NCBI RefSeq assembly: GCF_023705585.1
Contig: NZ_BOQE01000001.1
Location: 712,501-776,500 of the forward strand
Reading direction: 5' to 3'
Source: Collibacillus ludicampi
GTDB taxonomy: Bacteria; Bacillota; Bacilli; Tumebacillales; BOQE01
DNA: 64,000 nucleotides
Part shown: positions 1 to 64,000 of the stretch, piece after piece
How positions within the stretch are numbered: the stretch's first letter is position 1
How the letters are laid out: every line of letters begins with the position of its first letter
Notes under the pieces: model-generated
What the model was told of the DNA's origin: nothing
What the model saw: the letters and a program-made list of their open reading frames with translations, nothing else
The model's database searches: none
Translations under genes and position numbers: made by a program

Positions 1-47
1 GGAGTCCCGTACGCCATGAGCAAAACCCCGAACGCTTCGCTTTTCAT
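1..47 (-). CDS. hemH: ferrochelatase, first 15 codons (runs off the window)
   Basis: Only the start of this gene is present. The minus strand from 47 reads MKSEAFGVLLMAYGTP, and VLLMAYGTP is the characteristic N-terminus of ferrochelatase. In Gram-positive bacteria this enzyme inserts iron into coproporphyrin III. The ATG lies one base after the hemE stop (TGATATG), so the two genes are almost certainly one transcript in the usual hemE-hemH order. The rest lies to the left of the window. The call rests on a short peptide plus context. Confidence 0.8.
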   Translation of the reverse strand, partial: MKSEAFGVLLMAYGT

Positions 48-48
48 A

Positions 49-1104
49 TCATGCCATCCTTCCCGTCTCTCTCAGCCGGTTGGAACTGTATGTGTGCACG
101 AACTCTGTGAGCCGTTGCAACGTTTCCACCCGTACTTCAGGAAACACGCCATGTCCCAAGTTGAAGATAAACCCGGGTTTCTCCATTCCCTGATCCAGAA
201 TTTCTTTGGCTCGTTCTTCGATAACTTCCCAGGGTGCGAGCAAAATCGCCGGATCGAGATTGCCTTGGATAGCAAAAGAAGACCCTACTCGGTTTCGCGC
301 TTCCGGAATGCTGATTCGCCAATCGATTCCGATCACATCGACAGATAATTCTCGCCAAATCGGGAGCAATTCCGCTGTGTTCACCCCGAAATAAATGAGC
401 GGTGCATGGAGATCGCTTAATCCTTCCGCGATGCGTTTCATTGTCGGAAACACGTATCGGCGATAATCTTGGGGGGACAAGCTACCGACCCAACTATCAA
501 ACATTTGAACCGCTTCCGCCCCGGCCTCCACCTGCGCGCGCGCATAGGTGATCACCATGTCTGCCAAACGGTCCATTAACGCATTCCAAAGTTCCGGGGA
601 ACTGAACATCATGCTCTTGGTTTTCAGATAGTTGCGAGAAGGTCCTCCTTCCACCAGATAACTCGCAAGCGTGAAAGGGGCTCCGGTAAAACCGATTAAA
701 GGCACTTTCAGCTCACGCCGCAAGATGCGAATCGTCTCAAGTGTTTTGGGGAGATCCTCTTCCGGTTCCACACGGCGAAGCTTTTGCAAATCGGACATTT
801 GCCGAATGGGATGTTCAATGACAGGTCCATATCCGCCCTTGATATCCACCTGACATCCCATCGCTTTGATCGGGATCATAATATCGGAAAATAAGATGGC
901 CGCATCCACTCCCAGTTGTTGTACAGGCAAAAGCGTCACTTCCGCACAAACATCCGGGATCTCACATATCTCCATTAGGCTGTATTTTTCACGTATCTTG
1001 CGATATTCAGGCTGATAACGTCCCGCCTGGCGCATATACCATACGGGAATCTGGTCCACGGGCGCTCGATTACATGCATATAAAAACCGTTCATTCCGCT
1101 CCAA
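49..1104 (-). CDS. hemE: uroporphyrinogen decarboxylase
   Basis: HemE decarboxylates the four acetate side chains of uroporphyrinogen III to give coproporphyrinogen III in the cytosol. The N-terminal signature PVWYMRQAGRYQPEY, a central IGFTGAPFTLASYLVEGG block and the C-terminal LGHGVFPE stretch identify the family. The frame is open to 1164, but the residues upstream of 1104 do not resemble the family. A TTG at 1104 sits 5 nt after AGAAGGTGA and gives the usual ~350-residue protein starting MERNERFLYA. hemH follows after one base. hemQ lies divergent upstream, consistent with the coproporphyrin-dependent pathway. Confidence 0.95.
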   Translation of the reverse strand: MERNERFLYACNRAPVDQIPVWYMRQAGRYQPEYRKIREKYSLMEICEIPDVCAEVTLLPVQQLGVDAAILFSDIMIPIKAMGCQVDIKGGYGPVIEHPIRQMSDLQKLRRVEPEEDLPKTLETIRILRRELKVPLIGFTGAPFTLASYLVEGGPSRNYLKTKSMMFSSPELWNALMDRLADMVITYARAQVEAGAEAVQMFDSWVGSLSPQDYRRYVFPTMKRIAEGLSDLHAPLIYFGVNTAELLPIWRELSVDVIGIDWRISIPEARNRVGSSFAIQGNLDPAILLAPWEVIEERAKEILDQGMEKPGFIFNLGHGVFPEVRVETLQRLTEFVHTYSSNRLRETGRMA

Positions 1105-1454
1105 ACTATTCACCTTCTCTTTGCGGGAGATCACTTTTTTACAACCTATACCGTACATGATCATGAAGCCGGAATCAAGAAATTCCGGTCGTTATCCTCT
1201 TAAATTCATATCTACGCCACATTTTGTCCATAGATTCGAAAAAGATCGATACGATCCAAGACAAGGTTCACAAAAACGCCGTTTTCGAGAAAATACCACG
1301 CAGTTTCAGTGATCCGTAACTGTGTTATACTATTTTTGACAATCCTTCGCTTAACATTCATCTTTTGCGTGTCTGACAGGGTTCCTGACGAATCCTTTTC
1401 GCGTGAAGGCAGGGAAGCTTTCCCGTCGACTAAAAAAACAAGGAGTGAATCTGT
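1105..1454. other. divergent intergenic region between hemE and hemQ
   Basis: This 350-nt stretch separates the divergent hemE and hemQ starts and should hold both promoters. A TTGACA occurs at 1336-1341 on the plus strand, but no good -10 box lies 16-18 nt downstream, so no promoter is called. The hemQ ribosome site AAGGAGTGA is at its right end. Nothing else was recognised. Confidence 0.5.
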
Positions 1455-2201
1455 ATGAGTGAAGCAATACACACACTGGAGGGTTGGTTTGCCCTGCACG
1501 ATTTTCGTTCGATCGACTGGTCTGCCTGGAAGGCGCTTTCTCTGGAAGAAAGAAAGGCCGCTCTCGATGAAGTGCTCACACTTCGACGTGCGTGGGGCCA
1601 AACGCAAGAACAGAAGCAGGGAAGTTCAGGATTGTATTCAATCGTCGGACAGAAGGCGGATCTCGTATTTGTACATTTCCGGCCCACCTTGCAAGAGCTG
1701 AACGAATTGGAAACGGAATTGAATAAAACGCTTTTCGCGGAGATCACCGTTCCCGCTTATTCGTACGTATCGGTCGTCGAGTTGAGTAATTATGTTGCAA
1801 AAGAAGGTGTGGACCCGGAAACAGACCCTTACATTCAAGGGCGACTCAAACCGACTTTGCCGGAAACGGAACACATTTGCTTTTATCCCATGAACAAGAA
1901 ACGGGAAGGAAACGATAACTGGTATATGCTCTCCATGGAAGAACGCCGTGAAATGATGAGAAGCCATGGCATGATCGGACGCAAATATGCAGGCAAGGTC
2001 ACTCAAATCATTACCGGGTCGGTCGGTCTTGACGATTGGGAATGGGGGGTCACCCTTTTCGCAGATGATCCCATTCAATTTAAAAAACTCATTTATGAAA
2101 TGCGCTTCGATGAAGTGAGCGCCCGCTTCGGCGAGTTCGGTTCATTCTTCGTCGGCAATCGTTTGACGGATGATCAGTTCGTTCAGATGATGGAACTATA
2201 A
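1455..2201 (+). CDS. hemQ: coproheme decarboxylase (chlorite-dismutase-like)
   Basis: HemQ performs the last step of the coproporphyrin-dependent heme pathway, oxidatively decarboxylating two propionates of coproheme to give heme b with peroxide. The 248-residue length is typical. The conserved block [15 protein letters not shown] (residues ~141-155) carries the catalytic Tyr, and [19 protein letters not shown] follows with the proximal His region. The start ATG has AAGGAGTGA 5-7 nt upstream. It is monocistronic and ends in a strong terminator. With hemE and hemH next door, this makes the protoporphyrin branch unlikely in this organism. Confidence 0.95.
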
Positions 2202-2206
2202 TCGAT

Positions 2207-2237
2207 CCTCCTGCAGATGTTCTGCAGGAGGTTTTTT
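2207..2237 (+). terminator. intrinsic terminator of hemQ
   Basis: An 11-bp stem CCTCCTGCAGA / TCTGCAGGAGG with a 3-nt loop is followed by TTTTTT, just after the hemQ stop. Confidence 0.93.
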
Positions 2238-2364
2238 CATAGAATATTTTAGAAAGAATAACCTAATTTGAATTTTTGGAATAATGGAAGGTATAAAGGG
2301 AAATGCGGAGAATTATTTATACTACATAGTCAAATTTTTGGGTAGGGATAAGGAGTGAGATGAT

Positions 2365-3957
2365 GTGAGCCGAGCGATTTCCTTCCCCTTCGCGATCCTT
2401 TCACTTCCGGATCTTTTGCAACAGACAGTAAGAAAGTACCCGGATCGAACGGCCGTCTCTTTTTATGGAAAGGAAATGGGGTATGTGGAATTAAACGTCC
2501 TTGTGGAACGTTTCGCTGCTGCACTCTATGAAAGCGGCATTCGCAAAGGAGACCGTGTGGCGATCATGTTGCCCAACTGCCCGCAGTATGTCATCGCTTT
2601 CTATGGGATTACCCGCTTGGGAGCGATCGTCGTGCAAATGAACACGATGTCAGTGGAAAGGGAAATCCAATTTTTCTTGTCCGATTCGGGAGCAACTGCT
2701 ATGGTCGCTTTCGCCCCTGCCTACGAACACATCAGGAACAGCGGATGTATGGATCGACTGAAAAAACTCATCCTGGTTGAGTTTGACCCCGTCCATGACT
2801 CTTATGATCCGCCGGCCGTCCATTTTGATGAATTTCTGACTTCCCCCGCATTGAAAGCACTTCCGACATTTGAGATCGACCCATGTGAAGATGTTGCCGT
2901 TTTGCAATATACGGGTGGAACGACTGGTCGTCCCAAAGGCGTCATGTTAACACACGCCAACTTGACGGCGAATGCATACCAGTGTATGGATCGCATGAAT
3001 GTCGCCCCTTCACATGATACTGCAGAGAGAATTCTCACTGTTCTGCCACTTTTTCATGTCTACGGGATGTGCATCTGTTTAAATATGGGGATTCTCATCG
3101 GTGCAACATTGATTCTGTTGCCACGCTTCCAACTCGAAGAGGCATTGCAAACGATCCGCGATACGAAACCCACCCTCTTTCCGGGAGTCCCTACGATGTA
3201 TGTGGCCATCCATTCCTATCCGAAAGCGGAGGAATACGGTATTTCCTCCATACGCACCTGTGTCGTCGGTTCCGCTCCTATGCCTGTTCCGATTATGAAA
3301 CAATTTGAAAAGAGAACTGGTTGCATTATGTTAGAAGGATATGGCCTGTCTGAAGCTTCTCCCGTCACCCATGTCAATCCGATCGATAAACGCAAGACGG
3401 GTTCCATCGGTACCGTGGTGGCAGGTACGGAAGCGAAAGTCGTCGATCTGCAAGACGGTACCAATGAGGTACTTCCCGGAGAAGCGGGAGAATTGATCAT
3501 ACGCGGTCCTCAGGTGATGAAGGGATATTGGAATCTGTCCGAGGAATCGAAACACGCACTTCGCGACGGCTGGCTCTATACGGGAGACATCGCCACATAT
3601 GACGAAGAAGGATATTTTTACATCGTGGATCGCAAAAAAGATTTGATCATTGCAGGCGGCTACAACATTTACCCCCGCGAAGTGGAAGAAGTGTTATTTT
3701 CCCATCCGGCGATAAGGGAGGCTGCCGTAGTGGGCGTTCCCGATGATTATCGCGGAGAGACAGTGAAAGCGTATATCGCTTTGAAAGACGGAGCGAACCT
3801 TACGGCACAAGAGGTTATCGAATTTTGCCGCAAAAATCTCGCTTCATACAAAGTGCCACGCTTGGTTGAGTTCCGTCCCGAACTCCCCAAGTCAACCGTA
3901 GGGAAAATTTTACGCCGCGCACTCGCGGAAGAAGCGAGAAGAGAAACGGCCAATTGA
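2365..3957 (+). CDS. long-chain fatty acid--CoA ligase (AMP-binding family)
   Basis: An acyl-CoA synthetase of the ANL superfamily that activates a carboxylic acid to acyl-AMP and then acyl-CoA. Motifs in order: the AMP/P-loop signature YTGGTTGRPKGVMLTHANL (~178-196), YGLSEASPVTH (~330), the hinge-region GWLYTGDIATYDEEGYFYIV (~399-418) with DRKKDLIIAGGYNIYP, and the catalytic Lys in PKSTVGKILRR near the C-terminus. The 530-residue length fits FadD/LcfB-type enzymes, but substrate chain length cannot be read from the sequence. The GTG start at 2365 follows AAGGAGTGAG by about 10 nt. It appears monocistronic, with its own terminator. Confidence 0.9.
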   Translation: MSRAISFPFAILSLPDLLQQTVRKYPDRTAVSFYGKEMGYVELNVLVERFAAALYESGIRKGDRVAIMLPNCPQYVIAFYGITRLGAIVVQMNTMSVEREIQFFLSDSGATAMVAFAPAYEHIRNSGCMDRLKKLILVEFDPVHDSYDPPAVHFDEFLTSPALKALPTFEIDPCEDVAVLQYTGGTTGRPKGVMLTHANLTANAYQCMDRMNVAPSHDTAERILTVLPLFHVYGMCICLNMGILIGATLILLPRFQLEEALQTIRDTKPTLFPGVPTMYVAIHSYPKAEEYGISSIRTCVVGSAPMPVPIMKQFEKRTGCIMLEGYGLSEASPVTHVNPIDKRKTGSIGTVVAGTEAKVVDLQDGTNEVLPGEAGELIIRGPQVMKGYWNLSEESKHALRDGWLYTGDIATYDEEGYFYIVDRKKDLIIAGGYNIYPREVEEVLFSHPAIREAAVVGVPDDYRGETVKAYIALKDGANLTAQEVIEFCRKNLASYKVPRLVEFRPELPKSTVGKILRRALAEEARRETAN

Positions 3958-3964
3958 GTGAAAA

Positions 3965-4017
3965 TGGCGTATGGAAACCCACTTGAATCATGGGTCTCAT
4001 ACGCCAATTTTTCTGAA
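3965..4017 (+). terminator. terminator of the acyl-CoA ligase gene
   Basis: A long hairpin with arms beginning TGGCGTATG and ending CATACGCCA, with an inner ACCCA/TGGGT pairing, is followed by ATTTTT just after the stop codon at 3957. Confidence 0.85.
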
Positions 4018-4164
4018 AGAAGGGTTGTCCGTTTGTCTCATGATCGGATCGAATCTCCCGCTCCTGCCGAACTTTAAAGGCAAAGGGGTTCGATATTTTC
4101 CTCATGTTACAAAAAACATAATGCTTGCCATTTTCATTTTCAAGAATCCTTCAAAAGGATGGGA

Positions 4165-5199
4165 TTATTGATTCAGAGTGATCGTTACCGTTCGATTTTT
4201 ATCATCCCATGCTACTTTTGCTCCAAGCGTTTCACTTACAAAACGCAGAGGAACCATCATTCTCCCTTTTATGATTTGGGGAGGTGCATCCAGTTGTATC
4301 AATTCATCATTTTTTAAGGCCATTTTTGAATCGATCTGTAAACTGATGGTCATGTTTCCTTTCGTAGCACTTGCCGTTCGCGTGTGAGCATCCCAATTAA
4401 CTTTCGCCCCTAATGTTTCAAAAATGGCTCGTAATGGAACCAAGACGCGACCATTTTCGATGAGAGGAGACGGATCGTACGATTGTTTGACTCCGTTCAC
4501 ATATATCGAGAGAACGGCATTTTGATTGACTAGCGGTGAAGCATTGTTGACGGAGGCGGCATGATTTACTTGAGTTGCAGGATCGAATGCAGAGGCATCT
4601 AACTGTTTGACATAATCACCATACACCCAGCCGGTTTGATTATCGAAACGTACTTCGAACCAATTATCCATCGCTTTACTCAACAAAGTAAGTTGTGTTC
4701 CTGGTGCCAGCAACCCATACTTATCTGCTGAAATTGATGGTTGTACGCGAAAATTGACAGTGTCGGTAGTGATCCCTTTTGTGCCGGCTGGAAAAGCCAC
4801 AATTTGCGTATGATTATTTGTATCGTTCGATGTATTCACTTTAATATAGTCTCCATAAACCCAGCCGATGCGATCGTTTACATTCACCAAATACCAGTTG
4901 TCGACCCCTTTACCAATGAGTAAGAGGTCGGTTCCTGAGGGTAATAACCCGAATGAATTTGCCGTCGTCGAAGGAAGGGCACGGAAATGGACATCATCGG
5001 TCGTTACCCCATGTGTCCCCGATGGGAACGTTGTTGAAAGTGTAGTGTTCAGAGATGTAGCAACCGTTGGACTCGCTTCGGAAGCAAAGACAGACTCAAT
5101 ACGGAACATTTGTGACATGGCTACCATGGTTATGAAGGCGCCCAAAACAAGCGAAATATTTCTTTTCCGTTTTGTGGAAACCATCGAATTCATGTTCAT
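4165..5199 (-). CDS. exported protein: two SH3b repeats plus copper-amine-oxidase N-like domain
   Basis: The predicted start at 5199 gives MNMNSMVSTKRKRN followed by a hydrophobic segment and a likely cleavage site near SVFA-SEASP, i.e. a Sec signal peptide. Two bacterial SH3 repeats follow, each from GT(H/K)G(V/I)TTD to GWVYGDY(I/V)K, then a C-terminal domain with two NGRVLVPLRAIFETLGAKV / KGRMMVPLRFVSETLGAKV units typical of the copper amine oxidase N-terminal-like family. Such proteins are usually cell-wall-associated in Bacillales, and no catalytic domain is present. A GGAGGAGTGA lies about 10-16 nt upstream of the start; an earlier in-frame GTG is possible. The gene is monocistronic. Confidence 0.8.
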   Translation of the reverse strand: MNMNSMVSTKRKRNISLVLGAFITMVAMSQMFRIESVFASEASPTVATSLNTTLSTTFPSGTHGVTTDDVHFRALPSTTANSFGLLPSGTDLLLIGKGVDNWYLVNVNDRIGWVYGDYIKVNTSNDTNNHTQIVAFPAGTKGITTDTVNFRVQPSISADKYGLLAPGTQLTLLSKAMDNWFEVRFDNQTGWVYGDYVKQLDASAFDPATQVNHAASVNNASPLVNQNAVLSIYVNGVKQSYDPSPLIENGRVLVPLRAIFETLGAKVNWDAHTRTASATKGNMTISLQIDSKMALKNDELIQLDAPPQIIKGRMMVPLRFVSETLGAKVAWDDKNRTVTITLNQ

Positions 5200-5316
5200 G
5201 GTTTTATCATTCACTCCTCCATCGATTTCACCGACAAAATTCGACGGAGTCGCTTGATTATATAAGTAATCAAAAAGTCCTAATTCCAAAGTCCCGAAAT
5301 GCATGAATGTACGATC

Positions 5317-6168
5317 TTATGACGTGATCCGTTGAAAACTCGGCAAACGAAGTACTTGAGAAAATCGCTGCCGTTCACGGATCGCATACGAATGCTCTTC
5401 GTCTGTTAGACCTGTATCAAACACCGTGATCCTCTTCCTTTGTACAGCGAACTTGAGGCGGTGGATCACCTCATCCATGCGAAGAGGTGGAAGGAAATGT
5501 TCATTCATGCTGCGAATCGTTCCCTGCTTCACTTCGGGCAGAGGTCGGTGTTTAGGCTCCACCAGGTGAAGCCCCGCACGTTCGTACCATTCGGCAATCC
5601 TCGTTACATGCTCTTGGCCTCTCCCTTCGACCAAGAGAAACGCTTGAATAGCGATCGCACCCGCTATGCGACGTTGGGCGATACCGGAAAATTTATATCC
5701 GGATATCGCAATGTCGAAATCTCCCGGGCAATAAGAGCCGTATACCTCCCCGATCTCGACCGAACTCCACCCCTCAAGAGACATGGAAATGAGGTCTGCA
5801 AGCGCTTCAAATCCGGCTCGTATTGAGAGCGACCCTTGATCTCCGATTGGTAAGATCAATGAAACATTCAGCACTCCCTGATCGAGGATGACACACGCAC
5901 CGCCGCTCGGGCGAACGGCGACGTCAAACCCTTGTGCACAAGCCCATTCGGTCGCCTGCTTAAATCCCGGCAATCGCTCATCCCTACGTCCCAACATGAA
6001 CGCTTGATGGTACCGCCAAAGTCTTAACGTTGGCTGTACTTGCCCTGCTGCCACCGCATGTGCGATTCCCTCATCCAATGCATGGTTCCATAACGGATCG
6101 TGCGTGACGATTCTATCGGCGTGATTGAGAAAACGGATCTCTTTTACGAGTTGTTCCAACGTCATCAT
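5317..6168 (-). CDS. lipL: octanoyl-[GcvH]:protein N-octanoyltransferase (lipoate synthesis)
   Basis: A BPL/LplA-fold acyltransferase. The segments VRPSGGACVILDQGVLNVSL and YGSYCPGDFDIAISGYKFSG resemble Bacillus LipL, where the Cys of the GSYCPG motif carries the octanoyl group and the Lys of the GYKFSGI motif is also conserved. LipL moves octanoyl from GcvH to the E2 subunits of oxo-acid dehydrogenases. The length (283 residues from 6168) fits LipL better than LplA or LipM. The start at 6168 follows GGGAG by 8 nt; an earlier GTG at 6186 has no good ribosome site. The thioesterase and ccdC upstream are on the same strand but separated by repeats. Confidence 0.8.
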   Translation of the reverse strand: MMTLEQLVKEIRFLNHADRIVTHDPLWNHALDEGIAHAVAAGQVQPTLRLWRYHQAFMLGRRDERLPGFKQATEWACAQGFDVAVRPSGGACVILDQGVLNVSLILPIGDQGSLSIRAGFEALADLISMSLEGWSSVEIGEVYGSYCPGDFDIAISGYKFSGIAQRRIAGAIAIQAFLLVEGRGQEHVTRIAEWYERAGLHLVEPKHRPLPEVKQGTIRSMNEHFLPPLRMDEVIHRLKFAVQRKRITVFDTGLTDEEHSYAIRERQRFSQVLRLPSFQRITS

Positions 6169-6212
6169 ATGAGAATCTCCCGTCACATCTTTTTTGAAAA
6201 TGTGTAGTTTAG

Positions 6213-6432
6213 CGGGCGTATACTTTGCGTTTGCGCTCCGTGGAGGGCGTTTCAGCGGGTATATGCTTGGCGTTCATGCTCCGTGGAGGTCGTCTCGCTT
6301 GGAATATGTTTAGTTGTTGCGAGACGACCTCCAAAGTCGCTGTTTCACGCCAAGCATATGCTCCTTTAACGTTCCAATGGAAGCGAGACGACCTTCAAAG
6401 TCGCTGTCTCACGCAAAGCATTACGCCCACCC
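6213..6432. repeat. nested hairpin repeat, copy 1 (type B inside type B)
   Basis: A long imperfect palindrome between thioesterase and lipL. The outer arms are GGGCGTATACTTTGCG on the left and CGCAAAGCATTACGCCC on the right. Inside sits a second complete hairpin with ATATGCTTGGCG / CGCCAAGCATAT as lower stem and GGAGGTCGTCTCGC / GCGAGACGACCTCC as upper stem. The block ends in ACCC. The same arms recur at ~7.9, 9.67 and 25.9 kb. No open reading frame is convincing. Confidence 0.85.
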
Positions 6433-6498
6433 AATGTCACTTTTCATCCTCTGATGGCGCCGTCGCTTGCGGCATGGTGGGCTATCTTGAAAACTAGT

Positions 6499-6626
6499 GC
6501 TTGGGTGGGTGTATCGCTTTGCGCTTGGGTTCGATGAAGGTCGTCCCGCTGGGATTCTTTACAGAGGTTGCGGAACGACCTTCAACTCACCTCTGCGCCG
6601 CAAAGCGATACAACCCACCCAAAAGC
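6499..6626. repeat. nested hairpin repeat, copy 2 (type A)
   Basis: The type A version of the family. The left arm GGGTGGGTGTATCGCTTTGC pairs with GCAAAGCGATACAACCCACC on the right with one bulge, and an inner GATGAAGGTCGT / ACGACCTTC pairing follows. It is joined to copy 1 by a spacer containing TTTTCATCCTCTGATGGC and CTATCTTGAAAA that itself recurs at 6675-6725. Confidence 0.85.
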
Positions 6627-6663
6627 CACTCCGTTTCTTGAGATAGCCTTATACTTCTTCCCT

Positions 6664-6762
6664 CACAAGAAACTTTTCATCCTCTGATGGCGCCGCTTGC
6701 GGCATGGTGGGCTATCTTGAAAATGAGTGCTTGAGTGGATGTATCGATTTGCGTTCATGATT
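6664..6762. repeat. truncated hairpin-repeat fragment
   Basis: Repeats the spacer TTTTCATCCTCTGATGGC...GGGCTATCTTGAAAA and the first ~35 nt of a type A left arm (GTGCTTGAGTGGATGTATCG), then stops at the 3' end of the thioesterase gene. The matching right arm is missing. Confidence 0.7.
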
Positions 6763-7177
6763 CTTGACGAATCTGCAAATATCTTGCATGCAGTTCGGGA
6801 AGGCGACGATCCATGCGAATGGGTTTCAAAGTGCCCGCTTCCGCCAAAACATGGTGAGTTGTCCCTTCGCAAAGCAACTCACCCTCTTGGTTATGAAATT
6901 CATACGCATAAGTCACGCGAAAACCGTTGTATTCCGCGACCCAAACGGTCGCCGTCACCCGATCTCCATAATGAGCGGCTTTCTTGAAATTAAAATTCAC
7001 ATTGAGAACAGGAGAAACGATCCCTCTCCTTTCCATTTCCGGCCAGCTGAATCCCACTTGTTCGACCAGGTGGGTGCGAGCTACTTCCGCCCAAATGAGA
7101 TAGTTCGCGTGATAAACAACTCCCATCATATCCGTTTCTGCGTAACGTACTTCAATCTCCGTTTGAAATTTCTGCAC
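6755..7177 (-). CDS. acyl-CoA thioesterase, YbgC/4-hydroxybenzoyl-CoA thioesterase family
   Basis: A 140-residue single hotdog-fold protein. The N-terminal RYAETDMMGVVYHANYLIW is the signature of the YbgC/FadM/4HBT group and contains the catalytic Asp in the ETDMMG loop. These enzymes hydrolyse short or long acyl-CoA esters; the substrate here is unknown. The GTG start at 7177 follows AGGAGGG by a short spacer. ccdC ends 29 nt upstream on the same strand, suggesting co-transcription. Confidence 0.88.
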   Translation of the reverse strand: MQKFQTEIEVRYAETDMMGVVYHANYLIWAEVARTHLVEQVGFSWPEMERRGIVSPVLNVNFNFKKAAHYGDRVTATVWVAEYNGFRVTYAYEFHNQEGELLCEGTTHHVLAEAGTLKPIRMDRRLPELHARYLQIRQES

Positions 7178-7206
7178 AACGTTCCCTCCTGCATGTCTAA
7201 CGAAGT

Positions 7207-7692
7207 TTATACCCCTACTTCGTTCTGCAGTTTTTTATACCTTTTGTACATGGCGATGCGCCATGGCACGATCATTCCGAATGCGAGAATGAAAAAGAGA
7301 GCCCCCGTTTGTTGCAAATTCACAAACTCTTCCACAAAACCACGTAATGCGATGCGTAACGCGAGTAATCCCAACAGGATCAAGGGAAACATTTTTGACC
7401 GTTTCAGGTAGACCGCCCCATCGATCACCTGCATCTGAGAAGTTGCAATCAATGGATAGGAAAACAAGATTCCTACCAATAAAGCGATGAACGCGTAAGT
7501 GATCGGTACACGAAATTCCGGGCTTATAAACATCAAGAATCCCGTACTCATCCCTAATGGCGGAATGAGAATTTTGCGAAGGGAAGTCGGCTTTTTGGCC
7601 GCCCGCATACGAATTCCGATGACGAGCAGCGCCATTCCGATCGCAACGAGCGTACTGATCCACTGCATGTTCGTCGTTCCTGTATATGGCAT
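7207..7692 (-). CDS. ccdC: CcdC-like membrane protein (DUF1453)
   Basis: A 161-residue membrane protein with about four hydrophobic segments. AAKKPTSLRKILIPPLGMST (~26-45) followed by GFLMFISPEFRVP is characteristic of CcdC/DUF1453 of Bacillales. CcdC is linked to cytochrome c maturation by genetic context in Bacillus, but its biochemical role is not established. The start at 7692 (MPYTGTTN) follows AAGGAGG by 6 nt and is preferred over an ATG at 7713. The thioesterase gene follows after 29 nt. Confidence 0.82.
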   Translation of the reverse strand: MPYTGTTNMQWISTLVAIGMALLVIGIRMRAAKKPTSLRKILIPPLGMSTGFLMFISPEFRVPITYAFIALLVGILFSYPLIATSQMQVIDGAVYLKRSKMFPLILLGLLALRIALRGFVEEFVNLQQTGALFFILAFGMIVPWRIAMYKRYKKLQNEVGV

Positions 7693-7930
7693 GTGAATCC
7701 TCCTTATCAACACCGTCTCGAGCCTTAAAGTTCACATGTAGGATCCCTTTTTCATCCTTCCACCGATATTATTTCAGTGAAGTGGGCCCCTTCCCTATAC
7801 GATACTACAAATTTTTAGGCATCGAAAGAGTGCAATCGATCCATCTTTTCCCCTTATCACGTCATCACTGATGACTTGGTTGTCGTTCGAACTACCTTTA
7901 AAAGCTAGTGCTTGGTTAATTGAAAATTAA
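7693..7930. other. intergenic region upstream of ccdC
   Basis: No gene seen. It should carry the ccdC promoter, though no clear -35/-10 pair is called. A small perfect palindrome, GTCATCACTGATGAC, lies near 7863. Confidence 0.4.
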
Positions 7931-8247
7931 TGCTTGGGTGGATATATCGCTTTGCGCTTGGGTTCGATGAAGGTCTTCGAGGCATATGCTTTGCGCTCAT
8001 GCTCCGTGAAAGTCGTCATTGCGGGCATATGCTTGGCGTTCATGCTCCGTGGAGGTCGTTTCATCGGGTATATGCATTGCGCTTATGCTCCGTGAAGGTC
8101 GTCTCGCATTGAATCATAATCAAATGTTGCGAGACGACCTTCAAAGTCGATATTACGCGCAAAGCATATGCTCTCTTATCGGTTTAAAGGAAGCGGAACG
8201 ACCTTCAACTCACCTCTGCGCCGCAAAGCGATACAATCCACCCAAAA
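7931..8247. repeat. nested hairpin repeat, copy 3 (type A enclosing several type B arms)
   Basis: The outer type A arms start GCTTGGGTGGATATATCGC on the left and end GCAAAGCGATACAATCCACC on the right. Between them are three successive left arms of type B (ATATGCTTTGCGC, ATATGCTTGGCG, ATATGCATTGCGC, each followed by TCATGCTCCGTG or similar) but only one right arm set, suggesting partial loss. The innermost stem is GAAGGTCGTCTCGCA / TGCGAGACGACCTTC, a paired change relative to the GGAGG / CCTCC of other copies. Confidence 0.85.
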
Positions 8248-8446
8248 GCCACTCCACTGCTCGTGGCAGACTTAATCCTCTCTTCTCGCACAAGAAACTT
8301 TTTATCCTCTGATGGCATCGCTTACGGCAAGAGGGCTTTCTTAAAAAACAAGAAAGATGCACCTATTCCGGTACAATGGCCGTTGATCATACAGCCAAGC
8401 ATACCGGAAAGATTGCACCTTCGGGGTTGCCCATTTCAACTTGTTA
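8248..8446. other. intergenic region downstream of ssuD
   Basis: Contains the repeat-associated tail TTTTTATCCTCTGATGGC and an inverted repeat TTCCGGTA / TACCGGAA (about 8368-8412) without a U-tract. No gene seen. Confidence 0.5.
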
Positions 8447-9625
8447 TCACGATTGGCTATAGGACGAATGCTTCCCATGAACCACAGCATGATTTTGGGG
8501 GCAGCGATCATTCGCAACCACTTCGCCGAACGGACCCGTCAAGAATCGTTGGGACACGGAAGTATTCGTCATTGAAAGCGGCAAGTGGGGGAAAAGAAGT
8601 TCCGCCACCCGGTAAGCCTCTTCCAAATGCGGATACCCCGACAAGATGAAAGTCTCAATCCCTATGTCTGCATATTCCTTCATTCGTTCTGCTACCGATT
8701 TTGGGTCTCCGACCAATGCGGTTCCAGCCCCGCCGCGAACCAGCCCAACGCCCGCCCAAAGATTGGGGCCTATTATTAATCTTGAACGATCGCCGCCATG
8801 GAGTTGCGCCATTCTTTTTTGACCGACCGAATCGTATCGGGCGAATACTTTTTGCGCGAAACGGATTGTGTCATCGTCAACATATTGAATGAGTTCTTCA
8901 GCCGCCCGCCAAGCTTCGTCTTCCGTTTCGCGCACGATTACGTGGAGACGAATGCCGAACCGGATGCAACGGCCCTGTTTCGCCGCCAACGCTCGAACCT
9001 TGTCGATTTTCTCCGCAACCTGCGCTAACGGTTCCCCCCATGTTAAATACACATTCACATGCTTAGCGGCAACTTCAATCCCCGCAGGAGACGATCCCCC
9101 GAAGTACAAAGGGGGATACGGAGATTGTAATGGCGGAAACAACACTTTGGCCCCTTCGACTTGGAGGTATTTCCCCTGCAATTCCGTCTCATTTCCAGCC
9201 AACACTTCCCTCCATATCGAGAGGAATTCATCCGTCAATTGGTAACGTTCATCGTGATCGAGAAACAAGCCATCTCCTTTTAACTCTTCAGGGTCCCCTC
9301 CGGTGACCACATTGATCAGTAAGCGGCCATTGGACAACCTGTCGAACGTTGCGGCCATACGGGCCGATAAGGTGGGTGACATGAGTCCCGGTCGAACCGC
9401 GACTAAAAACTTTAATTTCTCAGTCACCGGAATCAATGAAGAAGCCAGAATCCAACTATCCTCGCAAGCTTTGCCTGTGGGTATAAGCACACCTGAGTAG
9501 CCTAACTCGTCCGCCGCCTGCGCAATTTGGCGCGCGTACGCAAAATTCACCGCACGTCCGCCGTAACTTGTGCCTAAATACCGCCCGTCTCCATGCGTAG
9601 GAATAAACCAAAAGATTTCCATCAT
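8447..9625 (-). CDS. ssuD: FMNH2-dependent alkanesulfonate monooxygenase
   Basis: A 392-residue luciferase-like (LLM) flavin monooxygenase that releases sulfite from alkanesulfonates using reduced FMN supplied by SsuE. The N-terminal [16 protein letters not shown], then LPTGK-like [13 protein letters not shown], the [20 protein letters not shown] block and NVVTGGDP match SsuD closely. The usual FGGSSP segment is also present. The start has GGAGGAATC just upstream. It is the last gene of the ssuE-ssuA-ssuD group and is separated from ssuA by a hairpin repeat. No ssuB or ssuC is present nearby. Confidence 0.93.
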
Positions 9626-9669
9626 GATTCCTCCTTGTGTGTAAAGCTATCTCGAAAATGTGTAGTCTG

Positions 9670-9784
9670 GCGGGCGTATGCTTTGCGTTCGCGCTCCGTG
9701 GAGGTCGTCTCGCATGGAATAATCATCAAATGTTGCGAGACGACCTCCAAAGTCGCTGTCTCACGCAAAGCATTACGCCCACCC
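9670..9784. repeat. nested hairpin repeat, copy 4 (single type B)
   Basis: The cleanest copy, 115 nt: lower stem GGGCGTATGCTTTGCG / CGCAAAGCATTACGCCC, upper stem GGAGGTCGTCTCGCA / TGCGAGACGACCTCC, loop TGGAATAATCATCAAATGT. It lies between ssuA and ssuD, inside a presumed transcription unit, so its transcript could fold and affect ssuD expression. Confidence 0.9.
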
Positions 9785-9832
9785 AAAGATACTTTTCATC
9801 CTCTGATGACGCCGCCCATGTTGCATGAGTGG

Positions 9833-10846
9833 CTATGGAGATTCTGCACTCTTGTAGATGTTTTCTTGAACACGAATGGATTTTGGAATCAGCCCGAATT
9901 GATAGAACGTATCGGCAATCGATTGTTGTTCGCGAATGACTTGCTCGCTTATCGGCTCGATCCCGTAGTTTCTTCGTTCGGCTGCTGTTTCAAGAGGCGG
10001 AACAGGAATCCCCAACTGGGGAGATAACAGATTGGCAATATCCTGTTTATGATCTTTGCTCCAAACATCCACCTCATTCAGTTGAGAAAACAGTACTTTT
10101 ATCACATCCGGATGGTTTTCTGCAAACGATCGTGTTGCCAAATAAAATTCATGGTTGGCTACGAGTCCCTGCCCATCCTTGAGTACCCTTGCTTTTACCG
10201 AACTTTCGGCTGCCGCGAAATAGGGATCCCAAATGACCCAGGCATCAACGCTTCCACTCTGGAACGCCGCCCGCGCATCTGCAGGTGCCAGATAAACCGG
10301 TTGAATATCCTGATACTTCAAACCGGCGGATTGAAGGGCTCTCACCAACAAATAGTGAACATTCGATCCTTTGTTTAACGCTATCTTTTTACCCTTAAGT
10401 TCCTTGATGTCATGGATCGGCGAGTTTTCCGGAACCAGAATGGCTTCACTATGCGGACTCGATGGCTCATGGGCCAGGTAGACGAAGGGAACCCCGGCAG
10501 CCTGAGCAAAAACCGGCGGGGCTTCACCCGTGTGGCCGATATCGATACTCCCTGCCCCCATGGCTTCCAAGAGTTGCGGCCCTCCCGGAAACTCTGACCA
10601 TTCGACCCGATAGCCCAAATTCGCCAATTGTTTGTCAAGCGTTCCTTTTGCCTTAAGAATGTTGAACGTCCCGTATTTCTGATAGCCAATGTGAATCACC
10701 TTGCCATCCTTTTTAACAGCGCCCGCATCCGTACCACATGCCGTTGTGAGAACAGATATGAAAGTTAATAAAAGGGAGAGTACGATCACTGAGAGCTTCT
10801 TAAAAATTGATTGAGCAAGCATCTTGTGACCTCCCCGTTTCTTCAT
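9833..10846 (-). CDS. ssuA: aliphatic sulfonate ABC transporter substrate-binding lipoprotein
   Basis: A 337-residue periplasmic-binding-type lipoprotein with an N-terminal lipobox (VLTTAC-G). The mature part has IHIGYQKYGTFNILKAKGTL, EFPGGPQLLEAMGAGSIDIGHTGEAPP and ALNKGSNVHYLL, all typical of the SsuA/TauA family. It should bind alkanesulfonates outside the membrane. Its ATG overlaps the ssuE stop by 4 nt, so the genes are translationally coupled. The partner permease and ATPase (SsuC, SsuB) are absent from this window, so its transporter is not known. Confidence 0.88.
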   Translation of the reverse strand: MKKRGGHKMLAQSIFKKLSVIVLSLLLTFISVLTTACGTDAGAVKKDGKVIHIGYQKYGTFNILKAKGTLDKQLANLGYRVEWSEFPGGPQLLEAMGAGSIDIGHTGEAPPVFAQAAGVPFVYLAHEPSSPHSEAILVPENSPIHDIKELKGKKIALNKGSNVHYLLVRALQSAGLKYQDIQPVYLAPADARAAFQSGSVDAWVIWDPYFAAAESSVKARVLKDGQGLVANHEFYLATRSFAENHPDVIKVLFSQLNEVDVWSKDHKQDIANLLSPQLGIPVPPLETAAERRNYGIEPISEQVIREQQSIADTFYQFGLIPKSIRVQENIYKSAESP

Positions 10847-11388
10847 CCGTTCGGTAACGTTTGTTTGCTCAGGGCTTCCGTCAATTCGTGAATGGCGTCC
10901 TCCAAGCGGACTTGAATATCCTCGTGCAGTTCTGCTTTGTCTCCATCTCGTTGGACTTGAGACTCGAGGACATACACGCCTTGTAGAATGGTCCTTGCCC
11001 CCAGTGTAGAAAGTACAGGTTTTAGTGCATATTCAATGGCGAGTAGATGAGCCGATGTTCCGCCGATCAATAGCGGAAGAACGATCTTGTTCCGAAGTCC
11101 CCCTTGAGGAATAAGGTCCAAAAATGTTTTCAAAACTCCCGTATACGATGCTTTGTAAACCGGGCTGGCAACAATGACTGCCGATGCTTTCGAGATGAGC
11201 GCATTGGCTTGTTCGATGGCCGGGCTGTCATATCGCGCATAAATTAGATCTTCCGGCGGCAAATCCCGCACGCGAATCCAATCCGCTTGAAATCCGTTCT
11301 CTGCGAGACGGTCGTGCACAAACTCTAACACATGTGACAGACGCGATGATAACGATGGACTTCCGGAAAGGGTTACAATGTTTTCCAT
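10843..11388 (-). CDS. ssuE: NAD(P)H-dependent FMN reductase
   Basis: A flavodoxin-fold reductase that supplies reduced FMN to two-component monooxygenases. The flavin-binding VTLSGSPSLSSR at the N-terminus and ASPVYKASYTGVLKTFLDL in the middle are the SsuE hallmarks. The start at 11388 (MENIVTLSG) follows AAGGAGTG; the frame continues upstream through the leader terminator and is not coding there. In this cluster it probably serves SsuD and perhaps the SfnG-like and HpaB-like enzymes encoded upstream. Confidence 0.92.
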   Translation of the reverse strand: MENIVTLSGSPSLSSRLSHVLEFVHDRLAENGFQADWIRVRDLPPEDLIYARYDSPAIEQANALISKASAVIVASPVYKASYTGVLKTFLDLIPQGGLRNKIVLPLLIGGTSAHLLAIEYALKPVLSTLGARTILQGVYVLESQVQRDGDKAELHEDIQVRLEDAIHELTEALSKQTLPNG

Positions 11389-11412
11389 ACAGACACTCCT
11401 TCGAAAGTAAAT

Positions 11413-11503
11413 AAAAAGGAGACACAACAACACTCGCGCGTCGTTGTGTCTCCGGTGGTCCGGTCGACCAACAAAACCTATACGAATAGTAGGTATTAAT
11501 TAT
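11413..11503 (-). promoter_or_regulatory. ssuE leader with small hairpin and intrinsic terminator (leader 1)
   Basis: On the minus strand the untranslated leader contains an ACCTA/TAGGT stem, then CCGGACCACCGGAGACAC, then a terminator hairpin GGAGACACAAC / GTTGTGTCTCC followed by TTTTT, all before the ssuE ribosome site. The terminator's 5' arm overlaps the conserved CCGGAGACAC segment, so the two could be alternative structures. A near-identical CCGGAC-ACCGGAGACAC occurs in the leader at 18913-18930. It matches no riboswitch I know. Confidence 0.6.
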
Positions 11504-11509
11504 GACCTT

Positions 11510-11539
11510 ATATTACCATCGGCACAAACCGAATGTCAA
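11510..11539 (-). promoter_or_regulatory. sigma-A promoter of the ssu genes
   Basis: TTGACA (11534-11539) and TAATAT (11510-11515) separated by 18 nt on the minus strand, with transcription expected to start near 11503. Confidence 0.75.
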
Positions 11540-11558
11540 TGACTTTTTCGAAAACGAT

Positions 11559-12596
11559 TCAAAGTTTATTTATAATTCTTTCTTTAAATGACGGCAATTC
11601 ATCGAGTGGAAAACGAAATGTCGTTAAGACCATATCAATCCCCGCTCGTTTCAGTTGATCGATCCTTTCTGTGACTTGCTCGTACGAACCGATGAGACCT
11701 GTACGAAACCCCTCGTTGTTCGCCACAAAATCACTGATCGATGAGGAACAGGACCACATTCCTGTCGCACCTTTGGCATGTTGTTTAAAATTTTGAATCG
11801 TAGGGAGATCCGCATGTTCAATGATAAAGTTGTATTCTGCTATGGCCTCTTTTTCTGTTTCCCGAGCGATGACAAAAGCGTTTACTGCGAATCGAACCTG
11901 ACGTTCATATCGTGCGGCAACAGTACGGACTCGTTCCATCTGCCGTTTCAATTGCTCCAAAGGCGCTCCATTCATGAAGTACCAATCGGAGTGTCGACCC
12001 GCCATTTCCTGAGCCTCTTCCGAGTTCCCACCCTGAAAAATGGATGGATAAGGTTTTTGAATGGGGGATGGCTGCATACTTCCTCCGCGAATTTCGTAAT
12101 AACGCCCCCGGAAGGAAAATTCGACATTTCCCCACAACCCTTTGACCACTTGCAAATATTCTTCTGAACGTTTATATCGTTCCGTATGATCGGCCCAGGA
12201 TATTCCGAACATTTCCTGTTCTTCCCGAAACCAACCGCTGACTAAATTCATATGCCAACGACCGTTGCTGATGTGATCCAATGTAGCGCCGATTTTCGCC
12301 AATGTCACAGGGGGCATGAAACTTGGCAAAACTGCAGAGATAAAATGAATGCGTTCTGTGGTAACGGCTAAAGGACCTACAATCGTCAGAGAATCCAGTT
12401 GTCCTCCGTGAACATGACTGCCCCCCAATCCTCCTTTATAGCGGGTAGGAAAGAGGATGAAATCGATGCCTAATTGATCGGCCAATTGGGTTAAACGAAG
12501 GTTGTAGGCGAAACTGCCATCAGTCTCCTGTTCAACATGGGAGCGAAGGAATCCTCCTGAAATGTTGGAGCCCCATATGGCAAATTTCATCTTCAT
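11559..12596 (-). CDS. SfnG-like flavin-dependent monooxygenase (dimethyl sulfone type)
   Basis: A ~345-residue LLM-family monooxygenase. It resembles dimethyl-sulfone monooxygenase SfnG in the ISNGRWHMNLVSGWFREEQE block, WADHTERYKRSEEYLQVVKGLW, IFQGGNSEEAQEMA and GMWSCSSSISDFVANNEGF. SfnG uses reduced FMN to cleave dimethyl sulfone to methanesulfinate; the exact substrate here is inferred only. The start at 12596 follows AAGGAGAG and overlaps the upstream stop in ATGA, so it is coupled to the HpaB-like gene before it. SsuE downstream could be its flavin reductase. Confidence 0.78.
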   Translation of the reverse strand: MKMKFAIWGSNISGGFLRSHVEQETDGSFAYNLRLTQLADQLGIDFILFPTRYKGGLGGSHVHGGQLDSLTIVGPLAVTTERIHFISAVLPSFMPPVTLAKIGATLDHISNGRWHMNLVSGWFREEQEMFGISWADHTERYKRSEEYLQVVKGLWGNVEFSFRGRYYEIRGGSMQPSPIQKPYPSIFQGGNSEEAQEMAGRHSDWYFMNGAPLEQLKRQMERVRTVAARYERQVRFAVNAFVIARETEKEAIAEYNFIIEHADLPTIQNFKQHAKGATGMWSCSSSISDFVANNEGFRTGLIGSYEQVTERIDQLKRAGIDMVLTTFRFPLDELPSFKERIINKL

Positions 12597-14026
12597 GACG
12601 ATTCTCTCCTTGTGTTCGATTTCGCGAGTTGCCATACTTGTTCCACCAGCGGGTCTTTGTCGTAATTGGCATACTGGATGGCATAAGACCGGACAGGATC
12701 TCCTGAATAGAATCGTTCATACAGCTCATGTCTGGAGGCAAATGAGCTTCCGATCAGATCCCAGGCCAATTTAAACAGCTTGATCCGTTGCTCAGCTGAC
12801 GTTTCCGTCCCCCGGTAATACCGTTCAACAAAAGTTCCGATCGGTCCCGAAAGTTCGGATAGGCTTGAAGGCACTTGGATAAATCCGCCGGCTCCAATTT
12901 GCTGCAAGATTTCAATAGCACGAGGGTAATATCGTGAGCCCAGGTTGCGGGCCGTGGTGAGAGGTTCAACCGCAGGAATCCAAACGCCGTCCACAGTCGG
13001 TTGCGCCTGGTCATGAGCGTACAAAAGCAAAGACTTGATCGTTTCAACCTGAATGATCAGTTCGCCTAACTTTTCTTGTACATGCAAAAACCGGTCGGCT
13101 CCAATCGTTTTCGCAAGTTCATGACCGATGGCAGCGATGAATTCTAACTTGCTAAGCAATCGGACAACAGTGGGTTGTTGGCTCAATGCTGTGACCACAG
13201 GGTCCTGCCGCATGGTCCAAACGGCTTCCGGATCCTCTTTAATAAACACCCGTTCCCAAGGAATCAAAGCATCATCGAAAATAACGACTGCGTCCATCTC
13301 CTCAAATTGAGAACTTAACGGATGGTCCTGCTCTTGATCAGATGCAAACGACTCCCGGCAAACGAGATGAACCCCCGGAGTGGACACAGATACAGCAAAC
13401 ATCGAGGCGTAACGCTCGTCGCCTTGCGAACGACGGTGAAAAGGATAAACAAAAATTTCGTCAAAATAGGGAGCCCCAGTAGCGATCATTTTTGCACCCC
13501 GTACAATGATTCCATCTTCCGTCTCTCTGACGATCCGCAGATGAGTGTACGGGTCGTCAAATTCGGAGGAGAGTTTGGTCCGGTCAATCTGCGGATCATG
13601 CAGTGCAGTCGTGGACAACCAATCTTGATCGCGGCTGATTTCATAGTAGCGCTCGATTTTTTGCGCGAATTGATCATCCTTTCCTCCGAGTCGATGACGA
13701 CGGGCATACCAGCCGGTCAACAATGATCTGGAGTAATCGGATAAACGGCTCATCATGCCAAACGTGGCGTCACTCCATATTTGATAAGCGCGCTCTTTGC
13801 GCTTCAAATCTTCCTTACTGTAAGGAACCAGAAAAGCGAGATGGGCCGCCACCCCTGAGTCGGGTGTCAAAAATGTGAGTTCATCCTTCGTGTCGGGATG
13901 GTCTTGCAAATCCAGCAAGGAAGCTTGAAAGGCCGGGTGCCGTGCGATGTCCTGGACTCGCTTTCCGTTCAACCAGACATTTCTGTTATCTTGTAATCGA
14001 GATCGGTAACGCTGACTTGCGCTCAA
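12593..14026 (-). CDS. HpaB-family FADH2-dependent monooxygenase, copy 2
   Basis: A 477-residue protein of the 4-hydroxyphenylacetate 3-hydroxylase oxygenase family (acyl-CoA-dehydrogenase-like fold). Family features are RSLLTGWYARR near 100-112, VRGAKMIATGAPYFDEIFV in the middle and C-terminal YYRGTETSAEQRIKLFKLAW followed by DLIGSSFASRHELYERFYSGDP. Such enzymes need a separate flavin reductase. The TTG start at 14026 follows AGGAGG by 9 nt and overlaps the preceding paralogue by 41 nt. Setting among sulfur genes suggests an organosulfur substrate, but that is inference; aromatic hydroxylation is the family's known chemistry. Confidence 0.82.
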   Translation of the reverse strand: MSASQRYRSRLQDNRNVWLNGKRVQDIARHPAFQASLLDLQDHPDTKDELTFLTPDSGVAAHLAFLVPYSKEDLKRKERAYQIWSDATFGMMSRLSDYSRSLLTGWYARRHRLGGKDDQFAQKIERYYEISRDQDWLSTTALHDPQIDRTKLSSEFDDPYTHLRIVRETEDGIIVRGAKMIATGAPYFDEIFVYPFHRRSQGDERYASMFAVSVSTPGVHLVCRESFASDQEQDHPLSSQFEEMDAVVIFDDALIPWERVFIKEDPEAVWTMRQDPVVTALSQQPTVVRLLSKLEFIAAIGHELAKTIGADRFLHVQEKLGELIIQVETIKSLLLYAHDQAQPTVDGVWIPAVEPLTTARNLGSRYYPRAIEILQQIGAGGFIQVPSSLSELSGPIGTFVERYYRGTETSAEQRIKLFKLAWDLIGSSFASRHELYERFYSGDPVRSYAIQYANYDKDPLVEQVWQLAKSNTRRESS

Positions 14027-15482
14027 CTTGTGAATCCTCCTTTTGTTCGGTTAATTTCCAAAAATCACGCAACCGCTGTTCGAGATGCCCCTTCTTGTAG
14101 TTCACATATTGATTCGCATAGGTCCGTACGGGATCCCCCAGATAAAAACGTTCATACAATTCGTGCCGGGAACCTAACGGACTGCCGATCAGGTCCCATG
14201 CCAGTTTGAAGAGACGGATGCGACTCTCGGCATCTGCTTTCGCGCCGCGATAATATTTGTTGATCAAAGCGGAGAGTTCACCATGAATTTGCTCGATTTT
14301 CGAAGGTACCTGAATAAAGCCGCCGGCCCCGATCTGCTGCAGAATTTCAATCGCACGCGGATAGTACCTCGGCCCTAAATTCCGGGCTGTTTCAATCGGT
14401 GTCAAATCGGGGATCCATGTACCGAATTCATCCGGCTTGGCCCCTGCCTCTGATGCATGCAACAGAGATTGGATCACCTCCAATTGAATGACCAATTCCC
14501 CCAACTTCTCCTGAACATGGAGATGATGATTCGCTCCGATTACATCAGCAATAGCGAACGCCACACCCGCAACAAATTCAAGTTTCACCAGCAATCGAAC
14601 CACTGTGGAATGATAGGCCAGACTGTTGGCTGTCTCATCCATACGTAATTTCCAGACAGCTTCCGGATCGTCGCATAACAATACGCGCTCCCACGGGACA
14701 AAAGCATCATCGAACAATAAAATGGCATCCATTTCTTCATACCGGTTACTCAAAGGATGGTCCTCCGCTTGATCGGATGCAAACGATTCCCGGCAAACAA
14801 TGTGCAGACCCGGTGTATTCGCGGGGATGATCATCATGTGAGCATGCGCAAGATCATCCTGTTGAATCCGGTGGAACGGGAATACCAAAAAATCATGTGT
14901 ATAGGGAGCAGCGGTAGCGATCATTTTCGCTCCGCGCACAATCACTCCGTCTTGTGTCTTTTTGACAATGCGCAGGACGGCATCAGGATCTATCTGTTCT
15001 GAGGTCCCTCTTGAACGGTCAATCTGTGGATCCAACAGAGCCGTCGTCACAAACCGATGGTGATCACGCGCTTGTTCATAATATCTGGTGATTTTCTCGG
15101 AAAACTGTTTGTCAAACGCCCGGTATCTCTCTCTTGCCGCATACCATCCGGTGACAAGGGAACGCGCGTACTCCGAGAGCCGGCTCATGACCCCGTTTGT
15201 TTTCCTGTCCCAAATCTCAAAAGCGGTTGTACGCCTTTTGAGATCATCTGTACATGTTGGTACGAGAAAGGCGTTATGCACGTATTCTCCTGACAATGGA
15301 CTCGGAAAACCGACTTGATAACGCGTTTCACAATCATCCAGGGTATCAAACAAGTGTTTCAAGGTAGTAAGCGTTCCTTGAAAAGCTGGATGTTCAACGA
15401 CATTTTCCACTCGGGTACCGTCTAACCACACATTGCGGCCATCCCGTAAACTGTTGAGAAATCGTTCGCCTGTACTACTCAT
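13986..15482 (-). CDS. HpaB-family FADH2-dependent monooxygenase, copy 1
   Basis: A 498-residue paralogue of the next gene, sharing RSLVTGWYAARER, VRGAKMIATAAPYTHDFLV, GLHIVCRESFASDQAEDHPL and the C-terminal YYRGAKADAESRIRLFKLAW with SRHELYERFYLGDP. The start at 15482 (MSSTGERF) follows GGAAAGGAG; the frame upstream of it runs through a terminator hairpin and is not coding. The tandem paralogues may form a hetero-oligomer or act on successive substrates. metQ lies just upstream on the same strand. Confidence 0.82.
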   Translation of the reverse strand: MSSTGERFLNSLRDGRNVWLDGTRVENVVEHPAFQGTLTTLKHLFDTLDDCETRYQVGFPSPLSGEYVHNAFLVPTCTDDLKRRTTAFEIWDRKTNGVMSRLSEYARSLVTGWYAARERYRAFDKQFSEKITRYYEQARDHHRFVTTALLDPQIDRSRGTSEQIDPDAVLRIVKKTQDGVIVRGAKMIATAAPYTHDFLVFPFHRIQQDDLAHAHMMIIPANTPGLHIVCRESFASDQAEDHPLSNRYEEMDAILLFDDAFVPWERVLLCDDPEAVWKLRMDETANSLAYHSTVVRLLVKLEFVAGVAFAIADVIGANHHLHVQEKLGELVIQLEVIQSLLHASEAGAKPDEFGTWIPDLTPIETARNLGPRYYPRAIEILQQIGAGGFIQVPSKIEQIHGELSALINKYYRGAKADAESRIRLFKLAWDLIGSPLGSRHELYERFYLGDPVRTYANQYVNYKKGHLEQRLRDFWKLTEQKEDSQVERKSALPISITR

Positions 15483-15504
15483 TTGTCTTCTCCTTTCCAA
15501 ATAT

Positions 15505-15571
15505 AAAAAGAGACAACCGACACATCCCTCCATTTGCCAGTTGCCTCTCTTCGCAGAGTCGGCATGAACCC
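15505..15571 (-). promoter_or_regulatory. leader/attenuator between metQ and the HpaB pair (leader 4)
   Basis: On the minus strand, CTCTGCGAAGAG (a GNRA-capped hairpin) is followed by AGGCAAC and a terminator whose arms are AGAGGCAAC / GTTGTCTCT, ending in TTTTTAT. The layout, small hairpin then AG(R)CA(A/C) then terminator, resembles leaders 1 and 2. It may simply terminate metQ or tune read-through to the monooxygenases. Confidence 0.55.
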
Positions 15572-15572
15572 A

Positions 15573-16412
15573 TTAAGGTTTAATAAATCCTTGAAATTCC
15601 TTATCGATCAATTCGTTAAATTCTTTCGACTGGTATGCCTCTACAGGGTCTTTCACAAACGGTTGATTTTTATCCTGCGTACGCACGGTTAGGACAATGA
15701 TATAGTTTTTCGGTGTCTGTTCCAGTTTGATGGCATCTGTCAGCTTCCACCCGGATGCGAGCGCATAGTTCCCGTTCACAAGCGCAAAATCGACATCTTC
15801 CAAGGAACGTGGAAGCTGAGCGGCTTCAAGCGGTACCATTTCTATTTTTTTCGGGTTTTCTATAATATCTTTCTCCGATGCATGCAGAACATCGGCATCC
15901 GGTTTCAACTTGATCAAACCAAACTTCTGCAACATGCCTAAGGCGCGGGCTTCATTCGTAGGATCGTTTGGTATGGATATTCTTGTTCCTTCCTTTACTT
16001 CATCCAGTGAATGATGTTTTTTGGAATATAACCCCATCGGTACGGTCGGGATGGGAATCACCCCCGTCAGATCCACATGATGTTCCTTAATGAAATTCTC
16101 TAGATAAGTCGTATTTTGAAAGACGTTGGCATCAATCGAACCGTTTACCAGCGCGAGATTGGGTTGAACATAATCATTGAACTCTACAAGTTCTACCTTA
16201 TACCCCTTTTTTTCTAATGCGGGTTGAATCCCTTTCCTGATTTGGTCACTATAAGGACCTGCCGTGGCACCGATTTTAATCACTTTTTTATCGTTTGGAA
16301 CCGCTTCTTTATTCGTCGATGATATGGAAGTCCCCGTCGTCGTCCCTCCGCAAGCCGATAAGAATAGGGCCAAGGACAGGGTGGTAAGAACGAAAAGTAA
16401 CTTTTTTCTCAT
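15573..16412 (-). CDS. metQ: MetQ/NlpA-family substrate-binding lipoprotein
   Basis: A 279-residue lipoprotein with lipobox LFLSAC-G, then IKIGATAGPYSDQIRKGIQ and FNDYVQPNLALVNGSIDANVFQ, both typical of the NlpA/MetQ family. It binds the ligand for the adjacent permease and ATPase. In known members the ligand is methionine; with organosulfur genes on both sides another sulfur compound is possible. It follows metI by 11 nt. Confidence 0.88.
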   Translation of the reverse strand: MRKKLLFVLTTLSLALFLSACGGTTTGTSISSTNKEAVPNDKKVIKIGATAGPYSDQIRKGIQPALEKKGYKVELVEFNDYVQPNLALVNGSIDANVFQNTTYLENFIKEHHVDLTGVIPIPTVPMGLYSKKHHSLDEVKEGTRISIPNDPTNEARALGMLQKFGLIKLKPDADVLHASEKDIIENPKKIEMVPLEAAQLPRSLEDVDFALVNGNYALASGWKLTDAIKLEQTPKNYIIVLTVRTQDKNQPFVKDPVEAYQSKEFNELIDKEFQGFIKP

Positions 16413-16423
16413 GTAGAAGCCCC

Positions 16424-17080
16424 CTATCTTTTATCCAGAACATGTGCGATCCTGCTTCCGATGAATTGAATGATCTGAACCAATAGGATCAATATGATCA
16501 CTGTTGAGACCATCACTTCGGTCTGGAAGCGATAATATCCAAAGCGGATCGCCAAGTCTCCGATTCCTCCGACCGTTCCCGCCATCGCCGAATAAGAAAG
16601 CATGCTGATGGTGGTCACGGTCAATGCCGATATAAGACTGGAGCGAGCCTCGTTCAGCAGTACCTTCCAGATGATTTCTAAAGGCGATGCTCCCATGGCT
16701 ACAGCCGCCTCTATGACCCCTTTAGGAACCTCTCTTAAAGATTGTTCAACCAAACGGGCAAAATACGGGATTGCCGCTATCGATAAAGGAACTGCGGCTG
16801 CTACAGGTCCGATCGTAGTACCAACGACCCATCGGGTGAGCGGGATCAAAGCTACTAATAGAATCACAAACGGCATAGAGCGCACGGTATTCACCACATA
16901 ATCGATCACACGGTGAATCACTTTATGTTCAAAAATTTGACCGCGATCCGTAAAGAAAAAAAGAATTCCCAATGGTGTGCCGACGAATACTGCCGAACCC
17001 ACCGAAATTCCTAACATGATGAAGGTTTGACCAATAGATATCCAAAAATCGGGAAGTAAAGAAGTGAGATTGTTAAACAT
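16424..17080 (-). CDS. metI: MetI-like ABC permease
   Basis: A 218-residue permease with about five membrane spans and the EAA-type loop [19 protein letters not shown], followed by [24 protein letters not shown] near the C-terminus, both characteristic of MetI. The start at 17080 (MFNNLTSLL) overlaps the metN stop by 8 nt and has GGGAGG upstream; the longer frame reads into metN. Confidence 0.9.
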
Positions 17081-17843
17081 AAGCCGCTTCCTCCCGAATC
17101 CTTTTTCCATTCGGATCTGCCAACAATATTTGGCCCAAATAAGACTTGACCGAAATCGGTTTGTCCGCAAGGTGCAATTCTTCAATCAAATGGCCATTCT
17201 CCATAACAGCAACTTTATTACATATTGTTTTTACGACTTCCATCTCATGCGTTACCAGCAAGATGGTCACTTTGTAGATTCTGTTAATCTCTTGTAACAA
17301 GGAAAGAATCGATGTTGTCGTTTGCGGGTCAAGTGCGGATGTAGGCTCGTCGCAAAGGAGCACTTTCGGACGATTGGCCAAGGCTCGCGCGATGGCAACC
17401 CGCTGTTTTTGCCCTCCACTCAACCGTGAAGGATAACTTGAAGCTTTACTTTCCAGCCCGACCACGTGCAACAATTCCTGGACTCTTTCTTGTCGTTCCT
17501 TTTTTCCAATCTTTGAAATTTCAAGGGCAAACTCCACATTTTCCGCTACCGTTCGGTTGCTCAACAAATGAAAGTGTTGAAAAATCATTCCAATCGATTG
17601 CCTTACGCGGCGAAGCTCTCTCGGTGAAAGGCTGGTTAAATCTTTTCCGTCTACGATGACCTTCCCGTGTGTGGGCCTCTCTAAAAGATTGATCATTCGT
17701 AATAAGGTAGATTTCCCTGCGCCACTGAATCCGATAATGCCGTATATATCGCCTTCTTCCACGGAAAGATTCATGGCCGTCACCGCTTGAAACGCACCTT
17801 TCTCTGTAAAATAGGTTTTCGACACGTTTTCCAATCTGATCAT
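17073..17843 (-). CDS. metN: MetN-like ABC ATPase lacking the C-terminal NIL domain
   Basis: A complete nucleotide-binding domain with Walker [10 protein letters not shown], signature [15 protein letters not shown], Walker [14 protein letters not shown] and the switch His in LLVTHEM. At 256 residues it is about 85 residues shorter than typical MetN proteins (~340), which carry a C-terminal NIL/ACT-like domain for methionine feedback. That domain is missing here; the protein ends soon after the ABC domain. This suggests no methionine trans-inhibition and leaves the transported compound open. Confidence 0.88.
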
Positions 17844-17871
17844 GTGAATCCCTCCCTAGCCAAAGTGAAAC

Positions 17872-17940
17872 GAAAAAGAAAGAGGCACCTGTATGCTCGC
17901 GTTTTTTCACGAAACATCAGGTGCCTTCGGATGTCCGATC
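17872..17940 (-). terminator. hairpin between hydrolase and metN (possible attenuator, leader 3)
   Basis: A stem GGCACCTGATG / CATACAGGTGCC followed by TCTTTCTTTTT on the minus strand. Its 5' arm lies inside the last codons of the hydrolase gene, and it is preceded by TCGGACATCCGAAGGCACC, which looks like the CCGGAC-ACCGGAGACAC segment of leaders 1 and 2. It may end the hydrolase transcript or attenuate read-through into metNIQ. Confidence 0.65.
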
Positions 17941-18770
17941 GGCAACGGATCATAGACTGCTCTCACGCCTTTGTGTACATGCGAGAGCCAATCCCGCGTC
18001 TTCCTCAGCAATCGATCGGTGCTATCGATTGAAGAAAACGTATGATCCGCTTGATGAATAATCTCTTTTTCACAATGGCTGTTCACTTTTCTTAAAGCGA
18101 ATAATTTTTGGTAGAGAAAGCAATACTCCACCGGAATCACTTCATCATGACTTCCGTGGATCAACAAAACATCTCCCGTAAAATGTTTTGCTTGTTGAAA
18201 AGGATGGTAACGAGACAGAGAAGCAAAAAAGTTGGTCGACAAAGAATACCCTAAATAATCAACAGCTCCGGAGCGTACCGATTCCTCATATGCCTTCTTT
18301 CCTACAATCCTGACGATATCATGAAACGGATGAGCGACAGCCGACCACAAAACGAGGGTTTTCACCCGTGGATCGACCCCGGCAGTGAGTATGGAAACGG
18401 CCCCTCCCAGGCTGTGGCCTAACAGAATCACTCCCTCCGGATCCACCCCTTCAATCTCTAAGCCGTAATCAATCACGTGACGCGTTTGTTCAATCAACGC
18501 TTCCAAGCCTCCAGCGCCATAATCCCCCGTACTCTCGCCACATCCCCCGTAATCAAAGCGCAAAACCGCAAAACCGGCATCGCTCAGTTCCCTGGCCGCT
18601 TTGACAAATAACCGGTTGACACCGATACGGCTCCCCACAAACCCATGGCATATGATGATCAAGGGGTATTGAGACGGTTGTCTGATCGCCCTGTCTCTCT
18701 TGCACGAAGGAAAATGAATCGTCGCCGCAAGATCCAAATCATGACTGTGAATCGTCATCTGTTTTTCCAA
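17907..18770 (-). CDS. alpha/beta hydrolase (serine hydrolase, S33-like)
   Basis: A 287-residue cytosolic alpha/beta hydrolase. The oxyanion-region motif IICHGFVGSR, nucleophile elbow GHSLGGA, acidic residue in HGSHDEVIP and catalytic His in QADHTFSS give a full triad. Similar proteins are annotated as peptidases or esterases, and no substrate can be assigned. The TTG start at 18770 follows AGAGGTG by 7 nt. It is the first gene of the sulfur cluster and is preceded by a promoter and leader of its own, so it may act on an organosulfur ester or thioester. Confidence 0.8.
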   Translation of the reverse strand: MEKQMTIHSHDLDLAATIHFPSCKRDRAIRQPSQYPLIIICHGFVGSRIGVNRLFVKAARELSDAGFAVLRFDYGGCGESTGDYGAGGLEALIEQTRHVIDYGLEIEGVDPEGVILLGHSLGGAVSILTAGVDPRVKTLVLWSAVAHPFHDIVRIVGKKAYEESVRSGAVDYLGYSLSTNFFASLSRYHPFQQAKHFTGDVLLIHGSHDEVIPVEYCFLYQKLFALRKVNSHCEKEIIHQADHTFSSIDSTDRLLRKTRDWLSHVHKGVRAVYDPLPIGHPKAPDVS

Positions 18771-18853
18771 TGGTATACACCTCTCTTCGTAACCAATCTG
18801 CGACTCAAGTAAGCGTCAAAAACCCATTCAGATAATCTATAAACCTTGGTTCA

Positions 18854-18972
18854 TAAAAAAACCCAGTTCGGTCGACTGGGAATGAAAGCCCACTCGAACC
18901 TCGGCCGAGATCGTGTCTCCGGTTGTCCGGTGGACTATTTTATTATTTCGATAAGAATACTTGGTTTTATGA
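18854..18972 (-). promoter_or_regulatory. hydrolase leader with CCGGAC-ACCGGAGACAC element and terminator (leader 2)
   Basis: On the minus strand, GTCATAA and TATTCTTAT near the 5' end, then CCGGACAACCGGAGACAC (18913-18930), then ATCTCGGCCGAGG, then a terminator CCCAGTCGACCGAACTGGG followed by TTTTTTT. The first three elements align with leader 1 upstream of ssuE in the same order, which supports a shared regulatory RNA rather than chance. Confidence 0.6.
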
Positions 18973-18976
18973 CAGA

Positions 18977-19005
18977 ATCGTATCACCTTTTTTCGAGAGG
19001 GTCAA
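18977..19005 (-). promoter_or_regulatory. sigma-A promoter of the hydrolase/metNIQ transcript
   Basis: TTGACC (19000-19005) and TACGAT (18977-18982) with a 17-nt spacer on the minus strand, directly upstream of leader 2. Confidence 0.75.
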
Positions 19006-19196
19006 CACTTTTTTCATTCATTCGCAAAATGAAGCTCATACGGTCAATCACTCCGAAAAGAACAACTCTAGGTCACATAGGCACATTTTTTTCTTTCTGC
19101 ATACAGTATTGTATCCTGGGCGATCGCACAGATGTGTACTCAGTATCGTATTTGAATCGATCCTGTAAAGAATTTTACAGCGGGAGGTAAAAGACA

Positions 19197-21041
19197 ATGT
19201 GTGGAATCGTAGGTTGGATTGATTGGGATAAAGATTTGCGTCATCAACAAGCTCTCATCAGAGAGATGACCGATACACTGACAAACAGAGGTCCTGATGC
19301 ATTTGGAAGTTGGTATTCCAAGTATGCCGCTTTCGGACACCGCCGTCTGATCGTCGTTGATCCGGAAGGCGGTGGGCAGCCTATGATTCGTCGGTTTGGC
19401 GACCGCACCTATGTGATGGTCTATAACGGGGAATTATACAATACGGAAGATTTGCGGAAAGAACTGCTCGCACGCGGTCACACATTCCGTTCCCATTCGG
19501 ATACGGAAGTCCTGTTACATTCCTATGTGGAATGGGGAAAAGCGTGCGTAGAACGCCTGAACGGAATCTTCGCTTTCGCCATCTGGGAAGAAAAAGAGCA
19601 GACGCTCTTTCTAGCACGCGACCGTCTCGGGGTTAAACCGCTTTTCTATGCCCAACGCGGCAGTGCCTTCTTATTTGCATCAGAAATCAAAGCGCTCCTC
19701 GCCCACCCGTCCGTACAACCGGAAGTCGATGCGGAAGGATTAGCCGAGATTTTAGCACTTGGCCCCGCTCGTACACCCGGTCACGGGGTATTCCGCGGTA
19801 TCGCCGAGTTGAAGCCTGGGTATAGTTGCTTCTATAACCGAAACGGTGCTCAATTGTATCAATACTGGGAGCTCAAGAGCGAGCCCCATACGGATGATTT
19901 GGAGACGACAGTAGAGAAGGTTCGCGATTTGCTTCAGGACGCCATCGTACGCCAGTTGGTTTCAGACGTTCCCGTATGTACATTGCTTTCCGGCGGGCTT
20001 GACTCAAGCACGATCACTGCATTCGCCCATCATGCGTTTCTTCGTTCGGGACAGGAACCGCTTCATAGCTACTCAGTCGACTACGTGGATAATGATATCC
20101 ATTTCCGCATGAACCAATTTCAACCCGATCCAGATGCGCCTTGGGTCAAACGTGTGTCCGAGTATTTAGGGACCATACACCACTCGATTCAAATCGATAC
20201 GCCAGAATTGGTAGAATCATTAAAAACCGCCGTCTTCGCCCGCGATCTCCCTGGCATGACCGACGTTGACAGCTCTTTGCTCTTGTTCTCCCATGAGATT
20301 AAAAAAGAGGCCACTGTCGCTTTGTCCGGCGAATGTGCCGATGAAGTGTTCGGCGGGTACCCCTGGTTTCACCGAGAAGAAATGTTATCGGCGAATACGT
20401 TCCCTTGGTCTCGTTTTCTACATGAACGTGTCCGTTTCTTTTCTCCTGAACTCAAGGAACACATTCATCCCGAAGAATATGTGGCGGAACGATACGATCA
20501 GGCTTTGGCCGAAGTGCCCCGATTGAAAGGGGAAAACGTAAAAGAGGCACGCATGCGCGAGATGTTCTATCTCAACCTGACCCGTTGGATGCCCACCCTC
20601 CTCGACCGCAAAGACCGAATGAGCATGGCTGTAGGCCTGGAAATCCGCGTTCCGTTTTGCGACCACCGTCTTGTTGAATATATGTGGAATGTCCCGTGGG
20701 AGTTCAAAAGTTGTGACCACCAGGCAAAAGGAATTTTGCGCAGGGCATTAAAAGGGATTCTGCCGGATGATGTGCTCACGCGCAAGAAAAGCCCTTATCC
20801 GAAGACACACAATCCTGCATTTCTGGCAGCCTGCAAGGAATGGGCGCTTCAGATCCTTGAAGACCCCGCATCGCCTCTTCTTCCATTGATCGATGCAGAA
20901 GCGGTCCGTACATTCGCCAAGGAGTGTGACAGAGAAACGAACATCCCCTGGTTCGGCCAGTTGATGAACGCACCGCAATTGTTTGCTTACCTGGGACAAA
21001 TCGACACGTGGTTGAGGGAGTATCGCGTAACCATCGTCTAA
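19197..21041 (+). CDS. asnO: asparagine synthetase (glutamine-hydrolysing)
   Basis: A 614-residue class II asparagine synthetase. The mature N-terminal nucleophile Cys2 is in MCGIVGWIDWD, with the glutaminase residues in LTNRGPDAFG, HRRLIVVDPEGGGQPM and VYNGELYN. The synthetase half has the PP-loop SGGLDSSTI (about residue 266) and LSGECADEVFGGYPWF. Length and overall pattern resemble Bacillus AsnO (YisO), which is expressed in sporulation; AsnB or AsnH are alternatives. The start follows GGGAGG. It is monocistronic, divergent from the sulfur cluster. Confidence 0.9.
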   Translation: MCGIVGWIDWDKDLRHQQALIREMTDTLTNRGPDAFGSWYSKYAAFGHRRLIVVDPEGGGQPMIRRFGDRTYVMVYNGELYNTEDLRKELLARGHTFRSHSDTEVLLHSYVEWGKACVERLNGIFAFAIWEEKEQTLFLARDRLGVKPLFYAQRGSAFLFASEIKALLAHPSVQPEVDAEGLAEILALGPARTPGHGVFRGIAELKPGYSCFYNRNGAQLYQYWELKSEPHTDDLETTVEKVRDLLQDAIVRQLVSDVPVCTLLSGGLDSSTITAFAHHAFLRSGQEPLHSYSVDYVDNDIHFRMNQFQPDPDAPWVKRVSEYLGTIHHSIQIDTPELVESLKTAVFARDLPGMTDVDSSLLLFSHEIKKEATVALSGECADEVFGGYPWFHREEMLSANTFPWSRFLHERVRFFSPELKEHIHPEEYVAERYDQALAEVPRLKGENVKEARMREMFYLNLTRWMPTLLDRKDRMSMAVGLEIRVPFCDHRLVEYMWNVPWEFKSCDHQAKGILRRALKGILPDDVLTRKKSPYPKTHNPAFLAACKEWALQILEDPASPLLPLIDAEAVRTFAKECDRETNIPWFGQLMNAPQLFAYLGQIDTWLREYRVTIV

Positions 21042-21140
21042 ACGAGAAAGTCCATTCGAAGTGGAGCCAATGATGTAAGGCGGAACATAGTGGAAGCCTT
21101 TCTTGACAACCCGAAAGTATTACACATGGCGAAACGATAA

Positions 21141-21172
21141 AGGGGAACCGTACGAAACCGGTCCCCTTTTTT
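21141..21172 (+). terminator. terminator of the asparagine synthetase gene
   Basis: Stem AGGGGAACCG / CGGTCCCCT with a TACGAAAC loop followed by TTTTTT, about 100 nt after the stop. Confidence 0.88.
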
Positions 21173-21350
21173 GATTCAACAACCTATTCTTTATCAATTG
21201 AAATTCCCTTTCAATAGCCGTTTCCCCAGCTCGGTCAACCCATTTTTGAACACATTCATTGGAGTGATAAGCGAAGATCGAACGCTAAATCCTTTGCAAA
21301 AATAAAAACCTGCTGGAAAGTTTAGTCGAACGTATCTTCGAGAAATCGTT

Positions 21351-22286
21351 TCACAGTTTCTCCAACTCTTCCCCCAAAAATTTGGCGATTGCAAGCATGC
21401 CAAACTTTTCTGCTTTCGCTTCAGCTTCCGAATTGTAATTCGTATTGGTGTTCACATCATAAGTGAAGATTTCTCCGTCTTTATTACGGATAAATTCGAT
21501 ACCTGCAATGTGAATGTTGTTGTCCGCCAGGAATTTTTCATATTGTTGGAGGATTGGGTCGTCAAATCCCTCGATAATTTGAAATTTAGGTTTTGTAGGA
21601 ACCTGCTCTCCTACAGGACAGAACATGTCTCCAATCTGACAGGCATCAGCGGGACACAGTTCAAAACCTGCCGAAGTATCAACTCGGACAGCATAAAGAA
21701 ATTTGCCGCCGACAAATTCACACCGGGTAATATATGGCTCCGGCGCTTGAATATACTCCTGAACCAATGTAATCCCGTCCACCGGCTCTTCGAATGCAGG
21801 ACCCTCCACATATTCCTTTAGGCTTTCAAAGGAGTGGAATAATTGCACTCCTAAACCTTTGCCTGCGCGGTTATGTTTGGTAATGAAGGATTGCCCTTCA
21901 AATCTTTTGGCGGCCTCCAAAATCTGCTCTTTTCCAACGGCCGCAATGGTTTTTGGCGTGCGAATTCCGTAAACATTAAGCGCCATGTATTGCGCAACTT
22001 TGCTTACTTCAAGTTGCAAAGCCCGGCTTCCGTTGAAAACCTTTCTGCCATGTCTTTCTAACCAAGCCAGAACGGCTCCTGTCAACTCAGGCGCGTACCG
22101 ATGATCACGGGTATGAGAAGAGGCGCTCATACGGTTGTAGAAAACTCCCTCTGGGGGAACTGTTGTTAGATCAATGATTCCCTTGTCCAAAAACCATTCT
22201 TCATAAGGAAGCTTTAATTCATCCAATCTCCTTGTCAGATGTATGGTCCATTCGCGATTTTCATGTATGATATAGATTTTTTTCAT
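21351..22286 (-). CDS. ATP-grasp (RimK-like) carboxylate-amine ligase
   Basis: A 311-residue ATP-grasp protein. FITKHNRAGKGLGVQLFHS supplies the ATP-binding Lys and glycine loop, TLVQEYIQAPEPYITRCEFV resembles the central strands, and YDVNTNTNYNSEAE carries the metal-binding Asn/Asp typical of RimK-type ligases. It should join an amine to a carboxylate through an acyl phosphate, but the substrates cannot be read. The start has AGAGGAA upstream. It is monocistronic and convergent with the asparagine synthetase gene. Confidence 0.75.
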   Translation of the reverse strand: MKKIYIIHENREWTIHLTRRLDELKLPYEEWFLDKGIIDLTTVPPEGVFYNRMSASSHTRDHRYAPELTGAVLAWLERHGRKVFNGSRALQLEVSKVAQYMALNVYGIRTPKTIAAVGKEQILEAAKRFEGQSFITKHNRAGKGLGVQLFHSFESLKEYVEGPAFEEPVDGITLVQEYIQAPEPYITRCEFVGGKFLYAVRVDTSAGFELCPADACQIGDMFCPVGEQVPTKPKFQIIEGFDDPILQQYEKFLADNNIHIAGIEFIRNKDGEIFTYDVNTNTNYNSEAEAKAEKFGMLAIAKFLGEELEKL

Positions 22287-22589
22287 GTAACGATTCCTCT
22301 TTCTCGACTACCGTCTATTAAATCAAAGTCATGCTACTATAAAACCGGGCGAAGAGTCAATGTATCTAACCGTGTTACGAAGGATTCCACATATTGTGCA
22401 AACGATTTATTGGTGTCTGAGCCTTTTGCATTATTCCTAGCCCTTATGCCGTAAGACATGGAACACCGTTTATCTTGCTGAGGCAGTAAAAGTATTGCAG
22501 GAATAGGGATTGATCCAAGAAGTCAATAATAATCTAAAAAGCTGGTTATTTCTTACTTAGCGTAGAAATAATCAGCTTTTTATTTCCAC
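22287..22589. other. intergenic region with a symmetric hairpin
   Basis: No gene seen. A long hairpin with arms AAAAAGCTGGTTATTTCT and AGAAATAATCAGCTTTTT (about 22536-22582) could terminate transcription in either direction. Confidence 0.6.
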
Positions 22590-22785
22590 AATTTGTATTA
22601 TCATATGTTTTCCGTGTTTTGTTGGTACTCCCCCTCTTAAATGTATGGCCAAGAACTCAATCACAGGAAGAGGAACATCTTCAGCGCTGTCAGGAAACCG
22701 GGCCTCATGCTGGAAGTATTTGAACAACACAGCAAATCCAAACCGCGTCTCGAAGTTCTTGGCTTGAATTAGTTGCCTACTGGTC
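22590..22785 (-). pseudogene. fragment of a Tn3-family transposase (DUF4158 N-terminal region)
   Basis: The minus strand translates without interruption as a ~60-residue stretch containing ETRFGFAVLLFKYFQHEAR-like sequence (exactly ETRFGFAVLFKYFQHEARF) and PLPVIEFLAIHLRG. This is the pattern of the N-terminal domain of Tn3-family transposases in Firmicutes. No start codon, no downstream catalytic part and no inverted repeats were found, so it is a relic abutting the end of the oxidoreductase gene. Confidence 0.65.
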
Positions 22786-22802
22786 GCAATAAACTAAACT
22801 AT

Positions 22803-23963
22803 TCAATCCTTTCCTAAAGGGACGTTTTCTTTACTTATCGCAAACCAACCTGGCGTTGCTTCAATTACATTCCAAAGTTTTTCCGGAATATCGAGTTGGT
22901 TTATCTTCGAAACTTTCAACTCCGTATCGATTTCACTCTCACGTCCATTTGCGACCATTTCAACCCATTCAGGATTCATGATTAACGCTTGACCAATAGC
23001 AGCTAGAGATAACCCTAATTCTAACGCTTTTGCTACTTCATCTGGCGTTCTCATTGAACCCGCAGCCAACACAGGTACTCTGCCATTTACACTCTCAAGA
23101 ATCAATTCAAGGTATGTTTTATTATCTTGACTGTCTACTGGCTTTGAGACAAGCGCATTGGCCAATGAAATATGTACATAATCTACATCAAGTTCAATCA
23201 GGCGTTCAATTAGTTCATAGGTATCTTTTATTCGTAATCCGCCTTCTTGTGGTTCGTCAGGAGATAATCTGTATCCTAGAATAAATGGTTTTGTCGCATG
23301 TTTTTCAATGACTTTCTTAACTTCTTGAACGACTGCCAGTGGAAAACGTAAGCGATTTTCTAGCGATCCACCCCATTGGTCCTCTCGTCTGTTAAAAAAC
23401 GGAGACAAGAAATTTTGAATTAAAAATCCATGGGCGCCATGAATTTCAACACCGTCAAACCCTGCTTCAATCGCTCGTCTCGTTGCTTCGCCAAACGCAT
23501 GAATCATGTCCAAAATTTCTTCATGTGATAATGCTCGGGGTTTTACGTTGCCCTGAGTAAATGCAGTAGCTTCTGTCTCCAATGCGCTTGCACTGACTAC
23601 ATCTGCATTCGGAATAAGATCCGGTACTGCTTTGTTACCTGCATGGAAAATTTGCAGTACCGCAGGAGCTCCCCCGCTTTTTGCAGCTTCAGCCAATTTC
23701 CGTAAACTCGGTATAAATTTATCATCATATGCGGCAAATTCATTCGTGAAACCAATTCCATTAGGAGTAACATGAGTACAACCTGTAATAACGAGGCCGA
23801 CACCATTTACCCTACGTCGATAATATTTATCTTCAGCATCTGAGATGGTTAAATCGTCATTAGCTGACCAAGTAGTCATAGGTGCCATAACTACTCTATT
23901 TCTAATAGATATTCCATTTCTAAATGTAAAGGGTTCAAATAAGTTGCTATATTTTGCGTTCAT
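22803..23963 (-). CDS. NADH-dependent flavin oxidoreductase (old yellow enzyme family)
   Basis: A 386-residue FMN-dependent TIM-barrel oxidoreductase. The N-terminal RNRVVMAPMTTWSA, the central GFDGVEIHGAHGFLIQNFLS followed by PFFNRREDQWGGSLENR, and the C-terminal VLAAGSMRTPDEVAKALELG are hallmarks of the OYE group. Members reduce activated C=C bonds or nitro compounds; the physiological substrate is unknown. A TetR-family gene lies upstream on the same strand, and TetR-type palindromes are found between the two, so induction by an electrophile is plausible. Confidence 0.9.
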   Translation of the reverse strand: MNAKYSNLFEPFTFRNGISIRNRVVMAPMTTWSANDDLTISDAEDKYYRRRVNGVGLVITGCTHVTPNGIGFTNEFAAYDDKFIPSLRKLAEAAKSGGAPAVLQIFHAGNKAVPDLIPNADVVSASALETEATAFTQGNVKPRALSHEEILDMIHAFGEATRRAIEAGFDGVEIHGAHGFLIQNFLSPFFNRREDQWGGSLENRLRFPLAVVQEVKKVIEKHATKPFILGYRLSPDEPQEGGLRIKDTYELIERLIELDVDYVHISLANALVSKPVDSQDNKTYLELILESVNGRVPVLAAGSMRTPDEVAKALELGLSLAAIGQALIMNPEWVEMVANGRESEIDTELKVSKINQLDIPEKLWNVIEATPGWFAISKENVPLGKD

Positions 23964-24084
23964 TTTCTAACCTCTTTCTGAATGGTATTCATCAATGTTG
24001 TTAGTTTGTCCTATTTTGTAAAGACCTTTAGCTTTATTAGCATGGCTACTGAAGGCATTTTTTAATGGGCACCACCACCTTTAA

Positions 24085-24100
24085 AAACGAATGTTCGTTT
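24085..24100. promoter_or_regulatory. palindromic operator upstream of the OYE gene
   Basis: AAACGAATGTTCGTTT is a perfect 16-bp inverted repeat ~120 nt before the OYE start. Related palindromes occur at 24167-24182 and 24885-24900. Confidence 0.65.
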
Positions 24101-24166
24101 ATTTATGTTTTAAAAAAATTAATCCCATACATATGTTTCAAATTTAACGTGCTTGTTTTTTATATT

Positions 24167-24182
24167 AAACGATCATTCGATT
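24167..24182. promoter_or_regulatory. second TetR-type operator in the OYE-tetR intergenic region
   Basis: AAACGATCATTCGATT differs by two bases from the site AAATGATCGTTCGATT in front of tetR, and like it is followed by A-T-rich AATCAAG. The shared sequence supports one regulator for both promoters. Confidence 0.6.
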
Positions 24183-24299
24183 ATAATCAAGATATTATTA
24201 AAATCAGAGGTAGCAGGTTTTTTTTCTAACGTAACGGAGTTAATTCTTGTTCCAAAATATAACCATTTGCTCCCTCTGATGAAAAGTCTTGATGGATTC

Positions 24300-24872
24300 T
24301 TAAGCTTTTACAGCATCCCAACTCATTTGAATAATTTCCTTTAAATTATCCTGATTCAATTCAGATTTCCCATTAAAATGTTCTTTAGCAAATTGCATGA
24401 CCGGGTTAAATGTAAAGATAACCAGCAGATTTGTATCAACTTGTTTGAAAACACCTTGTTTCTTCCCTTTTTCAAATAAGCTGTAAATCGGTTCAAACAA
24501 TTCTGTTGCTTCTTTACGAGATAATTTATGAAGGAGAGGGGAATTTCCAAACTGCTCAATAAATAAAAAGTAATCTTTGTTGTTCAAGATAAAATCAACA
24601 AATTTTCTTAAAATGGTTTCAAATGCTGTTTGTAATGGAGTTGAATCATCGAAGTTATGGAAAATTTCTAGACTCATCTGCTTTTTAATACTCAAATACA
24701 GTTTGTTAATCAAATCCTCCTTATTCTCAAAATAAACGTAAATAGTTGAAGCAGATACGTTGGCTTTCTTAGCGATCTTCGACATAGAAGTTTCGGCAAG
24801 ACCAAGTTCATTTATAAGCTGGATAGCTGCATTAAAAATGCTTTCGTTTTTATGTTCATCTTTATGTCTCAT
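24300..24872 (-). CDS. TetR-family transcriptional regulator
   Basis: A ~190-residue TetR protein. The N-terminal HTH reads AAIQLINELGLAETSMSKIA and KKANVSASTIYVYFENKEDL, the classic TetR recognition helix region with YVYF. The C-terminal ligand domain is not diagnostic. The start at 24872 (MRHKDEHKN) is very close to TTGGAGG, so 24908 is a possible alternative. It probably represses itself and the OYE gene through the AAA(C/T)GATC(A/G)TTCGATT sites. Confidence 0.88.
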   Translation of the reverse strand: MRHKDEHKNESIFNAAIQLINELGLAETSMSKIAKKANVSASTIYVYFENKEDLINKLYLSIKKQMSLEIFHNFDDSTPLQTAFETILRKFVDFILNNKDYFLFIEQFGNSPLLHKLSRKEATELFEPIYSLFEKGKKQGVFKQVDTNLLVIFTFNPVMQFAKEHFNGKSELNQDNLKEIIQMSWDAVKA

Positions 24873-24884
24873 GCCTCCAATATT

Positions 24885-24900
24885 AAATGATCGTTCGATT
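24885..24900. promoter_or_regulatory. TetR-type operator before tetR
   Basis: AAATGATCGTTCGATT lies immediately upstream of the tetR ribosome site, suited to autorepression. Confidence 0.6.
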
Positions 24901-24999
24901 AAAATCAAGTCAATCCCAAGGGCGCATATAGCACGAGTGTTTCAAGATCCTTTTCAATTTGCTCCTTCTATCCCAAATAGACTCATTTTGCTAACAGTC

Positions 25000-25053
25000 T
25001 TGACATGAAACCAAAAGGTTTCTTATTATTTGGATATGAAACCTTTTGGTTTT
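25000..25053 (+). promoter_or_regulatory. promoter with two mirror-related operators for the AHSA1/ArsR pair
   Basis: TTGACA (25000-25005) and TTATTA (25023-25028) are separated by exactly 17 nt. The spacer is filled by GAAACCAAAAGGTTTC (25007-25022). A second copy in the opposite orientation, GAAACCTTTTGGTTT, lies at 25038-25052 near the expected transcription start. Binding by the ArsR protein encoded downstream would block polymerase directly. Confidence 0.8.
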
Positions 25054-25079
25054 ATTTAATTTGATGTGGAGGTTTAAAA

Positions 25080-25514
25080 ATGGAAGGAAATCGTAAGGGT
25101 ACGTTGCCTGATATTCGTAAAACGGCCATATTTCATGCGCCGATTCAGAAAGTATGGGAAGCAGTCTCGACTTCGGAAGGAATTGCCGCATGGTTTATGC
25201 CAAATGATTTTCAGCAAGAAATAGGACATGCTTTCACTTTGCAAACGCCTTTCGGACCCGTACCTTGCAAAGTGCTGGAACTTGATCCTCCTAACCGCCT
25301 TTCCTTTGCTTGGGATACATTCGGTTGGCGCGTTACTTTTGAATTAAAGGAGCTAGAAGGAAAAACGCAATTTACCCTCATTCATTCCGGTTGGGGCGAA
25401 CCTTATGAGTTGATTCCAAGAGTGTCAGAAAAACATTCAGTGGTACGTGACAGGATGGACAATGGTTGGGATCCGCTTATTAACGTTAATCTCCGCAAGG
25501 TGGTTGAGGCATAG
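25080..25514 (+). CDS. SRPBCC / AHSA1-domain protein
   Basis: A 144-residue START-like protein of the AHSA1 group: [23 protein letters not shown] at the N-terminus, [19 protein letters not shown] and [10 protein letters not shown] near the end. Such proteins have a hydrophobic cavity and often accompany ArsR-type regulators, but their ligand is generally unknown. The start follows GGAGGT. Its stop is directly followed by the ArsR start, so the two are co-translated. Confidence 0.88.
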
Positions 25515-25889
25515 ATGGGCTCTGCCTTGCCTAAGTATGACGTCTTTCAGGCAATTGCCGATCCGACCCGTCGCGAGCTATTGAGACTGCTTGCAGATAA
25601 GGAAATGTCCGTTACCGTTATAAGCAGGCATTTTCCCATGACTCGTACGGCTGTTTCCAAGCATCTTCGTATTTTGTCGGAAGCAGGACTTGTCAGGGAG
25701 CAGAAAGTGGGGCGGGAGAAGCGATACAGGCTCCAGCCGGAGCCGCTGCTCGAACTGAAGCAGTGGCTTTCCTTTTATGAACGTTTTTGGGACAATAAGA
25801 TTTCAATGCTTAAACATTTAGTGGAAAACGAGGAAATAAGCGGTCTACATCTCGTGGTATCTACAAGCGATGAGGAATCGAAGGATTAA
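25515..25889 (+). CDS. ArsR-family transcriptional regulator
   Basis: A 124-residue winged-helix protein: FQAIADPTRRELLRLLADKE and VISRHFPMTRTAVSKHLRIL form the HTH, followed by the wing VREQKVGREKRYRLQPEPL. No metal-binding Cys cluster is present, which places it with the SRPBCC-associated non-metal ArsR group. It likely represses its own operon through the GAAACC palindromes. Confidence 0.88.
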   Translation: MGSALPKYDVFQAIADPTRRELLRLLADKEMSVTVISRHFPMTRTAVSKHLRILSEAGLVREQKVGREKRYRLQPEPLLELKQWLSFYERFWDNKISMLKHLVENEEISGLHLVVSTSDEESKD

Positions 25890-25934
25890 TGTAAAAAGTT
25901 AAGAATCATTGGTGCTGGTCACATTGAAAATCAG

Positions 25935-26170
25935 TGCTTGGGTGGGTGTATCGCTTTGCGCTTGGGTTCGATGAAGGTCGTTCAATGAGGCAAATGCTTT
26001 GCGCTCATGCTCCGTGGAGGTCGTCTTGCATGGAATCATATACAAATGTTGCAAGACGACCTCCAAAGTCGCTATTACGCGCAAAGCATTTGCCTCTTTA
26101 CGTATAAAGGAAGCGGAACGACCTTCAACTCACCTCTTCGCCGCAAAGCGATACAACCCACCCAAAAGCC
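25935..26170. repeat. nested hairpin repeat, copy 5 (type A enclosing type B)
   Basis: The type A outer arms (GGGTGGGTGTATCGCTTTGC / GCAAAGCGATACAACCCACC) enclose one complete type B hairpin. The type B lower stem here is GGCAAATGCTTTGCGC / GCGCAAAGCATTTGCC, a perfect 16-bp match that differs from the GGGCGTATGC arms of copy 4 on both sides. The upper stem is GGAGGTCGTCTTGCA / TGCAAGACGACCTCC, with a C-G pair replaced by T-A. Confidence 0.9.
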
Positions 26171-26520
26171 ATTCCGTTTCTTATGGCAGCATCAAACTTC
26201 TTTTCCTCACAAGAAACTTATCTCTCACGGAATATAATCAAAATTTTGCGAGACGACCTCCGTCGCTGTCTCACGCAAAGCATTACGCCCACCAAAAGCC
26301 ACTCCGTTTCTGATGGCAGCCTCAAACATCTCTTTCCTCACAAGAAACTTGTCTCGCACGGAATATGATCACATGTCCCGAAACATCCTCCAAAGTCGTT
26401 GTCTCACGCAGAGCATTACGCCCACCCAAAAGTCACTCCGATTCTTGTGGCAGACTTTGTACTATCTTCCGCACAAAGAACTGTTCATCCTTTGATGGTG
26501 CCTCTCGTGGTATGGGGAAA
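26171..26520. repeat. string of broken hairpin-repeat halves
   Basis: Right-arm fragments (GTCTCACGCAAAGCATTACG near 26267 and a similar one near 26402) with flanking ACTCCGTTTCT and CACAAGAAACT boxes appear at least twice, without matching left arms. No gene. The DUF2935 gene starts after it. Confidence 0.7.
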
Positions 26521-26581
26521 TTCCATGCACTCTTCCAGGCAAACGCACATAGGTTGGTTCTGAGAAGAAAGGAGGATCTAT

Positions 26582-27391
26582 TTGAACAGGGATTATGTAA
26601 GCGAGGCAGCGTTTGAACATCGCTTTTGGCTGCGCGTTCTCGAGGATCACTCACGCTTTATACTCGATGGATTGTCACCAAGAGAAAACTTAGAGATACA
26701 ACGCGCGGAACAATTCTTTCATCTGTTTGATTCGTTATTGAGCCAGTCCCAACAGGTCTCATCAGAGGAAGAGGTCATTGCCCTTAATGAACAAGCCCAT
26801 CGCTATGTTCAGGAACTGCGGGAATTTAAACTGCATCTCATCCGCAGACATCTGCAAGGACACATCAGCTTTAGTTTACCTCCCACTTTCCTAAACCATA
26901 TGGTGAACGAGCTTGAAGAATACATGCGCATCTTAAACTCCCTGCTGTCTGGACAAATCCCCCCAAGCTATCATGCCGTTCATCACCATCTGCTTTGGCT
27001 CCCCGACGCTTCCGGTCATTCCGATGCGATCGCCGCTTCACTCGATATGGCGGAGAAGAGGATGATCGAGAAGAGCAAAACGTTCACGAAACATTTTGAT
27101 GAATATTATTTGAAAGCGATTGAACTTGCCAGTTATTTGCGCACACACTTGAGAGAATTCCCTGCATTAGATCGTTTTAACAAAGAAGTCGAAGTAGAGA
27201 TTCTTCTGTTCAACAGGTTTTTACGGGAGATCGAAGAGACGAGGCTAAACAATCAAACATTAGGCGCATTGTCTCCGATCTTGCCCGATCACATGTTGCG
27301 AGAGGAATGTTATTATCTCACAAAACTTTCGCGCGTGACGGATATCAAACCTCCTGACTGCTCCCCTGCGAAATCGCTCCTGGATACGTAG
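26582..27391 (+). CDS. DUF2935 family protein
   Basis: A 269-residue, largely helical, His- and Glu-rich protein. Two related halves start with EAAFEHRFWLRVLEDHSRFI and KSKTFTKHFDEYYLKAIELA, matching DUF2935 proteins of Bacillales, which have a ferritin-like four-helix fold. Their function is not established; several conserved His/Glu suggest metal binding. The TTG start follows AAAGGAGG by 5 nt. Confidence 0.82.
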   Translation: MNRDYVSEAAFEHRFWLRVLEDHSRFILDGLSPRENLEIQRAEQFFHLFDSLLSQSQQVSSEEEVIALNEQAHRYVQELREFKLHLIRRHLQGHISFSLPPTFLNHMVNELEEYMRILNSLLSGQIPPSYHAVHHHLLWLPDASGHSDAIAASLDMAEKRMIEKSKTFTKHFDEYYLKAIELASYLRTHLREFPALDRFNKEVEVEILLFNRFLREIEETRLNNQTLGALSPILPDHMLREECYYLTKLSRVTDIKPPDCSPAKSLLDT

Positions 27392-27393
27392 AT

Positions 27394-27427
27394 AAAAGGG
27401 AACCCCCGAGTTTATAGGGGTTCCTTA
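27394..27427. terminator. terminator between DUF2935 gene and the ABC exporter genes
   Basis: Arms GGAACCCC / GGGGTTCC with a 10-nt loop. On the minus strand it is followed by CTTTTATC, so it suits the ABC genes; it may also stop the DUF2935 transcript. Confidence 0.65.
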
Positions 27428-27441
27428 ATGAATCGTGATAT

Positions 27442-28467
27442 TTATATTCTGGTGTTAACTGTAGCCATTGCATGATCCTCGGGCAATCCTTCCTGATAAA
27501 TCCTCCGTACGATCGTATCAATGTCCGGTTCCTCCAGGTTTACATCTGTAATTTCGTACTTTCTTGAAATCCGTTGAATGAGTTCTGAGGCACTGACTTC
27601 CTTCCGGTCAAACTGCAACCATACACGGTTCCCTTCCCGCCTAATCACTTCAGCCCCTTCAATGGAGAATACTTCCACATAACCGTCCAATTCCACAATG
27701 AGCACGCGCGAAGTGCCGTACAATTCCTTAATCTTCGCCAGCGGGCCATCGTACATGACGCGTCCTTTATCAATCAGGATCATTCGCCGGCAAAGCTTCT
27801 CGATATCCGCCATATCGTGCGTCGTCAAAATCACGGTCACCCCGCGTTCGCGATTGATCTCCTGAATGAAAGTGCGCATGCTCTCTTTTGCGACCACATC
27901 CAACCCGATCGTCGGTTCATCGAGGAAAAGAATTTTAGGATCATGCAACAAAGAAGCAGCGATATCCGCCCTCATCCGCTGTCCCAATGATAATTGCCGG
28001 ACAGGAGTTTGAAAAAATTCATGAAGCCCCAGGATTTCCGAAAAGGTCTTCATATTTTCCCGATACCGTTGATCGGGAATCTGATACACCTGTTTCAGCA
28101 ATTCGAATGATTCGATCGTCGGCAGATCCCACCATAACTGCGTCCGCTGACCAAACACCACTCCGATTTGCATTGCATTCTTCTGTCGTTCTTTGTAAGG
28201 AATGATGCCATTCACCCTTACGTCGCCTGATGTAGGCACAAGGATACCCGTCAGCATCTTGATCGTGGTGGATTTTCCTGCCCCGTTCGGCCCGATATAT
28301 CCCACCATCTCCCCCTCTTCGATCGAGAATGAAATGTCCTCGACCGCCATCTTCGTGACATATTCCCTATGAAAGAGACTGCGTAGGGCTCCCCACATCC
28401 CCGGCTGCCTTTTGACGATGGTGAACTCCTTATAAAGATGTTTGACTTCGATCACGCCTGCACGCAC
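27442..28467 (-). CDS. ABC exporter ATP-binding protein (COG4586 type)
   Basis: A 341-residue ABC ATPase: Walker A GPNGAGKST, signature LSLGQRMRADIAASLL, Walker B ILFLDEPTIGLD and switch LTTHDMADIEKLC. The N-terminal insertion around RSLFHREYVTKMAVEDISF and the LWWDLPTIESFELLKQVYQI stretch are typical of the COG4586 group that pairs with two ABC-2 permeases. These complexes export unknown small molecules, in some bacteria viologen-like toxins. The GTG start is close to AAGGAGA. The two permease genes lie just upstream. Confidence 0.85.
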   Translation of the reverse strand: MRAGVIEVKHLYKEFTIVKRQPGMWGALRSLFHREYVTKMAVEDISFSIEEGEMVGYIGPNGAGKSTTIKMLTGILVPTSGDVRVNGIIPYKERQKNAMQIGVVFGQRTQLWWDLPTIESFELLKQVYQIPDQRYRENMKTFSEILGLHEFFQTPVRQLSLGQRMRADIAASLLHDPKILFLDEPTIGLDVVAKESMRTFIQEINRERGVTVILTTHDMADIEKLCRRMILIDKGRVMYDGPLAKIKELYGTSRVLIVELDGYVEVFSIEGAEVIRREGNRVWLQFDRKEVSASELIQRISRKYEITDVNLEEPDIDTIVRRIYQEGLPEDHAMATVNTRI

Positions 28468-28491
28468 TCTCCTTTTTTCAACACTCGTTTT

Positions 28492-29310
28492 TCAAGATCC
28501 CGCACTTTTATAACGATTCAATCCCGTCATCCATACACGGTAACACAACCAAAAGAAAACGATACCGACAAACGGGCTCAAGATCCCTAGATACAGGGAA
28601 ATCTTCGTATGTACTTTGTTTAACAAAAACATGGCCGGAAAATAATTAACAAAAGCGAACGGAACCACGAGAATAAAAAACCACTGCAATAAACGAGGGT
28701 AAATGGAAAGCGGGTAACTCACCATGCTTTTGGCTGGAAACATGACGACCCAGTACAAACGTTCCGAGCGGGTCGTCCAGAAAGCTAATGCTGAAATCAA
28801 AACCAAAAGCCCTCCTTGGATTAACGTACCGCCAAACACAGTTCCGAAAAAAACAAGCCATCTCCCAACCTGCCAATGCAAGCCGAGCTTTATATAGGAG
28901 AGCCAAACCGCGAGGATACTGAAGAATAATTGTCCGAACGCACCCACATCAAACTTCAAGGCGATAAAGTGGAAAAAAGGATGAATCGGCCGCACAAGAA
29001 AACGGTCAAACGTGCCGTTCCATATATACTGGTCAAGACTGCGGAAATGAAAAAAGAAGAGAACACATACACCCCAAGAGAGAACGGACAATGCAAAAAG
29101 AAACAGCAATTCCCAAAATGTCCATCCATCCAGCGTCTTAAATTGATACAGGACTGTCCACATGGTAACTGCCGTACCTGCATAACTCATTGCCCATCCC
29201 AAAATGTTCATGACAAACGCGTAGCGGTATTGCATTTGTGCGCGAATACTGGCTGAGACCATATGGAAATAGAGACGAGCCCCTTTAATCCATGACATCA
29301 TGGCCATCAT
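28492..29310 (-). CDS. ABC-2 type permease (first permease of the exporter)
   Basis: About 272 residues with six predicted membrane segments, e.g. AFVMNILGWAMSYAGTAVTM and the FLVRPIHPFFHFIALKFDVG loop typical of the ABC2_membrane_6 family. The start is taken within the ATGATGGCCATGATG cluster at 29310 that overlaps the stop of the upstream permease, giving translational coupling. Confidence 0.82.
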   Translation of the reverse strand: MMAMMSWIKGARLYFHMVSASIRAQMQYRYAFVMNILGWAMSYAGTAVTMWTVLYQFKTLDGWTFWELLFLFALSVLSWGVCVLFFFHFRSLDQYIWNGTFDRFLVRPIHPFFHFIALKFDVGAFGQLFFSILAVWLSYIKLGLHWQVGRWLVFFGTVFGGTLIQGGLLVLISALAFWTTRSERLYWVVMFPAKSMVSYPLSIYPRLLQWFFILVVPFAFVNYFPAMFLLNKVHTKISLYLGILSPFVGIVFFWLCYRVWMTGLNRYKSAGS

Positions 29311-30111
29311 CCTCCCTGAACAACAACTTTTAAGGAAGCTTTCTTCCACACGAAACGCATGATCGCATAGTTAACAACCAACCAGAACGCCTGGAGCATG
29401 ATCGCGTGAAAGATCTCCGCCCCTCGCAGTTGCCCAACAAAAATCGCGTTTGGCACGAACGAATATCCATTGAACCGGGAGATAACGGGCGATGTGTTCA
29501 AACACGGGAGGAAAAAACCAAAGAGGCACGACTGCACCTGAGAACAACGAAACTGAAAAGTAGAAAATATCTTCGACCCCGCCAGTTTCTACGAGCCAAA
29601 AAGTAAACAGACCGAATGTCAATTCAATACTGTAACGGATGAGATAACCTAAAATCGCTGAGAGAATAAAGATGATCCATGTGCTTAATGAAGAAGGTAA
29701 AACTGGATGGAAGCATAAGAACAGTACGATATACAGCGGGGCAATCGCCGTAATGAAATGAAAAGCGACGCTCCCCAGATCGGAAAACAAGACGCGTAAC
29801 GGATAATCAAAAGGACGCATCAATTCCATCGCGATGTCACCGTTGCGGACACGTTCCTGAATCTCCCAAAGTGAAGTCCCTGCCGCATGTAATCCCTGCA
29901 ACATCTGACTGATGAGTACATAACTGAGCATCGTGTCGAAAGATTTTCCACCGGCCGTCTCTTCTCCTCCATATAGCCCGTACCAGATAAATCCCCACAT
30001 AAAAAGAAACATGAGGTTGGACAAGAGTCGAGTCCACGCATCAAACCGATAGACGGCAGACCTCTGAAATGACTTGCGTGTAAACTCCAAGTACATTCGA
30101 AACTTTCGCAT
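29307..30111 (-). pseudogene. ABC-2 type permease (second permease), frameshifted near 29478
   Basis: The frame from 30111 (MRKFRMYLEF) encodes a typical ABC2_membrane_6 permease up to FEHIARYLP, then continues out of frame (VQWIFVRAKRD) to a stop at 29371. In the next frame the expected C-terminus is intact: FNGYSFVPNAIFVGQLRGAE followed by a membrane span and KKASLKVVVQGG, ending at 29307 just at the next gene's start. Removing one G at about 29478 restores the whole protein. The cause may be a real mutation, a sequencing error in a G-run, or frameshifting. The GGGGGATG ribosome site is present. Confidence 0.82.
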
Positions 30112-30241
30112 ATCATCCCCCCCATGGTTTCGTATGACCCTTAGATTGATATTATATAACGATTCGATCGTCACAAAAAAGCGAAACACCCCCGTACTTC
30201 GCTACTCTTACAATGTTTGGATTACAATGTTCGTTATTCTT

Positions 30242-30643
30242 TCATGGTTTCTCTTCACCCACACTCGAATCAAGCGACAGATCATGTTCCTCGACCCTTA
30301 CGATGTGGTTTTCTGTGTTCACAAACACGACTTTGGGGTTCAATTCTCCGATCTCCGTTTCATCGAAGATTCCCAGGCTTAGGATGATGACTAAATCTCC
30401 GGGGTGAAACAAATGTGCAGGAGGACCGTTAAGACAAATCTTTCCTGATCCTTCAGGTGCAGGCAAAGCGTATGTTTTCCAGCGAGTAGCATTTCTCAGG
30501 CTGGTGATCTGCACCATCTCGAACGGGAGAATGTTCGCTTCTTTCATTAAGAGGGAGTCAATCGTTATACTTCCTACATAATCCAAATCAGCCTCCGTAA
30601 CAGTTGCCCTGTGGATCTTCCCCTTGCACATCAACCGACGCAT
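30242..30643 (-). CDS. panD: aspartate 1-decarboxylase
   Basis: PanD makes beta-alanine for pantothenate. The proenzyme self-cleaves at Gly-Ser to make a pyruvoyl group; the site is in YVGSITIDSLLM. The 133-residue length and KGKIHRATVTEADLDYVGS / ALPAPEGSGKICLNGPPAHL match the family. The substrate-binding ATRWKTYALP is present. It is monocistronic. panB and panC are not in the window. Confidence 0.95.
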   Translation of the reverse strand: MRRLMCKGKIHRATVTEADLDYVGSITIDSLLMKEANILPFEMVQITSLRNATRWKTYALPAPEGSGKICLNGPPAHLFHPGDLVIILSLGIFDETEIGELNPKVVFVNTENHIVRVEEHDLSLDSSVGEEKP

Positions 30644-30795
30644 GAGTCATTCGGCTCCTTCCTTATTGTAAGATCAAGATTTTCCCGAATTTCGGGACAC
30701 GTATCATGAATCATCTTCATCATTTAAGGTATGTATGTCTTTCTGATTTGTTCTGGATCCCAGACCTTCCATTCGAAAATGATTCACTTATTGAA

Positions 30796-30823
30796 CAAAA
30801 ATCCGCACCTTTCAAAGGTGCGG
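30796..30823 (-). terminator. terminator of the TGRR-repeat gene
   Basis: CCGCACCTTTCAAAGGTGCGG hairpin (a near-perfect palindrome) followed by ATTTTTG on the minus strand, 44 nt after the stop. It supports minus-strand transcription of the repeat gene. Confidence 0.8.
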
Positions 30824-30866
30824 AACACATATCTCTCCCGAATGTACGGCGACCTGTGTCGCAATT

Positions 30867-31545
30867 TTAGCGGCGACCTGTGGTACGACGACGACCTGTG
30901 GTGCGACGACGACCTGTGGTGCGGCGGCGTCCTGTGCTACGGCGTCCTGTGCTACGGCGGCGTCCTGTGCTACGGCGGCGTCCTGTACGGCGTCCTGTGC
31001 TACGGCGGCGTCCTGTGCTACGGCGGCGTCCTGTGGTGCGGCGGCGTCCTGTGGTGCGGCGGCGTCCTGTGGTGCGGCGGCGTCCTGTGCTACGGCGTCC
31101 TGTACGGCGTCCTGTACGGCGTCCTGTACGGCGTCCTGTACGGCGTCCTGTACGGCGTCCTGTACGGCGTCCTGTACGGCGTCCTGTACGGCGTCCTGTA
31201 CGGCGTCCTGTACGGCGTCCTGTACGGCGTCCTGTACGGCGTCCTGTACGGCGTCCTGTGCTACGGCGTCCTGTGCTACGGCGTCCTGTGCTACGGCGTC
31301 CTGTGCTACGGCGTCCTGTGCTACGGCGTCCTGTGCTACGGCGTCCTGTGCTACGGCGTCCTGTACGGCGTCCTGTACGGCGTCCTGTACGGCGTCCTGT
31401 ACGGCGTCCTGTACGGCGTCCTGTACGGCGTCCTGTGCTACGGCGTCCTGTACGACGTCCTGTACCGCGACCTGTACCGCGACCTGTACGGCGTCCTGTA
31501 CCGCGACCTGTGCTGCGACCTGTGCGGCGTCCTCTGGTAAGGGGA
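30867..31545. repeat. 12/15-bp tandem repeat array encoding the TGRR tail
   Basis: Units ACAGGACGCCGT (12 bp) and ACAGGACGCCGTAGC (15 bp), written on the minus strand, form blocks of identical copies, e.g. a run of 13 or so 12-mers near 31095-31255 and seven 15-mers near 31255-31360. The third-base identity shows recent expansion. Because the units are multiples of three and lack stops, five of six frames are open here; only the TGRR frame has a start and ribosome site. Confidence 0.95.
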
Positions 31546-31658
31546 CCGGCAACCAGTTCGGCTTCGACCGGATCACGGCGCATATACATGTCCGTCAATC
31601 CTTCCGCATCTGCCGTACGCACGACTTCACGCAGCTCCTCTTGATTCATTGTCTTCAT
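30867..31658 (-). CDS. Thr-Gly-Arg-Arg repeat protein, candidate CotG-like spore-coat protein
   Basis: A 263-residue protein: a short acidic N-terminal part (MKTMNQEELREVV, ending near AELVAGPL at residue ~40) and a ~220-residue tail made only of T, G, R and S, about 50 units of TGRR with STGRR and RTTGRR variants. The start at 31658 follows GAGGTG, and a terminator lies after the stop. It is divergent from cotH, as cotG is in Bacillus subtilis. CotG there is a basic repeat protein phosphorylated by CotH. The Thr/Ser residues between Arg pairs are candidate phosphosites. No homology to CotG is claimed; the link is by context and composition. After the TAA, further TGRR codons remain in frame, suggesting a shortened tail. 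Confidence 0.7.
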   Translation of the reverse strand: MKTMNQEELREVVRTADAEGLTDMYMRRDPVEAELVAGPLTRGRRTGRSTGRGTGRRTGRGTGRGTGRRTGRRSTGRRTGRRTGRRTGRRTGRRTGRRTGRRSTGRRSTGRRSTGRRSTGRRSTGRRSTGRRSTGRRTGRRTGRRTGRRTGRRTGRRTGRRTGRRTGRRTGRRTGRRTGRRTGRRTGRRSTGRRRTTGRRRTTGRRRTTGRRRSTGRRRSTGRRTGRRRSTGRRRSTGRRSTGRRRTTGRRRTTGRRRTTGRR

Positions 31659-31921
31659 ATCAACACCTCTTTTATGACTATTTACCTGTATAGAGAAGGT
31701 TTCGTGTAGAGATCATCAACCCCCGTTCGATCAACACTTTCCCTTCAGCTTACAGGAAAAAATTATTCGTTATATCCTACGGAAAAGCGACAGTCATTGC
31801 CATAGACATCTGTTCCCATTCGCACAAAATCAGCGTCTCTTTCCACCGCATGGTGACCAATCCATCCCTTCCCGCATTACTATAAATCACGCGATGTCTT
31901 TATAGAGAAAGGAGGAATACG
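31659..31921. promoter_or_regulatory. divergent region between the TGRR gene and cotH
   Basis: About 260 nt that must hold both promoters. No convincing sigma-K or sigma-E pair was found, though A+T-rich ATTACTATA lies about 35 nt before the cotH start. The ribosome site AAAGGAGG is at the right end. Confidence 0.5.
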
Positions 31922-33022
31922 ATGAATACTTCTCAACATGTCGCAATTCCGAGTTATTTCCTCTACATTCATCCTTATGACCTCCAAGAACTGCGAAGAG
32001 ACATTTGGTGTGATGACCCGTTACCTGCCAGACTAAAAGTGGGAAAAAATCAGTATATTATCGACATCGCCTATCGTGGTTCGCATATTCGCGAATTCCG
32101 CAAGAAATCTTATAATCTCAAATTTGTAAAACCTGAAACTTTCCAAGGAAATAGGGAGATTCATCTCAACGCCGAATATATTGACCCTTCTATGATCCGT
32201 AATAAACTTTCCCTCGATTTTTTTCGTGATATCGGTACGTTATCCCCGGAAACACAACACATTTTCCTCAAGTTGAACGGAACTCCAGCAGGTATCTATC
32301 TTCAACTGGAATCGGTCGATGATCTGTTTCTAAAAAGAAGAGGTTTACCGCAAGGGGCCATATACTATGCGATCAACGACAATGCCAACTTTTCGTTGAT
32401 CAGCCCTATCGATGATGATGTCAAAAAATCGTTGGAGTCCGGATACGAACGAAAGTGCGGTACCGAAGAGGACGACGGGTATCTTCGAGAGCTGATTTAC
32501 AAAATCAATACGATACCCAGAGCGGACTTTGGAAAAGAAATTACTAAATACGTGGCTGTGGACAAGTATCTACGCTGGCTGATCGGGGTGATTTGCACCC
32601 AGAATTTTGATGGATTCATCCATAACTATGCGCTCTATCGCAACAACGAAACCGGTTTATTCGAAATGATTCCCTGGGATTATGATGCCACATGGGGACG
32701 TGATTGTAATGGCAAGATCATGGAGTACGACTATGTCCCCATCGAAGGGTACAACACTCTTACCGCCCGCATACTCGATGTCTCATCATTCCGCATGCGT
32801 TATAAACAATTGCTCGAGGAAATCCTGGAGACACAGTTTACTGTAGCCGCCCTTGAACCTAAAGTAATCTCAATGTATACAGCCCTACGCCCCTTTGTTC
32901 TTCTTGACCCTTATAAACAAAAGGACATTCGCAAATTCGACACGGAACCCGAATTTATTCTTAAGTTTGTCGCGGATCGTAACCGCTATTTGCGAGAGTG
33001 CCTGGCAAATCTTAAGGCGTAA
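31922..33022 (+). CDS. cotH: spore-coat protein kinase CotH
   Basis: A 366-residue CotH-family atypical kinase. RGSHIREFRKKSYNLKF near 57-73 corresponds to the nucleotide-binding region with R and K, and the catalytic part CTQNFDGFIHNYALYRNNET followed by GLFEMIPWDYDATWG carries the Asn/Asp residues that bind metal and phosphate. In Bacillus, CotH phosphorylates the Ser-rich tails of CotB and CotG. Here a TGRR-repeat gene is divergent and CotB-like genes follow, so substrates are encoded on both sides. The start has AAAGGAGG upstream and the gene ends in two terminators. Confidence 0.93.
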   Translation: MNTSQHVAIPSYFLYIHPYDLQELRRDIWCDDPLPARLKVGKNQYIIDIAYRGSHIREFRKKSYNLKFVKPETFQGNREIHLNAEYIDPSMIRNKLSLDFFRDIGTLSPETQHIFLKLNGTPAGIYLQLESVDDLFLKRRGLPQGAIYYAINDNANFSLISPIDDDVKKSLESGYERKCGTEEDDGYLRELIYKINTIPRADFGKEITKYVAVDKYLRWLIGVICTQNFDGFIHNYALYRNNETGLFEMIPWDYDATWGRDCNGKIMEYDYVPIEGYNTLTARILDVSSFRMRYKQLLEEILETQFTVAALEPKVISMYTALRPFVLLDPYKQKDIRKFDTEPEFILKFVADRNRYLRECLANLKA

Positions 33023-33122
33023 AGAAAAAGCAGATTCCTCCTCATTTTCCGCTTCTGCTCATTCCAACAGGCAAAGAGTAAGCGTAGTATATCTCAGCCA
33101 ATCAAGGATATTTCCCGCCATG

Positions 33123-33160
33123 AAGGAAGAAGCGGCTTTCAAGCTTCTTCCTCTTTTTTT
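33123..33160 (+). terminator. terminator of cotH
   Basis: GGAAGAAGC / GCTTCTTCC stem with TTTTTTT tail. A copy is present at about 35302-35345 in the duplicated segment. Confidence 0.85.
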
Positions 33161-33170
33161 GGCTATTACG

Positions 33171-33222
33171 AAAAAAGCGTTCGTTCTGCAGGAACCATAG
33201 GCAGAACGGACGCTTTCTTTAT
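33171..33222. terminator. bidirectional terminator between cotH and the short CotB-like gene
   Basis: GCGTTCGTTCTGC / GCAGAACGGACGC flanked by AAAAAA on the left and TTTCTTTATT on the right. It fits both cotH read-through and the convergent minus-strand gene. Duplicated at about 35357-35405. Confidence 0.8.
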
Positions 33223-33279
33223 TCATTGCACTTTTTTGCAGAATCCTTTCGGCGAAACGGATGTTATACATTCCATACA

Positions 33280-33780
33280 TCAAGCAAATCGTATCTCAAT
33301 GATGATACGATGCACCTCCTCATTAGTTCCCTTTTCCATCGTGACGTTGAAACGCGGAACTTTTTCAGAAGTATTACATATATTTACCGGGATTCTCTCA
33401 AGGAATGATTGTTCCTCAAGCGGATGCGGGTATGGCTTGCATTCCTGATCCTTCTTAATTCCTATGCGATTCCACGTTGGTTTGTCATCTTCGTTTGCAC
33501 GTCCAGGGCTGATATTGCGAATCAGAGATTTGGGAATCGGTCGAACTTCTTCCGTTTCATCGATCACGATCACATGATCTTCAAAACAGTTGATGAGCAT
33601 CCCCTCTATACGATCCGAACCGTCCCGATTGATCTGGACCCAACTGTATTTCAATTTTTGCAGGAATTCATCAAATTTGTCTTCGTCCATATGTTTCGGG
33701 TCCTTTATAGAGTCAGCGAACTTCGAACTTTCTTTTGTATCTTCAACCATGCATTTGACATCCCCTTTCATTTGACTCAT
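33280..33780 (-). CDS. short CotB-like spore-coat protein
   Basis: A 156-166-residue acidic protein with one CotB-type Sm-like unit: FDEFLQKLKYSWVQINRDGS, then IEGMLINCFEDHVIVID and IPKSLIRNISPG. This is the same module found in the CotB-like proteins at 34.3 and 36.4 kb, with RDGS in place of (R/H)GGP. The start could be ATG 33780, or 33750, which has AAAGGGGA upstream. It is convergent with cotH. A decayed copy lies at 35460-35709. Function is inferred from the module and location. Confidence 0.65.
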   Translation of the reverse strand: MSQMKGDVKCMVEDTKESSKFADSIKDPKHMDEDKFDEFLQKLKYSWVQINRDGSDRIEGMLINCFEDHVIVIDETEEVRPIPKSLIRNISPGRANEDDKPTWNRIGIKKDQECKPYPHPLEEQSFLERIPVNICNTSEKVPRFNVTMEKGTNEEVHRIIIEIRFA

Positions 33781-33781
33781 G

Positions 33782-34267
33782 GCAATTATAATGCATGTAT
33801 ACGTGAACCCTGACCTAAAGCGTACTCCACTCTCACCTATTTTCTATCGATCACCTTTGAACAGTTAAACGATTGTCTTATCACTTATACGATTGTCCAC
33901 TGAATATAGTAAGTTAGCTTTTGGAAAGGGGTTGACACTCATTCGCTTATCAACCCAGTCAGAACCCAGTCCCCATACTCGATGCCCGAAACTTGTTGAA
34001 CTCCGCAACTGGATAACGGTAGTTCCGTCGAACCATCAAGTTTTTGGCGGATACAAAAGGTTTTCCGATTTCCTCCACAACGCAACGAGGATCGCGTAGA
34101 AGTCGTGACATCCCCTTGCGAGAACGTACGGATACCGGCACATCAAATGAAGGCGATCACCGATATTGGTTAAGTCATGCAGCGGAATCACCTAATTCAT
34201 AGTATGAATGGCATCAAGAAATGTGCCTAGAGAAAACTGGGCGAATCATGTGAAGGAGGGTTATTTT
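33782..34267. other. intergenic region between the short and first long CotB-like genes
   Basis: No gene seen. Much of it (from TTATCACTTATACGATTGTC on) recurs at 35990-36400 with small differences, so it is part of the duplicated segment. The conserved AATTCATAGTATG about 65 nt before both CotB-like starts may be part of a late-sporulation promoter, but the -35 part is not clear. Confidence 0.5.
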
Positions 34268-34855
34268 ATGAATTTCAGCTTCTTAATGAATTCCATTGGA
34301 AAAAAGGTACAGGTCGAACGTGGAGGCCCTGATAAGCTGGAAGGAAAGCTCGTTTTCATCCGTCCTGACTTTCTCATATTGGAAACGGAACAAAACGGGT
34401 ATGTATATGTTCAATCGAGACACATCAAGACTGTATCAGAACCGGTGATTCCCGAAATCCAAGCGAATCAAGTGAATATGGAAGAAAAGAATATTCTGCC
34501 TATGGTAGAAGCGGAAGACTTCACAGAACTTTTAAGGAAATTGAGACATCGTCTGATTCGCGTCAATCATGGAGGTCCCAACGTCATCCAAGGGGTTTTG
34601 ATTGAGGTCGGAGATGGATCGGTGACAATCCTGCATCAAATGAAAGATTTTGTACATTATCCGATCTACCACATTCGCAGTGTAACATGCATCTATAAGA
34701 AAAATGAGAACAAACAAAATGAAATGAAACAAGATAGCTCAAGGGATCGCGGGTTAAATGAGCTTCCGGAAAGTAATGTTTCCGGCAAAGCAAGAGAAAC
34801 GTCCAGTAGAAGAAACGAGTGCTTCAAAATTGATTACTCTGGCAGAGCTAGATAA
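34268..34855 (+). CDS. CotB-like spore-coat protein, copy 1
   Basis: A 195-residue protein with two CotB-type units: IGKKVQVERGGPDKLEGKLV (1st, with ETEQNGYVYVQSRHIKTV) and LRHRLIRVNHGGPNVIQGVL (2nd, with HYPIYHIRSVT). Bacillus CotB has the same RGGPE...GKL...YY..HIKSI repeats. The C-terminal ~45 residues are polar, Ser/Lys/Arg-rich and end SGRAR, a possible CotH target. The start at 34268 follows GAAGGAGGG. It is nearly identical to copy 2 at 36407. Confidence 0.85.
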   Translation: MNFSFLMNSIGKKVQVERGGPDKLEGKLVFIRPDFLILETEQNGYVYVQSRHIKTVSEPVIPEIQANQVNMEEKNILPMVEAEDFTELLRKLRHRLIRVNHGGPNVIQGVLIEVGDGSVTILHQMKDFVHYPIYHIRSVTCIYKKNENKQNEMKQDSSRDRGLNELPESNVSGKARETSSRRNECFKIDYSGRAR

Positions 34856-34857
34856 AT

Positions 34858-35026
34858 AGATGACAACATTACAGACCAAACGTCTGCGGCTTTAGCAAAC
34901 ACTTTACGTTCAAACACAAAGACTGAGAAAGACAAACGGTAAACCATTCAAAGTGTGCGCGGCGTTCGCAGCAAGTCACACTTTAAACTTCAACAATTGT
35001 ATCGTTCAAAACGTAAATCGAAAAAG
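34858..35026 (+). pseudogene. remnant of a third CotB-like gene (counterpart of 37030)
   Basis: Starts ATGACAACATTACAGAC like the gene at 37030, then jumps to sequence matching 37553-37660 (AAACGTCTGCGG, TTTAGCAAACACTTTACG), then to sequence matching 38093-38150 (CTTCAACAATTG, CAAAACGTAAATC). Two internal deletions and a frameshift destroyed the gene. It marks the right end of duplication copy 1. Confidence 0.85.
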
Positions 35027-35207
35027 AGTAGCTGCTCTTGAACCTAAAGTAATCTCAATGTATACAGCCCTACGCCCCTTTGTTCTTCTTGACCCTTATA
35101 AACAAAAGGACATTCGCAAATTCGACACGGAACCCGAATTTATTCTTAAGTTTGTCGCGGATCGTAACCGCTATTTGCGAGAGTGCCTGGCAAATCTTAA
35201 GGCGTAA
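35027..35207 (+). pseudogene. duplicated 3' end of cotH
   Basis: Identical or almost so to 32841-33022, giving the last ~55 residues of CotH (VISMYTALRPFVLLDPYKQK to CLANLKA) without any kinase core or start. It begins abruptly after the CotB-like remnant, which identifies the duplication junction. Confidence 0.92.
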
Positions 35208-35459
35208 AGAAAAAGCAGATTCCTCCTCATTTTCCGCTTCTGCTCATTCCAACAGGCAAAGAGTAAGCGTAGTATATCTCAGCCAATCAAGGATATTTCC
35301 CGCCATGAAGGAAGAAGCGGCTTTCAAGCTTCTTCCTCTTTTTTTGGCTATTACGAAAAAAGCGTTCGTTCTGCAGGAACCATAGGCAGAACGGACGCTT
35401 TCTTTATTCATTGCACTTGTTTGCAGAATCCTTTCGGCGAAACGGATGTTATACATTCC

Positions 35460-35709
35460 ATACATCAAGCAAATCGTATCTCAATGATGATACGATGCAC
35501 CTCCTCATTAGTTCCCTTTTCCATCGTGACCTTGAAACTCGGTACTTTTTCAGAAGTATTACATATATTTACCGGGATTCTCTCAAGGAATGATTTTTCC
35601 TCAAGCGGATGGAGTGAGTATGGCTTGCATTCCTGATTCTTCGAACTTCAAACTTTCTTTTGTATCTTCAACCATGCCCTAGACATCCCCTTTCATTTGA
35701 CTCATGGCA
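35460..35709 (-). pseudogene. decayed copy of the short CotB-like gene
   Basis: Matches the two ends of the gene at 33280-33780. The C-terminal third (to about 35640) is joined directly to the N-terminal codons (CTTTTGTATCTTCAACCATG at 35655-35675), so the middle with the Sm-like unit is deleted. Confidence 0.85.
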
Positions 35710-36406
35710 ATTATAATGCATGTATACGTGAACCTATCCTAAAGCGTACTCCACTCTCACCTCTTTTCTATCGATCACCTTTTCCGATTCAGATTCGGAT
35801 GTTCATCTCTAGGCAGATTCACTAACTTCTTATCTCAATAGAACTCTTCCTATATAGGTGGAATATGTTGCAGTACAAAGGAACCAGTGAGGTTTCCCTA
35901 GAGAGGGAATGTTCTCGCTCACAAGAGGAACATATGGGATCTTCCGAACCTGTATGTATAGGGAAACTGAACCTGTGATAAGTTAGACGATTGCCCTATC
36001 ACTTATACGATTGTCCACTGAATATGGTGAATTAGCTTTTGGAAAGGGGTTGACGCCTCGTTCGCGCTTATCGAGCAATACTTTTTGAAAACCACTCAGA
36101 ACCCAGACCGATGCTCATTGTCCGAAACTTGTTGAGCACTGCAACTGGATAACGGCAGTTCCGTACGAACCATCATGTTTTTGCGGATACAAAAAGATTT
36201 CCGGTATCCTCCGCAACGCAACGAGGATTCCGTAGAAGCGGTGACATCCCCTTGCGAAAACGTAGTAAGGATACCGGCACATCAAATGAAGGCGATCACC
36301 GATATTGGTTAAGTCTTGCAGCGGAATCGCCTAATTCATAGTATGTCTGTCTTCAAGAAATGTGCCTAGTGAAAACTGGGCGAATCATGTGAAGGAGGGT
36401 TTTTTT
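35710..36406. other. intergenic region before the second CotB-like gene
   Basis: No gene seen. The right part matches 33860-34265. The left part (about 35775-35985) is absent from the first copy and includes a hairpin-like pair GTTTCCCTA / TAGGGAAAC (about 35891-35968). Confidence 0.5.
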
Positions 36407-37021
36407 ATGGATTTCAGCTTTTTAGTGAATTCTATCGGAAAAAAGGTGCAGGTCGAACGTGGAGGCCCTGATAAGCTGGAAGGAAAGCTCGTTTTCATCC
36501 GTCCCGAATTTCTCATATTGGAAACGGAACAAAACGGATATGTATATGTTCAATCGAGACACATCAAGACGGTATCTGAACCGGTGATTCCCGAAATCCA
36601 GGCGAATCAAGTAAATATGGAAGAAAAGAATATGAATATCTTGCCTATGGTAGAAGCGGAAGACTTCACAGAACTTTTAAGGAAATTGAGACATCGTCTG
36701 ATTCGCGTCAATCATGGAGGTCCCAACGTCATCCAAGGGGTTTTGATTGAGGTCGGAGATGGATCGGTGACAATCCTGCATCAAATGAAAGATTTTGTGT
36801 ATTACCCGATCTACCACATTCGCAGTGTAACATGCATCTTCAATAACCAAAACGAGAAGAAAAATGAGAACAAACAAGCCAATGAAATGACACAGGATAG
36901 CTCAAAGGATCGCGGGTTAAATGAGCTTTCGGAAAGCGATGTTTCCGGCAAAGCGAGAAGTGAAACTTCCGGCAGAAAAAACGAGCACTCCAAAAGTGAT
37001 TACTCTGGCAGGGCTAGATAA
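36407..37021 (+). CDS. CotB-like spore-coat protein, copy 2
   Basis: A 204-residue near-twin of the gene at 34268 with the same two Sm-like units (VQVERGGPDKLEGKLVFIRP and LIRVNHGGPNVIQGVLIEVG) and a slightly longer polar tail rich in Lys, Asn, Asp and Ser. The start at 36407 follows GAAGGAGGG by 7 T residues. The next CotB-like gene begins 8 nt after its stop, so they are co-transcribed. Confidence 0.85.
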   Translation: MDFSFLVNSIGKKVQVERGGPDKLEGKLVFIRPEFLILETEQNGYVYVQSRHIKTVSEPVIPEIQANQVNMEEKNMNILPMVEAEDFTELLRKLRHRLIRVNHGGPNVIQGVLIEVGDGSVTILHQMKDFVYYPIYHIRSVTCIFNNQNEKKNENKQANEMTQDSSKDRGLNELSESDVSGKARSETSGRKNEHSKSDYSGRAR

Positions 37022-37029
37022 ATAAGGGG

Positions 37030-38199
37030 ATGACAACGTTGCAGACACTACTAGAGTCCTTGATTGGCACGCACGTGCGATTTGATCAAACTGGTGATGT
37101 CGGCTTGGCGGGACGACTCATCAATATACAAGAGGATTACGCGACCATCTATACAGATACGGGACAATTGATTCATTATCCATTCTCCCAAATCAAATCT
37201 GTTACCGCCAACATCACAGATGTTCCCGAAACGTTACCATTATCTCATATGACTTTCCCCGATACGTTTGCCGACTTACTCGCATCCCTTCGCAAAAGAA
37301 TGGTCAAAATCGAAAACGGTGAGGGCGCACGTGAAGGGGTTTTATCATATGCGACAACCGAACATGTCTGTATCGTACTCAATATGAAAGAAATGATCTA
37401 TTATCAGCTGGAGCAAATAAAAAATGTCTCACCTGTTCTCGCAATCAAACAATCGATAAAAAACGAGCAAAATGAATCGTCTTCCCCCACTCAGGTAAAG
37501 CAAGAGCCTGTTCAAAGTTCCGATGGTATGCAACAGCAACCGCCGGTTCAACAAACGTCTGCGGTTTTAGCAAACACTTTACGTTTAAACACAAAGACGG
37601 AGAAAGACAAGCGGCAAACCATTCAAAGTGTGCGCGGCGTCCGCAGCAAGTCATTACAAAAGACTTCGCAAAAGGTTCCAACAGAGCCGGTCAGAAAAGA
37701 AGAGAATAGTGTCAATCCTCCTATTCATGAAGATGTTTTTACTCACGTTCAAGAACCCATTTTACAGAAAACTCCTGACATGATCTCAAAAGAAACGTCA
37801 GCGGAAACAAACGGAGACATTCGGGCTGAGAGAGAAGAGCATCAGAACTTTATCAAAGCTCAGGAAATGATTGTGGAACAAAAGGATACAGTCAATGATA
37901 CAAATCGAGTCTATCAAAAGACATTCACTGAGAAAGGGAATCGTACCAAACCCATCATGATGCTTAAACACTTGAAACACCGGGAGACTTCCGCAACATT
38001 TCCTGTTCGTTCCCCGGAAGATAGCCATCAAACATTCAATCCCATACGATCAGAGATTCCGTCTGCCGAAAACTCATCCTCCTCTTTTCCTTCACACTTT
38101 CTTCAACAATTGAATCGGTCAAAACGTAAATCCAAAAAGAGAAGCAAAGCTCTCTTCTACAGTTCTCAACCGACCATTTTCAAAGCCTCTGGTTCTTGA
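37030..38199 (+). CDS. large CotB-like spore-coat protein with long polar tail
   Basis: A 389-residue protein: two CotB-type units at residues ~5-60 (GTHVRFDQTGDVGLAGRL, YPFSQIKSVTA) and ~78-135 (LRKRMVKIENGEGAREGVLS, YYQLEQIKNVSP), followed by a ~250-residue low-complexity tail rich in Gln, Lys, Ser, Thr and Glu that ends in LNRSKRKSKKRSKALFYSS. Tail design resembles Bacillus CotB, whose tail is phosphorylated by CotH. A GGGG sits immediately before the ATG. A shrunken remnant of a duplicate lies at 34858. Confidence 0.78.
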   Translation: MTTLQTLLESLIGTHVRFDQTGDVGLAGRLINIQEDYATIYTDTGQLIHYPFSQIKSVTANITDVPETLPLSHMTFPDTFADLLASLRKRMVKIENGEGAREGVLSYATTEHVCIVLNMKEMIYYQLEQIKNVSPVLAIKQSIKNEQNESSSPTQVKQEPVQSSDGMQQQPPVQQTSAVLANTLRLNTKTEKDKRQTIQSVRGVRSKSLQKTSQKVPTEPVRKEENSVNPPIHEDVFTHVQEPILQKTPDMISKETSAETNGDIRAEREEHQNFIKAQEMIVEQKDTVNDTNRVYQKTFTEKGNRTKPIMMLKHLKHRETSATFPVRSPEDSHQTFNPIRSEIPSAENSSSSFPSHFLQQLNRSKRKSKKRSKALFYSSQPTIFKASGS

Positions 38200-38237
38200 A
38201 TAAAAACCTTTCCCATTTATTTACATGTCGCCAATCG

Positions 38238-38281
38238 GATGGTGTAATGAATAGGGAACCATCCCAAACCATTACACCATC
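38238..38281. repeat. 12-bp inverted repeat after the CotB-like operon
   Basis: GATGGTGTAATG / CATTACACCATC with a 20-nt loop. No U-tract follows on either strand, so a terminator role is uncertain. Confidence 0.6.
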
Positions 38282-38338
38282 TTCGCGCGACATCCTCATT
38301 TTTTAAATTTGTGCAAAATGAAACATATCTTGACATAT

Positions 38339-38515
38339 TTATTCGTTCTCCTGTCTTCGGATAAAGTCACGAAGCGTTCGCGCAATAGGAAATTTCACCT
38401 TGCAACACTTGCAATGTACATGTAAAGCGGCTGCCAAATTTTTTTCCACTCGCGGGGGCACTTTATAAGGAACCCCGCATTTGGGGCAAAAAATGATAAG
38501 ACAAGTATTTTTCAT
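38339..38515 (-). CDS. small zinc-ribbon protein (58 aa)
   Basis: MKNTCLIIFCPKCGVPYKVP, with a CPKC and a second CKCC pair 26 residues later, gives a four-Cys zinc ribbon; the C-terminus is basic (RTLRDFIRRQENE). The ATG at 38515 follows GGAGG by 7 nt. The function is unknown. It is too short for standard ORF cut-offs but has good coding features. Confidence 0.7.
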   Translation of the reverse strand: MKNTCLIIFCPKCGVPYKVPPRVEKNLAAALHVHCKCCKVKFPIARTLRDFIRRQENE

Positions 38516-38815
38516 TTGCTCGCCTCCGATCGAAATATGAACAGTACTTGTGGTCAGAAACTATCGAGTCTCTAATAATGTACGAGCATCCCCAAAAAAT
38601 TGATTGTATTTGTAACTACATCATCTTGAAAGATGGATGATACACATACTGATTGAATAAAATGAGGCATTTGGCTAGTAAGCCATAATGCCTCATTTGG
38701 TTTGGTCATCCGTATTTGAGAGTCTCGACCGTATGAGTAAAAGAAAACCACTTCCATATCGGGAAGTGGTCTTGCCTGTTGCCCTTCCTTTCAATTTTCT
38801 AAACAACCCATACAA
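38516..38815. other. intergenic region with two hairpins
   Basis: A hairpin TGAGGCAT...ATGCCTCA (38662-38696) and a terminator CCACTTCC / GGAAGTGG (38748-38769) that on the minus strand is followed by TTTTCTTTTA and should end the 29-codon gene at 38816. No convincing coding frame. Confidence 0.6.
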
Positions 38816-38905
38816 TTATCCGTTCATTCGGCTGTAATAATCGTTGATTTGCTCAAGGATCGTCGGTTCATTTTCCGTTTGTGTATTGATATTATTTTGA
38901 ATCAT
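38816..38905 (-). CDS. 29-residue peptide
   Basis: MIQNNINTQTENEPTILEQI then NDYYSRMNG and a stop. The ATG at 38905 follows GGAGGGATAAACG, a good ribosome site, and a terminator lies just after the stop. The peptide is polar and acidic with no known motif. Short length makes it a candidate only. Confidence 0.5.
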   Translation of the reverse strand: MIQNNINTQTENEPTILEQINDYYSRMNG

Positions 38906-38963
38906 CGTTTATCCCTCCATAAAAGATTTTTTATTCGGAAGATTATGAATAAAATAAGCCAAT

Positions 38964-39116
38964 TTACTCGTCACGGTCGCTTATACAACGTTCGCACTCA
39001 TAGTGAGCGGATTCGCCTTCAACAGAAAACTCTGCCCCACACTGAACACAGATACAAGTGGACGAGTTTTTCGCCACAGATGGTTGAGTCCAACCATAAA
39101 ATTCTGCGATCTTCAT
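38964..39116 (-). CDS. small zinc-ribbon protein (50 aa)
   Basis: MKIAEFYGWTQPSVAKNSST then CICVQCGAEFSVEG and YECERCISDRDE: two Cys-x2-Cys pairs 18 residues apart, a compact zinc ribbon. The ATG at 39116 follows GGAGGG by 7 nt. A strong promoter lies upstream. Function unknown. Confidence 0.68.
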   Translation of the reverse strand: MKIAEFYGWTQPSVAKNSSTCICVQCGAEFSVEGESAHYECERCISDRDE

Positions 39117-39145
39117 GTGTGATCCCTCCGTTCCTTGTTGTGTTT

Positions 39146-39175
39146 ATTATATTATAACAACAAGAATTTAGTCAA
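39146..39175 (-). promoter_or_regulatory. sigma-A promoter for the 50-aa zinc-ribbon gene
   Basis: TTGACT (39170-39175) and TATAAT (39146-39151) with an 18-nt spacer on the minus strand. ATTATAACA / TGTTATAAT arms flank the -35 region and could be an operator. Confidence 0.7.
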
Positions 39176-39215
39176 CATCTGTTATAATACAAAAATGAAA
39201 TTGGAACGGTTATTT

Positions 39216-39262
39216 TGAAAATGAGTGCTTGGGTGGATGTATCGCTTTGCGCTTGGGATCAT
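39216..39262. repeat. truncated type A hairpin-repeat left arm
   Basis: GTGCTTGGGTGGATGTATCG then CTTTGCGCTTGGGATC, only the left half of a type A element; the right half is absent. Confidence 0.7.
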
Positions 39263-39264
39263 AC

Positions 39265-39308
39265 AAAAAACCTCCGCGCGGAGTATTCATTACCCCTTTT
39301 CGCGGAGG
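39265..39308 (-). terminator. terminator of yebC
   Basis: CCTCCGCG / CGCGGAGG arms with a 22-nt loop, followed on the minus strand by TTTTTT. Confidence 0.82.
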
Positions 39309-39365
39309 CTTGTCTTGCTGTTTCTTCTTGGTCATTGAATTGCAGATGGTAACCCTAGCAATGAA

Positions 39366-40115
39366 TCAATACGTTTCCAATTCTTCATCGGGAATCTCAA
39401 AGTTTGCATATACTGCCTGAACGTCATCATGCTCTTCCAATGCCTCGTACAGGAGAAGCATCTTCTGTGCCTCTTCTCCTCGCAGCTCCAACGTATTCTG
39501 CGGGATTAACGTAACCGTGGCTTCTTCAAACTTAATCCCCTCTTTGGTGAGAGCCTCTTGCACTGCCGCAAACTCTTCAGGCGTAGTCGTGATTTCATAC
39601 TCGTCATCATCCGCTGAAAAGTCGGACGCTCCCGCTTCCAGTGCCATCAACATGAGTTCATCTTCAGAAACAGGAGATTGTTCCTTATTGACTGTAAGAA
39701 TCCCTTTACGTTCGAACATCCAGCTTACACATCCTGTTTCCCCCAAATTGCCGCCACGTTTTGAAAAAATATGCCGGATTTCCGCAGCCGTACGATTTCG
39801 ATTATCTGTTAACGCTTCCACCATGACGGCTACACCGCCGGGGCCATATCCTTCATAAATCAATTCTTCGTACGTGACACCCGGAATGTTCCCAAGCGCT
39901 TTGTCAATGGTCCGCTGGATGTTGTCAGACGGCATGTTGGCTTCTCTGGCTTTCTCCAAGGCCATGCGCAGACGAAAGTTCGTTTCCGGATTTCCTCCTC
40001 CCGCCCTTGCCGCATTGAAAATTTCTCGTGAAATTTTTGTAAATAGCTTGCCTCGAATAGCGTCTTGTTTCCCTTTTCTATGTTGAATGTTTTTCCACTT
40101 TGAATGTCCTGCCAT
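39366..40115 (-). CDS. yebC: YebC/PmpR-family regulatory protein
   Basis: A 249-residue protein starting [15 protein letters not shown], the universal YebC start, with [17 protein letters not shown]-like [20 protein letters not shown] and [20 protein letters not shown]. Family members act as transcription regulators, and some promote translation of proline-rich motifs. The start at 40115 follows GAGGTG; an ATG at 40130 is less likely. It is monocistronic. Confidence 0.93.
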
Positions 40116-40302
40116 CCCTATACACCTCACTTAAAAGTCCCTATTCTAGTCTAGGGCAGAGGGTATAATCGTGTCAAAAGGTTGTTACTGGCTGGGTGGA
40201 AAAAAAAGAGAACGAACCAACAAGGTAAGGTGAGCTCAAGAAAGCGGAGACAGAAAACGGGGAACCGATGAATCGAGCGTCATTAGTAACCGATTTCTTC
40301 AC

Positions 40303-40875
40303 TCATATCTGTTTGTTGAGTTCATGATAGCGAAAACAATCTGTGGTATGATCCATGACCATTCCTGTCGCCTGCATGTACGCGTAACAGATCGTCGTTC
40401 CAACGAACTTGAAACCACGTTTTTTCAAATTTTTACTCATTGCATCCGACTGGGGAGTACTTACGGGCACTTCTTCACGGCTTGTCCAGTGATTCATCAC
40501 AGGTTTCCCGCCAACAAAAGACCATATGTAATTTTTAAACGATCCGTACTCTTCTTGGATTTGCAAAAACGCTCTTGCATTTTCAATGGCAGCAAGTATT
40601 TTCAGTTTGTTGCGTACGATCCCTTCATCGGATAACAACTCTTCGACTTTACGGGAATCGTAACGCGCGATTTTATGCGCATCGAACCCGTCAAACGCTC
40701 TGCGGAAATTTTCCCTTTTTTTAAGAATCGTATACCAACTTAACCCTGCTTGTACACCTTCAAGAATAAGAAATTCAAACAACAAGCGGTCATCATAAAC
40801 AGGAACCCCCCATTCATGATCATGATAATCGATATAGAGCGGGTCGTCTGTAACCCATGCACATCTCTTTTTCAT
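40303..40875 (-). CDS. tag: DNA-3-methyladenine glycosylase I
   Basis: A 190-residue Tag protein that excises 3-methyladenine from DNA. The N-terminal CAWVTDDPLYIDYHDHEWGV with zinc-binding Cys/His, EGVQAGLSWYTILKKRENFR and the C-terminal FVGTTICYAYMQATGMVMDH (with Cys and His of the zinc site) are all present. It is monocistronic. Confidence 0.93.
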   Translation of the reverse strand: MKKRCAWVTDDPLYIDYHDHEWGVPVYDDRLLFEFLILEGVQAGLSWYTILKKRENFRRAFDGFDAHKIARYDSRKVEELLSDEGIVRNKLKILAAIENARAFLQIQEEYGSFKNYIWSFVGGKPVMNHWTSREEVPVSTPQSDAMSKNLKKRGFKFVGTTICYAYMQATGMVMDHTTDCFRYHELNKQI

Positions 40876-40904
40876 TCTCTCACACCCGTTTCGTGCTCGT
40901 TGTT

Positions 40905-41062
40905 TTTAACTCTCATTGGTCGAACGGTATATGGCTTACTTTTTGTGCTCGGGTTCTGTCTAGGCGTCATTACGGACATATGCTTTGCGTATGTTTTCTG
41001 TGGGAGTCGTTCCGCCCTTGGAGAAGAGGCCATACATCCCACCTAAGTCCTTTCGCACGCAA
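40905..41062. repeat. degenerate hairpin-repeat copy
   Basis: Contains TGCTCGGGTTCTGTCTAGGC, ATATGCTTTGCGTATG, GTGGGAGTCGTTCCGCC and CATACATCCCACC in the same order as a type A/B element, with many changes and poor pairing. It is probably an old copy. Confidence 0.6.
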
Positions 41063-41085
41063 AGGCATCCGCCTCGCATAACACC

Positions 41086-41126
41086 AAAAAATACGGGGGA
41101 TCATACGCTCACCTCTACGATCCCCC
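41086..41126 (-). terminator. terminator of the toprim-domain gene
   Basis: GGGGGATC / GATCCCCC arms, followed on the minus strand by GTATTTTTT. Confidence 0.82.
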
Positions 41127-41138
41127 TGGAGCCGATTG

Positions 41139-41507
41139 TTATCCAAAGAACAAATCCTCATTGATTTCAAAATGAGCATTCATCAGCACTTCTGCCAAAT
41201 ATTCTAAAGGAGTACTCTGTACTTGCCTATACATCTTCCTCGTATATAAGTGTTTCGCATGAGGCAGTTCCCTTTTCAATTGGGTGCGCAATTTGTTTCC
41301 TGCATCATCTGCGTCCACGAGAATGTAAACTTCTTCATATTGCAAGGGGATAATCAATCTCTCGATCTTCTCTTCACTGAGTGTCCCATACGTACAGATG
41401 ATCTCGACTGGCTCATCAAGAATCTGGAGCAAACGCTCTTTGTCCTTTCTCCCCTCAACGATGATGAACTTCCTGGGTTGTACATATCCACTGTCCATTT
41501 CATTCAT
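41139..41507 (-). CDS. toprim-domain protein (YusF-like)
   Basis: A 122-residue protein consisting almost entirely of a TOPRIM fold: FIIVEGRKDKERLLQIL holds the catalytic Glu, and EVYILVDADDAGNKLRTQLK holds the DxD motif. This small stand-alone type resembles Bacillus YusF and could bind nucleic acid or act as a nuclease, but no function is established. The gene is preceded by a perfect hairpin at 41522. Confidence 0.82.
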   Translation of the reverse strand: MNEMDSGYVQPRKFIIVEGRKDKERLLQILDEPVEIICTYGTLSEEKIERLIIPLQYEEVYILVDADDAGNKLRTQLKRELPHAKHLYTRKMYRQVQSTPLEYLAEVLMNAHFEINEDLFFG

Positions 41508-41521
41508 CCTTTTTGTCTAAT

Positions 41522-41565
41522 AGGGATTGTTCAAGAAGGTTCCATACTCCTTTTGAACAATCCCT
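41522..41565. repeat. perfect 13-bp hairpin upstream of the toprim gene
   Basis: AGGGATTGTTCAA / TTGAACAATCCCT with an 18-nt loop. No U-tract, so more likely an mRNA 5' structure or an operator than a terminator. Confidence 0.7.
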
Positions 41566-41706
41566 TATAGAAATCAACGCTCAAGGGACATACATATACA
41601 GAGTACATGCCGTCACTCGAAAGGGGAGTCAAACGATTCTGTCCCTTTTGAAGGTTGTTAAGATACTCGTTCTGCTCACATTCGTTTATGAAATGTATCA
41701 ACGTCT

Positions 41707-42537
41707 TCAGAAATTGAAGTTATCAGGGTCAGGCCCGATCCTTTTGTTCTGGTTTAATCCGTCCAGTCTTTCCATGTCTTCTCGGGAAATCTCAAAATCA
41801 AAGATATTCGCATTTTCTTTAATGCGATGTTCATGAACCGATTTCGGAATCGTAACCACTTCGTTCTGTAAATCCCACCGCAGAACGATTTGTGCGGGCG
41901 TTTTTTGATATTTTGCGGCGAGTTCAGTGACAGTCGGGTGTTTCAAGACTTCCCCCCGCATCAAAGGGCTCCAAGCCTCCAGCTGGATCTTTTGCTCTCT
42001 GCAGAAACTGTGCAGTTCCTTTTGAGTCAATAGCGGATGATATTCAACTTGATTCACCATCGGAACGATTTCACAGTCAGCTAGCAGATCTTCCAAATGA
42101 TGCACTTGGAAATTACTTACACCAATCGCTCGAACCCAGCCATCTTTATATAGTTTTTCGAGCGCTTTCCATGTCTCTTTATACTTCCCTTTTACTGGCC
42201 AATGGATCAAGTAGAGGTCAAGATACTCAAGCTCCAGCTTTTTGCGGCTCTCTTCAAATGCCGCCAGGGTTGATTCGTACCCCTGACGCGAGTTCCACAC
42301 TTTCGTCGTAATGAAAAGCTCTTCCCTGGGAACCCCCGATTCTTTGACGGCTTTTCCTACCCCCTTTTCATTTTCATAAATAGCCGCCGTATCGATACTC
42401 CTATAGCCGACAGCGATAGCCGTTTTGACCGCAAATTCAACTTCTTCGCCTTCCTTCGCTTGGTACACTCCCAGCCCGAACCAGGGCATTTCCACACCGT
42501 TATGCAAAACTGTGCTAGCGGATATCCGATTCAACAT
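41707..42537 (-). CDS. aldo/keto reductase
   Basis: A 276-residue NADPH-dependent aldo/keto reductase with the tetrad Asp in [14 protein letters not shown], Tyr in the same segment, Lys in FITTKVWNS and His in [10 protein letters not shown], plus [10 protein letters not shown] and [19 protein letters not shown]. Closest in pattern to Bacillus YvgN-type methylglyoxal/glyoxal reductases, though the substrate is not determined. The start at 42537 follows GGAGGGG. Confidence 0.9.
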
Positions 42538-42834
42538 ATGTACCCCTCCGTTCATTCGAGTGTGTATACATGTATCATATCATAAAATGTGGAATTTTTT
42601 TATCAATTTTTTCAATCTTCTCCTCTCTTGTTTGTAATACCTATGTCACATAGGGCTCTATCATTCTGAAAATATATGCTCGTTAAAAAAAGGAAGCCTT
42701 CCATTCAGTTGAATCAGGTTTCCGCATGACAGCCCGTCTCCACTTTGTTTTTCCATATCTTATGCGAGTACGAAGTAACTTTAACTAGATTCAAGTTTAT
42801 CGTTTGTTATATAATTTTTTGTGAGGTGGTTAGA
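42538..42834. other. divergent intergenic region with a hairpin
   Basis: A+T-rich. A hairpin GGAAGCCT...AGGTTTCC lies at 42692-42723. Promoters for the divergent genes are expected but not clearly identified. Confidence 0.4.
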
Positions 42835-43092
42835 ATGTTCCCTGTTACCTTCTATGCTGCTGTGCATCTAAATCTGAATCGAAAATATTATAAGTACACG
42901 CATAACTTTGAACGGGAACCTGATGTGGATGAAATCCTTGAGATTCGCAAGGACATGTATTATCACTTGAAGAGAATCGTCAACGCCGATCATTTCATCT
43001 ATGCACCGATTCCTCAGGAAAAATATGAAAAGATGATTCAGGAAGGCGAAGTTTCGGAAAAAGACTTTATTGAGGTTGTATCACTGGGGTAA
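42835..43092 (+). CDS. conserved-looking small protein of unknown function (85 aa)
   Basis: MFPVTFYAAVHLNLNRKYYK at the N-terminus and QEKYEKMIQEGEVSEKDFIE near the C-terminus; soluble, no membrane segment, no recognised domain. The start at 42835 follows GAGGTGG by 5 nt; the frame extends upstream without a ribosome site. It is not recognised. Confidence 0.65.
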   Translation: MFPVTFYAAVHLNLNRKYYKYTHNFEREPDVDEILEIRKDMYYHLKRIVNADHFIYAPIPQEKYEKMIQEGEVSEKDFIEVVSLG

Positions 43093-43196
43093 AAACCGGA
43101 AACGGTAAAACGTGTTCGGATCGCGAACAAACCGTCCAAGCCTTCTGAAGAGCAAAAGTCTAGCGGAGGAGCGTAGGTAAGTCTCCGTGAGTAGAT

Positions 43197-43250
43197 GAAA
43201 AAAGATCAAGGTGGAGTTTCGTTACATAGATCTCTTCCTTGATCTTTTTT
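43197..43250. terminator. bidirectional terminator
   Basis: AAAAAAGATCAAGG / CCTTGATCTTTTTT arms flank a 25-nt loop between the small gene and the convergent ridA. Confidence 0.85.
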
Positions 43251-43288
43251 CTTTCTATAAGACTTTATATCAACATCTTCCAGGCGAT

Positions 43289-43675
43289 CTAACGATTCCC
43301 TGTGTAAGCGATCGCTTCAATCTCAATGAGAACGTCTTTGGGAAGACGGCTAATTTCTACGGTAGAACGTGCAGGACGATGATCTCCCAAAAATTTACCG
43401 TACTCTTCATTGACGGTTGCAAACATACTCAAGTCTTTAACAAAAATCGTTGTCTTCACAATATTTTCGAACGTGAGTCCTTCTTTTTCCAGGATCGCCT
43501 GAATGTTTCGCATGACCTGCCGGGTTTGAACCACAATATCATTTTCCACAACTTCATTGGTTTCCGGGTTCACAGGGATTTGTCCTGAAAGAAACAGAAA
43601 GTCACCTGCTTTGATCGCTTGCGAATAGGGTCCGATCGCTTGGGGAGCTTTTTCTGTGTAAACGGCTTTGATCAT
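43289..43675 (-). CDS. ridA: RidA-family enamine/imine deaminase
   Basis: A 128-residue RidA protein: KAPQAIGPYSQAIKAGDFLF-type N-terminus (exactly APQAIGPYSQAIKAGDFLFL), SGQIPVNPET and the C-terminal RPARSTVEISRLPKDVLIEI with the catalytic Arg. It hydrolyses reactive 2-aminoacrylate or iminobutyrate formed by threonine/serine dehydratases. Its ATG overlaps the stop of a regulator remnant. Threonine synthase lies upstream. Confidence 0.92.
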   Translation of the reverse strand: MIKAVYTEKAPQAIGPYSQAIKAGDFLFLSGQIPVNPETNEVVENDIVVQTRQVMRNIQAILEKEGLTFENIVKTTIFVKDLSMFATVNEEYGKFLGDHRPARSTVEISRLPKDVLIEIEAIAYTGNR

Positions 43676-43794
43676 TTTGTTATTGCCTCCTTAGTGGTAT
43701 TAATTTGTGTACGTATTTTCTGTAAGTCATTATAAATCGTAAATTTGGAAACACCAAGCGCGGGAAGCTCACGTTCGAAAAGATGCTTATCATT
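43672..43794 (-). pseudogene. C-terminal remnant of a YheO-type HTH regulator
   Basis: The minus strand reads NDKHLFERELPALGVSKFTI then YNDLQKIRTQ to a TGA that overlaps the ridA ATG. The LGVSKFTIYNDLQKI pattern matches the HTH_22 domain at the end of YheO-family regulators. There is no start, and the N-terminal PAS-like part is gone because the thrC stop lies at its left edge. Confidence 0.75.
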
Positions 43795-45017
43795 TAAACT
43801 CCCATAGCCTTTTGAATGGTATCTTCCGGTTGCAAGACAGGAACTTCAACATGAACCGTATCGGGGTATTTAATTCCTGCCCCCGTATTCAAAGCAACGA
43901 CCGTTTCTTCTTCCTTGATCCATCCGTTTTCTCTCAACCTACGCGCGGCCACAAATGTTGCGGCTCCTTCCGGACAGATGAATGCGCCTTCCAGAGCAGC
44001 AATCTTTTGTTGCTCCTCAAGAATGGATTGATCATCCACCGCTACCGCACATCCATCCGTTTTGTAAACGGCCTCAAGAACGAGAAAATCACCGAGGGCT
44101 TTCGGTACATTAATCCCGAACGCGATGGTTGAAGAATCAGGCCAGAATTCGGAAGCCGGTTTTTTCTCTTTCCAAGCTTTGACGATCGGTGCACATCCTT
44201 CCGCTTGAACGGCCACCAATCTTGGAAGCGAACCTTTAACCCAACCGAGAGCTATCAATTCGTTAAGCGCTTTGTAAATTCCGATTATCCCCACGCCTCC
44301 GCCGGTTGGATACAAGATGACATCCGGCATTTTCCACCCCATTTGTTCTGCAATCTCAAGCCCCATCGTCTTTTTCCCTTCGATCCGGTAAGGCTCTTTT
44401 AATGTGGAAGCGTCGAATAAACCGTAATCTTTGACGGCTTGTCCGACGATTTTCCCCGCGTCACTGATCAGCCCGTTGACCAGATACAGGTTTGCGCCGG
44501 AGACCGCACATTCGTTTCTTGTAATCCTCGGTGCATCAAGCGGCATCACGATACTCGTTTTGATGCCGGCTCTCGCGGCATATAGCGACCAGGCTGCACC
44601 GGCATTCCCATTGGTCGGCATCGCCAACTCTTTGATTCCCAACTCTTTGGCTTTTGAAACACCAACGGCTGCACCGCGCGCTTTAAATGTCCCGGTCGGG
44701 ATGACCCCTTCATCCTTCATAAACAAATGGCGAATGGACATGTCTTTGCCTATATGGGGCATCGGAATGAAAGGAGTCATGCCTTCTCCTAATGATACAA
44801 TATTTTCCTTGTTTTCAACCGGAAGCAATTCATGATATCTCCATAGGCTTGCTTCCCTGCCCAATAGATCACTCGGCTTGAGGACTTTTTTTATTTCATC
44901 GAGATCATAGTCGACCAACAAAGGAGAACCGCAGACACATAGTTGATTCTTTTCCCTCGCGCTGTATGTTTTACTACATGTAGGGCAATGTAGATGGGAC
45001 ACGTAGCTGAATTTCAT
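43794..45017 (-). CDS. thrC: threonine synthase-like PLP enzyme with N-terminal zinc ribbon
   Basis: A 407-residue fold-type II PLP enzyme. The N-terminus has a Cys4 ribbon (HCPTCSKTYSAREKNQLCVC), the PLP Lys is in PTGTFKARGAAVGVSKAKEL, and ILYPTGGGVGIIGIYKAL binds phosphate. Such proteins convert O-phosphohomoserine to threonine; related dehydratases are possible. The ridA gene downstream suggests a reactive enamine is formed. The start has AAGGAGG. Confidence 0.85.
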   Translation of the reverse strand: MKFSYVSHLHCPTCSKTYSAREKNQLCVCGSPLLVDYDLDEIKKVLKPSDLLGREASLWRYHELLPVENKENIVSLGEGMTPFIPMPHIGKDMSIRHLFMKDEGVIPTGTFKARGAAVGVSKAKELGIKELAMPTNGNAGAAWSLYAARAGIKTSIVMPLDAPRITRNECAVSGANLYLVNGLISDAGKIVGQAVKDYGLFDASTLKEPYRIEGKKTMGLEIAEQMGWKMPDVILYPTGGGVGIIGIYKALNELIALGWVKGSLPRLVAVQAEGCAPIVKAWKEKKPASEFWPDSSTIAFGINVPKALGDFLVLEAVYKTDGCAVAVDDQSILEEQQKIAALEGAFICPEGAATFVAARRLRENGWIKEEETVVALNTGAGIKYPDTVHVEVPVLQPEDTIQKAMGV

Positions 45018-45132
45018 CCAACCAACCTCCTTGCTTTGCTAGCTTCATCATAACGGCATCGCCGAGTCGATTACAAAACGAAAAGTCATCCCTAGCCGTA
45101 AAAGGTTAGGATGTCTCTTCATGATTCAAGCG

Positions 45133-46043
45133 TCAAGGACGGGCATTCTTCTCCCCTATATATCTTTCTTTGAGCGTTTCCGGATCTACGCGAATTTGTG
45201 CCACTCCGGTACTCATCGCTGCTTGCGCGACTGCGGCCGCTACATGTGGGACCACCCTTGGATCAAAGGGATCTGGAATCACATAGTCTGCGCGAAGCTC
45301 ACTGTCAGGAATCAAATGGGCGATCGCATACACGGCTGCAAGTTTCATGTCATCATTGATTTCTCTTGCTCTGACATCCAGTGCTCCCCGGAATATTCCA
45401 GGAAAAGCAAGCACATTGTTTACTTGATTGGGGAGATCCGAGCGACCTGTCGCTATGACCTTGGCGCCGGCAGATGCCGCTTCTTCCGACATAATTTCCG
45501 GTACAGGGTTCGCCAGTGCAAAGACGACAGGATCCCTATTCATGGATAAAATCATTTCCTGATTGATAACACCTGCTGCAGAGACACCGATGAAAACGTC
45601 TGCACCTTTCATCGCGTCAATAAGCGTCCCTTTTTTCCCTTCCTTGTTTGTGATTCGGGCAACCTCCTCTTTGATCACATTCATCCCGTCAGGACGCCCC
45701 TCATAAATGATTCCCTTGGTATCACAAAGGATTGCGTCTTGAACACCCATATGAACCAGCAGTTTAATAATGGCAACCCCCGCTGCACCTGCCCCGTTCA
45801 CGACCACGCGTACTTGATCGATGGTCTTACCGACCACTTTTAAAGAATTGATGAGTCCCGCCGTGGTCACGATGGCGGTTCCATGTTGGTCATCATGAAA
45901 AACAGGAATGTTGCACTCTTTCTTCAGGCGTTCTTCAATCTCGAAACACTGAGGGGAGGCGATGTCTTCCAGATTAATACCGCCAAAAGTTGGTTCCAAC
46001 AATTTAACCGTTTCAATAAACGTATCTGCATTGGATGTATCAA
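45133..46043 (-). pseudogene. malic enzyme, C-terminal part (interrupted by the insertion sequence)
   Basis: Encodes the NAD-binding and C-terminal domains of malate dehydrogenase (oxaloacetate-decarboxylating): LEPTFGGINLEDIASPQCFE, PVFHDDQHGTAIVTTAGLIN with the metal ligands, VVNGAGAAGVAIIKLL and FALANPVPEI. The 5' part lies at 47476-47809 beyond the IS element. Joining them across one copy of the 9-bp target gives an uninterrupted reading frame, so the gene was intact before the insertion. Confidence 0.9.
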
Positions 46044-47475
46044 CACTAGTGTTGCATTAATTAATTCAGAATATTCTTCTATTATTTTTTTCATCTCTTA
46101 AATAAAAAAATCCTTTACAATGGAGAGGTCAGGTAGTCCTGTCCAAATCCATTGAAAGGAAATACACTTATGGACAAGGATAAGGATACCCTACTTTCGG
46201 CATTTGGTAAATGGGTTGAACCACTTTTTCAGTGTAATTTTCAAGAAAAAGTAGATCAAAACCAACAAGATAAATACGCTAAGAAGCTTACTACGAAATC
46301 TTACGTCCTGTTATTTCTGCACGCCATCTTGCAAAAACGTGAAAGTTTACGTGCCGTTGCGGCAGATATCTTGAATCCTCATATGCAAGAATTCTTGCAA
46401 TTAGATTCCATCAGCTATTCGCAACTTTCACGGAAACACCGTCAGGTGGATACCGATCTACTCGCTCATCTGTTTTTTTCTTTAGTTGGAAAAATCCAAT
46501 GCATGGCTGCTAACCCTGCCGGGCGGAAGCCATACAAAATCATAGACTCAACTACGATCAGTTTATGTTTATCAAAATACCGCTGGGCGAGCTTTCGGAA
46601 AACCAAAGCGGGAATAAAAATCCACGTGAGCTTGGCATTTGTCGATCATGATGAAGTCTATCCTGAACAGATTCGTCTAACGACGGCGAAGCCTAATGAC
46701 ATCACACAAATGGATTCCTTGATTGATGATTCGGAAGCCATCTATGTGTTTGATCGTGGTTATGTCGATTACAAGAAATTTGATGATTATTGCCGTAGGG
46801 GAATAGGCTTTGTTACCCGTTTGAAGGACAATGCAACGTTCTACCTTCTGGAATCTCAAGTGCTTCATGAGAGTCCTGTCCTTGCGGACACAAAAGTGTT
46901 GCTAGGATCCCCTCAAAAGCCCATGGATCACGTACTTCGACTGGTCGAGGCAAAGGATTCACAGGGCAATGACATAAGAATTATTACCAACTGTTTTGAT
47001 TTGTCAGCAGAAGAGATCAGTGACATATATCGTACACGATGGGCAATCGAATTGTTTTTTAAATGGATGAAACAACATTTGAGAATCAAAACGTTTTATG
47101 GTCTCTCCGAAACGGCGGTTTGGAACCAAGTGTATCTTGCTTTGATCACCTATTGTCTGATGATTCTAATGAAGATGCAAATTCAAACTACCAAAAGCTT
47201 ATTGGAGTTGCTTCGAAGTCTAAAGGCCTTCTTATGGTGCGATTACATAGAATGGTTCAAGTACAATAGATCATCGAAAAAAAGGCGAAGGTAAGAGATC
47301 TCAGCAATGAATCGGCATGCCAGAATACAGGACAGTAACGGAACCCTTTCTTTTTAGAATATACATATTATACCAAATGGGCGGGGCTACCTTTAACGTG
47401 CTCTGTCCTTATTTTGTTAAAATAGCATTAGATTAAAACGCAGAAAATTCAGTTATAATTTATGCAACACTAGTG
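46044..47475. mobile_element. IS4-family insertion sequence (1432 bp)
   Basis: Ends are CACTAGTGTTGCAT inverted repeats (left at 46044, right end at 47475), bounded by a 9-bp target duplication ATGTATCAA at 46035-46043 and 47476-47484. It contains one transposase gene and interrupts a malic enzyme gene. Both ends and the target duplication are intact, consistent with a recent insertion. Confidence 0.95.
46170..47294 (+). CDS. IS4-family transposase
   Basis: A ~374-residue DDE transposase. The first Asp is in YKIIDSTTISL, the second in SEAIYVFDRGYVDYKKFDDY, and the Glu in DIYRTRWAIELFFKWMKQHL, the Y-(2)-R-(3)-E-(6)-K signature of IS4-type elements. The start at 46170 follows AAAGGAAATACACTT. 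It reads opposite to the malic enzyme and appears full length. Confidence 0.92.
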   Translation: MDKDKDTLLSAFGKWVEPLFQCNFQEKVDQNQQDKYAKKLTTKSYVLLFLHAILQKRESLRAVAADILNPHMQEFLQLDSISYSQLSRKHRQVDTDLLAHLFFSLVGKIQCMAANPAGRKPYKIIDSTTISLCLSKYRWASFRKTKAGIKIHVSLAFVDHDEVYPEQIRLTTAKPNDITQMDSLIDDSEAIYVFDRGYVDYKKFDDYCRRGIGFVTRLKDNATFYLLESQVLHESPVLADTKVLLGSPQKPMDHVLRLVEAKDSQGNDIRIITNCFDLSAEEISDIYRTRWAIELFFKWMKQHLRIKTFYGLSETAVWNQVYLALITYCLMILMKMQIQTTKSLLELLRSLKAFLWCDYIEWFKYNRSSKKRRR

Positions 47476-47809
47476 ATGTATCAAGACAAAGGGGAAAAGC
47501 ATCGATACCGGCAAATGATTTAAAAAGCAGTGCTTTTCCTTCCATGACGGGCAAGGCTGCCCGCGGCCCAATATTTCCCAATCCCAAAACGGCCGTTCCA
47601 TTCGTAACTACGGCGACAAGATTCCCCTTTATCGTATAATCATAAATCATGTTTTCATCATCAAAAATAGCAGTACAAGGCTCGGCAACGCCCGGGGAGT
47701 AGGCAAGTGCCAGATCTCTTGAATTACGCAGCGGTACTTTCGAATATACTCCCAGTTTTCCTTGATAGTCTTTATGCAATTTTAGCGCTTCTTCATTGAC
47801 TTTAGACAT
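47476..47809 (-). pseudogene. malic enzyme, N-terminal part
   Basis: [40 protein letters not shown] and [20 protein letters not shown] are the start of the malic enzyme family. The frame breaks at CLDTS, where the IS element inserted. Confidence 0.9.
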
Positions 47810-47975
47810 GTTTCCTCACTCCTTCAACAAGGTGTTTCGTTTGATCAATCAAAATAAAAAACTAAATACAGTTAACTTTCTGTAAATTTTTGCGACATTA
47901 CCCTGGATCCCAAAAAAGTTTTATGTATGTCGAGCGGATAATTTTCGTATAAGTATAGCACGTTTTTTTCAACGG
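47810..47975. other. intergenic region upstream of the malic enzyme
   Basis: A+T-rich, probably containing the malic enzyme promoter. No clear promoter pair called. The gabD terminator lies at its right edge. Confidence 0.4.
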
Positions 47976-48000
47976 AAAAAGGAGAGGGGCGAACCTCTCC
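47976..48000 (-). terminator. terminator of the gab operon
   Basis: GGAGAGG / CCTCTCC with GGCGAA loop, followed by TTTTTCC on the minus strand. Confidence 0.88.
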
Positions 48001-48026
48001 GAAAAAATCCCGTAACATTTCTTCAC

Positions 48027-49448
48027 CTAATTCCGATTAAATACGACCAATTTCAATTCCGTCATTTCTTCAACCGCATATTTCACACCTTCACGGCCTA
48101 ATCCGCTTTCTTTCACACCGCCATATGGCATATGATCGACGCGGAAGGTGGGGATATCATTGATCATCACACCGCCCACATGTAAGCGTTCGGCAGCTTC
48201 CAGAGCCGTATGGACATTGTCTGTATAGATCCCCGCCTGTAAGCCGTACCGCGAATCATTCACCAATTCAATGGCTTCTTCAACGGACCTCACCTTGTTA
48301 ATCAGAACGATCGGCGCAAACACTTCCTGACAGGATACTTTCATCGTGGGATCGGCTTCCAAAATGACCGTTGGATACACGATATTCCCTTCCGCGATCC
48401 CACCCGTCGCAATTTCGGCCCCATGCTGTCTTGCTTCTTCGATCCAGCTGAGGGTACGTTTCACATCGCCCGGTGAAATTAAAGCTGAGATCTCAGTCTC
48501 TGGATCAAGCGGGTCGCCGATTTTCAGCTTCTGGGTAGCTTCTACAAATTTCGAGACAAACTCCTCGTATACATTTTCATGAACATAGATCCGCTGCAAA
48601 GAAATGCAAACCTGTCCCTGATAGGAGAAGGCGCCTGTCACACAGCGGGGAATCAGTTTGTCCAGTTGGACTCCCTGATCCACGATTACGGCTGAATTGG
48701 ATCCAAGCTCCAACGTCACACGTTTTAATCCTGCTTTATTGCGGATACCCATGCCGACAGCGGGACTTCCTGTGAAGGTGATCATTTTCACCCGATCATC
48801 CGTGACAATCCGTTCACCGACCACGCTCCCCCGTCCTGTCACAATGTTGAGAGCTCCGGCAGGCAACCCGGCTTCCTGTAATAATTCGGCCAGGAAGAAT
48901 GAAGACAATGGAGTCTGCAAGGCCGGTTTTAAGACAACCGTATTTCCGGCGGCAATCGCAGGACCTACTTTATGAGCCACTAAATTCATCGGAAAATTGA
49001 ACGGGGTGATCGCTCCAATGACCCCAAGCGGTTCACGTACCGTGTAAGCCATCCGATTTTCCCCGCCCGGTGCCGCATCCAGCGGCAGGGTCTCACCATG
49101 AATCCGTTTCGCTTCTTCAGCGGCAAACTTGTACGTTTGGATGGTGCGTGCCACTTCCCCTTTTGCCGTGGTGATCGGTTTTGCGGCTTCCATTGCAATC
49201 ATGCGGGCAGCTTCATCCGCACGTGTCTCCAAGAGGCGGGACAATCTCTCAAGAATGTTCGCTCGCTGATGAGCAGGCATTTTCGCCATGGTTGTTCGCG
49301 CTCGATAAGCGGCTTCAATCGCTTGATCGACATGTTCAATTGAGGCTTCCGGAATCTCTGCAATGAATTGCTCATTATAAGGAGATAAAAGGGGAATATA
49401 GCTGGCTGCATCGATCCATTCCCCATTAATAAACAACCGTTTTTTCAT
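48027..49448 (-). CDS. gabD: aldehyde dehydrogenase, probable succinate-semialdehyde dehydrogenase
   Basis: A 473-residue NAD(P)-dependent aldehyde dehydrogenase. NFPMNLVAHKVGPAIAAGNT, the catalytic Glu in TLELGSNSAVIVD and the Cys in QGQVCISLQRIYV are in place, with GGVKESGLGREGVKYAVEEM near the C-terminus. The gab setting indicates succinate semialdehyde, although similar enzymes use glyceraldehyde-3-phosphate or other aldehydes. The start at 49448 overlaps the gabT end by 23 nt and has GGAAGGA upstream. Confidence 0.85.
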   Translation of the reverse strand: MKKRLFINGEWIDAASYIPLLSPYNEQFIAEIPEASIEHVDQAIEAAYRARTTMAKMPAHQRANILERLSRLLETRADEAARMIAMEAAKPITTAKGEVARTIQTYKFAAEEAKRIHGETLPLDAAPGGENRMAYTVREPLGVIGAITPFNFPMNLVAHKVGPAIAAGNTVVLKPALQTPLSSFFLAELLQEAGLPAGALNIVTGRGSVVGERIVTDDRVKMITFTGSPAVGMGIRNKAGLKRVTLELGSNSAVIVDQGVQLDKLIPRCVTGAFSYQGQVCISLQRIYVHENVYEEFVSKFVEATQKLKIGDPLDPETEISALISPGDVKRTLSWIEEARQHGAEIATGGIAEGNIVYPTVILEADPTMKVSCQEVFAPIVLINKVRSVEEAIELVNDSRYGLQAGIYTDNVHTALEAAERLHVGGVMINDIPTFRVDHMPYGGVKESGLGREGVKYAVEEMTELKLVVFNRN

Positions 49449-50826
49449 CGTTGAAACATCCTTCCACTGTTCGTTCTCCTTGTACAATTGTTGAAAAAAC
49501 GCTTTCCATGACTTCCAGCCCTTCTTCAAGTTGTTCATCTGTAATAACAAGCGGCGAAAGGAGGCGGATCACATTTCCATAAAGACCGGCACTCAGGATG
49601 ATGACTCCTTGTCGATAACACTCTTGGACAATGCGGGCGGTGAGCTCTTTATCAGGTTCCTTGGTTTGGCGGTCTTTCACCACTTCTAATGCGCACATGG
49701 CGCCTAATCCGCGTACGTCCCCGATACAGTTGAATGTTTCCTTCATCTGTTGAAAACGGGATAAAATCTTTTCACCGATCACATTCGCCCGATCCACCAA
49801 ACATTCTTCTTCCATCATTTCAATCACTTGTAGAGCCGCGACACATCCCAGAGGACTGCCGCCATACGTTCCGCCGATTTCCCCGGGATTGGCTGCATCC
49901 ATGATCTCGGCTCGGCCGGTGACGGCGCTGATCGGCAATCCTGCGGCGATCGATTTTGACATGGTCATCAAATCCGGTACAACCTCAAAATGTTCCATAG
50001 CAAACATCTTTCCTGTGCGCCCAAAGCCTGTTTGAACCTCATCGGCGATGAAGAGAATTCCGTATTTCTCACAGATATTTTTCACGCCCTGAACGAATGC
50101 TTTCGAAGGGATAACGAATCCGCCTTCTCCTTGCACCGGTTCCATAATAATCGCTGCCACATCTTCAGCCGGTACTTCCGAAAGAAAGAACTCCTCTAAC
50201 TGAACTAAGATTTGTTTATCGAGTTCTTCATGTGTGATCCCGTAAGGGGCACGATAGTAGTAAGGATAGCGCATTTTATACGTATCCGGTGCAAAAGGAC
50301 CGAATCCAAACTTATAAGGCTTCACTTTACTGGTCAACGACATGGCCAACAATGTACGACCATGAAATCCTCTGTCAAACGAGATGATCGCTCTTCTCCC
50401 CGTGTATTTTCGTGCAATCTTTACCGCATTCTCTACAGCTTCCGCGCCGCTGTTTAAAAAGAATGTTTTTTTCGCATGTGAGCCGGGAGTGATTTGATTT
50501 AACTTCTCCGCCAATTGTATATACGGTTCATACATCATGACATTAAAGCCAGGGTGTATATATTTATCGAGTTGTTTCTTTAACGCTTCTACCACTTTGG
50601 GCGGGCAATGTCCGGCGTTCAAGGTACCAATCGCACCGGCAAAATCAATAAATGTATTGCCGTCAACATCTGTTAAAAGAGCGCCTTCCCCTTTTTCGGC
50701 AAAGGACGGAACGGTATTTGAGACACCTTGCGGAACATTTTTTACCCTTCTTTCTAATAATGCTCTTGCATTGGGACCAGGAATCTCTGTATTCAACTTA
50801 ATGAATCTTCTTTCAACGGTTAGCAT
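49426..50826 (-). CDS. gabT: 4-aminobutyrate aminotransferase
   Basis: A 466-residue class III PLP aminotransferase. FLNSGAEAVENAVKIARKYT, SFDRGFHGRTLLAMSLTSK, PVQGEGGFVIPSKAF and FIADEVQTGFGRTGKMFAME are the class III motifs; the PLP Lys is in TMSKSIAAGLPISAV. GABA is transaminated with 2-oxoglutarate to succinate semialdehyde and glutamate. The start at 50826 follows AGGAGG. Flanked by gabP and gabD. Confidence 0.9.
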   Translation of the reverse strand: MLTVERRFIKLNTEIPGPNARALLERRVKNVPQGVSNTVPSFAEKGEGALLTDVDGNTFIDFAGAIGTLNAGHCPPKVVEALKKQLDKYIHPGFNVMMYEPYIQLAEKLNQITPGSHAKKTFFLNSGAEAVENAVKIARKYTGRRAIISFDRGFHGRTLLAMSLTSKVKPYKFGFGPFAPDTYKMRYPYYYRAPYGITHEELDKQILVQLEEFFLSEVPAEDVAAIIMEPVQGEGGFVIPSKAFVQGVKNICEKYGILFIADEVQTGFGRTGKMFAMEHFEVVPDLMTMSKSIAAGLPISAVTGRAEIMDAANPGEIGGTYGGSPLGCVAALQVIEMMEEECLVDRANVIGEKILSRFQQMKETFNCIGDVRGLGAMCALEVVKDRQTKEPDKELTARIVQECYRQGVIILSAGLYGNVIRLLSPLVITDEQLEEGLEVMESVFSTIVQGERTVEGCFNDEKTVVY

Positions 50827-50880
50827 TCGATACGCCTCCTGTAGAATTCGTACGATTCGATGAATCATTCATAAACGTGA

Positions 50881-52272
50881 TTATTGATCGACTCCTCTGA
50901 TTCTTCCACCTCTCACTCTCCCTTGTTCTCTTTGAAATAGAAAATACGTAGCTATAATGAGAACAGCTATGAGTAACGTGAGAGTCACTTGCGAGCGAAG
51001 ATCTTCAAAAAAGAGCATGGAGATGAGAACCAATAGAATCCCCAGAATCGTTAAGTAAGTAAGATAGGGAAATCCCCACATTTTCACTTGCAGTACATCC
51101 GGGTTTTTGCGTTCAAATTTTCTTCGTAATTGTATATGCGAAATACAAATCACGAGGTAAACCAAAAGGGCGATTCCCCCAGATGCATTGACCAAGAACA
51201 GAAATACTTTGTCGGGTGAAACGTAATCGAAGATCACAGCAATGTAGGCAAAAAACGTACTGAAAAGAATTGCACGAACAGGGACTCCTTGACGATTTAC
51301 TTTGAGAAACTCCTTTGGAGCATCTCCTCTCTGAGCCATTCCATATAACATTCGAGAGCTTGTGTATAGTCCAGAGTTCAAACAAGAAAGGACGGCAGTT
51401 AATACGACAACATGCATAATTTGCGCACCTGCGGGTATCCCTATATATTCTAGTACAGCGATGAATGGACTCTTCAAAACGTCAGCGGAATTCCAAGGTA
51501 AGAGTGTTACTATGACTGTTATGGAACCAATAAAGAAAACCAAAATCCTCCAAACAACACTATTTGTCGCGATTCGAACAGCTTTTGATGGTTGAGCGGA
51601 TTCCCCTGCTGCTACCGCAACGATTTCCGTCCCAAAAAAGGCGAAAATAACGGTCGTAATTCCAAAAAGAACAGCTCCAAATCCATGGGGCATAAATCCA
51701 CCGTGTCCCGTTAGATTCGAAAGGCCAGGAGATGGAATCCCCGGAACGAGTCCGCAAATAACAGCGATTCCCAACCCCAAGAACAAAATGATGCTTACAA
51801 CTTTTATCAAAGAAAACCAATATTCAAATTCGCCGTATGCTTTTACCGAATATAGATTTGTAAGCGTCAAAAGGACAGTTAAAATGAAACTGTACAGCCA
51901 AACGGGAATCGAAGGAAACCAGTCATGGATAGAAGCTGCTCCAGCAGTTGCTTCAATCGCGATGACGATGACCCAAAAGAACCAGTATAACCACCCAATC
52001 GTATATCCCGCCCACGCACCGATCGCCTCATTAGCATACGTTGAAAAGGAACCGGTGGTAGGATTAACAGAAGCCATTTCCCCAAGCATCCTCATGACAA
52101 ACACGACGAGCAATCCAGCCAACAGATACGAAAGGATAGCACCCGGTCCTGTCGTCTGTATCACAGAACCGCTTCCCACAAAGAGGCCCGCACCTATGAC
52201 TCCTCCAATAGAAATCATCGTAATATGTCGAATTTGTAAATCCTTCTTCAAATGTGTCTCTTGTTGAATCAA
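50881..52272 (-). CDS. gabP: amino acid permease, probable GABA permease
   Basis: A 463-residue APC-family transporter with 12 predicted spans. ISIGGVIGAGLFVGSGSVIQ, LAGLLVVFVMRMLGEMASVN and FAFFGTEIVAVAAGES are typical of GabP/AnsP permeases. The TTG start at 52272 is chosen because it follows GGAGGG by 6 nt; the frame upstream is open but lies downstream of the sigma-54 promoter without a ribosome site. Substrate is inferred from gabT and gabD. Confidence 0.85.
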   Translation of the reverse strand: MIQQETHLKKDLQIRHITMISIGGVIGAGLFVGSGSVIQTTGPGAILSYLLAGLLVVFVMRMLGEMASVNPTTGSFSTYANEAIGAWAGYTIGWLYWFFWVIVIAIEATAGAASIHDWFPSIPVWLYSFILTVLLTLTNLYSVKAYGEFEYWFSLIKVVSIILFLGLGIAVICGLVPGIPSPGLSNLTGHGGFMPHGFGAVLFGITTVIFAFFGTEIVAVAAGESAQPSKAVRIATNSVVWRILVFFIGSITVIVTLLPWNSADVLKSPFIAVLEYIGIPAGAQIMHVVVLTAVLSCLNSGLYTSSRMLYGMAQRGDAPKEFLKVNRQGVPVRAILFSTFFAYIAVIFDYVSPDKVFLFLVNASGGIALLVYLVICISHIQLRRKFERKNPDVLQVKMWGFPYLTYLTILGILLVLISMLFFEDLRSQVTLTLLIAVLIIATYFLFQREQGRVRGGRIRGVDQ

Positions 52273-52425
52273 ACAGATCCCTCCTGCATGAAAATGGCCC
52301 CGCATGTCACTCACTCGCTCATTTGATATGAATTCACTGGAGTTGATGCCGACTGTACGACATCGTTCTCGAACATCACCCCTTCGTAAAAAATTTTCAT
52401 AGAACATTCGGTACATTCTCCTTAT

Positions 52426-52442
52426 AGCAAATATTATTCCAA
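52426..52442 (-). promoter_or_regulatory. sigma-54 promoter of the gab operon
   Basis: TTGGAATAATATTTGCT on the minus strand matches TTGG-N8-TTGC(T/A), i.e. the -24/-12 elements with correct spacing, ~155 nt before the gabP start. Confidence 0.82.
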
Positions 52443-52494
52443 CTCTTTCGTTCTTATTTTTTCTAATAATTTCTTAGTACGAAGGAGGGAGATC

Positions 52495-52529
52495 ATTCAA
52501 AATTGAATACCTGTTATTCATCTTTGAAT
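52495..52529. promoter_or_regulatory. tandem palindromes, probable enhancer-binding sites
   Basis: ATTCAAAATTGAAT (52495-52508) and ATTCATCTTTGAAT (52516-52529) have centres 21 bp apart, two helical turns, about 55-85 bp upstream of the sigma-54 promoter. Confidence 0.78.
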
Positions 52530-52574
52530 GACATGCGCGTTTACGTTCTCTTTGTCTGCTTCAAAAGCCAGGAT

Positions 52575-54305
52575 TTATTGCAGGTATTTCTTATACCGTC
52601 TACTCATTGTCGGCTGACTGACTTGCAAGACTTCGGCTACCTTTGTAATCGTTTTATATTTGGAAAAAGCCATTTGAATCAATTGCGATTCTGTCATTTC
52701 AACCGCTTGTTGCAGAGGGATAATCGAATGAACCTGTACTGGCAAATGACTTGTTGTTCTGTTTTTTAAAATTTTGGCCAGATCATTGGCTGTGATCAGC
52801 TGATCGGACGTAACCACCATAGCCCTCTCAATCACATTTTGCAGTTGTCTGACGTTTCCCGGCCAATGATACGCCTTCATCATCTCAATGGCATCTTCAG
52901 AAAAATGTTTTTTGAATGAGAATTTATGATTAAAAAATTCCAGGAAATAATAAACCAATGGTTCAATATCCTCAATTCGCTCCCGCAAGGCGGGTACATA
53001 TAGAGGAATCACGTGAAGCCGATAAAAAAGATCCTCACGAAAAGTTCCCTTTGATACCATCTCCTCCAGGTTCTTATTGGTCGCAACTATAATTCTCACG
53101 TCGATCTGAATCGTACGGGTTCCTCCCACCTTCATGATTTCCCGTTCTTGAATCGCTCGCAGCAGCTTAACTTGTAAATTCAACGGTAATTCCGCGATCT
53201 CATCTAAAAATAACGTCCCATGGTTCGCGAGTTCGAACAAACCTGTTTTCCCTTGGGGGAGAGCGCCTGTAAAAGCTCCTTTCTCATAGCCGAAAAGTTC
53301 ACTCTCTAATAAATTGTCCGGTATGGAACCACAATTTATTTTCACAAAAGGTTGATGGGCCCGGGGACTGAAATGATGGATCGCATATGCGATCAGTTCC
53401 TTACCTACACCCGATTCCCCGTATATGGCTACTGTGGATTCTACTTTTGCTACCCGTTCTACTTCGCACATCAATTCTCTCATTCGATCCGATTGAAAAA
53501 TAATAGGCTTTTCACCCGCTTGTTGATGCTTGCGAAGCGTATCGATTTCCTGACGGTATTTTTCCGTTAACTGCTTTGCTTGTTTCAATTCTCTTTCAAG
53601 CCGCGACACTTCTGTTATATCCCGGGAGGCTATGACGATGCGCTTTAACTGTCCTTTACGATCGAAAATCGGGTTGCCTACGGCAAGAATTTTCCTTCCA
53701 AAGCGATTCTCTTGAATGACCGAGATTTTCTTGTGTTCCTCAAGTACTTTTCGAGTCACCGTAGGTTTAAACCATCCCTTTTCTTCTAACTCTAAAATAT
53801 TCTCCCCGATGACCGTGGAAGGATCCACACCCCATAGATTATGTGCGCTCCGTTTGGACACGCGTAAAATGGTTCCTTTGGCATCCACAACTAAAATTTC
53901 ATCGTAAATGGAATCAACAATCGCTTCGAGATCGGTTGTCAAATTCCTGACATCTTGAGAAAAACTTTGTTTTACATACAAAGCATCAGCCGTTCCGCTG
54001 TCCAACCACCCTATTATCTCCTTGTCATCCGTCTGAATCAGCAAGTAAGGATACAAAAGATCCGCTTCCGTTAGCATCTGATCTTGGCTTAAAATTTTAA
54101 ACTCTGTTTGAAGCTCGAGAAAACTGCTCATGTCGCCCGTTTGCAAAAGTAAGGAATGACTGTCACAAACACCAACAGGCACTTCCCCTTTCAAAGCTAT
54201 CAATAGACGAGCATTATTTTTTCTAAGTAATGCTAAGGCTTCTTCTACTGTAACCAAATCTTCAAGGGTTACAAAATCTGTATTCATTGATTGGATATAT
54301 CTCAT
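52575..54305 (-). CDS. sigma-54-dependent enhancer-binding regulator of the gab operon
   Basis: A 576-residue activator: an N-terminal region (1-125) with CBS-like [20 protein letters not shown], a PAS domain (~130-235), a short coiled coil ([20 protein letters not shown]), an AAA+ domain (~265-495) and a C-terminal Fis-like HTH ([20 protein letters not shown]). Walker A is [11 protein letters not shown], the sigma-54 contact loop [10 protein letters not shown] is intact and Walker B is [13 protein letters not shown] regulator of this type controls GABA use in the Bacillus cereus group. AGGAGGGG precedes the start. Confidence 0.9.
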
Positions 54306-54553
54306 TGTCCCCTCCTATGGTCGAAAGAGTTTCCCTATCTTCTTTTGGGACCTTTCTGCTTCTTCTACGTGGATCCCTTTATGTTATTTCTTACATGTAT
54401 CTGATATAAGACGTGCGGGGTTATATAGTCAAGAGAATATTCAAATCATTGTCATTTTACTTAAGGTACAGTTTTGATGAAAAACATGCAAGATTCCCAG
54501 GTACTGAACTGGATCTCAAAAAAACCGCCCGTGGAAAACAGGGGCTTACAAAC
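54306..54553. other. intergenic region upstream of the regulator
   Basis: No gene and no clear promoter seen. It includes the A+T-rich stretch upstream of the regulator start and ends at the ctaA terminator. Confidence 0.4.
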
Positions 54554-54599
54554 AAAAAAGCCAGCCAAACTGCAAGACGTTTCATGCAGTCTGACTGGC
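54554..54599 (-). terminator. terminator of ctaA
   Basis: GCCAG-CCA-ACTGCA / TGCAGT-TG-CTGGC arms with TTTTTTG on the minus strand. Confidence 0.8.
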
Positions 54600-54741
54600 A
54601 TATCCGCTCATGTCACGTCTTCCAGGCAGGAAGATCGAACGAGCGAAGGCAGTCTTCAAGTATGAAAGCAAGAAAATTTTCTCTCAACCTGCAAATGTCA
54701 CCGTTCTTTCTATCAGGATCATCGGGATCTTCTATCTTTGC

Positions 54742-55689
54742 CTAAGAGATCTTCTTCGGAACACTCTCTTCGTGCATGAGAAACGAAACAGGTTTTGATG
54801 TGGTCTCGACAGTTGCGATATAACATAGGTAGCTTAAACTGCCGAAGAAGATGGAAACAAACGTACTATGCAACAGCAATGAACCAAGGGCCATCCGCGA
54901 TAAAACCACATATCCTCCACTGAAAATCTGTAAGATCATCGTTATGACACATAAGAGACTGCCGACATACAGATCGTGTCTTCCGGGATATTTGCGTTTC
55001 GTGATCATAAACAACGCGATAATCAAAATCAGTCCGATGAGCGCGCTCAATCGATGAACAAAATTGATGGCTATAAGACCAGTGAGATGATCTGGAATCA
55101 GCTTGCCATTGTTTAATGGCCAAGTATCGATTGCGAGCCCTGCACCCACTCGTCTTACGTAGGCTCCCAAGTAGAGGAGAACATAAACATACACAAAAAT
55201 GCCCCAAACAAACTTAAAATATCCTTTGGAAACCCTTGTTGACATTCCATGAATGTCTTTGTCCTGGAACGTTACCAAGGCAAGCAGAAGAACGCTGGCG
55301 AATCCCATGGATGAAACTCCGAAATGCAAGGCCAGAACCGCTTTTGATTGCCCCCATATCACCGCGGTCGCCCCGAGCGCAGACTGCAAGAGAAGAAAAA
55401 AGATGCTCAAATAACACAACCATTTCACATCTTTACGCTGAGGATACACTCTCCATGTCCAGATGACCAACGCAACCACCATGAAGCCTACAATTCCAGT
55501 GATCGCGCGGTGGCTGTATTCAATGAGAGAAGCCAAGCTGTCCATGGGCCGAAATTCACCATGACACAATGGCCAGGTATGACCACAACCTTCCGCCGAT
55601 CCCGTGTTGGTTACCAGTACTCCAGCCAACAACACCAATAACATTCCGATAGCTGTTAATACAGAAAATGGTCGCAATGCTCTGCTCAT
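54742..55689 (-). CDS. ctaA: heme A synthase
   Basis: A 315-residue, eight-span membrane protein converting heme O to heme A. GSAEGCGHTWPLCHGEF near the N-terminus carries the loop Cys pair, and IEYSHRAITG, LALHFGVSSM, NFVHRLSALI and LLLHSTFVSI carry the four heme-ligand His regions. The start at 55689 (MSRALRPF) has GGGGTG upstream; ATG 55701 is an alternative. It is monocistronic; ctaB is not in the window. Confidence 0.93.
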   Translation of the reverse strand: MSRALRPFSVLTAIGMLLVLLAGVLVTNTGSAEGCGHTWPLCHGEFRPMDSLASLIEYSHRAITGIVGFMVVALVIWTWRVYPQRKDVKWLCYLSIFFLLLQSALGATAVIWGQSKAVLALHFGVSSMGFASVLLLALVTFQDKDIHGMSTRVSKGYFKFVWGIFVYVYVLLYLGAYVRRVGAGLAIDTWPLNNGKLIPDHLTGLIAINFVHRLSALIGLILIIALFMITKRKYPGRHDLYVGSLLCVITMILQIFSGGYVVLSRMALGSLLLHSTFVSIFFGSLSYLCYIATVETTSKPVSFLMHEESVPKKIS

Positions 55690-55966
55690 GGTACACCCCA
55701 TCTATTCTTTATTCTAAATATGAATGACTTCCATCTATTCTATAGTATAGACGATCTGAGAGCTTGTACTTTCAACTTTTTCTTGTCAATTTCTTGAATA
55801 CATCATGAAAGCAAAAACTTGTTCGATTCCCAAGGATATCTGCGCTCAACTCTTCCTTGCATGGACAGCAAAAAATTCGTTTGAAAAACACTTCCATTCT
55901 CTTGTGCGTACTCTATTATAGACATCTTCTCCCCGGAAAAAACATCCGCGCAGAGGAGGAAAACGA

Positions 55967-56443
55967 ATGAAAATCCAGATCATACGGGCGAGACCGGAGG
56001 ATGCCAACTTGCTCCATCAAATTGTCGTGACCTCTAAGGGGTACTGGGGTTATCCGGAAGATTGGGTGATGCTTTGGATAAGCGGTGTGAAGATAACGTC
56101 TGAATATGTCAGTACGAACGAGGTATTTGCAGCCGAGATTGAGGGTGAGATAGCCGGGTTCTATGCACTGAAGGAGAAAGGGCAAAGTATCTGCGAGTTA
56201 GAACACCTGTGGGTCATACCTAAGAAAATTGGCATGGGTGTCGGTCGTGCCCTCTTCACCCATGCACTTCAGCGTGCCTCTCATTTGGGCGCCAAGTACA
56301 TGGAGTGGGCAGCCGACCGTCATGCAGCAGGTTTCTACGAACATATGGGGGGAAAACATATCCGTGACTATCCGTCGAGACTTGAAGGCCCTATTCCGAT
56401 TTTTAGAATGGAAGTGAACAGCGAGAACCCCCCCAATTCTTAA
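55967..56443 (+). CDS. GNAT-family N-acetyltransferase
   Basis: A 158-residue GNAT protein. EHLWVIPKKIGMGVGRALFT is the acetyl-CoA-binding motif A (with GMGVGRAL), followed by AADRHAAGFYEHMGGKHI of motif B. The acceptor substrate is unknown. The start follows GAGGAGG by 7 nt. It is monocistronic. Confidence 0.88.
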   Translation: MKIQIIRARPEDANLLHQIVVTSKGYWGYPEDWVMLWISGVKITSEYVSTNEVFAAEIEGEIAGFYALKEKGQSICELEHLWVIPKKIGMGVGRALFTHALQRASHLGAKYMEWAADRHAAGFYEHMGGKHIRDYPSRLEGPIPIFRMEVNSENPPNS

Positions 56444-56515
56444 AAATGATAGTTCCGGTACTGTCTTAAAGTCACTTTTAGTACAAAAATCCACAATGTA
56501 ATTCATCATTCAAAC

Positions 56516-56556
56516 TTATCCACATATTTATTAACAACATACACACATTATCCACA
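56516..56556 (+). promoter_or_regulatory. two perfect DnaA boxes
   Basis: TTATCCACA at 56516-56524 and 56548-56556, with a related TTTTGTGGAAA just after the second. A third perfect box lies at 56822-56830. Three perfect copies in ~315 bp is far above chance for a 9-mer and suggests a DnaA-dependent function. Confidence 0.7.
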
Positions 56557-56702
56557 GCTTTTGTGGAAACGTATGTGACTTGAAATGGTTTCGTGAATAG
56601 AGGACAAGCCCCATAAGGAAGCGCGAGACTGTGAGTCCAAAACCACACACCATCCAAGACGAACAAATACCTATTTTGAGAATCTCGTGAAGCACAAAAA
56701 AG

Positions 56703-56764
56703 GAAAAAGCCAACTCCCTCAATGGAAGTTGGCTCCTGTTCGTGTTTTTTGGTTGGTGGAGGCG
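56703..56764 (-). other. possible attachment remnant: terminator next to the 3' end of tmRNA
   Basis: Minus strand: CGCCTCCACCA (56754-56764), the typical last bases of a tmRNA including CCA, followed by a strong terminator AGCCAACTTCC / GGGAGTTGGCT with TTTTTCC (56703-56733). Upstream of the CCA end the sequence is not tmRNA-like. This is the layout left at one end of an element that integrated into ssrA, but eleven bases are weak evidence. Confidence 0.4.
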
Positions 56765-56856
56765 AGGCGGTACCTTTGATACCCCTAACATTGGAGTACA
56801 TTCGTTAAAGAACGGATAATATTATCCACAATCAACAAGCACGCAACTTTTTACGA

Positions 56857-56888
56857 GACTAGCTATAGATACGGATCTATAGCTAGTC
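56857..56888. repeat. perfect 14-bp palindrome
   Basis: GACTAGCTATAGAT / ATCTATAGCTAGTC separated by ACGG. There is no U-tract. It overlaps the stop of the next gene and lies ~30 nt from the third DnaA box, so it could be a replication, recombination or nick site. Confidence 0.8.
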
Positions 56889-57176
56889 AACCATTCTATT
56901 ATCACTACACCCAACATCATATCTCCACGTTGTATACAACCATGTCCTTGCTCTATGCTCCTTTTTTACTCGACTTGTCCACCGTAGCGACTCTAACGAG
57001 TCGCATCTATTTGCTAGTGGAAGCTCACCTTCGTTTTCACTTCCATTCGAATTGAGTTTATTTTTTTCTCTTAGTTTTTTCTTTGCGAGTTCAATGGCTT
57101 CTGGTACAAAAAAACTAAGGAATTTCTTAGTTTGTTCCTCATTGAGTTTGATCTTTTTGACGCTTTCTTTTTGCAT
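56883..57176 (-). CDS. small basic protein of the element, unknown function
   Basis: About 97 residues from ATG 57176 (MQKESVKKIKLNEEQTKKFL), which follows GAGGAGTG. The first ~50 residues are helical and Lys-rich; the C-terminal part (SRVKKEHRARTWLYTTWRY) is less protein-like. It is not recognised. The Fic gene is upstream on the same strand. Confidence 0.55.
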   Translation of the reverse strand: MQKESVKKIKLNEEQTKKFLSFFVPEAIELAKKKLREKNKLNSNGSENEGELPLANRCDSLESLRWTSRVKKEHRARTWLYTTWRYDVGCSDNRMVD

Positions 57177-57214
57177 TAAAATCACTCCTCATTCAGTTTT
57201 TCGCTGAAAAATAG

Positions 57215-58321
57215 TCATTCGATAAACTTATTCAAAATATCTACATTTGCATACAGGCGTTTTTCACGTTCAATAACCAATCCTCTTTCTAACATTTTAT
57301 TCAAATCTCTTTGAGCTGTTTTCGCTGTTAGACCTTCATATAACATTTCGATTAAGCGATGGCGTTTGTTTCTATACTCATCACTTGTTAAACGCCCACC
57401 ATCTAACAAGAAGTCAATCACAGTCATCATTCTTGAATTAATTCTTCCTAATTGAAGTTCCTCGATTACATAATCTTTGTACATAACTCTTCGAACATAT
57501 TCCAAAATAGACTCTTGGACACCTTCTAACTCATGCAAAAATGCACGAAGACAGTATTTAATGAATGGAGTTAAGTTTCCGTTATAAACAAATCTTGCTT
57601 TGTTTAATTGATCGATGTAATCATCACGATGTCGATAGTGATAATTTGCAAGCGAGTAAAACCCACGCACATTGTATCCACCTGCATATAAAATGTACGC
57701 TTCCAATGCCCTAGAAGTTCGACCATTCCCGTCCCCAAATGGATGAATGGTAATGAGGTAGAAATGCGCGATAATTGAACGAATAAGCGGTCCTAAACCA
57801 TATATGACTTCATTGCTGTTTATAACTTCAATGAATGCACGCATTAAACCTTCTATTTCTCCGTAATGTGGGGCTTGATAATCTCCGGCGGAAACATCGT
57901 GTCGTCGGTATTGACCGGGTATGTTGTTGCCAGAACTTAATCCTTCAGTATTAATTGCATGCATCTGTTTTATTAAATCTTCTGTAATATATTTAGCTTC
58001 TTCGCCCAGACTCTTTACGCGCTCACGTATAAATTGTTGCAAACGATGGGCATTTTCAGCTTCTTTTTCGCTTTCTAGCTTAGCTTGACCACTTTCAATT
58101 ACTCTTCGAATTTCTTCTTCGGTAAGCATATTGCCTTCTATTCCTGTTGTTCCTTTAATTTGTCGAATCATATTAATTTTGTCCAACTCTCTTTGCTTCG
58201 ACGGAGGAATAGGGATCCTCATGATTGATAATCGATACGATTCAATCTCAACAGAAAGTGTAATGAGTTCCTTGTCCTCTGTATCAATTCTGTGATTAAA
58301 GTTAATTTCCCAGCGCGCCAT
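57215..58321 (-). CDS. Fic-family protein (AMP-transferase, self-inhibited class)
   Basis: A 368-residue Fic protein. The active-site motif TIHPFGDGNGRTSRALEAYI (HPFxxGNGR) is intact. N-terminally, TTGIEGN fits the inhibitory (S/T)xxxE(G/N) motif, so it is probably class II, inhibited in cis. The C-terminal third contains a winged-helix part (LTAKTAQRDLNKMLERGLVI). Family members AMPylate or otherwise modify target proteins. It starts the right-hand element's leftmost operon. Confidence 0.88.
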   Translation of the reverse strand: MARWEINFNHRIDTEDKELITLSVEIESYRLSIMRIPIPPSKQRELDKINMIRQIKGTTGIEGNMLTEEEIRRVIESGQAKLESEKEAENAHRLQQFIRERVKSLGEEAKYITEDLIKQMHAINTEGLSSGNNIPGQYRRHDVSAGDYQAPHYGEIEGLMRAFIEVINSNEVIYGLGPLIRSIIAHFYLITIHPFGDGNGRTSRALEAYILYAGGYNVRGFYSLANYHYRHRDDYIDQLNKARFVYNGNLTPFIKYCLRAFLHELEGVQESILEYVRRVMYKDYVIEELQLGRINSRMMTVIDFLLDGGRLTSDEYRNKRHRLIEMLYEGLTAKTAQRDLNKMLERGLVIEREKRLYANVDILNKFIE

Positions 58322-58453
58322 ATCGGCTCCTCCCTAAATGTCTTAAATATGTCCGTGATCTAAAATCGTTGTTCTTTATATTATAAGCATTCTACCCCAT
58401 AATAGCTACAGAATTATCCTCAATTATGTCCGTATTCTGTCTAAATTATGTCC

Positions 58454-58477
58454 AAAAAAGGGACCTATAGCGGTCCC
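58454..58477 (-). terminator. terminator of the ATPase operon
   Basis: GGGACC / GGTCCC stem followed by TTTTTT on the minus strand, about 100 nt after the ATPase stop. Confidence 0.8.
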
Positions 58478-58572
58478 TTCTCTCCTTAAATTTTATCTAT
58501 CTTCAAGGTAACTCTAACTTTCATCAGACATCATCTGGTTGAAGAATCAAGGAGCAGATGTACGACAGTTTT

Positions 58573-60813
58573 TTAAATCCCACTTTTCAAACATTTACTT
58601 GGAGGTGGTGTCATTTTAGCCATAAACGGCGTCACTGTCACTCCGCCCGAACGTATTATATTGATTGCGTGGAATCGCGGTGTTTTTAATGCTTCCTCAA
58701 CTGTAAACGGCGCTATTTCTTCAGCAAGGTCACGATACGTTTTCTTGCTCGACGTATATATGTGATAGTGCGGGCCTGCTGATTTTATAATCTCAGCTAA
58801 ATCACGCGGTATCTGTTCCCATGAGTGAAATAGCCACGTCAACCCCAATCGCCACTTACGAGACTCAACAACCATCGACTTCCAATGTTTAGCACTGGAC
58901 ATGAATTGATGCGGTTCATCCATGACAAGAAATGCCGGTTTTGCATCTTCCCCTTGCCGAGCTAATGTAGCCAACCACACTTTGGCGATAAGTATCGATA
59001 CGATAATATCTGTTGCTTCTGATCCTAATTCATCTTTAGGAACGTAACAGCATATTGCGTACCCATCATTCAACCATTCGCGAAAATCTATTCCGGTATC
59101 ACATTGCAGGCACTCATTGAGGTAATCGTCGCCAACCAACATATCCAATCGATTCATGACCGGTTCAGTGACTTTCCCCTTCATGCCTGTGCTCAACGCC
59201 TCGTACGATTCCCATTGTTCCACTAAATCAGTTTTGCCTAGTCTTTGCAATCGTTTCATCTCGGATTGCCGATATTTATCGTTCGTGAATAGTCGTATCA
59301 CATTGGATAGTTTACCGTCTCCGGTCGCGACTGTTTTCGCCGCCAATCTTATATATCGCGCAGTTTCGAGTCCTGCTTCATGCCCGTGAAGTTGGAAAAA
59401 GTTTAATACTTCTGCCGCAAATCGATTCACCGCATGACGGCTCCCTAACGCTTCACACCAGTCCAATCCAATTGGTGTATTCCCGAATTTAATGCGTATA
59501 ACCTTATCGCCTTTACCCAATCGCTTACAACCTGATTCAACTTCATCACCCAACTCATCCTTTGCGACATCTATTGTAATCGCAGTGAAACCATTGCGCA
59601 CCGATTCAACGGCCAGATTCGCACCAAATCCGCGTGTTTTACCCGTTCCCATCGCACCAATCGCTATACGTGGTAAACATAATTCATCGTAATCACTCAA
59701 AGGAAAGTATATTTCTTTTTGTGTCCCGCGAATTGTAATAGTCCCTATTTTTATTCCACCAGTCAACAAACGTTCGGGCAAATCTGTTTCGCGGTGTTCA
59801 ATCGTTCTCATGTAATCAGCATATTCCTCTTGGAGTGATGCTGTTGGTAACTGAATAAACTTTCCAATTTCAGATGCACTCATAATGTTATTATCGAAGT
59901 CCATCCTCGGAATTTCCCATTTGTTTAGTTTAGAAATCAGTCTTGCTGGATTCCGAAAATTTATACGACGAAGCTCATTGTCTCCACTCAATTCACTGAA
60001 CGCATTTGCTAAACTCCGTAGTGTAATCTCTCTCCTGAACGGATCTTTAGAGTGAGAGGTAATATATATGCGTGTCTTAAATACAGGCTCATTTCTCTTT
60101 TGCAAAGTTATTCGATTCAGTTTTCCGTCCAGCATAATTTCTCGCTTTTCAATGTCCGCTTTCCGTTTTCTCTTTCGATCCCTTTCTTTTACTTCTTGCT
60201 CAGAGTCAAACAAAGTTTCTGCTATGTCTTGAATTTCGGATAAAATTGAATCTAGGATTTTCAGACCGTTCTTTGCGGTGAAATTTCCGGAGATTCCGCG
60301 CCGAGAGGGAGTCTTTCCGGATTTGAACTCTTCAAATGCTTTTTCGTACCAATCAGCCCACGTTTTTCGGCTATATGGCTCCATACACACGATGATTCTC
60401 GCCTCGTCGTTATCTTTCAAATCCCTAACAACATTTAGAAATGATGCAATTGGAACCGTATCTTTTCGCCAATCAGCCGCCAAAGCAAAAATATTATGTC
60501 TTCTGTATTTCATCTCACAAGCGGATGTATGAACGACTGGGATTGCTGAAATCTCGCCATCATTAACGGCCGCACGCGGCCAGTATCTTGATATCCGCTG
60601 TTTTAGATAAGTTACGCATTGGTCACTAGACACCATGTAAAATGAAATGTCTGAGGGAGATAGCCGGATTATAAACCAAACTTTTTCAATAGAAGCAAGA
60701 GAGCGGTTTGTGATGTCAATTCGTTTGTGCCAAGGTTTATACACATCATGTAGTGACCGAACAAACTCATGGCCTTTCTTGTTGTCCACTGTCCGATCCG
60801 GGATAAGTTTCAA
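58573..60813 (-). CDS. TraG/HerA-like ATPase of the element
   Basis: A 746-residue protein with an N-terminal half (to ~370) of unknown fold, then a P-loop ATPase: Walker A GAMGTGKTRGFGANLAVESV, Walker B PAFLVMDEPHQF and a later RKWRLGLTWLFHSWEQIP segment typical of the VirD4/TraG-HerA superfamily. Such motors pump DNA in conjugation or virion packaging. The TTG start at 60813 has no strong ribosome site. Upstream on the same strand are three small membrane proteins. Confidence 0.75.
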   Translation of the reverse strand: MKLIPDRTVDNKKGHEFVRSLHDVYKPWHKRIDITNRSLASIEKVWFIIRLSPSDISFYMVSSDQCVTYLKQRISRYWPRAAVNDGEISAIPVVHTSACEMKYRRHNIFALAADWRKDTVPIASFLNVVRDLKDNDEARIIVCMEPYSRKTWADWYEKAFEEFKSGKTPSRRGISGNFTAKNGLKILDSILSEIQDIAETLFDSEQEVKERDRKRKRKADIEKREIMLDGKLNRITLQKRNEPVFKTRIYITSHSKDPFRREITLRSLANAFSELSGDNELRRINFRNPARLISKLNKWEIPRMDFDNNIMSASEIGKFIQLPTASLQEEYADYMRTIEHRETDLPERLLTGGIKIGTITIRGTQKEIYFPLSDYDELCLPRIAIGAMGTGKTRGFGANLAVESVRNGFTAITIDVAKDELGDEVESGCKRLGKGDKVIRIKFGNTPIGLDWCEALGSRHAVNRFAAEVLNFFQLHGHEAGLETARYIRLAAKTVATGDGKLSNVIRLFTNDKYRQSEMKRLQRLGKTDLVEQWESYEALSTGMKGKVTEPVMNRLDMLVGDDYLNECLQCDTGIDFREWLNDGYAICCYVPKDELGSEATDIIVSILIAKVWLATLARQGEDAKPAFLVMDEPHQFMSSAKHWKSMVVESRKWRLGLTWLFHSWEQIPRDLAEIIKSAGPHYHIYTSSKKTYRDLAEEIAPFTVEEALKTPRFHAINIIRSGGVTVTPFMAKMTPPPSKCLKSGI

Positions 60814-60820
60814 AATAATA

Positions 60821-61135
60821 TTAGACAGCTTTACTCACCACCGAGAGGATCATTGTTGCTAAAGCACTGAATCCAGCCCAACGCCTACACCTCTCAGATC
60901 CAATCATCATACCGAGGATAGATCCCATGCAGAAAATTAGCATGATGTCAGGCGAGACGTGAATTAACCAAATCCCGAGTTTGGTAGATACCTCACAAAT
61001 GGACCTGACTATACTGTCAGCGATATATTGAGTCATATCAATTGCCGCTTTTTGAACCGGCGGAAGCGTACCTGAACCGTAATCCTTTGAACCTTCCATT
61101 AAGACGGCTCCTGAGATATAAATCGTCGGAGTCAT
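60821..61135 (-). CDS. small membrane protein, two predicted spans
   Basis: A 104-residue protein with spans around WLIHVSPDIMLIFCMGSILG and RRWAGFSALATMILSVVSKA. It starts 11 nt after the pilin-like gene and ends 7 nt before the ATPase, so it is part of the same operon. Unknown; possibly a transfer or virion membrane component. Confidence 0.7.
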   Translation of the reverse strand: MTPTIYISGAVLMEGSKDYGSGTLPPVQKAAIDMTQYIADSIVRSICEVSTKLGIWLIHVSPDIMLIFCMGSILGMMIGSERCRRWAGFSALATMILSVVSKAV

Positions 61136-61146
61136 AATATCCCTCC

Positions 61147-61488
61147 TTACACATGCCGTAATACTTCAGGAGCGTAACGCATGGCAAGATAACCAAGTAC
61201 AGCCCATTTAGCGCGACTTACTGCGGAGGCGGGTTTTCCGATCATTGCTTCTAAACACGCCCAAGCTATACAAATTGTTGCTACCGGGAACGCCAATTGT
61301 TGAAGCATCGCTATAATTGGATCAAAGGCGTGATCGATAGATGGTTGCGCTGCGTATGCGATTCGTGGAATGGTGCTTGCAACCGCACACACACCCGTTA
61401 TAGTGCCGATGTTCTGTATCGATTTTTTATCCGTCCGTATCAATTCGCCCTGACAAAACGCCCGAAAGTCATAAGTTTTTACACTCAT
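61147..61488 (-). CDS. VirB2/TrbC-like small membrane protein
   Basis: A 113-residue protein with an N-terminal signal-like stretch ending in a plausible cleavage site (RIAYA-AQPS), then two hydrophobic helices (IAMLQQLAFPVATICIAWAC and SRAKWAVLGYLAMRYAPEVL). This size and layout resemble VirB2/TrbC pilins, but sequence evidence is weak. Its ATG overlaps the stop of the 31-residue protein before it. Confidence 0.6.
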   Translation of the reverse strand: MSVKTYDFRAFCQGELIRTDKKSIQNIGTITGVCAVASTIPRIAYAAQPSIDHAFDPIIAMLQQLAFPVATICIAWACLEAMIGKPASAVSRAKWAVLGYLAMRYAPEVLRHV

Positions 61489-61580
61489 TTACTACGCCAC
61501 CTTCCAAAGGATTTAAAGACCATCCAATATACGCACACTCCAATTCCACCCGCCAATATCAATCCACCGATTAATTCCAT
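61485..61580 (-). CDS. 31-residue single-span membrane peptide
   Basis: MELIGGLILAGGIGVCVYWM followed by VFKSFGRWRSK. GGGGTGGG precedes the ATG, and the stop overlaps the next ATG in ATGA, which argues for a real, co-translated gene. Confidence 0.65.
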   Translation of the reverse strand: MELIGGLILAGGIGVCVYWMVFKSFGRWRSK

Positions 61581-61650
61581 AACCCACCCCGTATAAATCG
61601 AATTGACCTTGCGCATAATTCACTTAACGAAATTGAGGAGGTACGTGGAT

Positions 61651-61722
61651 ATGCCAATTCTTCCGCTTGTAGGTGCAGCAATGATTGTTGCAGGAAAGAT
61701 TATTCTCTCCTTGGCTAATTAG
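61651..61722 (+). CDS. 23-residue hydrophobic peptide
   Basis: MPILPLVGAAMIVAGKIILS followed by LAN. It has a strong ribosome site GAGGAGGT and is followed by a hairpin (61752-61772) and a terminator. It is transcribed opposite to its neighbours. Could be a holin-like or toxin-like peptide, or a minor coat protein. Confidence 0.55.
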   Translation: MPILPLVGAAMIVAGKIILSLAN

Positions 61723-61785
61723 ACGTGCATCTTTTCAGACTGACACGCATAGGCTGATAGTGCCCATCAGCCATTTGGCGATAAT

Positions 61786-61814
61786 ACACCCTTCGACTTT
61801 GAGGGGTGTTTTTA
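61786..61814 (+). terminator. terminator after the 23-residue peptide
   Basis: ACACCC / GGGGTGT stem followed by TTTTATT on the plus strand, preceded by a second hairpin GGCTGAT / ATCAGCC at 61752-61772. Confidence 0.75.
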
Positions 61815-61834
61815 TTCTGTCCATCACTTCGTTG

Positions 61835-62095
61835 TTAACTGGTCAATAAATTGATTGCCTCCTCGTCCGTTGCATCGACCATATCTTCATTCGCTATCTC
61901 CCCCATTAACGAATCTATTTGCCACTGACCAGTTATACCTGTTCTCATCGCTCTTACGCATTCACGTATTCGCCCCGCTTTGTTTGGATATGAATTGATG
62001 TATTCTACATCTTTACGTTGCTCCTCATCTAGCACGTTCCATGCCACGGACACGTATACAAGTTCGCATTTATCGCTGCGTTTGTACTTTTTCAT
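61835..62095 (-). CDS. candidate ParR-like DNA-binding partner
   Basis: An 86-residue protein starting MKKYKRSDKCELVYVSVAWN, with YINSYPNKAGRIRECVRAMR in the middle and an acidic C-terminus (ANEDMVDATDEEAINLL). It overlaps the 3' end of the actin-like gene by 26 nt, the position and size expected of ParR in parMR operons. No sequence signature for ParR was identified beyond the basic N-terminal half. Confidence 0.6.
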   Translation of the reverse strand: MKKYKRSDKCELVYVSVAWNVLDEEQRKDVEYINSYPNKAGRIRECVRAMRTGITGQWQIDSLMGEIANEDMVDATDEEAINLLTS

Positions 62096-62897
62096 ACATC
62101 TTCACCCCGATATCGTAGTAAGCCCTCGCATTTGCGAACATTCCGTCCTCAAGCGGTTCAATTGGTACGTTGCGTATATATTGTCGCAGTGCGGAAGACA
62201 AAGGTTCGGCTGCACCACCCAAAACGTATATCGGGCCACAGAATTGGTGTAGCTTTCGGGCAACGCTATTAGCGACTAATCGCGCGAATTGTTCCATGGA
62301 TAGGTTCCGAATATTCTCCAAGCCAAACTCTAACGTACCAGATAGACGATCCACCCATCTCCCACGTTCCCAGGTACAATAGTTCGTTGTTGCTCCGCCT
62401 GCATCGATACCATGAGCTACCGTGTGTTTTTTAGGCAATATAAACTGGGTGCTCGCTCCCTCAGGTACGACCGTGACGTTCGTGATCGTGAATCGTTTGT
62501 GTTCACCATTTACCGTTAAGTCATGTTCACCAGTGAAAAGTTGACGCATCCCCTCTTTTTCTGGTTGTGTGTGATTGCTGATAGGATGACCAATCACTAA
62601 CGCAATTTCTTCTCCGTTTTCGACAAATCGATGTAATGCGGTAAGTCCGATTAATTGTGTGTCGGTTGTAACTTTAGATGTGAGGAAATTTTGTATCCCG
62701 TCTTCTGCCTCATCCCGTGCAATCGAACCAACGTAATATCGACATCCTTTCCACTCTACGACCATATCTTCCTCTGTCATAGTGCGTTCGAGACGTAAGG
62801 TGCGATATGACCCACAATAAGATGGGAACGATAATTTGATTCCATCGCTATATACTTTCACGCGATGTCGGCCAACGTCGAGTCCGAAAATGCGCAT
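62070..62897 (-). CDS. ParM-like actin homologue
   Basis: A 275-residue actin-fold protein: phosphate-1 motif IFGLDVGRHRVKVYS, a phosphate-2 motif HGIDAGGATTNYCTW and adenosine motif IYVLGGAAEPL. This fits ParM/StbA-type plasmid segregation ATPases, which form filaments that push plasmids apart. A GGGGAG precedes the ATG. It implies the element is, or was, a low-copy plasmid. The likely centromere would be in 62898-63055. Confidence 0.78.
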   Translation of the reverse strand: MRIFGLDVGRHRVKVYSDGIKLSFPSYCGSYRTLRLERTMTEEDMVVEWKGCRYYVGSIARDEAEDGIQNFLTSKVTTDTQLIGLTALHRFVENGEEIALVIGHPISNHTQPEKEGMRQLFTGEHDLTVNGEHKRFTITNVTVVPEGASTQFILPKKHTVAHGIDAGGATTNYCTWERGRWVDRLSGTLEFGLENIRNLSMEQFARLVANSVARKLHQFCGPIYVLGGAAEPLSSALRQYIRNVPIEPLEDGMFANARAYYDIGVKMYEKVQTQR

Positions 62898-63055
62898 CCG
62901 TCACACTCCCCTTGTTTGTTGACTGGTTATGAACTTAGTGATGGTATAAGATATGAGTCATTTGTCGAAAAATGTATGTCCCATCGAACGTTTTATAAAA
63001 AAGTGCAAGTAGGAATTTAACGAACAATCGAGAAGTAATGTTTGAGGTGTTGGAC
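62898..63055. other. divergent region between parM-like and XRE genes
   Basis: No gene. TTGACT at 62917-62922 (plus strand) is the only promoter-like hexamer noted. No clear iterated centromere repeats could be seen by eye. Confidence 0.4.
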
Positions 63056-63280
63056 ATGGATGTTACTCCTTTAGAAAAACTGATACGGCAACGCGGACTG
63101 AAGAAAGTTTGGATAGCTGAGCAATGCGGGATAACAAGGAGCACCTTGTCGTCTATCAGTGCCGGAAAACAAGAACCAACGTTGCGCGTAGCATTGAAGA
63201 TAGCGAGGTTGTTTGACGTCAGCGTTGAGGAGTTGTGGGGATGGATACTTGCGGAAGAAGAAAACCGCCCCGATCAGTAA
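63056..63280 (+). CDS. XRE-family transcriptional regulator
   Basis: A 74-residue single-domain HTH protein: LEKLIRQRGLKKVWIAEQCG, RSTLSSISAGKQEPTLRVAL and IARLFDVSVEELWGWI are the XRE fold. It starts at 63056 after GAGGTG (6 nt); an ATG at 63038 is upstream. The last codons overlap a small hairpin AACCGCC / GGCGGTT. It may regulate the divergent ParM-like operon. Confidence 0.88.
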   Translation: MDVTPLEKLIRQRGLKKVWIAEQCGITRSTLSSISAGKQEPTLRVALKIARLFDVSVEELWGWILAEEENRPDQ

Positions 63281-63353
63281 GGCCGAGGCGGTTACATTAT
63301 CATGATTTAAGAAGCGCAGCTTAAGGGGAAAGGTTGAAATGGAGATATTCTGT

Positions 63354-64000
63354 TTAAGATACCCATTGACAATCTTCGGGGTTCTTGTGAGGTAGAAATC
63401 TTTTGAACGATGTGATCCGTAGATTGTGACTTTCAGTACGCTCTAAATACTGAATTTCGCAACACAACAAAGGCTCTACCCATTGCACTCCGGTTCTGTC
63501 TCGATACGTGTGTATCTGTTGGGCCACTTCGAGAAACGCCTGTTTCTCTAGCGGATTGAAGCCAAACTCTACAGTAGCTACCGGTTTATAAGATACCGTC
63601 GGAAAATGAAGGCCAACAAGCAGCCCAAACCGGGGTTTCATACGATATCCTAAAATTACAACGTCTATATTCCGGAAGTTTTTTATTTTGATCCAATCGG
63701 TACTTCGTGTATCCAATGCGTACTTGGATCGTTTACGCTTGGCTACAATACCCTCCCATCGATTCTGCTTAGACCATTCCAGGAGCCAATCGCCAATTTC
63801 CTCTACGAATAGTGTTTGAGTAATCACCTCATTGGGCTGGATGCTCTTGGAGGATATGCTTTCGACTAACGAGATCCTTGTTTAATTGTTCTGTACCATC
63901 GGTATAGAGCACATCAAAGGCGATTAATGTTGCCGGCATTTGCTGTCTTGCATGAGCGATTTTCTCCGGATCGCTCAAGCGGCCACGGGTGTTGAAATCG
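63354..64000 (-). pseudogene. ATP-dependent DNA ligase, frameshifted and cut by the window
   Basis: The part 63354-63827 holds the ligase motifs RWEGIVAKRKRSKYALDTRS with DWIKIKNFRNIDVVILGY, then an OB-fold-like C-terminal segment. Upstream (63846-64000) another frame reads DFNTRGRLSDPEKIAHARQQ and ATLIAFDVLYTDGTEQL, ligase-like nucleotidyltransferase sequence, ending LQEHPAQ-stop. Removing one base near 63847 joins the frames. The N-terminus lies outside the window. It may be a LigD-type or stand-alone ligase. Confidence 0.8.

Follow-up and report, generated by a model that had tools for sequence, protein, structure and literature searches.

The window, by which we mean the whole stretch of 64,000 nucleotides analysed here, carries beside its cotH gene a second gene whose product is built over most of its length from only four kinds of residue, and this raises the question of what such a protein does there and whether it stands to CotH as CotG does in B. 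subtilis. The repeat ORF (30867-31658, minus strand) opens with ATG and is 263 codons long, and a ribosome-binding site, GAGGTG, can be read from the sequence at 31664..31669 (minus strand). An intrinsic terminator with a 10-pair stem, a 3-nt loop and a T-rich tail is found at 30802..30824 (minus strand); the scan gave four terminator-like sites in the region against 2.8 expected by chance, so this call rests on position and stem length. Residues 42-263 (30870..31535, minus strand) form a tail of TGRR, STGRR and TTGRRR tandem repeats, whose 222 residues are 103 Arg, 53 Thr, 51 Gly and 15 Ser and no other, with 47 TGR units of which 43 are exact TGRR, and with Ser or Thr inserts and some third Arg. 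The protein has 108 basic and 9 acidic residues (net charge +99, pI about 12), and 68 Ser and Thr lie in the tail. At the DNA level the array consists of an 18-bp and a 12-bp array that jointly cover 30870-31533 (Tandem Repeats Finder). An intergenic region of 263 bp (31659..31921) separates the gene from the divergent and intact cotH (31922..33022, plus strand), whose product of 366 aa matches PF08757 with E 3e-93. The anatomy given in the original prediction, from the start, ribosome site and terminator to the T/G/R/S tail and the head-to-head position, is confirmed. For sporulation control we used a sigma-K promoter pattern, which we take to be CATANNNTA; there is no full match to it in 31659..31921 and only one-mismatch sites occur.

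Aligned with the CotH of locus L086, which is of the B. subtilis type, CotH of the window carries Asp where that protein has D228 (codon 32609-32611) and D251 (codon 32678-32680). We assume that D228Q is an inactive form of CotH and that D251 is catalytic. A D228Q mutant of CotH is named in PMC7821199. The source genome (G000, 4.09 Mb), which is the sole member of its family in the genome sample, has one full-length CotH.

Further ORFs are open across the array, one of 254 aa on the minus strand and two of 254 and 269 aa on the plus strand, because the repeat unit is 12 bp. The units are near identical, which indicates that the expansion is probably recent, and the codon pattern within the array is too recent for a test of selection. 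The further open frames and the near identity of the units would suit a minisatellite that has expanded within a gene now decayed or unexpressed and that stays open only through its 12-bp unit, yet the N-terminal part outside the repeat is conserved (see below), the start, ribosome site and terminator are intact, and A. tyrosinisolvens encodes this TGRR unit with different codons, and we consider this explanation extremely improbable. The STGRR unit is written AGC/TCT ACT GGT CGT/CGC CGT in that species and AGC ACA GGA CGC CGT in the window, with synonymous differences only. What marks the TGRR frame as the probable coding frame is the presence of a start, a ribosome site and a terminator, together with the conserved N-terminus and the synonymous STGRR codons. 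Nothing genuine was found for the repeat protein in Pfam and NCBIfam; a FliH match within the repeat (E 0.00066, 19.3 bits against a cut-off of 180) was taken as low-complexity noise. Collagen G-X-Y repeats of the BclA type are absent from the tail, which lacks Gly at every third residue and has no PF01391 match at E <= 0.01.

The identity of the protein is indicated by its N-terminus, where residues 4-32 (31563..31649, minus strand) form the motif MNQEELREVVRTADAEGLTDMYMRRDPVE, hereafter the anchor, recognised by HMM alignment. Placed side by side, the anchor reads DIKKAVKSAKKEGLKDYLYQEP in B. subtilis-type CotG and EELREVVRTADAEGLTDMYMRRDP in the window protein. A profile of 30 N-termini from cotH neighbours outside the order of the window, one Fictibacillus row included, ranks the TGRR ORF first of the 671 window ORFs (E 0.023 for 876 targets); with the same profile the truncated ORF of L002 was unreported, and at L080 a different ORF scored above. 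A 28-row profile, again with no row from the window's order, places the TGRR ORF first in all six frames of the 4.09-Mb genome with E 2.6e-4. In cross-validation, for which training used only rows sharing no more than 45% identity with the row under test, the anchor ORF came first at 66 of 69 loci, and at the window it scored 20.0 bits, the next ORF reaching 1.2; since the 69 loci were picked for presence of the motif, this measures the coherence of the group and not its frequency. The miss at L054 is due to a better-scoring ORF that was taken as the second anchor ORF of that locus. For every one of five group pairs, the profile-profile score was higher than with any of 100 column permutations, while the probabilities for the ten group pairs compared included 2.6% for TGKG against collagen, 24% for collagen against Neobacillus-type and 34% for CotG-type against Neobacillus-type. 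The AlphaFold2 model of the anchor, from a 33-row alignment, has a predicted helix at 6-18, a turn and a helix at 22-25, the best of five models having a mean pLDDT of 86.9 and a pTM of 0.49 and the remaining ones a pLDDT of 73-81. As judged from these profiles, the N-terminus of the window protein is homologous to that of CotG and of other cotH-divergent proteins, and the protein would for that reason be more than an analogue of CotG. The proposal that a CotG counterpart lies beside cotH was in this sense right, and understated.

The homology depends on intermediate sequences, because only the wider profile joins the window and the Neobacillus rows to the CotG/ExsB type. With a narrow profile from CotG/ExsB-type N-termini alone, the window protein scored 2.6 bits (E 8.2, rank 1 of the 15 window ORFs reported), and many Neobacillus rows (e.g. 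L029, L035, L038, L048, L051, L054 and L056) had a negative score or none. The existing family model NF047410 (CotG_ExsB_Nterm, 26 residues) describes this N-terminal stretch as it occurs in B. subtilis-type CotG, in one Peribacillus-type protein and in one from Weizmannia, but the window protein is undetected by it: its first 60 residues matched no family at E <= 10, and its anchor row none at E <= 0.1. At E <= 0.1, NF047410 matches 13 of 40 anchor rows and misses 27, and its cut-off is passed in 5 of 250 class genomes, compared with 15 of 250 for the wider profile at E <= 1e-3.

The search for N-terminal homologues at other divergent cotH loci, which the original prediction had proposed, was productive, so that a lack of such homologues, named there as one refuting condition, did not come about. 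We compared 71 of 72 cotH loci from the contig set (L073, 25% identical, was left out) and 29 from whole-genome searches; L084, L095 and L090, whose CotH is identical to that of L002, L058 and L027, were uncounted, which gives 97 loci and the window. A divergent ORF with the anchor is present at 69 of these 98 loci, the window included (profile E < 0.1, oriented reading), L002 (1.1 bits) having been added to the 69 by eye and B. subtilis-type CotG being counted among them. The distance from the start of the anchor ORF to that of cotH, with script-called starts, is 31 to 263 bp with a median of 148. The other 29 loci include all those of Brevibacillus, Fictibacillus and Pseudalkalibacillus and six f8-family genomes (CotH 37-38% identical), and two of them are undercounts, L097 (G038) being found by six-frame search (E 1.2e-12) and L096 (G026) by NF047410 (E 2.7e-8). 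The repeat ORFs at six Fictibacillus loci have a short NDP stretch at their start in five cases (L028, L031, L032, L033 and L037) and FFNDP in the sixth (L030). We presume that L086-L088 (G237, G077 and G163) are of the B. subtilis type from their SHKKSRS repeats, which are those of CotG; the label is supported by the score of the L087 protein with NF047410 (44 bits) and by Asp at residue 228 of the L086 CotH.

Behind this anchor the tails are of several kinds, SHKKSRS, GSKGS, TGKG, TGRR, acidic and collagen-like. Among the 67 scorable tails (L002 and L054 were excluded from scoring), 65 have at least 15% Ser/Thr, 62 at least 15% basic residues, and 65 are net positive; exceptions are the acidic tail of L082 (net -55), the collagen-like tails of L021 and L024 beside cotH in Paenibacillus, and the non-repetitive tail of L012. 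These comparisons bear on whether the tail might be a nucleic-acid-condensing, protamine-like arginine polymer with its place beside cotH incidental. Its 103 Arg in 222 residues and net charge would suit this, as would a second, anchorless TGRR protein elsewhere in the genome, but the anchor and divergent position are common to CotG and to proteins with Ser/Gly-rich, acidic and collagen-like tails, which can hardly all be nucleic-acid binders, and the Ser/Thr content is a property of nearly all the scorable tails, so that a protamine-like role appears very unlikely.

On the CotH tree, with 69 tails in 11 classes, the number of class changes was 17 with the raw labels, which were assigned by simple patterns and were wrong in several cases (e.g. 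L054, labelled from a tail of 5 residues), and 11 after correction of six labels by eye, against a least possible number of 10. Tail class therefore mostly follows lineage, with about one change for each kind, and repeated replacement of tails within lineages was not borne out. The nearest sampled pair to the window consists of A. tyrosinisolvens, with TGRR, and G132, with SKGRHH (support 99/92); TGRR may have had two origins or may have disappeared in G132, and the forks there are weakly supported. At the A. tyrosinisolvens locus L002 the divergent ORF begins MRAMDQNEIQQVISGLLQNTNLVENFMLRGPLTGRRSTGRRSTGRRSTGR, carries a TGRR tail and then runs off the contig. We equate G181 with this species, since G181 and L002 share an identical cotH at the same place. 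A scan of 398 class genomes for TGRR-x-TGRR (two units one codon apart with CGN arginines only, plain TGRRTGRR being outside the pattern) found several sites in the source genome and A. tyrosinisolvens only, and one each in three other genomes.

In B. subtilis, according to PMC7821199 and PMC9765600, CotG and CotB are substrates of the CotH kinase, CotG aggregates when left unphosphorylated, its repeats serve as spacers, and its two ends, N and C, are enough for CotB to mature. PMC7821199 describes CotG-like proteins for nearly all spore-formers with CotH, so that the TGRR protein and CotH, put forward originally as a new kinase-substrate pair, are not new as a kind. Compared with CotG of B. 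subtilis, through L086-L088, the window protein is alike in its divergence from cotH, its homologous anchor and its long basic Ser/Thr-containing tandem repeats; it is unlike in its TGRR tail, with Thr and Arg for Ser and Lys, in the missing NF047410 match and in the absence of a W-x-x-G-N-x-W C-terminal stretch. A loose form of this stretch, W-x(1,2)-G-N-x-[WA], is present in 7 of the 67 anchor proteins with a scorable tail. Its absence from the TGRR protein counts against a close likeness in function, as both ends of CotG are implicated in function in B. subtilis.

The region holds parts of a cotG/cotH/cotB module, because genes for CotB-like proteins are situated downstream of cotH. Two of them, at 34208..34855 and 36362..37021 (plus strand), encode a protein with a DUF6897-type domain (PF21838, E 1.4e-8 for each) and are copies from a segmental duplication, and a third, at 37030..38199 (plus strand), encodes 389 aa with a basic Ser/Lys/Arg stretch near the C-terminus and matches PF10842 below its cut-off. 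The name CotB for these three genes is our assumption from position and domain type, not from a model match.

Taken as a whole, the gene is quite probably that of the CotG-like coat protein of this species, with an anchor that docks in the coat, a tail whose Thr and Ser are phosphorylated by CotH, and a role of this tail as a spacer in the outer coat. A working like that in B. subtilis is the best reading here because the anchor homology, the place and the tail chemistry agree. By analogy with B. subtilis, the short helical anchor, conserved from B. subtilis-type CotG, would dock the protein into the coat, most likely onto CotB or another member of the cotB/cotG/cotH module. The TGRR tail is presumably a disordered polycation, and CotH, encoded head-to-head, would phosphorylate its Thr and Ser, the number of which could more than neutralise the net charge of +99; once phosphorylated, the protein may be able to assemble and escape aggregation, and its tail would then be an extended spacer in the outer coat. 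Points against this reading are the low score with the narrow CotG/ExsB-type profile, the missing NF047410 match, the absent C-terminal stretch of CotG, the lack of a clear sigma-K site and the 29 of 98 cotH loci at which the oriented reading gave no anchor ORF.

A coat protein whose tail works unphosphorylated, for instance in crosslinking or in silica or polyphosphate binding, while CotH acts mainly on the CotB-like proteins, is an unlikely alternative on balance. PMC9765600 describes a hybrid CotG with less charged repeats that assembles without CotH in B. subtilis, and the acidic tail of L082 and the collagen-like ones of L021 and L024 occupy the same place beside cotH, which makes it clear that charge neutralisation is not universal. 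The TGRR tail is, however, an extreme of the polycation type that aggregates when unphosphorylated in B. subtilis, as reported in PMC9765600 too, and it holds its 68 Ser and Thr within an Arg-rich sequence.

CotG-like modular proteins of Bacilli were reportedly treated by Saggese et al. in 2016, and the window protein is like them in adjoining cotH, in being a modular protein with tandem repeats and in its high positive charge. They differ in that, in PMC9765600 (2022), the CotG-like protein that most species have is called non-homologous to CotG, whereas our profiles suggest homology of the N-termini. ExsB of the Bacillus cereus group is described in PMC7821199 as CotG-like and phosphorylated on multiple Thr within its repeats; it is alike in being CotG-like with Thr in its repeats, as compared by this description and by the name of NF047410 only. 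The anchor domain is not new in its core, because CotG-like proteins near cotH are known and NF047410 exists; what appears to be new is the homology, that is, an anchor seemingly shared across CotG-like proteins with unlike tails and wider than NF047410. In titles and abstract openings, with partial coverage of the literature, we found no description of a shared anchor or of a TGRR coat protein.

It is tempting to speculate further that one ancient anchor of about 28 residues tethers exchangeable tails (CotG-type, TGRR, TGKG, acidic, collagen-like or none) to the spore surface of Bacilli, with at least 10 exchanges among the loci read, and that CotH makes the Ser/Thr-rich ones usable, an idea that we hold tentatively and with somewhat more doubt than belief. 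A common anchor would make CotG-like proteins, previously joined by position, charge and repeats only, into one testable family; it would guide annotators to members whose tails differ and indicate which residues matter for coat docking. The simple T/G/R/S tail would be a clean substrate for studies of CotH recognition and of charge neutralisation by phosphate, and natural anchor-only genes are ready-made repeat deletions.

Anchors were also sought across whole genomes. With profile A1, 15 of 250 genomes have an anchor at E <= 1e-3, and all 15 are among the 32 genomes with a near-full-length CotH match (E below 1e-50), 17 of which have no anchor at this threshold. Profile A3 gave 23 of 398 genomes at E <= 1e-3 and 43 of 398 at E <= 0.01; of the eight genomes that it added, four belong to those 32 genomes and the other four show a cotH ORF, recognised by eye, at the locus. 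This co-occurrence is partly expected because the profiles were built from cotH neighbours, less so for the anchor proteins of the Brevibacillus genomes G082, G116 and G146, which are collagen-like and lie away from cotH. G082 is Brevibacillus laterosporus or very near to it, the CotH of G082 and of L027 being identical, and G116 and G146 carry the same genus label. Among the 20 weaker A3 matches, 14 in family f30 (E 0.0036-0.0082) were taken as false, the one read (L158) being an ABC-transporter ATPase, and L161 is unrelated; L157 and L130 look genuine.

Beside HipA_2-like kinases, of which 30 loci out of 38 matches were examined with a low-complexity filter, candidates were found at two, L194 and the source genome. 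The L194 candidate, an ORF of 64 residues and mixed composition, was uncounted. In the source genome an anchor minigene, an ESESERQ repeat protein, a HipA_2-like kinase and a CotB-like protein resemble a second CotG-CotH-like module, which we do not claim, its neighbourhood being unconserved.

The second anchor of the source genome is a repeatless minigene of 48 to 51 codons (G000:C1 1785439-1785594, minus strand), and G370 has a repeatless anchor gene of 55 codons divergent from cotH. An origin of CotG from an ancestral minigene is proposed in PMC9765600, and these repeatless genes fit that idea and could equally be remnants. The second TGRR protein of the source genome, at C1 2911553-2912020, has 155 aa with 18 TGRR and is anchorless; the genome therefore carries the two halves of the window protein apart, as anchor-only minigene and anchorless TGRR protein, as well as fused.

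A second TGRR protein is encoded in the Collibacillus ludicampi genome (G000) outside the window, on the plus strand of contig C1 at 2911553-2912020 (2054-2521 of extracted locus L174). This protein of 155 aa is built of TTGRRR units with a helix-like insert (QDIAQQFIRTIVDGLLDIAEQFF), lacks the N-terminal anchor of CotG-type proteins and is possibly a further CotH substrate. Its codons differ in part from those of the window TGRR gene, and a GPGMVGPGMM repeat ORF adjoins it.

Another locus of the same genome outside the window (L173:2262-4095, G000:C1:1783761-1785594) presents, in this order, an anchor-only minigene, an ESESERQ/ESESQRH repeat ORF of 199 aa and a HipA_2-like kinase (PF20613, E 1.3e-23), together with a CotB-like protein at L173:1013-1711. 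The arrangement resembles a second kinase-repeat module with a kinase from another family; this type of neighbourhood was not conserved across the 30 HipA_2 loci compared.

The anchor can also occur without repeats, as in genome G370, where a 55-aa anchor gene (L172:2592-2759) is divergent from cotH and a separate RRSDRR repeat ORF (L172:3854-4186) lies about 1.1 kb beyond it. In Neobacillus pocheonensis (L054) two anchor ORFs lie upstream of cotH; the shorter has 34 codons, and the longer contains repeats of the GSK/GSR type. Brevibacillus-type genomes G116, G082 and G146 (L126, L128, L129, L138, L140) encode several collagen-like proteins that begin with the CotG-type anchor, and these anchor-bearing genes are not adjacent to cotH.

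Within the window, a segmental duplication (32843-37046) repeats the cotH 3' end and the CotB-like region about 2.2 kb downstream, with stretches of 615 bp at 98% and 1078 bp at 88%. A remnant of the duplication is an ORF of 84 aa that includes a piece of the cotH tail (34953-35207).
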